A stretch of DNA of 33,693 nt from Kiloniellales bacterium. Lineage in GTDB: Bacteria > Pseudomonadota > Alphaproteobacteria > Kiloniellales > JAKSDN01. The stretch is taken from assembly GCA_022360075.1 (NCBI GenBank), contig JAKSDN010000872.1, positions 1-33,693 on the forward strand. Direction: 5' to 3'. A model generated the notes under the pieces. That model made no database searches. It was not told the origin of the DNA and was given only the letters and a program-made list of their open reading frames with translations. Position 1 is the first letter of the stretch. Every line of letters begins with the position of its first letter. Both the position numbers and the translations under genes were made by a program. Positions 1-33,693 of this stretch are shown piece by piece.

Positions 1-893
1 CCGTTGATCATCCCGCCCCACGACGGCGCGAGCAGCACGAGCGAGAACACCATCCCGAGCGACTGCGCCCAGTCGGGCAGCGCCGTGTAGTGGAGGTGGT
101 GCGGGCCCGCCCACATGTAGATCGCGATCAGCGCCCAGAAGTGCACGACCGACAGCCGGTACGAGTAGATCGGCCGATTGGCCTGCTTCGGCACGAAGTA
201 ATACATCATGCCGAGGAAGCCGGCCGTCAAAAAGAAACCGACGGCATTGTGGCCGTACCACCACTGCATCATCGCATCGATCGTGCCGGTGTAGATCTGG
301 TACGACTTCCACAAGGTGACGGGGATCGCCAGGTTGTTGACGATGTGCAGCATCGCGATGGTGACGATGAAGGCCAGGTAGAACCAGTTGGCGACGTAGA
401 TGTGCGGCTCTTTCCGGCGCATGATCGTGCCGACGAAGGCGATCAGGTAGACGACCCAGACGATGGTCAGCCAGAGGTCGACGTACCACTCGGGCTCGGC
501 GTACTCGCGGCCCTGGCTCACACCCAGCACATAGCCAGAAGCGGCCATGACGATGAAGAGCTGGTAGCCCCAGAAAAGGAAAAGGCCCACCCCTTGGCCA
601 CCGAACAGGGGCGCGTGGCAAGTGCGTTGGACTACGTAGAGCGAGGTTCCGAGCAGCGCGTTGCCGCCGAAGGCGAAGATCACCGCCGAGGTGTGAACCG
701 GCCGCAGGCGGCCGAAGGTGGTCCACTCCAGGTCGAGGTTGAGCAGCGGATAGGCGAGCTGAAACGCGATAACGACGCCCACCAGAAAGCCGACGACGCC
801 CCAGAAAACCGTGGCGATCACGAACAAACGGATGACGTCTTCGTGGTATCCGACCTTGCCCGGCTCGCGCTCGACGACACCTGCCATTGCCAT
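1..893 (-). CDS. ccoN: cbb3-type cytochrome c oxidase subunit I (partial, 5' part)
   Basis: This is the catalytic subunit of the high-affinity cbb3 terminal oxidase of the inner membrane, which reduces O2 to water at a haem b3-CuB centre. The first 297 codons are present and the gene runs off the left edge. Visible haem-copper residues are H67 (low-spin haem b ligand, in RPVHTSAV), H215 (CuB ligand, in WYGHNAVGF) and H265-H266 (CuB ligands, in AGPHHLHYT). Several hydrophobic helices cover the whole length. The ATG at 893 is chosen because a GAAGGGA ribosome binding site lies just upstream; in-frame ATGs also occur at 911 and 887. The remaining ccoOQP genes would be expected to the left, outside the window. 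The 5' flank carries FNR-type boxes, as expected for microaerobic induction. Identification is secure. Confidence 0.96.
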
Positions 894-1052
894 TTGGGAG
901 CTTCCCTTCATGCCGCTTCGGCCCAATTCGGTGCACATAAAAGGCAGGGATTAGGACAGCGCCTGCCCGACCTCACCCCAGACGCACACCTCGCCGTTCG
1001 AATGACGGCTCATTCGGCCCTGTTTATCTCTCAGAATTGGGCCTTTGCCTCA

Positions 1053-1066
1053 TTGATCTGAGTCAA
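1053..1066. promoter_or_regulatory. FNR/FixK-type box, ccoN-proximal
   Basis: TTGATCTGAGTCAA fits the FNR/FixK pattern TTGA-N6-TCAA with near-perfect dyad symmetry. It lies 160 nt upstream of ccoN in the divergent ccoN/DUF2189 gap. FNR-family control of cbb3 oxidase is well established. Which promoter it serves is inferred from distance only. Confidence 0.75.
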
Positions 1067-1117
1067 GCTGGACTGACAGCAAGTCGTTCGCCTGTCACGC
1101 ACGTCGTCGCGACTTTG

Positions 1118-1131
1118 TTGACTTGAGTCAA
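1118..1131. promoter_or_regulatory. FNR/FixK-type box, DUF2189-proximal
   Basis: TTGACTTGAGTCAA is a second TTGA-N6-TCAA box. Its centre is 65 bp (about six helical turns) from the first box and 80 nt upstream of the DUF2189 start at 1211. Two boxes in one divergent gap suggest one activator site per direction, or joint control. The rest of the 317-nt gap shows nothing else recognisable. Confidence 0.75.
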
Positions 1132-1210
1132 TCCTGTCGAACGCTCTACCATGTTAGTTTCCGTTCGGGATCCAGACTGAGCCGAGCTTGCGGCGCGAAA
1201 GGAACGGGGC

Positions 1211-1999
1211 ATGACTGACACGGTTCCGGTCTCGGCGATCACGATGCCGAGCATCAAGAAGATCGACCTGGACCAGCCTTGGCGCTGGCTCAGCGCAGGC
1301 TGGGAGGATCTGCGCAAGGCCCCGACCGTGAGCCTCTCGTACGGCATCGTTTTCGCGCTGGCCGGCTACGTGCTGACGGCTGCGATCTGGGTGTTCGAGG
1401 TGTTCTACCTGGTCCTGCCGCTGATGGCCGGGTTCATGCTGCTGGGGCCGCTCATCGGCGTCGGGCTCTACGACACGAGCCGCCGCCTGGCCCAGGGCGA
1501 GCCCGTGGGGCTGGGCTACGCGCTGACGGCCTGGCGGCGCAACGCGCCGCAGATCGGTCTGATGTGCCTGGTGCTGATGCTGTTCCTGCTGGCCTGGATT
1601 CGGATCGCGACGCTCATCTTCGCGCTCTTCTTCAGCGACAACCCGCCGCGGCCGGAGCCGCTCTTCCTGCTCGACGTCTTCGCCTCCGCCGATAGCCTGC
1701 CGTTCTTGGCCTTCGGGACGCTCGTCGGCGGCGTGCTGGCGGCGGGCGTCTTCGCGATCAGCGTGATCTCGATCCCTCTCCTGATCGACCGCGACGTCAA
1801 TGTCATCACGGCCATCGTCGCCAGCTTCGAGTCGGTGCGGCAGAATTTCTGGACCATGGCTCTTTGGGCCTGGCTGATCGCGCTCTTCGTCGGCGCCGGC
1901 CTGATCACCGGCTATCTGGGGCTCATCATCACCTTGCCCCTGATCGGTCACGCTAGCTGGCACGTCTACAAGTCCGTTATCGTTTGGGACGATCACTGA
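1211..1999 (+). CDS. DUF2189 family integral membrane protein
   Basis: The 262-residue protein has a short hydrophilic N-terminus (about 1-45) and then five or six hydrophobic helices, with the DUF2189-like segment of a GLYDTSRRLAQGEP loop after the second helix. The family is an uncharacterised bacterial inner-membrane family; no reaction is known. The ATG at 1211 follows an AGGAACGGGG ribosome binding site. It is divergent from ccoN and behind its own FNR-type box, so expression under oxygen limitation is likely (inference). It could take part in assembly or tuning of the respiratory membrane, but the sequence alone does not show this. The family assignment comes from remembered family features and is fairly sure. 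Confidence 0.85.
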   Translation: MTDTVPVSAITMPSIKKIDLDQPWRWLSAGWEDLRKAPTVSLSYGIVFALAGYVLTAAIWVFEVFYLVLPLMAGFMLLGPLIGVGLYDTSRRLAQGEPVGLGYALTAWRRNAPQIGLMCLVLMLFLLAWIRIATLIFALFFSDNPPRPEPLFLLDVFASADSLPFLAFGTLVGGVLAAGVFAISVISIPLLIDRDVNVITAIVASFESVRQNFWTMALWAWLIALFVGAGLITGYLGLIITLPLIGHASWHVYKSVIVWDDH

Positions 2000-2072
2000 G
2001 GGGGTGCCTGCGAGGGCGCGCCAGACGAGGGCCGCGCCTCGCGGACGTTGAGAGGGGAAGAGGAGAGGCGAA

Positions 2073-2258
2073 GTGTCGGGGATTGGCGCCTGGATCTTGG
2101 GCGTGGTGATGGGGCTGTTGGCTCTGATCGGCTTGGTGATGGCGAGCCAAGCCCATGACGCGGTTTTCTATTGGACCGGGCTGCTGGTCTTCGTGTTCGG
2201 CGTGTCTTTCATATTCGTGCTGATCGGGCGCAGCTTCGACCGGGCCTCCTCCGAGTAA
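2073..2258 (+). CDS. small two-helix membrane protein, hypothetical
   Basis: This is a 61-residue protein starting with GTG behind a GAGGAGAGG ribosome binding site. Two hydrophobic segments (about residues 5-24 and 32-53) are joined by a short SQAHD loop, and the C-terminus is charged (RSFDRASSE), so it should be an inner-membrane hairpin protein. It lies 73 nt after the DUF2189 gene in the same direction and may share its FNR-controlled transcript. Small membrane proteins are common partners of terminal oxidases, but this one does not resemble CcoQ or CydX in an obvious way. Function is unknown. The strong ribosome binding site, the membrane pattern and the context support a real gene. Confidence 0.72.
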   Translation: MSGIGAWILGVVMGLLALIGLVMASQAHDAVFYWTGLLVFVFGVSFIFVLIGRSFDRASSE

Positions 2259-2261
2259 GGC

Positions 2262-2295
2262 CGGCCGAAACCAGCGCGCTGCCCGGCTTCGGCCG
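2262..2295 (+). terminator. hairpin after small membrane gene
   Basis: An 8-bp stem (2262-2269 with 2288-2295, core GGCCGAA/TTCGGCC) starts 4 nt after the stop codon at 2258. No T-tract follows, so it is at best a weak or Rho-assisted terminator or a 3'-end stabiliser. Confidence 0.35.
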
Positions 2296-2414
2296 CCGCC
2301 TCGAAAAAACTCACCTATTCTTAAAGGCTCTACGCTAAGCTCTTGGGAGCACATGAATGTGCGTTTCCAGGTAGGCCGGTGCGGCCCAGCCGCCGGCGCC
2401 GGAAAGGACCAAGT

Positions 2415-2594
2415 ATGGCCAGTGCCAGGATTGATGGCTCGGACGAGGAAAATGCCCAGGTTTGCCTGGCCCGTAACCTCGTCGACTGCATGGGGCGCGA
2501 GAGCGCGATCCACGTCTGCAAGGTTAACGGCTGGATCGGCGTGCTCGAAGTCCTGACCGAGCAACAGCGCTCGGCGGCGGGCGAAGACAGCTAA
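2415..2594 (+). CDS. hypothetical protein, 59 residues
   Basis: The ATG at 2415 follows a GGAAAGGA ribosome binding site and is preferred to an in-frame upstream start at 2343 whose extension is Arg/Pro-rich and looks non-coding. The product is a small cytoplasmic protein with two Cys residues in VCLARNLVDC and a third in HVCKVNG, and an acidic N-terminus. The pattern ARNLVDCMGRESAIHVCKVNGW suggests a short helical domain, but I recognise no family. It lies between the FNR-linked membrane genes and the secreted/cytochrome gene pair, with a separate leader on each side, so it is probably expressed alone. Real coding is likely from the ribosome binding site and codon pattern; function is unknown. 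Confidence 0.6.
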   Translation: MASARIDGSDEENAQVCLARNLVDCMGRESAIHVCKVNGWIGVLEVLTEQQRSAAGEDS

Positions 2595-2671
2595 TCATCC
2601 CCGACGTTGCGCCGTCGCAGCGCCCCTCGTTTGACGCAGATCAACGCCCGCGCGGACGCCTGAGGCCACGA

Positions 2672-2715
2672 TTTCCCGGTCTTCGGGAGACGGCCTCCCG
2701 ATTCGTTTCGGGAGG
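2672..2715 (+). promoter_or_regulatory. four-segment alternating hairpin over a ribosome binding site
   Basis: Four short complementary segments lie in a row. Segment 1 (2672-2678) pairs with segment 2 (2684-2690). Segment 2 (2683-2689, TCGGGAG) also pairs with segment 3 (2695-2701, CTCCCGA). Segment 3 (2694-2701) pairs with segment 4 (2708-2715, TCGGGAGG). Segment 4 contains the Shine-Dalgarno sequence of the TTG-started gene at 2724. The 1:2 plus 3:4 fold hides it; the 2:3 fold frees it. The pairings are read directly; regulatory use is inference. The 3:4 hairpin could also act as an upstream terminator. Confidence 0.45.
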
Positions 2716-2723
2716 GATCTGCT

Positions 2724-3011
2724 TTGGTCTCACGTCGACTTCCTCTCATGATCGCCGGTTTGGCTCTCGGCCTGATTCCGGGCGTGGTCCTGGCTCAGTG
2801 GGAGGCCGAGCTCAAGGAGCAGATCTCGTTCGACGAAGGTTGTGAGGTCTCCTTCCTGAGCCAGGTCGTCGAGCGGGAGGTGGACGGTAGCCTCGTGATC
2901 ATCGCCAAGGTGCATTGCGTCGACAAACGGACCTTCGACGCCATGCGTCATGACGACTACGCGCCTTTCGAGTTCAAACTCTGCGGTCAGGAAAATGTCT
3001 CTGCTTGTTGA
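2724..3011 (+). CDS. secreted hypothetical protein, 95 residues
   Basis: The protein has a clear Sec signal peptide (positively charged MVSRR, then a hydrophobic core, likely cleavage after VLA at about residue 24), so the mature product of about 70 residues should be periplasmic. The mature part has four Cys residues (in EGCEV, VHCVD, KLCGQ and the last residue), which could form two disulfides. The TTG start at 2724 has a GGGAGGG ribosome binding site 7 nt upstream; the later ATG at 2748 would lose the charged N-region. It overlaps the downstream cytochrome c gene by 17 nt, so the two are co-translated and may work together in the periplasm. I do not recognise the family. Confidence 0.7.
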   Translation: MVSRRLPLMIAGLALGLIPGVVLAQWEAELKEQISFDEGCEVSFLSQVVEREVDGSLVIIAKVHCVDKRTFDAMRHDDYAPFEFKLCGQENVSAC

Positions 3012-3339
3012 CGGGCGGCTTTCGCCTTTCCGCCTCGTGACGGCGGCGGTCGCGCTCGCGGCCGGCCTCACGGCCTCGTCGCTGGCCTCGGCCTTCGATG
3101 CGGAAAGCGGCCACCGGCTGGCCGCGCGCTGGTGCGCGAAATGCCACCTGATCGGCCCCAGCGACGTCGCCAGCGACGCCGCCCCGGCCTTCGAGGATAT
3201 CGCGAACGATCCGACGCGCACGCCGGAGCGGCTGCGCACCTGGCTGGCCGATCCGCATCCGCCGATGCCCGACTTCTCGCTGTCGCGCGAGGAGATCGAC
3301 GCGATCCTGGCCTACCTCGACACGCTTCGAAAGGAATAG
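2995..3339 (+). CDS. c-type cytochrome, one haem
   Basis: This 114-residue protein has an N-terminal signal peptide (cleavage near ASA, about residue 33) and one haem-binding CXXCH motif (C47-A-K-C50-H51) after the usual amphipathic helix (AESGHRLAARW). M91, in PPMPDF, is the probable sixth haem ligand, followed by the C-terminal helix EEIDAILAYLDTLR. This is the class I cytochrome c fold, located in the periplasm and carrying electrons. The ATG at 2995 overlaps the preceding gene by 17 nt; an in-frame ATG at 2950 would add a non-signal-like extension. Closeness to ccoN makes it a candidate electron donor or redox partner for the cbb3 branch, which is inference. Confidence 0.9.
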   Translation: MSLLVDGRLSPFRLVTAAVALAAGLTASSLASAFDAESGHRLAARWCAKCHLIGPSDVASDAAPAFEDIANDPTRTPERLRTWLADPHPPMPDFSLSREEIDAILAYLDTLRKE

Positions 3340-3346
3340 GCCCGGC

Positions 3347-3907
3347 CTACGAGGATAGCGCCTCGTCCGCCGGTCTTGCTCGGATCGTGGACATGAGGGC
3401 GCGGAAGGGCAGCAGCATGGCGCCCGCCATGGCCAGCTTCACCGCGTAGTCGCCGAGCGCCAAGGTGACCCAAGGGACCTGGGTGCCGGCGAAGGCGAGC
3501 GAGAAGAACACGGCCGTGTCCAAGGCGGAGGCGAGCGTCGAGGAGAGGAAGGGCGCGCGCCACCAAGCGGCGCGGCGCAGACGGTCGAAGAGATAGACGT
3601 CCAGCAACTGCGCGACCAGAAAGGCCGCGCCGGAGGCGAGTGCGATCCGCCAGCCGGCGAAGGCGATCGATAGGACGACGGCGACCGCGAAGCCGACGTA
3701 GACCACCCGACGGGCCGGCCGCGGGCCGAGAGCGCGATTGGTCAGATCGGTCACCAGGAACGAGATCGGATAGGTGAAGGCCGCCCAGGTCAGCCAGTCG
3801 CTGATCGGGAACTGGACCAGCACGTTGGATAGCGTGACCACGAAGGTCATCGCGGCAATGCCGATCCACAGGCCCCGCGAGCGCCATTCGTCGCCGGTCT
3901 CAAGCAT
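3347..3907 (-). CDS. yhhQ: queuosine precursor transporter, VUT family (DUF165)
   Basis: This is a 186-residue inner-membrane protein with about six helices. The family signature is visible in the N-terminal half (SNVLVQFP, TYPISFLVTDLTNRALG) and in the AAFLVAQLLDVYLFDRLR and SSTLASALDTAVFFSLAF segments. YhhQ-type proteins import the queuosine precursors preQ0/preQ1, used to modify the wobble base of GUN-anticodon tRNAs. It lies 15 nt downstream of the SAM hydrolase gene on the same strand, so the two are probably co-transcribed. It converges with the cytochrome c gene with only 7 nt between stop codons. The family call is strong; substrate range is taken from family knowledge. Confidence 0.9.
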   Translation of the reverse strand: MLETGDEWRSRGLWIGIAAMTFVVTLSNVLVQFPISDWLTWAAFTYPISFLVTDLTNRALGPRPARRVVYVGFAVAVVLSIAFAGWRIALASGAAFLVAQLLDVYLFDRLRRAAWWRAPFLSSTLASALDTAVFFSLAFAGTQVPWVTLALGDYAVKLAMAGAMLLPFRALMSTIRARPADEALSS

Positions 3908-3922
3908 CTCCCACCGATCCTC

Positions 3923-4663
3923 TCAGTCTTCTGACTGTGGCAATACGTCCACCGGATCGCCGACCTCGAGACCCAGCGTTTCCGCTGCCCGTCCCCGATT
4001 GACGGCGATCTCGGCGAGCCCGTTGGCGTTCTCGTACCAAAAGGCCTCGCCCGGCGCCACATCGGAGAAGGTGCGCACACGCGGAAGCCGCCGTCCGGCG
4101 GCCAGCAGTGCCGTGGACGGATCCAGCCGCGCGGCACGCAGGCCCGTCATAGCATTGCCGTAGCGGTCGACGTAGACCACGCAAGCAAGCTCGTCCGGCC
4201 AGTCCTCTCCGATCAGATCGGCGATGGCGCAGAGCTGGCCGGGCGGGGGCTTGCCGCGGGCCAGCCTCGCCGCCACCGGGGCGAAGAGGTCGCGTCCGTG
4301 AAACGAGGCGGAAAGCTGCGCCGGCTGCCAGTCGATGCGCCAGGCCTGGGCCTTCGGGTCACGCCGGGCGACGACCGCCATCAGCCCGTTGTCCGGGCCG
4401 ACGTACCAGCGCCCGGCCGCGCGCACGACGAGCGCCTCGCGGGTGCTGCCGACGCCGGGGTCGACGACGCAGAGAAAGGTGGAACCCTCGGGAAAGGCAC
4501 CGGCGTAGGCCGCAAGCAGGTAAGCGGAAGCCTTGGGATCGAAGGTCGGGGCGTCGGCGAAGAGATCGACCACCGGAACGCCCGGTGCGTCGCGGTGGAG
4601 TACGGCGCGCATCTGACCGAGATAGGGGCCTTCCAGGCCGAAATCCGTGAACAGCACGATCAT
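3923..4663 (-). CDS. S-adenosyl-L-methionine hydrolase (adenosine-forming), DUF62 family
   Basis: The 246-residue protein belongs to the SAM hydroxide adenosyltransferase / chlorinase-fluorinase superfamily. It starts with the typical IVLFTDFG motif (D7), has VVDPGVGS (D68, then R75), VGPDNGL and FHGRDLFAP (H122). The Asp-Arg-His set D68/R75/H122 is the one known for water-using members, which cleave SAM to adenosine and methionine; the halogenase insertions are not evident. The ATG at 4663 gives the canonical N-terminus; an in-frame start 36 nt earlier would add an unlikely extension. It is the first gene of a two-gene unit with the queuosine precursor transporter and is divergent from gcrA. 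Confidence 0.9.
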   Translation of the reverse strand: MIVLFTDFGLEGPYLGQMRAVLHRDAPGVPVVDLFADAPTFDPKASAYLLAAYAGAFPEGSTFLCVVDPGVGSTREALVVRAAGRWYVGPDNGLMAVVARRDPKAQAWRIDWQPAQLSASFHGRDLFAPVAARLARGKPPPGQLCAIADLIGEDWPDELACVVYVDRYGNAMTGLRAARLDPSTALLAAGRRLPRVRTFSDVAPGEAFWYENANGLAEIAVNRGRAAETLGLEVGDPVDVLPQSED

Positions 4664-4759
4664 CGCCACACTATGGCGGCCGGATTCGGCTCGCGGCAAG
4701 CGCGGCCGGGCTTATCGGGTGCGGCCGTAAGATGGCCAAGCGCCCGATACGTTCGAGGC

Positions 4760-4800
4760 GACTCGATCGCGACTCGACACGAAGATCACTACCGTATATC
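4760..4800 (+). promoter_or_regulatory. gcrA promoter region with two GANTC sites
   Basis: Two GACTC sequences (4760-4764 and 4771-4775) lie 11 bp apart, one helical turn, upstream of gcrA. A possible -10 element TATATC (4795-4800) puts the second site in the -35 position, where no good TTGACA exists. GANTC is the CcrM methylation target, and GcrA acts at methylated GANTC promoters with sigma-70 in Caulobacter. Autoregulation of gcrA is therefore inferred, not shown. Confidence 0.5.
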
Positions 4801-4840
4801 GTGGGATCAACACTCAGAACCGCCATATATTGACGAGTTC

Positions 4841-4855
4841 ACCACATCTTGTGGT
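4841..4855 (+). promoter_or_regulatory. gcrA leader hairpin
   Basis: ACCACA-TCT-TGTGGT forms a perfect 6-bp stem with a 3-nt loop, ending 6 nt before the AGGGGGT ribosome binding site of gcrA. It may influence translation start or mRNA stability; no further evidence is visible. Confidence 0.35.
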
Positions 4856-4874
4856 CAATTTAGGGGGTATGCCA

Positions 4875-5285
4875 ATGAGCTGGACCGAGGAACGCGTAAC
4901 TGAGCTGTGCCGCCTGTGGGACGCCGGCTACAGTGCCTCTGCCATCGGTCGTCAGATCGGCTTGTCGAAGAACGCGATCATCGGCAAGGCCCACAGGCTG
5001 GGTCTGAAGCCCCGGCCGTCGCCGATCAGGCGGCGCATCCCGACGCCGACGATGACCTCGCCAATCCTGCGGCCGGAGCCGCAAAGCGAGCCGGCGCCGA
5101 TGCCCATGCCGCCGGCCCCGAAGGAACGCGCCGGCGGGCCGTCCTGCCACTGGCCGATCGGCGATCCGAGCGAGAGCGACTTCCGTTTCTGCGGCAAACC
5201 AGCCATTCCGGGGAAACCCTATTGCTCGGACCACTGCGCCAAGGCCTACATTTCGCGCAGTCGCAACGATTCAGAGGCCGCCTAG
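4875..5285 (+). CDS. gcrA: GcrA cell-cycle regulator
   Basis: GcrA is a sigma-70 cofactor of alphaproteobacteria that binds methylated GANTC promoters and drives cell-cycle genes. The 136-residue protein starts with the diagnostic MSWTEERV...LWDAGYSASAIG and the helix-turn-helix LSKNAIIGKAHRLGL (about residues 3-45). A Pro-rich linker follows (about 46-95), then the conserved Cys-containing C-terminal region with CHWPIGDP, FRFCGKP and YCSDHCAKAY, which binds RNA polymerase sigma-70 in the family. The ATG at 4875 is favoured by an AGGGGGT site 7 nt upstream; the ATG at 4869 would be too close. It is convergent with ggt, with 33 nt between the stop codons. Identification is secure. Confidence 0.97.
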   Translation: MSWTEERVTELCRLWDAGYSASAIGRQIGLSKNAIIGKAHRLGLKPRPSPIRRRIPTPTMTSPILRPEPQSEPAPMPMPPAPKERAGGPSCHWPIGDPSESDFRFCGKPAIPGKPYCSDHCAKAYISRSRNDSEAA

Positions 5286-5318
5286 AGAGCTTGGCCGAAA
5301 GCCCGAAGCGGCGGCGGT

Positions 5319-6902
5319 TCACATAAGGAGCGCGGCGCCGCCGCGCCGCGGGTCCCCCGTCGCCTGCCAGCCGCCGTCCGCGCCGCGCGAGACGGCGTGC
5401 ACGCCGCCGAAGAAGAGGTTGTGCCGTGGCCAGTTCCGGGTCCGGGTGACCTGCTGAGCGCAGGCGGCGGATATCAATGCAGCGAGGTCTTCGTCGAGCT
5501 CGGCCTCGAGGCTCAGCTCCCCGTCCTCGAAGTGTATGCGCGGTGCCCGGACCGCCTCCTCGACGGGCATGGCGAAGTCAATCAGGTTGCTCAAGACTTG
5601 GAGAATGGCGGTTCGGATCCGGTTCGAGCCGCCGGAGCCGAGCGCGGCGACGCCGCCATCGGCGAATCTGGCGACGGAAGGCGACATCATCGAGCAAAGC
5701 CGGCGGCCGGTGGGCCAGCGATGGAAGCCGCCCGGGTTGAGGTCGGCCTCGCCCAGCATGTTGTTCACCATCACGCCCGTGCCCGGCAGGACGTAGCCGC
5801 ATCCCTCGCCGTTGGACAGGGTCAGGCTTGCGATGTTGCCGTCGCCGTCCACGACGCTGATGTGGGTTGTCCCCCGCGAAGACGGGATGCCGCCGCTCAC
5901 CTCGCGCTCGTAACGCTCGAGAAGCCGGCGGTCCAGCAGCCGCGCAGCCGCCTGGTCCTCTCCGCCGGAGTCGGCCGGCATTCCCGACTCGAGCCGTGCC
6001 CGGTTCGTGAGGGCCATGACCCGCGTGAGCAGCGAAAGGTGAGGCTCGGAGCCGAACTGACGCGCCTCGAGGTCATGACGGTCCAGGAGCGCGAGGGCAA
6101 AGGCGATCAGGATCCCTCCCGTGGAGGGCGGCGGGTTGGTGAAGATGCGGGCGCCGCGATAGCGCCGCTCCAGCGGCTGCCGTCTTTCGACCCGATAGCC
6201 GGTGAGGTCCCCGGCGGTCAGCAAGCCGCCTTGCTCGCGGCAGGCCTTGACCAGGCCCTGCCCGATCTCGCCTTCGTAGAACAGCCGCGGGCCCTCCGCC
6301 GCGAGCGCCTCCAGAGTGCCGGCCAGGTCATGCTGGACGATGCAGTCGCCCTCGCCGAGCAGCGCCCCGTCGGGCCGCGTGTAGACGGCCCGTGAGTCTG
6401 CCCTCGCGGTGAGGATCGGACCGACGACGCTGAACAGATAGGCATCGACGGCCCGCAGCGTGGCTCCCTCGCGGGCCAGGCGCGCGGCCGGGGCGATGAG
6501 GCGCGCCAGGGGCATGCGCGCGAGATCCTCGTGAACGGCGGCGATGCCCGCGACCGCGCCCGGCGTTGCCGCTGCGCCGAGCCCGATGTGGAACTCCTGC
6601 GTCGCCGTGCCGAAGTCGGCGATCGCGGGGTAGAAGTCCATCTCGCCGGACCGCACCAGAGGGCCGGGGTCGGTCAGAGGCGTATCGACGAAGAAGTCAT
6701 AGACCTGAGGCCTGCCTTCGGCCGGGACCGCGAGCAGGAAGCCGCCGCCGGCGAGCGAGCAGAGCACCGGCTCGGCCACCGCGGCGGCGCAGAATGCGGC
6801 GATGACCGCGTCATAGGCGTTACCGCCGTCGGCCAGGATCTCCTGCGCTGCGGCCGCCGTCTCGGGATGGCCGCAGGCGACGGCGCCCATGCTGCCCGGC
6901 AT
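5319..6902 (-). CDS. ggt: gamma-glutamyltransferase family protein, no signal peptide
   Basis: The 527-residue protein carries the Ntn-hydrolase features of gamma-glutamyltranspeptidase: GHPETAAAAQEILADGGNAYDAV at the N-terminus, AGGGFLL, PPPSTGGI (about 257-264), the autocleavage/nucleophile site at T345 in GTTHISVVDGDGN, SNGEGCG and the GSGGSNRIRTAILQVLSN segment (about 427-444). Family members cleave gamma-glutamyl bonds of glutathione and related compounds. The ATG at 6902 has a GGGGAGG site 9 nt upstream and the conserved domain begins at once, so there is no export signal and the enzyme should be cytoplasmic, unlike periplasmic GGT of enterics. A role in gamma-glutamyl amide or glutathione turnover is possible; substrate is not predictable. 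Confidence 0.93.
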   Translation of the reverse strand: MPGSMGAVACGHPETAAAAQEILADGGNAYDAVIAAFCAAAVAEPVLCSLAGGGFLLAVPAEGRPQVYDFFVDTPLTDPGPLVRSGEMDFYPAIADFGTATQEFHIGLGAAATPGAVAGIAAVHEDLARMPLARLIAPAARLAREGATLRAVDAYLFSVVGPILTARADSRAVYTRPDGALLGEGDCIVQHDLAGTLEALAAEGPRLFYEGEIGQGLVKACREQGGLLTAGDLTGYRVERRQPLERRYRGARIFTNPPPSTGGILIAFALALLDRHDLEARQFGSEPHLSLLTRVMALTNRARLESGMPADSGGEDQAAARLLDRRLLERYEREVSGGIPSSRGTTHISVVDGDGNIASLTLSNGEGCGYVLPGTGVMVNNMLGEADLNPGGFHRWPTGRRLCSMMSPSVARFADGGVAALGSGGSNRIRTAILQVLSNLIDFAMPVEEAVRAPRIHFEDGELSLEAELDEDLAALISAACAQQVTRTRNWPRHNLFFGGVHAVSRGADGGWQATGDPRRGGAALLM

Positions 6903-7074
6903 CGCTATAGCCTCCCCGCTTGATTTCTATAGGACTTTTGGCGATCGGCCGCACTTCACTCTTGCCACGGAGCAAGCCGGCGGTAAAGCGGGAGGCGTGG
7001 CTCAAGATTTCAGCCAGGCTCGATCGATAATCGTGGCCTGAAGCAGATAAACACGCTTAAATTGTAGAGAAAGG

Positions 7075-7186
7075 CAAGAGAATGCGTCGCGGCGATTGGA
7101 GAGGCCTCGGCACCTCTGCGCTCTTAGTCTCGGGGTCCGGCCATGGACGAGAGCGACTAGTTCCAATGTCACCGCGACGCCTCTTG
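7075..7186. ncRNA. 112-nt structured element, possible three-way-junction RNA or leader
   Basis: An extensive nested inverted repeat fills this part of the gap. The closing stem pairs 7075-7080 (CAAGAG) with 7181-7186, and after a 3-nt bulge 7084-7092 (GCGTCGCGG) with 7172-7180. A second stem pairs 7095-7100 (ATTGGA) with 7162-7167. Inside, 7119-7124 pairs with 7150-7155, closing a small GTCC/GGAC hairpin (7135-7148), and a weaker GAGG/CCTC hairpin spans 7101-7116. At least 25 base pairs are perfect. The transcribed strand is not clear: a CtrA box with a TTTAAT -10 would start a leftward transcript at the 7186 end, making it a leader of ggt or a small RNA. I do not recognise it as 6S, SRP or a known riboswitch. 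Confidence 0.5.
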
Positions 7187-7203
7187 ATTAAACAGCCTAA
7201 ACA

Positions 7204-7218
7204 TTAAGATAATCTTAA
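7204..7218. promoter_or_regulatory. CtrA-type box, perfect TTAA-N7-TTAA
   Basis: TTAAGATAATCTTAA matches the CtrA full-site consensus TTAA-N7-TTAA exactly and is also a perfect palindrome. On the minus strand a TTTAAT -10 (complement of 7187-7192) is placed so that the box covers the -35 position, the usual geometry of CtrA-activated promoters. That would fire toward the structured element and ggt. Rightward action on the response regulator gene at 7461 is the alternative. Confidence 0.65.
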
Positions 7219-7318
7219 GCCAGCAGGCCTATGAGAAGGCACTGTACGAAATCGGCTACGTGGACCGTATTACGATAGTCCGAGAGCTCGGCAGGCCGCA
7301 CTACTCACAAACTCGAAG

Positions 7319-7340
7319 AAAAAAGCCCGACGACCGGGCT
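7319..7340 (-). terminator. intrinsic terminator, leftward
   Basis: On the minus strand a 6-bp stem (AGCCCG/CGGGCT, 7324-7329 with 7335-7340, 5-nt loop) runs into six T residues (7324-7319). This is a classic Rho-independent terminator for leftward transcription. No minus-strand gene ends here, so it either stops antisense transcription from the response regulator locus or ends a small RNA. Confidence 0.6.
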
Positions 7341-7344
7341 AGGC

Positions 7345-7374
7345 TTCACATCCCGTGTATATCTATGGTATAGG
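7345..7374 (+). promoter_or_regulatory. candidate sigma-70 promoter of the response regulator gene
   Basis: TTCACA (7345-7350), an 18-bp spacer and TATAGG (7369-7374) fit a housekeeping promoter moderately well and would give a leader of about 80 nt to the ATG at 7461. The call rests on consensus similarity only. Confidence 0.4.
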
Positions 7375-7460
7375 GGCCTCGACCAAGTGCGCTAGACATG
7401 TGGCGCGGGAGAAGCGGCCTATCCGAGCCAACATAGTTTCCAGTGGGGGACAGGACGACA

Positions 7461-8189
7461 ATGCTGAACAAACCTAGGCGGTCCGTGGGCGAAGCGAAGA
7501 TGCTCTTCGGAGCGGCAAGCGGACCTCTTAAGATCCTCATCGTCGATGATCACCCCTTATTTCGTGCGGGTTTACGGCATCTGGTGAGTCAGCTCTCCGA
7601 CGACCTGGAAATTCTTGAAGCCGGCAACGGGGAGCAGGCCCTGGCCCGCCTCGACGAGGATGGAGCTCTCGATCTGGACCTGGTACTAGTCGATCTGCTT
7701 ATGCCAGGGATGGATGGTCTCGAGTGCCTCAAGCTACTTTGCGGCCGCCTCCCGGAGGTGCCGGTCGTCGTGATCTCGGTGAAGGAGCGGGCCGAGGATG
7801 TCCGCTATGCTATCGAGGCGGGCGCCATGGGGTACATTCCGAAATCCTCCAGCCCCGAGGTCCTCGTCAACGCGCTCAAGCTCGTGCTCTCGGGCGGTGT
7901 TTATCTGCCGCCGCATCTTCTGTCTTCGGCGGCGACGGAGCCCCGCTGGGCCGTGCCCACCCGCGGCAAGCAGGCGCTACCGGCGCGCGGCGCGCTGTCC
8001 CGCCTGACGCCGCGCCAGCGCGAAGTCCTCTCGCTGATGGCGGAAGGCAAGTCGAACAAGGAGATTGCGAAGGAACTGGGTCTGGCCGCCGGCACCGTGA
8101 AGATTCACGTCTCGAGCATCTTCAAGGCGCTCAACGTGAACAACCGGACCCTCGCCGTGATCGCCGCCAGGGAGTCCGCCGCAGCCTGA
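7461..8189 (+). CDS. NarL/FixJ-type response regulator
   Basis: This is a two-component transcription factor of 242 residues. The receiver domain (about 22-142) shows the acidic pair D29-D30, the phosphoacceptor D78 in LVDLLMPGMDG, S106 and K128. After a linker, the LuxR-type helix-turn-helix (about 182-238) contains LTPRQREVLSLMAEGKSNKEIAKELGL and TVKIHVSSIFKALNV. The ATG at 7461 is chosen for the ACAGGA site upstream; GTG 7443 and ATG 7500 are alternatives. No cognate kinase is adjacent (the nearest is at 12614-16009), and the gene converges with a diguanylate cyclase, so the target genes are unknown. The function class is certain, the pathway is not. Confidence 0.93.
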   Translation: MLNKPRRSVGEAKMLFGAASGPLKILIVDDHPLFRAGLRHLVSQLSDDLEILEAGNGEQALARLDEDGALDLDLVLVDLLMPGMDGLECLKLLCGRLPEVPVVVISVKERAEDVRYAIEAGAMGYIPKSSSPEVLVNALKLVLSGGVYLPPHLLSSAATEPRWAVPTRGKQALPARGALSRLTPRQREVLSLMAEGKSNKEIAKELGLAAGTVKIHVSSIFKALNVNNRTLAVIAARESAAA

Positions 8190-8211
8190 GCGCCGGCGCC
8201 AGGCGGGCCGC

Positions 8212-9267
8212 TCAGGCCGCTGCGTCGGAGCCGAGCGCCTGGGTCAGAGCGGTTTCGTCGACCACGCGATTGCGTCCGCTGCGCTTGGCTTCGTAGAGCG
8301 CTTGGTCTGCCCTGCCGATTAGGCTGCTGGGCGTGTCTTCCGTCCTGTGACGGGCGACGCCGATGGAGATGGTGACCTGGCCGTAGTTGGTCCCTGATTT
8401 CCGGTCGGTGACCTCTCTTTCGGCGAGCGAGCGTCGGAAGGCCTGCGCCCGTGAGACGGCCTCCGATAGCTCCGTTCCCTGCAGAATGACCGCGAATTCC
8501 TCGCCGCCGAAGCGCGCCGAGATCCGCTCGCCGCTCAAGGTCGCGTTCAGACTGCGCGCGACCAGCTTGAGGACTTGGTCGCCGACACGGTGGCCGAAGC
8601 GGTCGTTGAAGCTCTTGAAGTGGTCGACATCGGCCATCAGGAGGCAAAAGGGCTCACCTTTCTCCTTGGCGGCCTGCGTGGTCGCCTGCAGCGCCGCATC
8701 GAAATGCTTGCGATTGGCAAGTCCCGTCAAGGGATCGGTGATTGCCTCGCGTGCGACCTCCTCCAGGTTTGCCTGGAGTTGATGGATCTCCCGCGACGCT
8801 TCTGAAAGCTCGGCTTCGAGCCGCTTGTTGCGCTTGGCCAGCTGCTCGGTCTCGGCCAGGATCCGGCGCACGCTGGCGCCGATCTCCTGCTCGCCGTCGC
8901 CGATCTGGCCCGAGAGTCCATCGAGCTTGTCGCGATACTCTCCGGCGCGTGCGCCGCTTTCCGCCAGCGAGCGGATGACTTGGTTGACCGAAGCGCTGAC
9001 GCGCTCGCCGGTCGAAGCGAAATCTCCGACATCGGCGTCCAGCCGGAAGTGCCGGCAATACAACTTTTCCGCTATTTCTTCGGTCAGTGGCCGATCCGCG
9101 GCGAGGAGCTGTTTGACCTCCCTGGTCAAGCCTGGGATCGAGTTGGCCATGTAGCAGTAGCACAATGCGAAGTTGTCTGGCACCGGCTGAAGCCCGTGCC
9201 TGAGCATGAACTCGAACGCCGATTCGGCCAACGATCCGGCCTCGGTGAGATCCTCGGTGTAGAACAT
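8212..9267 (-). CDS. diguanylate cyclase (GGDEF domain)
   Basis: The enzyme makes cyclic di-GMP from two GTP. The N-terminal part (1-115) is soluble and not a recognised sensor domain; a coiled coil with Glu/Lys-rich heptads follows (about 120-172), which would dimerise the catalytic domain. The GGDEF domain (about 173-340) has DPLTGLANRKHFD, metal-binding D213 in MADVDHFKSFND, and the active-site GGEEF at 254-258. The RXXD inhibitory site expected just before it is replaced by SGER, so product inhibition is probably absent. No membrane segment is seen. The start at 9267 has only a weak ribosome binding site, next to a hairpin. The gene sits 155 nt downstream of the Sel1 gene on the same strand. 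Confidence 0.94.
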   Translation of the reverse strand: MFYTEDLTEAGSLAESAFEFMLRHGLQPVPDNFALCYCYMANSIPGLTREVKQLLAADRPLTEEIAEKLYCRHFRLDADVGDFASTGERVSASVNQVIRSLAESGARAGEYRDKLDGLSGQIGDGEQEIGASVRRILAETEQLAKRNKRLEAELSEASREIHQLQANLEEVAREAITDPLTGLANRKHFDAALQATTQAAKEKGEPFCLLMADVDHFKSFNDRFGHRVGDQVLKLVARSLNATLSGERISARFGGEEFAVILQGTELSEAVSRAQAFRRSLAEREVTDRKSGTNYGQVTISIGVARHRTEDTPSSLIGRADQALYEAKRSGRNRVVDETALTQALGSDAAA

Positions 9268-9271
9268 CTAC

Positions 9272-9296
9272 TCGGCAGTCCGCGATCCGCTGCCGA
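9272..9296 (-). promoter_or_regulatory. hairpin abutting the diguanylate cyclase start
   Basis: TCGGCAG (9272-9278) pairs with CTGCCGA (9290-9296) around an 11-nt loop, ending 4 nt before the ATG at 9267. Since no good Shine-Dalgarno lies elsewhere, the stem may limit translation start. The rest of the 155-nt gap to the Sel1 gene holds a possible TATGAT -10 (complement of 9308-9313) without a clear -35. Confidence 0.35.
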
Positions 9297-9422
9297 CCAG
9301 TGAATCTATCATACGTTGAAGTAGCGGCGGCAGTCCCGTAGTGATAGGGCGTGGAGATTGACATTTGGTTGACGTTTGCGGCCCGGCCCACTCATTGTCC
9401 CGGAGCGCCGGCTGCGGCGGAC

Positions 9423-10127
9423 TCAGTCGAGATCCGAGTGCGCTTTCGCCTCGGCCAGGTTCTCCAACGCCTCGACCTCCTCTGGCGTCAAAGCGGCGCG
9501 AAGCCGTAGCAACGCCGTCCTGACTTCCGCCAGGCCGTTCTCGGCCGCGATGTGGTACCAGAGATAGGCTTTCTTCTTGTTCTCCGGCACGCCGCGGCCG
9601 CGCTCGTACATCGTGGCCAGGTTCTTTTGCCCGAGCGGATGGCCTTGCTTGGCGGCCCGGCGATACCAGACGACGGCAAGGGCATCGTCGTTCTCGACGC
9701 CCAAGGCATGCTTGTACAGGGCGCCGAGGCTGTTTTGCGCCTGGGCGTCGCCTTGCTCGGCGGCTTTGCTGAGCCAGCGGAAGGCTTCTTGGTAGTCCTG
9801 CTCGAGGCCGAAGCCCTCCGCGTAGTAGATGCCGATCATGCTTTGGGCTTCGACATGGCCTTGCTCGGCGGCCCGTAAGTACCAGGCGGCCGAGCGCTCG
9901 AAGTCGCGCGGCACGCCGAGCGCCTCGCGGTGCATTCTGCCCAGGTAGGCCTGCGCTTGCGCGTTACCGCCGTCGGCGAGCGGCTGTAGCTTCGTCAGCG
10001 CGCTCGCATAGTCGCCCGACTCGAAGGCAGCCGTCGCCGCCGCGAGGTCAGCGAGAGCGAGGCGGGGCACCGGCAGCAGCAGGACCAGGGCAAGCGCTAG
10101 GTGCGCGACAAGGCGAAGCCTCTTCAT
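9423..10127 (-). CDS. periplasmic Sel1-repeat (TPR-like) protein
   Basis: The 234-residue product has a signal peptide (MKRLRLVAHLALALVLLLPVP, cleavage near ALA, about residue 26) and then about four 36-residue Sel1-like repeats between residues 50 and 200, each with the A..G...A...LG.MY..G.GV..D...A..WY..AAEQG pattern. Such repeats form an alpha-solenoid used for protein-protein contacts, often in envelope signalling or cell-wall functions. The ATG at 10127 is chosen because it creates the signal peptide and has a GGAGAG site upstream; an in-frame start at 10208 would bury it. It may be co-transcribed with the downstream diguanylate cyclase. Specific role is unknown. Confidence 0.9.
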   Translation of the reverse strand: MKRLRLVAHLALALVLLLPVPRLALADLAAATAAFESGDYASALTKLQPLADGGNAQAQAYLGRMHREALGVPRDFERSAAWYLRAAEQGHVEAQSMIGIYYAEGFGLEQDYQEAFRWLSKAAEQGDAQAQNSLGALYKHALGVENDDALAVVWYRRAAKQGHPLGQKNLATMYERGRGVPENKKKAYLWYHIAAENGLAEVRTALLRLRAALTPEEVEALENLAEAKAHSDLD

Positions 10128-10328
10128 CGTCTCTCCGAAGTCCGAGTTTCCGTCGGCGCTGCCGCGGAAAGCGCCGCAGACATAGCTCAGGCCGATCTCG
10201 ACGGTCAATCGATCGCCGCGCGCGTAGGCCGACCGGGCCGCACCCGCGGCTCAGCGAATTCGCCTGATTCCGAACACGATTGAAGCGTATAGTGTTCTCG
10301 GTGCGAAAACCTGGAGTCGAGCGAAGAG

Positions 10329-10601
10329 ATGCGAGCGATTCTGATAGCATCGGTGCTCTGCATCGCTCTGGCCGCGACACCTTCGGCGGTCGAGGCCGAA
10401 GAGGGATCGCCGGACGAGGACCCCGGGGAGCTGGCGCTCGAGGGAGTCGACCGCCTGATGCGGGCGCTTAATGCGCTCATCGAGATGATCCCTCAGTACG
10501 AGCTGCCGGAGATGAAGGACAACGGCGATATCGTGATCCGGCGCAAACGCAAGCGCTCGCCGCAACCCCTGGACCCCGAAATCGACGAGACCAACACCTA
10601 G
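10329..10601 (+). CDS. small secreted hypothetical protein
   Basis: This is a 90-residue protein with a signal peptide (MRAILIASVLCIALAATPSAVEA, cleavage about residue 23) and a mature part made of an acidic stretch, a helix (ALEGVDRLMRALNALIEMIPQYE) and the tail LPEMKDNGDIVIRRKRKRSP. The NGDIVIRRK ending is a pattern I have seen in small periplasmic proteins of alphaproteobacteria, but no function is known. The ATG at 10329 has a weak GAAGAG site. It is divergent from the Sel1 gene and convergent with the hemerythrin gene, so it is a single-gene unit. Confidence 0.75.
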   Translation: MRAILIASVLCIALAATPSAVEAEEGSPDEDPGELALEGVDRLMRALNALIEMIPQYELPEMKDNGDIVIRRKRKRSPQPLDPEIDETNT

Positions 10602-10636
10602 ACTGCAACAGGCGAAGCCGACGGGCCGCTATCTCA

Positions 10637-11197
10637 TCAGCTTCCGACTTCGCTGTTCCATTCGAGCACGCGGTGCCGTAACGCCTCGAAGCGCTCCTCC
10701 GCCGTGGTGGTGAAGAGCGGATCCTTCGCCTCTAGGATCAGGGCGGCGATCTCCTCCCAGTCCTCAGGCGCCAGGTGTTCCTCCGCGGCGGGAAAGAACA
10801 CGGCCTCTTCCTGTGCGATGTGGTGTCGATAGAACACCAGGAACTCTCGGGCCACGCGGTCGAAGCTATCGCGCGGGATCTCGGCTTCGAGCAGGATTTT
10901 CCCCACCGCGTCGGAGAGCTTCTGCACCAGCGAGGCCAGGATCTCGTGCTCCGCCATCTGGTCGCCGATTTCCTGCGCCGCGGCCGGATTGCGCTCCTGC
11001 AGCTTGCGGTACACGGCATCCTCGACCGGATGGTGGTAGAGGCCCGGGTATTCCGCGGAATACTCGACGATACCCTGCACGACGTCGTAGTCGGGCGAGC
11101 CGGCCGCGTCGAAAATGGCGAGTTGTTGGTCGAGCACGTCCAGCAGCTTCGACATGTTGGCGTGGTCTCGACGCAGCACGGAAAGGACGTCGGGCAT
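10637..11197 (-). CDS. hemerythrin-domain (HHE) protein
   Basis: The 186-residue helical protein has the di-iron ligand pattern of HHE domains: H12 in RRDHANM, H55-H56 in YHHPVED with D60, H84 in MAEHEIL, and H125-H126 with E130 in YRHHIAQEE. Such proteins bind O2 or NO, or support repair of iron centres under oxidative or nitrosative stress; it is cytoplasmic (no signal peptide). A TTGA-N6-TCAA box 70 nt upstream suggests FNR-family control, which fits an O2/NO-related role. It converges with the small secreted gene to its left. Family membership is clear; ligand and physiological partner are not. Confidence 0.92.
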   Translation of the reverse strand: MPDVLSVLRRDHANMSKLLDVLDQQLAIFDAAGSPDYDVVQGIVEYSAEYPGLYHHPVEDAVYRKLQERNPAAAQEIGDQMAEHEILASLVQKLSDAVGKILLEAEIPRDSFDRVAREFLVFYRHHIAQEEAVFFPAAEEHLAPEDWEEIAALILEAKDPLFTTTAEERFEALRHRVLEWNSEVGS

Positions 11198-11266
11198 AGG
11201 GATACTCTGGGCCTCGTCGCCGTTGGATTGGCGCGTTCAGGCTATGGAGGGGCCGGAGGCGCGGCA

Positions 11267-11280
11267 TTGATCTGGCTCAA
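11267..11280. promoter_or_regulatory. FNR/FixK-type box upstream of the hemerythrin gene
   Basis: TTGATCTGGCTCAA fits TTGA-N6-TCAA. It lies 70 nt upstream of the hemerythrin start at 11197 and 119 nt from the amidase start at 11399. Position and gene function favour the hemerythrin gene as target. It resembles the box at 1053-1066, sharing TTGATCTG. Confidence 0.6.
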
Positions 11281-11398
11281 AAGGCCGGCAAGCGCGTCCC
11301 GTCGCCCGAACGCCCTACGGCGATATCGCGCCGGTCTCCCGCGCCGCTCTACTGTGCTATAGACGCTCCTTTGCGATCGAAGAGGACGAGAGGCTTTC

Positions 11399-12604
11399 AT
11401 GGAAGATCCGCTTGGCGCCTTCGTGCCGACTTCCGAGGTGAGACTTGACGGCGCGATGAGCGGACCGCTCGCCGGCATCGCATTCGCCGCCAAGGACATT
11501 TTCGACGTGGCGGGTTTCGTGACGGGTTGCGGCAATCCGGACTGGGCCCGCACCCACCAGCCGGCCGGCCAGACCGCGCCCAGCGTGGCGGCTTTCTTGG
11601 AGGCCGGTGCCACGCTTGTCGGAAAGACCATAACGGACGAGCTGGCCTTCAGCCTGAACGGCCAGAACTTTCACTACGGCACGCCGACCAACAGCAATGC
11701 GCCGGGCCGTATCACCGGCGGCTCGTCCTGCGGCTCGGCCTCGGCGGTGGCGGGCGGCGCCGTTGAACTCGCCCTTGGTAGCGACACTGGCGGCTCGGTG
11801 CGAATACCGGCAGCCTACTGCGGTCTCTACGGCTTGCGCCCGAGCCACGGCCGGCTCTCACTGGAGGGCGTCATGCCCTTGGCGCCGAGCTTCGATACCG
11901 TGGGCTGGTTCACGCGCGATGCGGCGCTGCTCCGGCGGGCGGGCGAAGTGCTGTTCGGCGAGAGCGCGTCGGGCGCGCCCGAGCCGAGCCGCTGGCTCCT
12001 GGCCGAGGACGCTTTCGCGTTGGCGGAGGCGCCGATCCGTGCGGCCTTGAAGCCCTTCGTCGAGCGCTTGGGCGCGCGGCTGGGTGCGGCCGAGCCTCTG
12101 GTGCTAGGCGAGCCGGGCGGCGGGCTGGGCGACTGGATGCTGCACTTTCGGCATCTTCAGGCCCACGAGATCTGGCAGACCCATGGCGCCTGGATCAGCG
12201 AGACGAAACCGAATTTCGGCCCGGAGATCGCGGAGCGTTTCGCCTGGGTGCCGAGCATCAGCGACGAGACCGCAGCCGAGGCCGGTGAGGCGAGGAAGGG
12301 CTTCTCGGCGCGCCTGAGGGGGCACTTGACGCTCGGCAGCATCCTGTGCATTCCGACATCGCCCGGCATCGCCCCCCAGGTTCAAGCCTCGGCCGAGAGC
12401 CTGCGCGAGCACCGCGACCGCGTTCTGAGCCTCACCTGCATCGCTGGGCTGGCGGGCTTGCCGCAAGTCACTTTGCCGTTTGCGCAGCATGCGGGCTGTC
12501 CGGTCGGGCTTTCACTGGTCGGCTGGCCGGGCGGCGATCTCCCGCTCCTGCGGTTTGCCGAGAGCTTCGCCGCTCAGATCGAAGCCGAGCCTATCGCCTC
12601 ATAG
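11399..12604 (+). CDS. amidase signature enzyme, AMI1-like
   Basis: The 401-residue protein is an amidase-signature hydrolase with the Ser-cisSer-Lys triad: K32 in AAKDIFDV, the cis-Ser in GGSSCGSA (109-110) and nucleophile S133 in GSDTGGSVR. The stretches KDIFDVAGFVTG, GNPDWARTH and NGQNFHYGTPTN resemble the compact plant-type AMI1 (indole-3-acetamide hydrolase) branch, and the length of about 400 fits that branch rather than GatA (about 480). It would release ammonia from a carboxamide in the cytosol; indole-3-acetamide is one possible substrate but is not proven. The ATG follows a GAGAGG site. It stands alone, divergent from the hemerythrin gene and convergent with the kinase gene (9 nt between them). 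Confidence 0.9.
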   Translation: MEDPLGAFVPTSEVRLDGAMSGPLAGIAFAAKDIFDVAGFVTGCGNPDWARTHQPAGQTAPSVAAFLEAGATLVGKTITDELAFSLNGQNFHYGTPTNSNAPGRITGGSSCGSASAVAGGAVELALGSDTGGSVRIPAAYCGLYGLRPSHGRLSLEGVMPLAPSFDTVGWFTRDAALLRRAGEVLFGESASGAPEPSRWLLAEDAFALAEAPIRAALKPFVERLGARLGAAEPLVLGEPGGGLGDWMLHFRHLQAHEIWQTHGAWISETKPNFGPEIAERFAWVPSISDETAAEAGEARKGFSARLRGHLTLGSILCIPTSPGIAPQVQASAESLREHRDRVLSLTCIAGLAGLPQVTLPFAQHAGCPVGLSLVGWPGGDLPLLRFAESFAAQIEAEPIAS

Positions 12605-12613
12605 GACCGAGGC

Positions 12614-15600
12614 TCAGGCGGCGTCGGCGACGACTCGGTCGCGTGGCAGGCGGACGGTCACCACCGTGCCGACGCCGAGCTCGCTCTCGAGCGAGAGCGT
12701 GCCTTCGTGCTGCTCGACGAGGGCGCGAGAAAGGGCGAGACCGAGGCCGGTGCCTTCGTGTTTGCGGCAATAGCCCGCGTCGACCTGCGTGAAGGGCTCC
12801 AGGACACGGTCGATATCCTCGGCGCCGATCCCGACCCCCGTGTCGGCCACCGAAAGGATGACGCCTTCCTGGCGGCTGCCGCGTAGGGCGACCGTGACGC
12901 AGCCGCCCGCGTTGGTGAACTTGACCGCGTTCGAGACCAGGTTCAGCAGCACTTGCTTGATCCGCCGCTCGTCCGCCTTCACGCGCGGCACCTGGGGCGC
13001 GATATCGGTGACCAGCTCGACACGCTGCTCGCTGGCCCGCGGGCGGATGAGGCGCAGGCTGGAGTCGATCACGGGCTGGAGGTCGATGACCTCTTCGACG
13101 AGGTCGATCAGGCCAGCCTCGGCCCGCGATACGTCGAGGATGTCGTTGATGATGCTCAGCAGGTGCTCGCCGCTCGCCCTTACGTCTCTGAGATACTCGT
13201 GATACTGCGCCGCGCCGATCGGCCCGAAGAGCTCCTGGCTCATGACATCGGAGAAACCGATGATCGCGTTGAGCGGTGTGCGTAGCTCGTGGCTCATGGT
13301 GGCCAAGAACTCGCTCTTGGTCCGGTTGGCAATCTCGGCGACCTCCTTGGCCTCGACGAGCTGTTGCTCGGCCTCCTTGCGCACCGTGATATCGCCGATG
13401 GAACCGGCCATGCGATAGGCGCGCCCCTCCGCGTCGCGCAGCACCAGCCCGCGATCGAGTATCCACCGGTAGCGACTGTCGTCGCCGCGAATTCGATATT
13501 CGGCCGAATAGATGTCGGTCTCACCCTTCAAGTGGGCCTGGAAGGCCTTCAGGTAGGCCGAGCGGTCGTCTTCATGGACACGTCGCAGCCACTCTCTGGC
13601 CTTGATCATGCAATTCTCGGCCTTGAGGCCGACGATCGCTTCGATGCGCGGCGAGACATAGACATCGCCTTTGGCCATGGTCCAGTCCCAGAGACCTTCG
13701 TTCGCGCCCTCCATCGCCAGGGCGTAGCGCTCCTCGCTTTCCTTCAAGGCCTGCTCGACGCGCTTGCGCTCCGTGATGTCGGCGTAGGTCGTCACGAAGC
13801 CGCCGCCGGGCAGCGGATTGCCGCGAATGTCCAGAACCATGCCGTTGGGCCGGGTGCGCTCGATCCAGTGCGGCTCGAAGCGCCTGGCCAGCCCGATCCG
13901 GCTGCGCACCTGCTCATCGACATTGCCGGGACCATAGTCGCCCCGCTCGGCGTTGAAGCGCACGATGTCTTCAAAGCTGACGCCGCTCCGCAGGAGCTTA
14001 GGCGGAAGCTCGAGCAGCTCGCCGAAGCGATCGTTGAATCCGACGACATTGAGATCCTTGTCGACGATGCTGATGCCTTCGGCCATATGGTCGATGATCT
14101 CGCGCAGGCGCGCTTCGCTCTTCACCAGGGAGCTCTGGGCGTCCAGGCGCTGAATCTCGATCGAGACCCAGCTCCCGATCATCGAGAGCAAGTTCTTGCC
14201 GTTCGTGCCCGTCGTGTCGGGCTTGTCGTCCAGAGCAAAGACGTGGCCGAACGGGCGGCCCTTGTCGTCAAACAGCAAGTTGCCTTGATAGGACCGGGCG
14301 CCGATCTCCACGAGGATCTCGTCGTCCGGGAACTGCTCGGCGACATTGTCCGTGAAGAGGCAGTAGGCCGATTCCCGAAAGACCTCGTCGCACGGCGTTC
14401 CCTTGAGATCGTAGGTCATGCCCGGGCCCAAGGGCGCGCCGAAGGCTGAGATCAGCTCGACACGGACATCGTCGACGAATCGACCGATCGCCGCCCAGCG
14501 ATAGCCGAGACCCTTGGCCAGAGCCTCGGCCGCCACGTCGAGGAACTCGCGGCCTTCGGCTTGGCCCGAGATCAGCGTCGAAAAAGCCTCTTCCCAGCGT
14601 TTGAAGGCGGTTACGTCGGTGCGCAGAATGATGCTCCCGCCGTCCGCCGTCCGGCGCTCCGTCACGTTGATCCAGCTTCCGTTGGATAGCTGCTGGATGT
14701 GCTCGCTGGGAAGCTGCCGGTGCAGAGCCCGGCGACGGGCGGTGTAGTCCTGCTGCTCATCGTCGGCGATGGTGGGTGGCGCGCTCTTCGCCGTCGCTTC
14801 GACCATCTCATCGAAGGTGCCGCCGAGGCGGAGCGTGTCCGGGGTCTGCGCGGTCGTCGTCCAGAAGCTGTCGTTGACCAGGACCAGACGGTCGTCGGCG
14901 TCGAAGAGAGCGATGCCTTGCGGCAGGATCTCGATCGCGGCGCCAAGGCGCTTCTCGAGCCGGCGGGCGGTTTCCTTCGCCTTCGCCTCTTGAGTCAAGT
15001 CGGTGCCGGTCCCGCGATAGCCGAGGAAGGCGCCATCGGAATCGAAGATCGGCTTGCCGCTGATCCGGAAGCGATGACGTTTGCCGTCGGGCGCATGGTA
15101 GTCGTACTCGAAGTCGCGAAACGGCCGCCGTGCCTCCAGGTCGGCGACATGGTTCTTCCAGACCTCGGGCATCGAATCGAACTTGACGGCCTCGTCGCGG
15201 CGCTTGCCGAGGAATTGATCGACGCCCAGCCCCGTGACCACCTCGAGCCGGGAGGAAGCGTAAGAGAAGCGCAGGTCTGGTCCCATCTCCCAGATCCAGT
15301 CGCCGGCGAGCTCGGCGACGTCCTCGAAACGCGCCTCGCTTTCGCGAATCCGGACTTCCGCCTCGGCGAGACGCTTGCGCAGTGTCTCCAGCTTCTCCCG
15401 GCTCTGTAGCAGTGGCGCCCCGGCGATCACGGCGGTGGCCGCCGCCCCGCCGGCGCTCAGAGTCAGGAAGGCAAGGCCACCGGGCTCGACAGGAATTGTC
15501 GGCAAGAACAAGGCCTCGCCCATCTGCCAAAAGGCCGCCGCGGCAGCGATGAGGAGAAGAGCCGACGCGATGCGAGCCGGGCCCGGCTCGGTCTCGCCGA

Positions 15601-16009
15601 GCGGCCGAAGAAGCCGCCAAGCAGAGGCGCCCATCAGGCTGGCGGCCAAGGCGAAGAGAGCAGCCGTCGCAGAGGCGTTCCAGGGCTCCGCCACGAGGCC
15701 TAGGAGCAAGACGACTGCAAGAACGAGGGCCGCGCCCACCGCGACTCGAAGGCTTGCACGCTTGCGCCTTTCGCTCAGGAGGCCCGCTAACAGGCAAAGG
15801 CCGAAGCCGGCAGCGGCAGCGGCCTCGAGGAGACGGCTCCAGCCTGTCTCCGCCGTGGCAGGTAAAAACGTTGACACGGGCCCCGCCGCCAGCGCCGCCA
15901 AGGCGGCGATCCAGTATCGAAATTCTTGACTCGTGGGATGGGCCTTCACCATCATGGCGAGAAGGACGGCGACGATGCCGGGGGCGAGAGCGGCATGGGC
16001 GCCGGACAT
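12614..16009 (-). CDS. membrane-bound multi-PAS/GAF sensor histidine kinase
   Basis: This is an 1131-residue sensor kinase. An N-terminal membrane part with about six or seven helices (1-205) is followed by a coiled coil (about 203-228), PAS 1 (about 229-345), PAS 2 (about 352-470), a GAF-like domain (about 475-620), PAS 3 (about 635-748) and PAS 4 (about 760-880). The HisKA domain has phospho-acceptor H907 in SHELRTPLN and continues with FGPIG...Y..YL.DV..SGEHLLSIINDILD, a form typical of alphaproteobacterial DivJ/PleC-type kinases. The ATPase domain shows N1023/N1027, DTGVGIG (1056-1062) and GTGLGL (1086-1091). There is no receiver domain and no adjacent regulator. Signal and partner are unknown; action in cell-cycle or developmental signalling is inference. 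Confidence 0.94.
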   Translation of the reverse strand: MSGAHAALAPGIVAVLLAMMVKAHPTSQEFRYWIAALAALAAGPVSTFLPATAETGWSRLLEAAAAAGFGLCLLAGLLSERRKRASLRVAVGAALVLAVVLLLGLVAEPWNASATAALFALAASLMGASAWRLLRPLGETEPGPARIASALLLIAAAAAFWQMGEALFLPTIPVEPGGLAFLTLSAGGAAATAVIAGAPLLQSREKLETLRKRLAEAEVRIRESEARFEDVAELAGDWIWEMGPDLRFSYASSRLEVVTGLGVDQFLGKRRDEAVKFDSMPEVWKNHVADLEARRPFRDFEYDYHAPDGKRHRFRISGKPIFDSDGAFLGYRGTGTDLTQEAKAKETARRLEKRLGAAIEILPQGIALFDADDRLVLVNDSFWTTTAQTPDTLRLGGTFDEMVEATAKSAPPTIADDEQQDYTARRRALHRQLPSEHIQQLSNGSWINVTERRTADGGSIILRTDVTAFKRWEEAFSTLISGQAEGREFLDVAAEALAKGLGYRWAAIGRFVDDVRVELISAFGAPLGPGMTYDLKGTPCDEVFRESAYCLFTDNVAEQFPDDEILVEIGARSYQGNLLFDDKGRPFGHVFALDDKPDTTGTNGKNLLSMIGSWVSIEIQRLDAQSSLVKSEARLREIIDHMAEGISIVDKDLNVVGFNDRFGELLELPPKLLRSGVSFEDIVRFNAERGDYGPGNVDEQVRSRIGLARRFEPHWIERTRPNGMVLDIRGNPLPGGGFVTTYADITERKRVEQALKESEERYALAMEGANEGLWDWTMAKGDVYVSPRIEAIVGLKAENCMIKAREWLRRVHEDDRSAYLKAFQAHLKGETDIYSAEYRIRGDDSRYRWILDRGLVLRDAEGRAYRMAGSIGDITVRKEAEQQLVEAKEVAEIANRTKSEFLATMSHELRTPLNAIIGFSDVMSQELFGPIGAAQYHEYLRDVRASGEHLLSIINDILDVSRAEAGLIDLVEEVIDLQPVIDSSLRLIRPRASEQRVELVTDIAPQVPRVKADERRIKQVLLNLVSNAVKFTNAGGCVTVALRGSRQEGVILSVADTGVGIGAEDIDRVLEPFTQVDAGYCRKHEGTGLGLALSRALVEQHEGTLSLESELGVGTVVTVRLPRDRVVADAA

Positions 16010-16168
16010 TTCGCGAACTACTCCTCTGGCGTCAGAGTGTCGGTCTTTCCGCAGCGGATTTGTATTGGCCCAGCTAGCATGGAATCGAACTGATGACTAA
16101 ACTAGCACAAACGATTCCTGCACCGGTCGATGCAAACCCCACCGTGTCACACTATCGCAATCTCTAGG

Positions 16169-16183
16169 TTACGTCTAAGTTAA
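16169..16183. promoter_or_regulatory. imperfect CtrA-type box upstream of the kinase gene
   Basis: TTAC-GTCTAAG-TTAA differs from the TTAA-N7-TTAA consensus at one base. It lies 160 nt upstream of the kinase start at 16009 in the 256-nt gap after apt. One mismatch in an 8-base consensus is not rare by chance, so confidence is low. Confidence 0.3.
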
Positions 16184-16241
16184 GAAGCGAAACCTCACGG
16201 CAGAGTAGTGCTTTTGCTCAATTCTTTCCTTGATTGCTTGG

Positions 16242-16269
16242 GTGATCTATTTGTTCAACTCTAGATCAC
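16242..16269 (-). terminator. hairpin overlapping the apt stop codon
   Basis: GTGATCTA (16242-16249) pairs with TAGATCAC (16262-16269) around a 12-nt loop and includes the apt stop codon at 16266-16268. No T-tract follows on the minus strand, so it may stabilise the mRNA end or need Rho. Confidence 0.35.
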
Positions 16270-16781
16270 TCGTCGTAGCTGACTAGTGTCGTGACGGGCA
16301 CCGATTGCTTGGCTCTGCCTTGCAGGAAGGTGAGCTCGATGATGCAGGCAGCGCCTCTGACATCGCCGCCGCACTGGTGCAGGAGATCCGAAGCTGCACG
16401 CATGGTGCCGCCGGTTGCCAGGAGATCGTCGAGCAGGACGATGCGCTGGCCCTGGTCGATGGCGTTCTCCTGCACCTCGATCGTGTCGGTGCCGTATTCG
16501 AGATCGTAGGTATAGGGGATCGTCGCGCCGGGCAGCTTGCCTTCTTTGCGTACCATGACGAAGCCGATCCCGAGCTTGAGCGCCAGGGGTGCCGCCACGA
16601 GAAAGCCGCGGGACTCGATGCCGGCGAGAACGTCCGGCTCGTGCTCCGCCACGGCCTCGGCCAGCCGGTCGACCGTGGTTTGCCAGGCCTTCGGATGCGC
16701 GAGCAGAGTCGAGATGTCGTAGAAGAGAACGCCCGGCTTCGGGAAGTCCGGCACCGTCGCGATGTGGTCCTTGAGGTCCAT
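16266..16781 (-). CDS. apt: adenine phosphoribosyltransferase
   Basis: The enzyme salvages adenine by joining it to PRPP, giving AMP and pyrophosphate. The 171-residue protein has the standard APRT layout: [27 protein letters not shown] at the N-terminus, [14 protein letters not shown] (about 55-68), [21 protein letters not shown] hood region, and the PRPP-binding motif [14 protein letters not shown] (about 113-126). The ATG at 16781 fits the family length; a longer in-frame start at 16919 would add 46 residues of unlikely sequence. An AGGGGGC site lies somewhat far upstream. It is divergent from the aminotransferase gene, and the 259-nt gap between them shows nothing I can name. Confidence 0.95.
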
Positions 16782-17040
16782 GGATTTGAAGCGCCCCCTA
16801 ATCGCAAATCCCACGGTCGAGTTCGGCGGGCGGCATCCTACAAGGCTTAGTACTTCCGGACAAATTCCGCCGTGTGCAGGCGCGCGGTTTCGGCACGGCC
16901 GGGCCTGCGAGGCGGCCAAGCCTTGCCCCGCGGGTCGAAGCGGGCTTAAGTAGATCGAGTGATCTTCAGGGCGAAGCCGCCACGTCGGAAATCTCGGGCT
17001 GCCCCTTCAAGCCTTGTCAGCGGGTTTGCGATCCCAAGCC

Positions 17041-18396
17041 ATGTCCTTCGTCCTTCATCGACAGGCGACCAAAGTCCCGCCGCGTGCCGTGGCGGGCGAG
17101 GGCGTCCACATCATCGACCACGACGGCAAGCGCTATCTCGACGCTTCGGGTGGCGCCGCGGTCTCCTGTCTGGGCCACAGCCATCCGGCAGTGCTGCAAG
17201 CGATCAAGGATCAGATCGACAAGATTCCCTTTGCCCATACCGGCTTCTTCAGCAACGAGCCCTCCGAGCGCCTGGCCGAGCATTTGGTCTCGCGCGCGCC
17301 CGAAGGCCTGGGACGGGTCTATTTCGTCTCCGGGGGCTCGGAGGCGAACGAGACCGCGATCAAGCTTGCCCGTCAGTACTTCCTCGAGATCGGCGAGCCG
17401 CAGCGGCGGCGCTTCATTGCGCGGCACCAAAGCTATCACGGCAACACCCTCGGCGCCTTGGCCGTCGGCGGCAATCCGAAGCGCCGCGAGCCGTTCCAGC
17501 CGCTCTTGATGGAAACCAGCCACATCGCGCCTTGCTACGCCTATCGCCACAAGCGTCCCGAGGAAAGCGAGGAGGCCTACGGTAAACGCGCCGCGGACGA
17601 GCTGGAGGCCGAGATACAGCGGCTTGGGCCGGAGACCGTCGCCGGGTTCTTCGCCGAGACCGTGGTCGGTGCGACGCTGGGCGCGGTAGCCCCGGTCGCC
17701 GGCTATCTGAAGCGGATCCGCGAGATCTGCGACCGCTACGGCGTGCTCATGATCCTCGACGAGGTGATGTGCGGCATGGGCCGCACCGGGACGCTCTACG
17801 CCTGCGAACAGGACGGCGTGGCGCCTGACCTGCTGACCTGCGCCAAGGGCCTCGGGGCGGGCTACCAGCCGATCGGCGCCGTGCTGCTCGCCGAGCGGGT
17901 CTTCGCGGCGATCATCGAAGGCAGCGGTGCCTTCCGCCACGGCTTCACCTACATCGGCCACCCGACCGCCTGTGCCGCGGCCCTGGCAGTCCAGGAGTCG
18001 ATCGAGCGCGAGGCGCTGTTGGAGAACGTCGGCCGCCAAGGCACGGCTCTGCGCGAGGCGCTAGAGGATCGTTTCGGCAACCATCGCCATGTCGGCGACA
18101 TCCGGGGACGCGGTCTGTTCATCGGTCTCGAGCTGGTGCGCGACCGCGCGACGAAAGAGCCCTTCGACCCGGGCGACCCGGGCCTCGGCCTCTTCGCAGA
18201 GATCAAGCGGGAAGCCTTCGCGGCCGGCCTGATGTGCTATCCGGGCGGCGGCACGGCGGACGGCGTCGCCGGCGATCACATCCTGCTGGCGCCGCCCTTC
18301 ATCATCGAACCGGGCCATGTCGACGAGATCGTCGCCAAGCTGGGCGCCGCCGTCGACGTTGCGCTCGAGAAGGTCGCGTCGAAGGCGCCGGCGTGA
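17041..18396 (+). CDS. class III PLP-dependent aminotransferase
   Basis: This is a 451-residue fold-type I aminotransferase of the omega-aminotransferase group. Visible features are the N-terminal DHDGKRYLDASGGAAVSCLGHSHP, the cofactor-binding GGSEANETAIKLARQ (about 98-112) and YHGNTLGALAVGG (about 132-144), D240 in LMILDEVMCGMGRTG, and the Schiff-base lysine K269 in TCAKGLGAGYQPIGA. It transfers an amino group between an amine or omega-amino acid and a keto acid. The ATG at 17041 is used; a TTG at 17014 is possible, and no strong ribosome binding site is seen for either. The gene overlaps the BKACE-family gene by 4 nt, so the two enzymes should act in one pathway. The precise substrate is unknown. 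Confidence 0.93.
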   Translation: MSFVLHRQATKVPPRAVAGEGVHIIDHDGKRYLDASGGAAVSCLGHSHPAVLQAIKDQIDKIPFAHTGFFSNEPSERLAEHLVSRAPEGLGRVYFVSGGSEANETAIKLARQYFLEIGEPQRRRFIARHQSYHGNTLGALAVGGNPKRREPFQPLLMETSHIAPCYAYRHKRPEESEEAYGKRAADELEAEIQRLGPETVAGFFAETVVGATLGAVAPVAGYLKRIREICDRYGVLMILDEVMCGMGRTGTLYACEQDGVAPDLLTCAKGLGAGYQPIGAVLLAERVFAAIIEGSGAFRHGFTYIGHPTACAAALAVQESIEREALLENVGRQGTALREALEDRFGNHRHVGDIRGRGLFIGLELVRDRATKEPFDPGDPGLGLFAEIKREAFAAGLMCYPGGGTADGVAGDHILLAPPFIIEPGHVDEIVAKLGAAVDVALEKVASKAPA

Positions 18397-19229
18397 GCGT
18401 TACGGCGCTGGACCAGACGCCTCTCATCTTGGCCGTCGCCCCGAACGGGGCGCGCAAGACCAAGGCCGACCATCCGCGCCTGCCCATGACGCCATCCGAG
18501 ATCGCCGAGACCGCGGCGGCCTGCGCCGAGTCCGGCGCCGCCATGATCCATCTTCACGTGCGCGACGCGGCGGGGCGGCACAGCCTCGACTGCGGACTCT
18601 ATCGCGAGGCCATGGCTGCCGTGCGTGCCGCGGTCGGCGATCGCCTGGTGATCCAGGTGACCAGCGAGGCGGTCGGCCTTTACAGCCCGGCGCAGCAGAT
18701 GGCCATGGTCCGCGAGCTGCGTCCCGAGGCGGTAAGTTTGGCCGTGCGCGAGCTGATACCCACGGCGGGCGAGGAGGAGGAAGCGGCGGGTTTCCTCGCC
18801 TGGCTGCGAGCCGAAGGCGTTCTTCCGCAGTTCATCCTCTATTCGCCGGAGGATCTCGCACGCTTCGACGACTTGATCGACCGCGGCGTCGTCTCGGGCG
18901 AACGTCAGTCCGTGCTCTTCGTGCTTGGCCGCTACAGCGCCGGGCAGACCTCGCGCCCCGCCGAGCTGTTGCCCTTTCTAGCCGCCCGGCGTCGAGACCA
19001 CCTTTGGTCGCTCTGCGCCTTTGGGCCCCAGGAGACCGCCTGCGTCGTGACGGCGGCCGGCCTCGAGGGGCATGCCCGGATCGGTTTCGAAAACAACCTC
19101 TATCTGCCGGACGGCACTCTGGCGGCGGACAACGCCGATCTCGTGGCGGCCGCGGCGAAAGGGATCGCTGCGACCGGCCGGCCGTTGGCGAGCGCGGCAC
19201 AGGCGCGCGAAATCCTGGGTTCAGTCTGA
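18393..19229 (+). CDS. BKACE family 3-keto acid cleavage enzyme (DUF849)
   Basis: The 278-residue TIM-barrel protein belongs to the beta-keto acid cleavage enzymes, the Kce (3-keto-5-aminohexanoate cleavage) family, which combine a beta-keto acid with acetyl-CoA to give acetoacetate and a new acyl-CoA using a zinc ion. Visible zinc ligands are H53 and H55 in MIHLHVRD and probably E233 in IGFENNLYLPDG; the APNGARKTKADHPRLPMTP N-terminus is typical. It starts with GTG inside the stop of the aminotransferase gene (GTGA overlap), so the two are translationally coupled. The substrate could be an amino- or side-chain-modified beta-keto acid produced by, or delivered to, the aminotransferase. It is 21 nt upstream of the first TAXI receptor. 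Confidence 0.9.
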   Translation: MSVTALDQTPLILAVAPNGARKTKADHPRLPMTPSEIAETAAACAESGAAMIHLHVRDAAGRHSLDCGLYREAMAAVRAAVGDRLVIQVTSEAVGLYSPAQQMAMVRELRPEAVSLAVRELIPTAGEEEEAAGFLAWLRAEGVLPQFILYSPEDLARFDDLIDRGVVSGERQSVLFVLGRYSAGQTSRPAELLPFLAARRRDHLWSLCAFGPQETACVVTAAGLEGHARIGFENNLYLPDGTLAADNADLVAAAAKGIAATGRPLASAAQAREILGSV

Positions 19230-19250
19230 GAAGCGGTGCTCGTTCGAGTC

Positions 19251-20255
19251 ATGATGCGCTGGAAGTCGACAGGAGGTCTCGCTCGGAAGCTCGGGCTGTT
19301 CGCCGCGGTCGGTCTCGCGACGGCTGTCCTGTCGCTGCACGGGCGTGCACTCGAGGCCGAGGAGACGGCCCTGGTGCTCGGCACCGCGCCGGTCGCCGGA
19401 GTCTACTATCCGGCCGGCGGCGCACTCTGTCGCCTGATCAATGAGCGCCGCCGCGATCTGGGCCTGCGCTGCCTGGTCGAGAGCACCGACGGCTCCGCGG
19501 AAAACCTGAAACGGCTGGCGACGGGCGATCTCGACTTCGCACTGCTGCAGTCCGATTGGCAATACCACGCCTACCAGGGCAGTGGCCGTCTCTCCGAGGG
19601 GCCGCCGTTCAACGAGCTACGCGGGGTACTCTCCCTACACGCCCAGCCGTTGACCGTCGTCACGGCGCGGGAGAGCGGCATCGAGAGCTTCGACGACCTG
19701 AAGGGCAGGCGCGTCAACCTCGGGCCGGCGGGCTCGGCCGTGCGTGCGGCCTCGGAGATGCTGATCCAGAGCCTCGGCATGAAGGGCAGGGATTTTGCCG
19801 AGGTCATGGACCTGGGGGTCGACGAACAGGTGCAAGCGCTTTGCGCCGGCCTGATCGATGCCTTCATCCTACCGACGAGTCATCCCAACGGCGTGATCGC
19901 AGCGGCGACGGAGGGCTGTCTCGCCAGGCTGGTCGACGTGAAAGGTCGGGCCGTGGACGGCCTGCTCGCGGACTGGCCCTACTTCGCAACGGCCGCGATT
20001 CCCGGCGGGATCTATCGCGGCAATCCGAAGCTCATCGAGAGCTTCGGCGTGCGTGCGACGCTGGTGACCCATGCGGGACAATCGACCGAGGTCGTCTACA
20101 ACATCGTGCGCGCGATCTTCGAGCAACTCGAAACCCTGCGCGTTCAGCATCCGGCACTGGCGAGCCTCAGATCCGAGCAGATGGTCGCCAACGCGAACAC
20201 GGCACCGCTTCACGAAGGCGCGTTGCTCTATTACCGCGAGAAGGGCTGGAAGTAG
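19251..20255 (+). CDS. TAXI-family TRAP solute-binding protein 1
   Basis: This is a periplasmic receptor for a TRAP transporter. The 334-residue precursor has a signal peptide (cleavage near LEA, about residue 36) and the TAXI pattern LGTAPVAGVYYPAGGALCRL, the [11 protein letters not shown] segment shared with the two paralogues downstream, FDDLKGRRVNLGPAGS, and C-terminal LHEGALLYYREKGW. It diverges from the others in the ligand loops: GTAPVAG for GTGGVTG and NLGPAGSAVRA for [11 protein letters not shown] different ligand or a sensing role is therefore possible. Start choice is uncertain: ATGs at 19251 and 19254 and a GTG at 19236 exist, and none has a good ribosome binding site. It follows the BKACE-family gene by 21 nt. 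Confidence 0.9.
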   Translation: MMRWKSTGGLARKLGLFAAVGLATAVLSLHGRALEAEETALVLGTAPVAGVYYPAGGALCRLINERRRDLGLRCLVESTDGSAENLKRLATGDLDFALLQSDWQYHAYQGSGRLSEGPPFNELRGVLSLHAQPLTVVTARESGIESFDDLKGRRVNLGPAGSAVRAASEMLIQSLGMKGRDFAEVMDLGVDEQVQALCAGLIDAFILPTSHPNGVIAAATEGCLARLVDVKGRAVDGLLADWPYFATAAIPGGIYRGNPKLIESFGVRATLVTHAGQSTEVVYNIVRAIFEQLETLRVQHPALASLRSEQMVANANTAPLHEGALLYYREKGWK

Positions 20256-20624
20256 CCGGCCGCCAGGGCGGAGCGACGTGCCGCGGCGCGCGAGGTCGGC
20301 GGCGACGCTTTCGTGACCAGTTAGCGGTGGCCTTTCCAGCGCGAAACGTGTTCAATAGGCGCGCAAACGAAGAAAAAACTTGAACGATTCCAAGAGCGGG
20401 GAGCGTTGAGTTCTCGCCTTTCAGGGATGGCGCAGTTGTGTCGAAGCAATTGCGCCGAAATGGTACCGGGAGCGCGTTGGCAGGATGCCGCTGCAAGGTT
20501 TCCACGCCAGATCCGCGCGCGGCGATTCGGCCTTTGCGTGACCGGCAGAGCCGCCGGCCAATTCCGGCCGGGGGATTTCCCTTCCTTCCAGTCTTTTCGC
20601 AGAGGAAAGTGGGAGTGCGAATCC
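20256..20624 (+). promoter_or_regulatory. 369-nt gap with leader hairpin before TAXI receptor 2
   Basis: No credible gene is seen here; the open frame continuing upstream from receptor 2 would add 73 non-conserved residues before the signal peptide. A 10-bp hairpin with one G-U pair lies at 20429-20456 (GGCGCAGTTG with CAATTGCGCC, 8-nt loop). A short CCGGCC/GGCCGG stem occurs further on, near 20555-20575. The length suggests a separate promoter for the receptor 2 to permease part, but no strong -35/-10 pair could be assigned. Confidence 0.35.
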
Positions 20625-21605
20625 ATGAATAAGTTCCTGTCGACGTCGATTGTGGCGGGCTTTGTTTTCGCGGCCTCGATGGCCGGCTCGATGCCGGGCG
20701 AGGCGGCGGATCAGAAGTTCATCAGCATTGGGACGGGCGGCGTCACCGGCGTCTACTATCCGACGGGCGGTGCGATTTGCCGCCTGGTCAACAAGGGCCG
20801 CAAGGAGCACGGCGTGCGTTGCTCGGTCGAATCAACCGGCGGCTCGGTCTACAACATCAACACGATCAAGGAACGCGAGCTCGACTTCGGCGTCGCCCAG
20901 TCGGACTGGCAGTATCACGCCTACAACGGCACGTCGAAGTTCGAGGACGCCGGCGCCTACAAGGATCTGCGGGCCGTCTTCTCGGTCCATCCCGAGCCCT
21001 TCACGGTCGTGGCGCGGGCCGACGCCGGGATCAGCAACTTCGAGGATCTCAAAGGCAAGCGCGTCAACATCGGCAATCCCGGCTCCGGACAGCGGGGCAC
21101 CATGGAGGTGCTGATGGAAGCGGTGGGCTGGAGCACGTCGGACTTCGCCCTGGCCTCGGAGCTGAAATCGGCAGAGCAGTCGCAAGCGCTCTGCGACAAC
21201 AAGATCGACGCCATGGTCTTCACCGTCGGGCATCCCTCGGGATCGATCAAGGAGGCCACCACCTCCTGCGACTCCGTGCTCGTCAACGTCACCGGCGCGG
21301 CCGTCGACCAGCTGGTGAACGACAACGCCTACTATCGCTCGGCGACGATTCCGGGCGGCATGTACCGCGGCTCGGACAGCGACGTTCGCACGTTCGGCGT
21401 GGGCGCGACATTCGTGTCCTCGACGGACGTTCCGGAGGACGTGGTCTACGTCGTGGTCAAGGCGGTCTTCGAGAACTTCGATCAGTTCAAGAAGCTGCAC
21501 CCGGCCTTCGCCAACCTCGATCCCAAGGAGATGATCAAGGACGGGCTTTCCGCGCCGCTGCATGCCGGGGCGGAGAAGTACTACAAGGAAAAGGGCTGGA
21601 TGTAG
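20625..21605 (+). CDS. TAXI-family TRAP solute-binding protein 2
   Basis: This is a 326-residue periplasmic receptor with a signal peptide (cleavage near GEA, about residue 27). It has the standard TAXI landmarks [67 protein letters not shown], and [15 protein letters not shown] at the end. The paired Cys in AICRL and VRCSV probably forms a disulfide, also present in receptors 1 and 3. TAXI proteins characterised so far bind organic acids such as glutamate or 2-oxoglutarate. The ATG at 20625 is fixed by the signal peptide and a GGGAG site. It is 202 nt upstream of receptor 3 and should deliver to the fused permease at 22865. Confidence 0.93.
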
Positions 21606-21620
21606 GCAACAAGCGCGACG

Positions 21621-21640
21621 GGGCGGCCGGGAGGCCGCTC
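21621..21640 (+). terminator. intercistronic hairpin after TAXI receptor 2
   Basis: GGGCGGCC (21621-21628) pairs with GGCCGCTC (21633-21640) through a 4-nt GGGA loop, one G-U pair included. It is followed by CCTCTTTG rather than a clean T-run. Hairpins behind binding-protein genes often stabilise the upstream message and reduce read-through into the next gene; this use is inferred. Confidence 0.4.
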
Positions 21641-21807
21641 CGCCGCCTCTTTGTAAGTGTAGTTTGGAAGCATTGCGAGGCAGCCGCCGAGACGAGACGC
21701 GCTGCCAAAGTGATTGGCGCTCGCGATTCCGCATTGGATGAGATTCGCGGGCGGGAGCTAACATCGGTAGACCCATAGTCGAACGCCGCAAGGCGCGGGA
21801 GGCGATG

Positions 21808-22776
21808 ATGAAGCAGACCACCGGTCTGGCCGCCGTCCTAACCCTGACGATCGGTCTCCTCGCCTTGGCCCCCAAGGCTGCTATGGCCGAGGAGATCCTG
21901 ATCGGCACCGGCAGCACGGAGGGCGTCTACTACCAGGTGGGTCGTGCGATCTGCCGGCTGGTCGAGCGCAACGTCGAGGGCATGACCTGCAGCGCGCTCG
22001 CTACCGAGGGCTCGCTGTTCAACCTGAGCAATGTCACGGGGGGAGCGATCGAGCTCGGTCTCGCGCAGTCGGACTGGCAGTTCCACGCCTACGGAAAGTC
22101 TGGCCCCTTCGCCTTTGCCGATGGTTCATTCGAGAATCTGCGCGCGCTCTTCTCGGTGCACGGCGAGCCCTTCACCCTGGTGGCGCGGCAGGACTCGGGG
22201 ATAGAGAGCTTCGACGATCTCAAAGGCCGACGGGTCAACATCGGCAACCCCGGATCCGGCCAGCGCGCGACCATGGAGGTCGTCATGGCGGCCAAGGGCT
22301 GGACCATCGACGACTTCCTCGTCGCCCAGGAATACAACGCCGCGGAGCAATCGCTCGCGCTCTGCAACGATCGTATCGAGGCGATGGTCTATACCGTCGG
22401 CCATCCCAATGCCTCGATCAACAAGGCCACCGGCCTCTGCGCGGCGCGACTGGTCGATGTGACCGGGCCGGAAGTCGACAAGCTCGTATCCGACAATCCC
22501 TATTACGCCTATGCGACGATTCCCGGCGGGATCTATGCGAGCAATCCCGATTCCGTGACGACCTTCGGCGTCAAGGCGACACTGGTGAGTTCCGCCGATG
22601 TCGATGCGGAGACGATCTACGCCGTCGTCAAGGCGGTCTTCGACAACATCGAGCAGTTCAAGCGCATGCACCCGGCCTTCGGCACCCTCGAGCGCGGCAG
22701 GATGATCTGGGAGGGCCTGTCCGCGCCGCTCCACGAGGGTGCCGAGCGCTACTACCGCGAACAGGGCCTGATGTAG
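21808..22776 (+). CDS. TAXI-family TRAP solute-binding protein 3
   Basis: The third receptor of the cluster has 322 residues and a signal peptide ending in AMA (about residue 27). It shares [51 protein letters not shown] and PLHEGAERYYREQG with its neighbours and is clearly closer to receptor 2 than to receptor 1. The ATG at 21808 has a GGGAGG site 5 nt upstream; the adjacent in-frame ATG at 21805 would leave only 2 nt. It is 88 nt upstream of the permease, the position where a cognate receptor is expected. Differences such as GSTEG against GGVTG in the binding loop suggest altered ligand preference. Confidence 0.93.
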   Translation: MKQTTGLAAVLTLTIGLLALAPKAAMAEEILIGTGSTEGVYYQVGRAICRLVERNVEGMTCSALATEGSLFNLSNVTGGAIELGLAQSDWQFHAYGKSGPFAFADGSFENLRALFSVHGEPFTLVARQDSGIESFDDLKGRRVNIGNPGSGQRATMEVVMAAKGWTIDDFLVAQEYNAAEQSLALCNDRIEAMVYTVGHPNASINKATGLCAARLVDVTGPEVDKLVSDNPYYAYATIPGGIYASNPDSVTTFGVKATLVSSADVDAETIYAVVKAVFDNIEQFKRMHPAFGTLERGRMIWEGLSAPLHEGAERYYREQGLM

Positions 22777-22800
22777 GCATGCCCGTAAAGGACGGCGGAC

Positions 22801-22833
22801 CGCCTGAGGCGACGCTCCCAGCGCGGTCAGGCG
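22801..22833 (+). promoter_or_regulatory. intercistronic hairpin before the TRAP permease
   Basis: CGCCTGA (22801-22807) pairs with TCAGGCG (22827-22833), with a small CGCT/AGCG stem possible inside. It lies between receptor 3 and the permease, a usual place for a structure that keeps receptor mRNA more abundant than permease mRNA. No T-run follows. Confidence 0.4.
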
Positions 22834-22864
22834 ACAAGAGAGGCACGAACAGGGGGACGACAAG

Positions 22865-25483
22865 ATGAGCGACGACAAAGCCGCCGGCACGCAGATGTCC
22901 GATCAGGAATTGCAAGATCTCGTCGCTTCGACGGACACGGGCGCGCGCAACCCTGCCGGGCCGGTCGGCACGATCCTACTCGCCGTCTGCTTGGCCTGGT
23001 CCTTGTTCCAGCTTTGGATCGCTTCGCCCCTGCCGTTCATGTTCGCAAAGATCATACCGGTGCTGAACGACAGTCAGGCGCGTTCGATCCACTTGGCCTT
23101 CGCCGTCTTCCTCGCCTACACCGCCTATCCGGCGCTGAAGCGCTCGCCGCGCGACCGGATTCCGATTTTGGATTGGGTTCTCGCGCTCGTCGGCGCCTTC
23201 TGCGCCGGCTACCTCTTCCTGTTCTATCGGCAGCTTGCCGATCGTCCGGGCCTTCCGACCGACATGGACTTGGTCGTGGCCGGCATCGGGATGGTGTTGC
23301 TGCTCGAGGCGACACGTCGGGCGCTCGGTCCACCCCTGATGATCGTCGCGCTGGTGTTCCTCACCTACGTCTTCTTCGGCGACAAGAGCTTCGTGCCCGA
23401 GGTGATCCAGTGGAAGGGCGCCTCTTACGCCAAGGCCATGTCGCATCAGTGGCTGACGACCGAAGGCGTGTTCGGCGTTGCTCTCGGGGTCTCGACGACC
23501 CTCGTTTTCCTCTTCGTGCTGTTCGGCTCGCTCCTCGAGAAGGCGGGCGCCGGCAACTACTTCATCCAGGTCGCCTTCTCTCTGCTGGGCCATATGCGCG
23601 GCGGACCGGCCAAGGCGGCCGTCGTGTCGTCAGGCATGACGGGTTTGGTCTCCGGCTCCTCGATCGCCAACGTCGTGACGACCGGCACCTTCACGATTCC
23701 CTTGATGAAGCGGGTCGGCTTTCCGGCCGAGAAGGCCGGCGCCGTGGAGGTCGCCTCCTCGACCAATGGGCAGCTTACGCCGCCGATCATGGGCGCGGCC
23801 GCCTTCCTGATGGTCGAGTACGTCGGCATCTCCTACGTCGAGGTGATCAAGCACGCCTTCCTGCCGGCGATCATCTCCTACATCGCGCTCGTCTACATCG
23901 TGCATCTCGAGGCCTGCAAGGCGCACATGCGGGGGCTGCCGCGTGCCTACGAGACGACGCTGATGCGCAGCGTCTTTACGTTCGTCGCGACGGTCGCCGG
24001 CCTCGTCATTCTGGCGGGAATCACCTACTACGGCTTCAGTTGGACCAAGACGGCCTTCGGCGACGCGACCTTCTGGATCGCGGGCGTGGTCATCCTCATC
24101 GCCTACCTGCTGCTCCTGTCCTATGCGGCCCGCTACCCGGCGCTCGAGATGGACGATCCCAACTCGGAGATCGTTTCGCTGCCGATGCCCGGGCCGACGA
24201 TCAAGTCCGGTCTCTATTTCCTGTTGCCGATCGTGGTCCTGGTCTGGTGCCTGATGGTCGAGCGGCTCTCGCCCGCCCTGTCGGCCTTCTGGGCGACCGT
24301 GGTCATGATGTTCGTCGTCATCACGCAGCGCCCGCTGTTCGTGGTCTTCCGCCGCAGCGGCGAGATGAGCGAGGCTATGCGCCAGGGATTCGACGATCTG
24401 GTCCAGGGCCTGATCGCGGGCGCGCGCAACATGATCGGCATCGGCGTGGCGACGGCGGCCGCCGGCATCATCGTCGGCACGGTCACGCTCACCGGGATCG
24501 GGCAGGTCATGACCGAGTTCGTCGAGGTGATCTCCGGCGGCAACCTGATCCTGGTGCTGATCTTTACCGCCCTGATCAGCCTGATCCTGGGCATGGGACT
24601 GCCGACCACGGCGAACTACATCGTGGTCTCCTCGCTGATGGCGCCCGTGATCGTGACCCTGGGCGCCCAGGCCGGCCTGATCGTCCCGCTGATCGCCGTG
24701 CATCTCTTCGTGTTCTATTTCGGTATCCTGGCCGACGACACGCCGCCGGTGGGGTTGGCCGCCTTCGCGGCGGCCGCGGTATCGGGCGGCGATCCGATCA
24801 GGACCGGCATCCAGGGCTTCACCTACGACATCCGCACCGCGATCTTGCCCTTCATGTTCATCTTCAACACCGAGTTGCTCATGATCGGCATCGATCATTG
24901 GTGGGAGGTGATCGTCGTCGTCATCGTGGCGGTGGCCGCGATGCTGATCTTCGCCGCCGCGACCCAGGGCTTCTTCATCGTCAAGAGCCGGCTCTGGGAG
25001 TCCCTCGCCATGGTGCTGATCGCCTTTTCGCTGTTCCGACCCGGCTTCTGGCTCGACATGGTGCAGCCGCCCTACGAGTCGGTCGCGCCGGCCGGACTAC
25101 TCGAGCTGGCCGGGCAAGCGCCGGCCGATGCGCGGATCCGGCTGCAGGTCGAAGGCGAGAACATCGACGGCGACATGGTCTCGACGACGGTGGTGCTACC
25201 GCTCGGACCCGAAGGCGACGGCGTGACGCGCCTCATGGACAATGCCGGCCTCGAGCTGCGGGACGAGGAAGGCAAGGTCCTGATCGATAATGTCGTCTTC
25301 GACAGCGAAGCGGAGAAGGCCGGGCTCGACTTCGATTGGGAGATCAAGTCGGTGGAGGTCCCCGCCAGCCGCCTGCCGAAGGAGACTTTCTACATTCCGG
25401 CCATGATTCTGTTCGGCTTGATCGTCGTCTTGCAGCGGCGTCGCAGACCGGCGCAGGAAGCCGTCGCCGCGGCCTCGGCGTGA
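22865..25483 (+). CDS. TRAP transporter fused permease (4TM/12TM) with C-terminal DUF3394
   Basis: This 872-residue inner-membrane protein combines the small DctQ-like part (helices within about 33-175) and the large DctM-like part (about 200-720). Family landmarks are SGSSIANVVTTGTFTIPLMKRVGFP (262-286), STNGQLTPPIMGAAAF (299-314), GMGLPTTANYIVVSSLMAP (576-594) and DDTPPVGLAAFAAAAVSGGDP (624-643). The C-terminal extension (about 722-860), with a soluble EKAGLDFDWEIKSV segment and one final helix, fits DUF3394, found on TAXI-type fused permeases. Transport is Na+ or H+ driven and needs a periplasmic receptor; three are encoded upstream. The ATG follows a GGGGGA site. The permease is followed after 16 nt by a universal stress protein gene, a common TAXI arrangement. 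Confidence 0.95.
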   Translation: MSDDKAAGTQMSDQELQDLVASTDTGARNPAGPVGTILLAVCLAWSLFQLWIASPLPFMFAKIIPVLNDSQARSIHLAFAVFLAYTAYPALKRSPRDRIPILDWVLALVGAFCAGYLFLFYRQLADRPGLPTDMDLVVAGIGMVLLLEATRRALGPPLMIVALVFLTYVFFGDKSFVPEVIQWKGASYAKAMSHQWLTTEGVFGVALGVSTTLVFLFVLFGSLLEKAGAGNYFIQVAFSLLGHMRGGPAKAAVVSSGMTGLVSGSSIANVVTTGTFTIPLMKRVGFPAEKAGAVEVASSTNGQLTPPIMGAAAFLMVEYVGISYVEVIKHAFLPAIISYIALVYIVHLEACKAHMRGLPRAYETTLMRSVFTFVATVAGLVILAGITYYGFSWTKTAFGDATFWIAGVVILIAYLLLLSYAARYPALEMDDPNSEIVSLPMPGPTIKSGLYFLLPIVVLVWCLMVERLSPALSAFWATVVMMFVVITQRPLFVVFRRSGEMSEAMRQGFDDLVQGLIAGARNMIGIGVATAAAGIIVGTVTLTGIGQVMTEFVEVISGGNLILVLIFTALISLILGMGLPTTANYIVVSSLMAPVIVTLGAQAGLIVPLIAVHLFVFYFGILADDTPPVGLAAFAAAAVSGGDPIRTGIQGFTYDIRTAILPFMFIFNTELLMIGIDHWWEVIVVVIVAVAAMLIFAAATQGFFIVKSRLWESLAMVLIAFSLFRPGFWLDMVQPPYESVAPAGLLELAGQAPADARIRLQVEGENIDGDMVSTTVVLPLGPEGDGVTRLMDNAGLELRDEEGKVLIDNVVFDSEAEKAGLDFDWEIKSVEVPASRLPKETFYIPAMILFGLIVVLQRRRRPAQEAVAAASA

Positions 25484-25499
25484 GAGCGGGGATTTCGCC

Positions 25500-25931
25500 A
25501 TGTTCAAGGACATCCTGTTCGCCGTCGACCTGCCCAATCAGGAATCGCAGGACAAGGCTCTCCAAGTCGCGATCGCCGAGGCCCGGGCGAGCGACGCGAC
25601 GCTGCACGTTATGACCGTGGTGCCTGACTTCGGCCTGAGCATCGTCGGCAGCTACTTCCCCGAGGGCTTCGAGAAGAAGGCGATCGACGAGGCGACGCAG
25701 CATCTGCACGACTACGTCAAGACGAAGGTGCCCGCTCAGGTCTCGGTGCAGCACATCGTCTGTCACGGCAGCGTCTATTCGGAGATCCTGAGGACCGCGA
25801 AGGAGATCGGCTGCGACCTGATCGTCATGGCGTCGCATCGGCCCGAGCTGCAGGACTACCTGCTCGGCCCGAACGCGGCCCGCGTGGTGCGGCATGCGCT
25901 CTGTTCGGTGCTTGTCGTGCGCGATGCTTGA
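25500..25931 (+). CDS. TRAP-associated universal stress protein (UspA family)
   Basis: The 143-residue cytoplasmic protein has the UspA fold: FKDILFAVD at the N-terminus (D10 at the nucleotide site), CDLIVMASHRPELQDYLLGPNAARVVRHALCSVLVV at the C-terminus. The usual ATP motif G-2x-G-9x-G-S/T is degenerate (ASHRPE at the first glycines), but GPNAARVVRHA is kept, as in the TeaD-like proteins linked to TRAP permeases. TeaD is an ATP-binding negative regulator of ectoine uptake in Halomonas. A similar regulatory role on this permease is likely but inferred. It starts 16 nt after the permease, so translation is coupled. Family membership is certain. Confidence 0.93.
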   Translation: MFKDILFAVDLPNQESQDKALQVAIAEARASDATLHVMTVVPDFGLSIVGSYFPEGFEKKAIDEATQHLHDYVKTKVPAQVSVQHIVCHGSVYSEILRTAKEIGCDLIVMASHRPELQDYLLGPNAARVVRHALCSVLVVRDA

Positions 25932-25963
25932 GGCGTCCCCGCCAGGGATCGCGATTTAGGCGC

Positions 25964-26836
25964 ATGTTGGATCGGAGACCGGTCTTCTACGCTGCGCTGC
26001 TCTTGATTGCGTTCGGTGGAGTCTTGGGTCGGGCGCAGGGCGAGACGTCACAGGCTCTAGCGATACCCGAATTGGTCAGGGTGCCGGCCGGTGCCTTCAT
26101 CGCCGGCTCGGATCGGCGGGAGCGGGAGACCGCCTATCGTCTGGACGAGGCGGCCTATGGCCATTCGCGGACCCGCGATTGGAAGTGGTACGAGAACGAG
26201 CGCCCGCGCGGGGCCAAGGAGACGGCGAGCTTCGAGATCACGCGCACGCCGATCACCAATCGTCAATATGCCGCCTTTCTGGCCGCCACCGGGCACCGGC
26301 ACCCGGACGTCGATGCCGAGACCTGGCGCGGCTACAAGCTGGTCCACCCCTTCTCCCGCACGCGGCGGCACGCCTGGAGCCGAGCGCTGCCGCCGGAAGG
26401 CCGCGCCGACCATCCGGTGGTGCTGGTCAGCCACGCCGACGCGCAGAGCTACGCCGCCTGGCTTAGCGAGGTCACCGACCGGCGCTGGCGCCTGCCGAGC
26501 GAGCTGGAGTGGGAGAAGGCGGCCCGAGGCGAGGACGGCCGGGTCTTTCCCTGGGGCGGCACCTGGGACGCCGGCAAGGTCAACAGCCATGACGCGGGGC
26601 CCTTCGACACCCTGCCCGTCGGCAGATTTCCGTCCGGGGCGAGCCCCTACGGCCTGCTGGATGCCGCGGGCCAGGTTTTCGAGTGGACGGCGAGCCCGGG
26701 CAACCCCGGGCGCTTCATCGTCAAGGGCGGCTCGTGGGACGACAAGGGATGCGGCGTCTGCCGGCCGGCGGCGCGGCACGCCCGGCCGGCCGGCATTAAG
26801 CATATCCTGATCGGTTTCCGCTTGATTGCGGAATGA
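25964..26836 (+). CDS. periplasmic SUMF1/FGE-like domain protein
   Basis: The 290-residue protein has a signal peptide (cleavage near AQG, about residue 26) and a formylglycine-generating-enzyme-like domain: VRVPAGAFIAGSD (about 38-50), FEITRTPITNRQYAAFL (90-106), DHPVVLVSHADAQSYAAWL (149-167), RWRLPSELEWEKAARG (174-189), FPWGG, GLLDAAGQVFEWTAS and FIVKGGSWDD near the end. True FGE uses two copper-binding Cys with four residues between them after GGS; here the only pair is C263-x2-C266, offset from those positions. So it is probably not a classical sulfatase activator, but a related modifying or binding protein. It is 32 nt after the stress protein gene and may belong to the TRAP operon. Confidence 0.88.
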   Translation: MLDRRPVFYAALLLIAFGGVLGRAQGETSQALAIPELVRVPAGAFIAGSDRRERETAYRLDEAAYGHSRTRDWKWYENERPRGAKETASFEITRTPITNRQYAAFLAATGHRHPDVDAETWRGYKLVHPFSRTRRHAWSRALPPEGRADHPVVLVSHADAQSYAAWLSEVTDRRWRLPSELEWEKAARGEDGRVFPWGGTWDAGKVNSHDAGPFDTLPVGRFPSGASPYGLLDAAGQVFEWTASPGNPGRFIVKGGSWDDKGCGVCRPAARHARPAGIKHILIGFRLIAE

Positions 26837-26927
26837 TCTATGGCCTTTCCTTCCGTCTCGGCTCACGGCATGTTGAACCGGAGCGGGCTTGCCCAGGGCC
26901 CGCGAAACCTCGATCTGGTTAGGCGTT

Positions 26928-27686
26928 ATGCGGGCAGCAGAAGCGATACGTCAGCTTGAGATCCCCTCGGCCGTCGACCTCGAGGCTTTGCCGGGCGACG
27001 AGATTGAGTCGATGGCGCGGGCGGGTCAGCAGATCGTCGAGATCTATCGGGTCCTCAACAAGACGAGCGACAACGTGGTCGGCGAGCTGCTGCGCGGCCA
27101 AGGGACCTTTTACGAATGGGACCACTTCCCGCCCGGCGACGTCTACGATCGCGAGACGCACAGTCAGTTCTACTATCACGCCCATGCGGCCGACCAGCGC
27201 TTCGAGGGCGAGCACGGGCATTTCCACACCTTCATCCGGCCCAAGGGCATGCCGCCGGGGATCAAGCCGGCACCGGTCCCGAACGCACCCAAGCCGAAGG
27301 ACGGCAACGACGCGCTCAGCCATTTGATCGCCATATCGATGAACCCGGCGGGCTTTCCCTTCCGCCTCTTCACGGTCAACCGCTGGGTGACGGGCGAGAC
27401 CTGGTACCGGGCGCCGGACGTCTCGGTGCTGCTCGATTACTTCAAGATCGACGTGGCGCGCCCGTCCTGGCCGACGAATCTCTGGATCACGGCGATGGTG
27501 CGGCTCTTCAAGCCCCAGATCCTCGAGCTGCTGAAGGTCCGCGATCAGACCGTCGAGGAATGGCAGCGCTTGCACAACGACCGGGACGTATACGAAGACC
27601 GCGAGTTGGAGATCACGTCCTATGCCGATGTCGACGTGGAAGCACAGGTCCGCGCAGTCGGCCAAGAGATGCTGAGGCGGCAGTAG
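26928..27686 (+). CDS. conserved hypothetical protein with His-rich motif
   Basis: This 252-residue cytoplasmic protein has a striking histidine cluster: H66 in YEWDHFPPGDVYD, H78, H84 and H86 in YYHAHAAD, and H96, H98 and H100 in EGEHGHFHTF, which looks like a metal site. Downstream are the aromatic-rich FTVNRWVTGETWY (about 148-160) and an acidic C-terminus. I think it belongs to an uncharacterised domain family of the DUF6969 type, but I am not sure of the number. The ATG at 26928 is the first that gives a sensible N-terminus; the in-frame start at 26889 would add an unlikely stretch. It lies 91 nt after the SUMF1-like gene on the same strand and may be read with it. Function is unknown. 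Confidence 0.75.
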   Translation: MRAAEAIRQLEIPSAVDLEALPGDEIESMARAGQQIVEIYRVLNKTSDNVVGELLRGQGTFYEWDHFPPGDVYDRETHSQFYYHAHAADQRFEGEHGHFHTFIRPKGMPPGIKPAPVPNAPKPKDGNDALSHLIAISMNPAGFPFRLFTVNRWVTGETWYRAPDVSVLLDYFKIDVARPSWPTNLWITAMVRLFKPQILELLKVRDQTVEEWQRLHNDRDVYEDRELEITSYADVDVEAQVRAVGQEMLRRQ

Positions 27687-27781
27687 AACACAAGACGCCG
27701 CGTCCCCCTCCGGCGGCGTGACCCGACCGCCCGGTACCCCGAATAGGCAAGGCTCGAAGCCCCCAGGCCGCCTTGTCTGCG

Positions 27782-27796
27782 TTAAGGGTCGCTTAA
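27782..27796. promoter_or_regulatory. CtrA-type box, perfect TTAA-N7-TTAA, upstream of the DUF2336 gene
   Basis: TTAAGGGTCGCTTAA matches TTAA-N7-TTAA exactly, inside the palindrome GTTAAGGGTCGCTTAAC. It lies 110 nt upstream of the DUF2336 start at 27907 in a 220-nt gap. Downstream, the AT-rich stretch CATTACATCATAATTGATC (27810-27829) is unusual for this GC-rich sequence and is a likely promoter. Control by CtrA is inferred from the consensus. Confidence 0.7.
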
Positions 27797-27906
27797 CGCT
27801 CATTACATCATAATTGATCGCGGTTCGGCCCATTTAACGCGCGTCCGTTGCGGTCGGCGCCTGGCTTGCCGCAAGCGTGACCCATGATCGGAAGTCAAGG
27901 GAAACA

Positions 27907-29022
27907 ATGGCTTCAAAACTCTCGAAGGACGATGTCAGTCGCCTTTTGACCGACCCCTCGCCGAAGACCCGTGCGGAGACCGTCTCCAAGATCGCGGTCC
28001 AGTTCGACGATCGTCGGTTGAGCGAAAGCGAACGCAATATCGCCGAGGATATCTTCCGCGCCGTCTTGCAGGACGTGGAGGTCCATGTTCGCGAGACCCT
28101 GTCGGCTCATCTCAAGTCCTCGCCCGACTTGCCGCGCGATATCGCGCTGTCGCTGGCGAAGGACGTCGAGTCGGTGGCCTTGCCGGTCCTGAAGTTCTCC
28201 GAGGTCCTGACGGACGAGGACCTCATCGAGATCGTTCAGGGCGAGAACTCGGCCAAGCAGATCGCCATCGCCCAGCGCAAGGTGGTTTCCTCCGGGGTCG
28301 CCGATGCCTTGATCGACACCGGCAATGAGACCGCCGTGGCCAAGCTCGTCTCGAACGAGGGTGCCGAGCTGACCGAGCGGGCGATCGGCCGGGTCATGAC
28401 CAACTACAAGAAGAGCCAGAGTGTCGCGGACTCCCTGTCGCGGCGGCCGAACCTGCCGCCGGCGCTGTCCGAGCAGATGGTCAATGCCCTGACCCAGAAG
28501 CTCCAAAGCGTCCTGACCGCCAAGCACGATCTTCCGCCGGATCAGATCAGCAACCTGCTGCTGCAGGCGCGCGAGCGCGCCACGGTGACGCTGATCAGCG
28601 CCGGCTCCAGCGACGAGGAGCTGGAGCGGCTGGTCGAGCAGATGCACATCAACGGCCGCTTGACGCCCTCGGTCGTCCTGCGCGCGACGGCGATGGGCGA
28701 TCTCGCGTTCTTCGAGATGTCCCTGGCCCGGCTGGCCCGCATTCCGGTGCAGAACGCGCGGATCCTAATCCATGACCAGGGCAACCTGGGCTTCGAATCG
28801 CTCTACTCGCGCACCGGCTTGCCGGAGCGTTGGTTCCCGGCCTTCCGCGCCGGCCTCGACGTGATCAGCGAGACCGACTACGACGGCGGCCCCTACGATC
28901 GGGAGCGCTTCGTCTCGCGCATGGTCGAGCGCATGCTGACCTTGTTCGAGGATCCGTCGGACCGCATGAGCGAGGCCGACATCGAATATCTGATGAACAA
29001 GCTTACGCAGCTTGCCGCCTAG
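27907..29022 (+). CDS. DUF2336 domain-containing protein
   Basis: The 371-residue, all-helical cytoplasmic protein matches the alphaproteobacterial DUF2336 family: an N-terminal LTDPSPKTRAETVSKIAVQFD.....L...E...AEDIFRAVLQDVEVHVRETLSAHL block and HEAT-like repeats through residue 230, then a C-terminal DLAFFEMSLARLARIPVQNARILIHD segment. The family has no settled biochemical role. The ATG at 27907 follows an AAGGGAA site; the ATG at 27877 is in frame but would place the leader in the protein. A perfect CtrA-type box upstream suggests cell-cycle-timed expression, in line with the presence of gcrA in the window. It is a single-gene unit followed by tRNA-Pro. Confidence 0.92.
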   Translation: MASKLSKDDVSRLLTDPSPKTRAETVSKIAVQFDDRRLSESERNIAEDIFRAVLQDVEVHVRETLSAHLKSSPDLPRDIALSLAKDVESVALPVLKFSEVLTDEDLIEIVQGENSAKQIAIAQRKVVSSGVADALIDTGNETAVAKLVSNEGAELTERAIGRVMTNYKKSQSVADSLSRRPNLPPALSEQMVNALTQKLQSVLTAKHDLPPDQISNLLLQARERATVTLISAGSSDEELERLVEQMHINGRLTPSVVLRATAMGDLAFFEMSLARLARIPVQNARILIHDQGNLGFESLYSRTGLPERWFPAFRAGLDVISETDYDGGPYDRERFVSRMVERMLTLFEDPSDRMSEADIEYLMNKLTQLAA

Positions 29023-29106
29023 CTTTGCCGTCGCCGTCGGGCCCAATCGAAGGGGCGCTGACGGCCATTGCCAGGCTCCCGGGGAGGGTCTATAACCCGC
29101 GCCCAG

Positions 29107-29183
29107 CGGGGAGTAGCTCAGCCTGGTAGAGCACCGTCTTCGGGAGGCGGGGGCCGGAGGTTCAAATCCTCTCTCCCCGACCA
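29107..29183 (+). tRNA. tRNA-Pro (anticodon CGG)
   Basis: The 77-nt sequence folds as a full cloverleaf: acceptor stem CGGGGAG (29107-29113) with CTCCCCG (29173-29179), D-arm GCTC...GAGC, anticodon stem CCGTC/GGCGG with loop TTCGGGA, a T-arm GGAGG-TTCAAAT-CCTCT, discriminator A and encoded CCA (29181-29183). The anticodon CGG reads the proline codon CCG. No copy of its 3' end was found nearby, so no integrated element is bounded by it here. Confidence 0.97.
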
Positions 29184-29244
29184 GTTTTCAAGCACTTACT
29201 GATTCCCGCCTCCTTCAGCTTGAGGTCAATCGGCCTTCTTTCGG

Positions 29245-30267
29245 TTACGCGGCCAAAAGCAAATCTCGAGCGGGCTGCGGCAAGCGGCGTACCCCAGCTG
29301 CTAAGGCACTTTTCCATTTCGGTCCTCGGCTGCGGGCTTCTTCGTAGGCAACGGTGATATCGTCGGGGCTGCCGTTCAGCTCGGCGGAAGCCGCGATCAG
29401 ATCCGCTGCCTGAGCGATGTCCTTGCGCACCTTCTCGGCCTGTGCCCGTCTGCGGGTCGCCACGATCAGCTTGTGAACGGCATAGCGGGCGGGTTGTGGC
29501 ACGTTGACCAGGACGCCGTAGCGGTACAGCACCGCGGCAGGTATCGGGTCCTGGATGAGGAAGTCCAGGAACGGGAGCGGTTGGGCGAACGCACCGAGAG
29601 CCTTGAGTTCAATGAGTTCATCCCTATCCGACTCTCGCTTCATCGTAGTCAGGAGCTCGACGGCCGTTCCGCTCTCGCCGCGCCAGCCCGACGATTTCGC
29701 GTAGTGACGGGGTGACGGTCTTGGCCGGAAGGTCTCGACGGATTGGAGCACTTCGGCGAACGCCGGGTCCATGCGATCATCAAGCGCAAGGCTGATCGTG
29801 TAGTGCTGGGCCAGGTCAATGTCCTCGGTCTTGGCGATCGCGCTTTCGAGCGGGCGCCCGAGGATCGCGGGGTAGCAGCCAAAGGCATGGGAACCCACCA
29901 GCACGGCTCGGAGTCTGAACGCGCCTGCCTTGGCGAGAGCCGAGAGAACCTTGCCCGTTTGTGCGTCTGGGGACGGATAGCCAGCCTCTCGGAGCATCCG
30001 GACGAAGCGACCGCGCTCACGGTCCCGCGCCTTGAGACCCGCTGCCTGCTCCCTCGTCCGTTCGATCCGCTGGCGAAGCTCGGGCGAGTCGGGTCCAAGG
30101 TAGGTGTTTCGGACGGCCCCTGCGAATCGCTGAGTTGTGTACCAATAGAATCTCTCGCTTCGCTCTATGAGCTTGGGCGAGCCGGGAATGGCGATCAGGG
30201 CATCGTCCTGGAGGCGAGCCAGCAGGTCGGAGTAAACTGTCTGCGCTGTCAAAGGGTAAGGCTTCAT
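29245..30267 (-). CDS. GSU2403-type nucleotidyltransferase-fold protein
   Basis: The 340-residue protein resembles the GSU2403/NTP_transf_8 family of minimal nucleotidyltransferases. The polymerase-beta-like core shows LVGSHAFGCYPAILG (about 123-137, with G125-S126) and TEDIDLAQ (148-154) supplying D149 and D151, the expected metal-binding acids. The N-terminal third is helical and charged and may bind a partner or nucleic acid. Substrate is not known; related folds include antitoxin and toxin nucleotidyltransferases. The ATG at 30267 has no ribosome binding site and stands 2 nt from a perfect 19-bp inverted repeat, so its message may be leaderless or structured. The gene stands alone next to tRNA-Pro and appears a little lower in GC than its neighbours, so it may have been acquired. 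Confidence 0.8.
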   Translation of the reverse strand: MKPYPLTAQTVYSDLLARLQDDALIAIPGSPKLIERSERFYWYTTQRFAGAVRNTYLGPDSPELRQRIERTREQAAGLKARDRERGRFVRMLREAGYPSPDAQTGKVLSALAKAGAFRLRAVLVGSHAFGCYPAILGRPLESAIAKTEDIDLAQHYTISLALDDRMDPAFAEVLQSVETFRPRPSPRHYAKSSGWRGESGTAVELLTTMKRESDRDELIELKALGAFAQPLPFLDFLIQDPIPAAVLYRYGVLVNVPQPARYAVHKLIVATRRRAQAEKVRKDIAQAADLIAASAELNGSPDDITVAYEEARSRGPKWKSALAAGVRRLPQPARDLLLAA

Positions 30268-30269
30268 GA

Positions 30270-30310
30270 CCGTCTTGTACTACAAAAAAACTTTTTGTAG
30301 TACAAGACGG
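30270..30310. repeat. perfect 19-bp inverted repeat at the nucleotidyltransferase start
   Basis: CCGTCTTGTACTACAAAAA (30270-30288) is the exact reverse complement of 30292-30310, separated by 3 nt (AAC). Read toward the nucleotidyltransferase, TTGTAC and TAGTAC inside the arms have 17-bp spacing and could be a weak -35/-10 pair, so a dimeric repressor could cover the promoter. As RNA it would be a long hairpin directly before the start codon. A separate GCGGGA/TCCCGC stem follows at 30314-30329. Confidence 0.85.
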
Positions 30311-30421
30311 GAAGCGGGATCCCTCCCGCCGAGGCCAGTTGACGGCCTTCGGGCAGGCCGCTACCAAGGTTTGCAGGGCGATCAGGCCTTAGCTGGCCGA
30401 TCCATCGAAGGGAACCGTGTC

Positions 30422-30571
30422 ATGAGCCGCGCCGCCGCCGTTATTGCGATCAGCCTCTTCCTCGCCGCTTGCACGGGGCCGCGTTCGATCCAGACGACCC
30501 AGCACGATCCGCTCTGGACGACGGCCTCCGACCCTTACCGCTGTTGGGACTATCCCGCTCTCTGCGAATAG
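30422..30571 (+). CDS. small lipoprotein, 49 residues
   Basis: The short product has a type II signal peptide with lipobox LAAC (lipidated C17) after a hydrophobic core (AAVIAISLFLAA). The mature part of 33 residues ends with DPYRCWDYPALCE and has two further Cys that may pair. It should be anchored in the inner or outer membrane facing the periplasm. The ATG at 30422 follows an AAGGGA site. It is convergent with the polyprenyl synthase gene, with two small hairpins between the stop codons. Tiny lipoproteins with such tails are frequent in this bacterial group; no function is known. Confidence 0.7.
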   Translation: MSRAAAVIAISLFLAACTGPRSIQTTQHDPLWTTASDPYRCWDYPALCE

Positions 30572-30572
30572 A

Positions 30573-30607
30573 GCCGAGGGCCTTCGGCCGGCCCCGACAT
30601 GGCGGGG
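30573..30607. terminator. paired hairpins between convergent genes
   Basis: GCCGA/TCGGC (30573-30577 with 30584-30588) and CCCCG/CGGGG (30592-30596 with 30603-30607) fill the 37-nt space between the stop codons of the lipoprotein and polyprenyl synthase genes. No T-tracts are present, so bidirectional termination is only a possibility. Confidence 0.35.
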
Positions 30608-30608
30608 T

Positions 30609-31628
30609 TCAGTAGGCGCGCTCGACGCAGAAATCCACGACTTCCGTGAGGGCGCGCCGCTCAGGCGTGTCGTCGAAGACCTGTAGAGCGCGCAGCGCCT
30701 CGTCGGCGTAGCGCTGTGCCCTCAGGACGCAGTCCTCGAGCACCTCGTCGCGCGCCATCAGGTCGATCGCGTGCCTGAGGTCGGCCTCGTCCTGCTCCAG
30801 GTCCTCGAGGCAGCGCTTCCAGAAGTCGCGCCCGGCGGGCGCGCCCTTCTCCAGGGCCAGGATCACGGGCAGCGTGATCTTGCCCTCCCGGAAATCGTCG
30901 CCCACGGCCTTGCCCAGCTCGGGCTCCCGCGCCGAGTAGTCGAGGATGTCGTCGATCAATTGGAACGCGATGCCGAGGCTACGGCCGAAGCGGCCGAGGG
31001 CCTCGGCCTCGGAGGCCGGACGGTCGGCGACGACCGCGCCGATCCGGCAAGCCGCAGCGAAGAGGGCGGCGGTCTTGGCGCGGATCACCTCCAGGTAGTC
31101 CTCCTCCGTGGTCGCGATGTCGTTGGAGGTGACGAGTTGGCGCACCTCGCCTTCGGCGATCACGGCCGAGGCGTTCGAGAGGATCTTCAGGACCTCCAGG
31201 GAGCCGTCCTCGACCATGAGCTGGAAGGCGCGGCTGAACAGGAAATCGCCGACCAGGACGCTGGGCTTGTTGCCCCAGACCGCGTTGGCCGTGTCCAGGC
31301 CGCGGCGCAGATCGCTCTGGTCGACCACGTCGTCGTGCAGCAGGGTGGCGGTATGGATGAACTCGACGCAGGCGGCGAGCGGGATGTGGCGCTCGCCCGC
31401 GTATCCGCAGAGGCGCGCGCAGGCCAGGGTCAGCATGGGGCGCAGGCGCTTGCCGCCGGCCGCGATGATGTGGCCGGCGAGCTGCGGGATCAGGGCCACG
31501 GGCGACTGCATGCGCTCCAGGATCAAGGCATTGACGGCCTTGAGATCCTCGCCGACCAGGTCGCTGATCGGATCCAGGCTCGGCCGCGACCCGTCGTCGC
31601 GTCGCCTCAAGTCAACGACGATTGCCAA
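30609..31628 (-). CDS. ispB: polyprenyl diphosphate synthase (octaprenyl/decaprenyl type)
   Basis: This trans-prenyltransferase extends farnesyl or geranylgeranyl diphosphate with isopentenyl units to make the ubiquinone side chain. The 339-residue protein has GGKRLRP (59-65), the first Asp-rich motif D99-D-x2-D103 in LLHDDVVD, and the second, D226-D-x2-D230, in QLIDDILDY. The residue five positions before the first motif is A94, a small residue that leaves the channel open for a long chain. The TTG start at 31628 is chosen because of an AAGGGGAA site just upstream and because family N-terminal sequence begins immediately. Chain length (C50 expected for alphaproteobacteria) cannot be decided from sequence. 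The symbol ispB is used by homology. Confidence 0.92.
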   Translation of the reverse strand: MAIVVDLRRRDDGSRPSLDPISDLVGEDLKAVNALILERMQSPVALIPQLAGHIIAAGGKRLRPMLTLACARLCGYAGERHIPLAACVEFIHTATLLHDDVVDQSDLRRGLDTANAVWGNKPSVLVGDFLFSRAFQLMVEDGSLEVLKILSNASAVIAEGEVRQLVTSNDIATTEEDYLEVIRAKTAALFAAACRIGAVVADRPASEAEALGRFGRSLGIAFQLIDDILDYSAREPELGKAVGDDFREGKITLPVILALEKGAPAGRDFWKRCLEDLEQDEADLRHAIDLMARDEVLEDCVLRAQRYADEALRALQVFDDTPERRALTEVVDFCVERAY

Positions 31629-31837
31629 TGCCGTTCCCCTTAACCCTCGCTACCCGTCGTCGCGTCTTTTTCGTCAATGCGCGCCGTTCCCTTTGCGCTT
31701 GGCGATTAGCATATAAGGCGCTAGGACGAAACGCCAGAAAGCCGCGACAGGGGGCTCTAGGCCTTGAATCGTCAGAGAGATCCCAGCTTCGCGCGCGTGG
31801 CCGCCGGCTCGCTTCCTCGCACCGATCCTTATCGCCT

Positions 31838-32056
31838 ATGAAGGAACTGATGCGGACCAACGACGTCGTCAAGCTCTCCTGGATCAAGGCCCTGCTGGCG
31901 GATTCCGGGGTCGAGGCCCTGATCCTCGACCAGCACACCAGTGTCCTGGAGGGCTCGGCCGGCGCGATCCCCCGGCGCCTGATGGTCGTGGAGGAGGACT
32001 ATGCACGCGCCCGGCGGATACTGGCGGAGGCGGGGGAGGCCGAGGAGCTGCGATGA
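31838..32056 (+). CDS. DUF2007 (putative signal-transducing) protein
   Basis: The 72-residue protein has the compact DUF2007 fold pattern: MKELMRTNDVVKLSWIKALLADSGVEALILDQH, then IPRRLMVVEEDYARARRIL. The family is a small alpha/beta domain, sometimes described as a possible signal-transducing protein; real function is unknown. The ATG at 31838 gives the standard N-terminus. Its stop overlaps the start of the methyltransferase gene (ATGA at 32053-32056), so the two are translated together. It is divergent from the polyprenyl synthase gene, across a 209-nt gap that must hold both promoters. Confidence 0.87.
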   Translation: MKELMRTNDVVKLSWIKALLADSGVEALILDQHTSVLEGSAGAIPRRLMVVEEDYARARRILAEAGEAEELR

Positions 32057-32865
32057 AGCCCTCTGCCGAGCCGCCCTTAGCGGAGCCGGGCGCGCGTCCG
32101 ACGCCGGTCGGCTCGGGGGCGCTCAGCGAGGACACCTTGCTGAATGGCCGCATTCGGCTGCGCCAACACTTGCGGGGCTATCGCGTGGCGATCGACCCGG
32201 TGCTCCTGGCCGCCGCCGTGCCGGCGCGCGCGGGCGAGAGCGTGCTCGATCTGGGCTGCGGCGTCGGCGCTGCCGGGCTCTGCTTGCTGAGCCGATGTCC
32301 CGCGTGCGACGTCGTCGGGCTGGAGAGAGAGGCCGCCCTGGTGGAGCTGGCGCGGGGTAATGCGGCGCTCAACGGCTTTTCCGAGTGCTTCTCTGTCGTG
32401 ACCGGGGACGTGACCGCGCGGCCTTTGCCGGCCGCGGTGCAGGGCCGCGATCACGTCATGTGCAACCCGCCGTTCCTCGAGGCGGATAGCGGCACGACCT
32501 CTCCGGAACCCGGCAACGAGGGCGCCAAGCGGGAGGACTCCGCGCGGCTCGACGATTGGATCGAGGCCGCCCTTTCGGCGGTCCGGCCCAAGGGCAGCCT
32601 CACTTTCGTTCATCGCGCCGACCGTCTGGAGGCTTTGCTCGCCGGACTGCACGGACGCGCCGGCGAGATCGTCGTCTATCCGCTTTGGCCCCAGCCGCCC
32701 GGCGACGACAAGGCACGGCCGGCGAAACGGGTGCTGGTTCGCGCCCGCAAGGCGGTGGCCGGCCCGACCCGCCTCGCCTCCGGCCTCGTCCTGCATGACC
32801 GCGACGGCGCCTTCACGCCGGCGGCGCAGGCCGTCCTGCGCGAGGCTGCCGGCCTGTCCCTTTAG
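32053..32865 (+). CDS. TrmN6-like tRNA1(Val) adenine-N6-methyltransferase
   Basis: The 270-residue SAM-dependent enzyme has the Rossmann motif VLDLGCGVGAAGLCL (about 64-78), the acidic LEREAALVELA strand-2 motif, and the catalytic NPPF (about 138-141, in VMCNPPFLEAD) typical of amino-methyltransferases acting on adenine. The pre-motif segment TLLNGRIRLRQHLRGYRVAIDPVLLAAAV is characteristic of the YfiC/TrmN6 group, which methylates A37 of tRNA1(Val) in E. coli. Exact tRNA target in this organism is unproven. It overlaps the DUF2007 gene by 4 nt and is followed by the S49 peptidase gene after 54 nt. Confidence 0.88.
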   Translation: MKPSAEPPLAEPGARPTPVGSGALSEDTLLNGRIRLRQHLRGYRVAIDPVLLAAAVPARAGESVLDLGCGVGAAGLCLLSRCPACDVVGLEREAALVELARGNAALNGFSECFSVVTGDVTARPLPAAVQGRDHVMCNPPFLEADSGTTSPEPGNEGAKREDSARLDDWIEAALSAVRPKGSLTFVHRADRLEALLAGLHGRAGEIVVYPLWPQPPGDDKARPAKRVLVRARKAVAGPTRLASGLVLHDRDGAFTPAAQAVLREAAGLSL

Positions 32866-32919
32866 CCGGTTAGCCGGTTTCGGTTGGCATGCCGCCGCGT
32901 ATCCCCTATCTAGCCCTGC

Positions 32920-33693
32920 ATGGGTCTCCGTAGCCTACTCTCGCGCCTGCCCTTCATTCCGATCGGCGAACCGCCGCCGGTGGTCGCGGTGTTGCGCCTG
33001 AGCGGCGTCATCGGATCGATGGGGCCGCTGCGCTCGGGCCTGACGCTCAGCCGCCTGGCCGAGCCGATCGAGCGGGCGTTCAAGGTCAAGCACTTGAAGG
33101 CCGTGGCCCTCGCCGTGAACAGCCCGGGCGGCTCTCCGGTGCAGTCCGCGCTGATCGCCAACCGGATCCGCAGTCTCGCCGAGGAGAAGAAGGTCAAGGT
33201 CTTCGCGTTTACCGAGGACGTCGCGGCCTCCGGCGGCTATTGGCTCGCCTGCGCGGCCGACGAGATCTATGCCGACGAAAGCTCGATCATCGGCTCGATC
33301 GGCGTGATCAGCCAGGGCTTCGGCTTCACCGAGGCGATCCAGCGCCTGGGCATCGAGCGTCGGGTGCACACGGCCGGCGACAAGAAATCCTTGCTCGACC
33401 CCTTTCGCGAAGAAGACCCGACCGATGTCAAGCGCTTGAAGGCTATCCAGAAGGAGGTTCACGAGAGCTTCAAGGATCTGGTCCGCCAAAGGCGCGAAGG
33501 CCGGCTCAAGGCGAGCGAACGCACGCTCTTCACCGGGGAGTTCTGGACCGGACGCAAGAGCCTGGAGCTGGGCCTGGTGGACGGGCTGGGCGAGCTGCGT
33601 CAGGTGATGCGCGAGCGCTACGGCAAAAAGGTCCGCCTGAAGCGGGTCGATGGTGAGCGCCGCTGGTGGCGTCCGAGCCTGAGGATAGAGACG
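32920..33693 (+). CDS. S49 family (SppA-like) peptidase, 3' end cut by window
   Basis: The first 258 codons are present. This ClpP-like serine protease uses a Ser-Lys dyad: S104 in DVAASGGYWLA and K156 in GDKKSLLDPF, exactly 52 residues apart, as in SppA-type enzymes. Other landmarks are VNSPGGSPVQS (67-76), SSIIGSIGVIS (121-131) and the LFTGEFWTGRKSLELGLVDGLG region (203-224). No strong membrane anchor is visible in the N-terminal 20 residues, so it may be cytoplasmic or peripheral, cleaving signal-peptide remnants or membrane protein fragments. The ATG at 32920 is the first in frame. Its place behind DUF2007 and the methyltransferase suggests one transcript. Confidence 0.93.
   Translation, partial: MGLRSLLSRLPFIPIGEPPPVVAVLRLSGVIGSMGPLRSGLTLSRLAEPIERAFKVKHLKAVALAVNSPGGSPVQSALIANRIRSLAEEKKVKVFAFTEDVAASGGYWLACAADEIYADESSIIGSIGVISQGFGFTEAIQRLGIERRVHTAGDKKSLLDPFREEDPTDVKRLKAIQKEVHESFKDLVRQRREGRLKASERTLFTGEFWTGRKSLELGLVDGLGELRQVMRERYGKKVRLKRVDGERRWWRPSLRIET

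Follow-up and report, generated by a model that had tools for sequence, protein, structure and literature searches.

The gap between ggt and the response-regulator gene

The window analyzed here is a whole stretch of 33,693 nt from a contig of a Kiloniellales bacterium, in which the element of interest lies in the gap between two divergently oriented genes. To its left, on the minus strand, is ggt (5319..6902), encoding a gamma-glutamyltranspeptidase (PF01019), with gcrA for the cell-cycle regulator GcrA (4830-5285, plus strand) on the far side. To its right lies the gene for a NarL/LuxR-type response regulator combining PF00072 and PF00196 (7443..8189, plus strand), followed by that for a GGDEF protein (8212-9267, minus strand). 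The closest database proteins share 71-72% identity with the response regulator (P0002-P0004) and 69-70% with the ggt product (P0122-P0123). Several of the listed protein relatives with organism names come from Kiloniellales or Kiloniellaceae, and others are assigned to Pelagibius, Rhodovibrionaceae, Alphaproteobacteria, or only Pseudomonadota.

The element itself is an imperfect nested inverted repeat of 112 nt (7075..7186), predicted to form a three-way junction. It is closed by an outer 6-bp arm (CAAGAG at 7075-7080, CTCTTG at 7181-7186), which is set apart by a 3-nt bulge (AAT, 7081-7083) from a perfect 9-bp arm, the 5' side GCGTCGCGG (7084-7092) of which is complementary to the 3' side CCGCGACGC (7172-7180). 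Further inward follow a 6-bp stem (ATTGGA at 7095-7100, TCCAAT at 7162-7167) and, in the fold, two hairpins at about 7100-7117 and 7119-7155. The nested stems that the original prediction had claimed are thus all present at their positions, both in the letters themselves and in an automatic repeat search, which recovered the central arm as 7084-7095/7169-7180 with 92% complementarity. For the ATTGGA/TCCAAT stem only the complementarity held fully: in the minimum-energy fold of the plus strand, it is paired only in a shifted and broken form, and on the minus strand it is mostly paired.

The complementarity exceeds chance, as had also been claimed. Folded as 7070-7190, the element yields a three-way junction on both strands, at -54.3 kcal/mol on the plus strand (z -3.55, equaled by 1 of 200 shuffles) and at -52.6 kcal/mol on the minus strand (z -3.81, equaled by none of 200). 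A fold scan of the window comprised 842 entries of 121 nt, made up of a grid of 840 stretches (plus strand only) and the element on each strand. Here, the element ranked second (minus strand, z -6.0) and fifth (plus strand, z -4.1), with z values that were taken from 40 shuffles each and are noisier than those of the 200-shuffle folds. The other top stretches were 30250 (first, z -6.75), 30210 (third, z -5.9), and 30930 (fourth, z -4.3). We also searched for the nested pattern as such (within 120 nt, two perfect 9-bp arms accompanied outside and inside by perfect 6-bp arms at most 4 nt away), which occurs once in the window and once per 100 shuffled windows, for parameters that were fitted after the element had been seen. 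One such pattern against about 0.01 per shuffled window, together with the scan ranks, indicates that the element is not ordinary noise. Strong isolated hairpins are a common kind of feature in bacterial intergenic gaps, and it would be no surprise to meet a single hairpin of such strength in some part of a genome. Over the whole 303 nt of 6880-7182, folding is no stronger than in shuffles (z +0.75).

Elsewhere in the window, the scan entries 30250 and 30210 overlie a 19-bp hairpin at 30270-30310, a perfect inverted repeat with a 3-nt spacer and an A/T-rich centre, located just before the start of a minus-strand ORF (29245-30267). The surrounding stretch (30240-30380) folds far beyond shuffles (z -6.3), and the repeat does not occur in the terminator scan list.

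Promoter-like and terminator-like sites

At the right edge of the element, an exact CtrA-type box of the form TTAA-N7-TTAA (TTAAGATAATCTTAA, 7204-7218) is accompanied by a -10-like hexamer, TTTAAT (7192-7187, minus strand). Both have the order, as the original prediction had it, and the spacing expected for a leftward start: with a start that we infer near 7181, the box in minus-strand reading begins ~37 bases upstream (5' base 7218), and ggt lies downstream of the putative promoter. Exact boxes number two in the window and none in 100 whole-window shuffles, which ignore the lower G+C of the gap; the second (27782-27796) precedes a plus-strand ORF (27877-29022) by about 80 nt. A longer CtrA/GANTC-type pattern was also tried and set aside, as its best match carries three mismatches and is at chance level (1 found versus 0.88 expected).

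Rightward, the sole sigma-70-type match found in 6800-7600 is TTGATT-N18-GATAAT (7184-7213, plus strand; 1 found versus 0.3 expected in region shuffles). It overlaps the CtrA-type box, and its -10 lies beneath the box. A plus-strand open frame at 7188-7373 contains YEKALYEIGYVD.

Terminator-like sites were found twice in the same region, versus 0.5 expected, and both belong to the minus strand: at about 7318-7340, AGCCCGGTCGTCGGGCT and a subsequent T run make up a good hairpin of the intrinsic-terminator type (hairpin 7324-7340), and at 7231-7216 there is a weak site. For a leftward transcript, both are upstream of the element (7340-7324 and 7231-7216), and the stronger one stands between the element and the response regulator. 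A short leftward transcript begun between this hairpin and the response-regulator gene may end there; no long leftward ORF does so, and the only minus-strand ORFs nearby are short (32 to 64 aa). The scan of 6800-7600 detected no terminator-like site at the 3' end of the element on either strand, nor, on the minus strand, anywhere from the element to ggt.

Searches for relatives of the element

No Rfam family matched the element, as anticipated. At the gathering threshold, Rfam 15 returned only a tRNA (29107-29180) for the whole window, and a relaxed search of 6850-7500 (E up to 10) returned three matches, none of them overlapping the element. A covariance model built from the single sequence found only the element itself in the window and 40 loci, where the next hits had E values of 0.28 (same place, other strand), 0.74, and 0.97. 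The 33.7-kb window holds no second copy, the first two of these being its next hits. Applied with stricter filters, the model reached at best E 0.216 across 61 genomes of the order and E 0.179 across 385 genomes of the class (at most nine candidates scored per genome, among the matches listed), in both cases in a single genome and at a place with a long open frame. Because these wide searches combined a single-sequence model with strict filters, diverged homologs could be missed.

At the DNA level, 7060-7200 has a match at E <= 1 in 50 of the 61 order genomes, all of them short (at most about 55 nt). Roughly bases 7136-7157 recur in many of them at 95%; this 22-mer is nearly identical to the LPAMDDSD codons of one gene in several order genomes. 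Ten loci with the 22-mer (L024-L033) were inspected; seven have the same coding context, whereas L026, L028, and L029 have others. Four of the seven were translated and read LPAMDDSDLRRG, belonging to a gene that we take to encode a polyprenyl (farnesyl-type) diphosphate synthase. The 22-mer was rejected as a homology signal and judged a chance match to conserved codons. A search with the whole gap gave matches at E <= 0.01 in 3 of the 61 order genomes, none overlapping the element. The same holds for the four plasmid records retrieved at E 0.7, and a phage search gave no match. Local alignment of the element to the fetched loci peaked at a raw score of 45 (L071), a value without a shuffle baseline. 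No paper joining "Kiloniellales" with "small RNA" was returned by a literature search.

Two other short parts of the gap resemble sequences elsewhere in the order (E values per genome, 61 searched). A 36-nt piece (7229-7264) matches the 3' end of an NMT1-type gene at 83% (L068, E 0.0044), perhaps as a gene remnant or by chance, and ~31 nt at 6963-6993 match, at 91%, a stretch close to where a 480-codon open frame starts (L066, E 3.9e-4), possibly representing a short shared intergenic repeat.

The neighboring genes were surveyed in the same 61 order genomes: the response regulator was present in 7 (E <= 1e-55) and ggt in 41 (E <= 1e-120). From the latter, 30 ggt loci were retrieved along with flanks of ~1.5 kb, or less where a contig ends sooner. 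A gcrA match lies beside ggt in 23 of these 30, and the gcrA-ggt pairing (4830-6902 in the window) is a recurrent neighborhood in the order. The response regulator, on the other hand, is found beside ggt in one of the 30 (L043, the same place as L001), and among the fetched loci it adjoins ggt only in the window and in G001. In none of the 30 do the 600 nt before the projected start of ggt contain an exact TTAA-N7-TTAA. The exact box is equally absent from eight response-regulator loci of seven genomes, among which L001 and L015 are one place and the sequence of L022 breaks off right before the gene.

A contig profile search with an alignment of 24 response regulators yielded 14 loci, of which two bear Kiloniellales or Kiloniellaceae in their titles. 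Among the loci compared, L001 is the sole one where gcrA, ggt, and the response regulator occur together, and it is the one syntenic relative found. At the corresponding place, the element is missing. The two gaps align no better than shuffled sequence does (the score of the whole gap was matched by 138 of 200 shuffles and that of 7060-7260 by 158 of 200), and the strongest-folding part of the L001 gap is ordinary (z -0.84 and -0.25). The missing fold counts against a conserved RNA, although weakly, since the neighboring regulator is only about 62% identical. As far as the data go, the element appears to be lineage-restricted among the genomes searched. The idea in the original prediction of a small RNA or regulated leader with a selected structure thus gained no support from comparison: no credible relative of the fold turned up in the 61 order or 385 class genomes, and the syntenic relative lacks it.

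Possible roles and known systems

The explanation that we tentatively put first, at rather less than an even chance, is that a ggt leader, read leftward and possibly activated by CtrA, carries this lineage-restricted imperfect hairpin as its 5'-terminal stem-loop. The promoter would consist of TTTAAT (7192-7187) with the CtrA-type box (7204-7218) standing for the -35, and with the box in that place phospho-CtrA would activate it. Transcription would begin near 7181, read the 9-bp arm and the junction, and continue through about 170 nt of less structured leader into ggt. The stem-loop would mainly shield the 5' end of the mRNA and have no sensing role. As the box covers the -10 of the rightward match, it could at the same time repress that promoter. 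Leftward transcription, CtrA binding, and mRNA stabilization are all presumed in this proposal. In its favor are a fold that beats shuffles on both strands, the box and the hexamer, the nearby gcrA, and the lack of a terminator-like site before ggt. Against it stand the element and the box not being conserved in the fetched loci, the L001 gap without the fold, and the unremarkable folding of 6880-7182. The promoter geometry is attractive, resting on the inferred start. A transcript that begins near 7181 would leave out most of 7181-7186, as spacer DNA unable to pair with 7075-7080 in RNA. The part that RNA could form is then the 9-bp arm and everything inside it, and the outer arm is left unexplained.

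Nearly as likely is a palindrome without any selected RNA function, either what is left of a mobile or REP-like repeat after decay or an inverted repeat of local origin (through chance or slippage in replication), and in both cases a mere neighbor of the promoter. Such an origin agrees with the want of a credible fold homolog in the order and the class, with the single copy in the window, and with its absence from L001. It sits less well with the nested three-stem arrangement, expected about 0.01 times per window for a pattern fitted afterward, or with the flanks, where no target-site duplication is visible by eye. For a mobile element in particular, the plasmid and phage searches produced no credible match and hence no sign of a known one.

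A free-standing CtrA-activated small RNA, transcribed leftward from about 7181 and working through base pairing as CcnA does in Caulobacter, is unlikely. The compact minus-strand fold, the CtrA-type box at a fitting distance, and the precedent of CcnA would suit it, but the minus strand has no terminator-like site after the element, where the stem is followed by CCTTTCTCTA and not by a clear T run, and neither a credible relative nor an Rfam match to the element was found. Given the start near 7181 and no terminator, a small RNA with ends at 7075 and 7186 would have neither a proper 5' end for the outer arm nor a visible 3' end. A leader that continues into ggt needs no terminator and is the preferred reading. 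We are more doubtful still of a CtrA-activated regulatory RNA new to one Kiloniellales lineage, the three-way junction of which would couple the CtrA phosphorelay to the expression of gamma-glutamyltranspeptidase or to distant targets.

Improbable, too, and placed lower again, is a rightward transcript that bears the element as a leader or attenuator toward the response regulator. The full fold including the outer arm requires all of 7075-7186 to be transcribed, which a rightward transcript allows. Yet no sigma-70-type match lies to the left of the element in 6800-7600, the sole match (7184-7213) being at its right edge, and about 256 nt separate the element from the response-regulator ORF. 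Finally, a small protein from the 41-aa ORF at 7082-7207 (plus strand, its ATG preceded by a purine-rich stretch), with the fold as a by-product, is very improbable and was rejected, for no protein in a collection of 5.8 billion shares three 5-residue words with it and the order genomes gave only matches at E 0.039-0.088 in 6 of 61, in mixed open-frame contexts, in line with the claim of an element unexplained by a protein gene.

If the element is transcribed and CtrA-dependent, it would represent a CtrA-linked structured RNA or leader beyond the model alphaproteobacteria and link glutathione turnover to a cell-cycle and motility regulator. For now, the element amounts to a single strong hairpin, isolated as far as the searches reach, next to a plausible CtrA-type promoter.

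Stem-loops in the 5' UTR can stabilize bacterial mRNAs. The proposed leader resembles these in the strong stem-loop expected a few bases from the inferred 5' end and differs in having a three-way junction instead of a simple hairpin.

In Caulobacter, full CtrA motifs are described as activating when their 5' base is near the -35 region (PMC4287350). One motif of the ctrA gene, at -39 of P2 and -14 of P3, is read there as activating one promoter and repressing the other (PMC4287350). Our locus is similar in its exact TTAA-N7-TTAA with the 5' base at about -37 of the inferred start, and a single box may likewise serve to activate one promoter while covering another's -10 (PMC4287350, PMC11264516). 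Unlike the promoters treated in these sources, it has a putative start and a candidate box, and no exact box was found upstream of ggt in the fetched relatives.

The ncRNA CcnA of Caulobacter crescentus (182 nt) is reported to lie at the replication origin, with a measured start, a CtrA box at -23 from it, and a CtrA box also in the terminal region (PMC8959179). Our element sits instead in the ggt gap, has a putative start, and is likened to CcnA by description and not by sequence. What both have in common, judging from that account, is a small non-coding stretch in an alphaproteobacterium with a CtrA box just upstream of the start, here a predicted one (PMC8959179).
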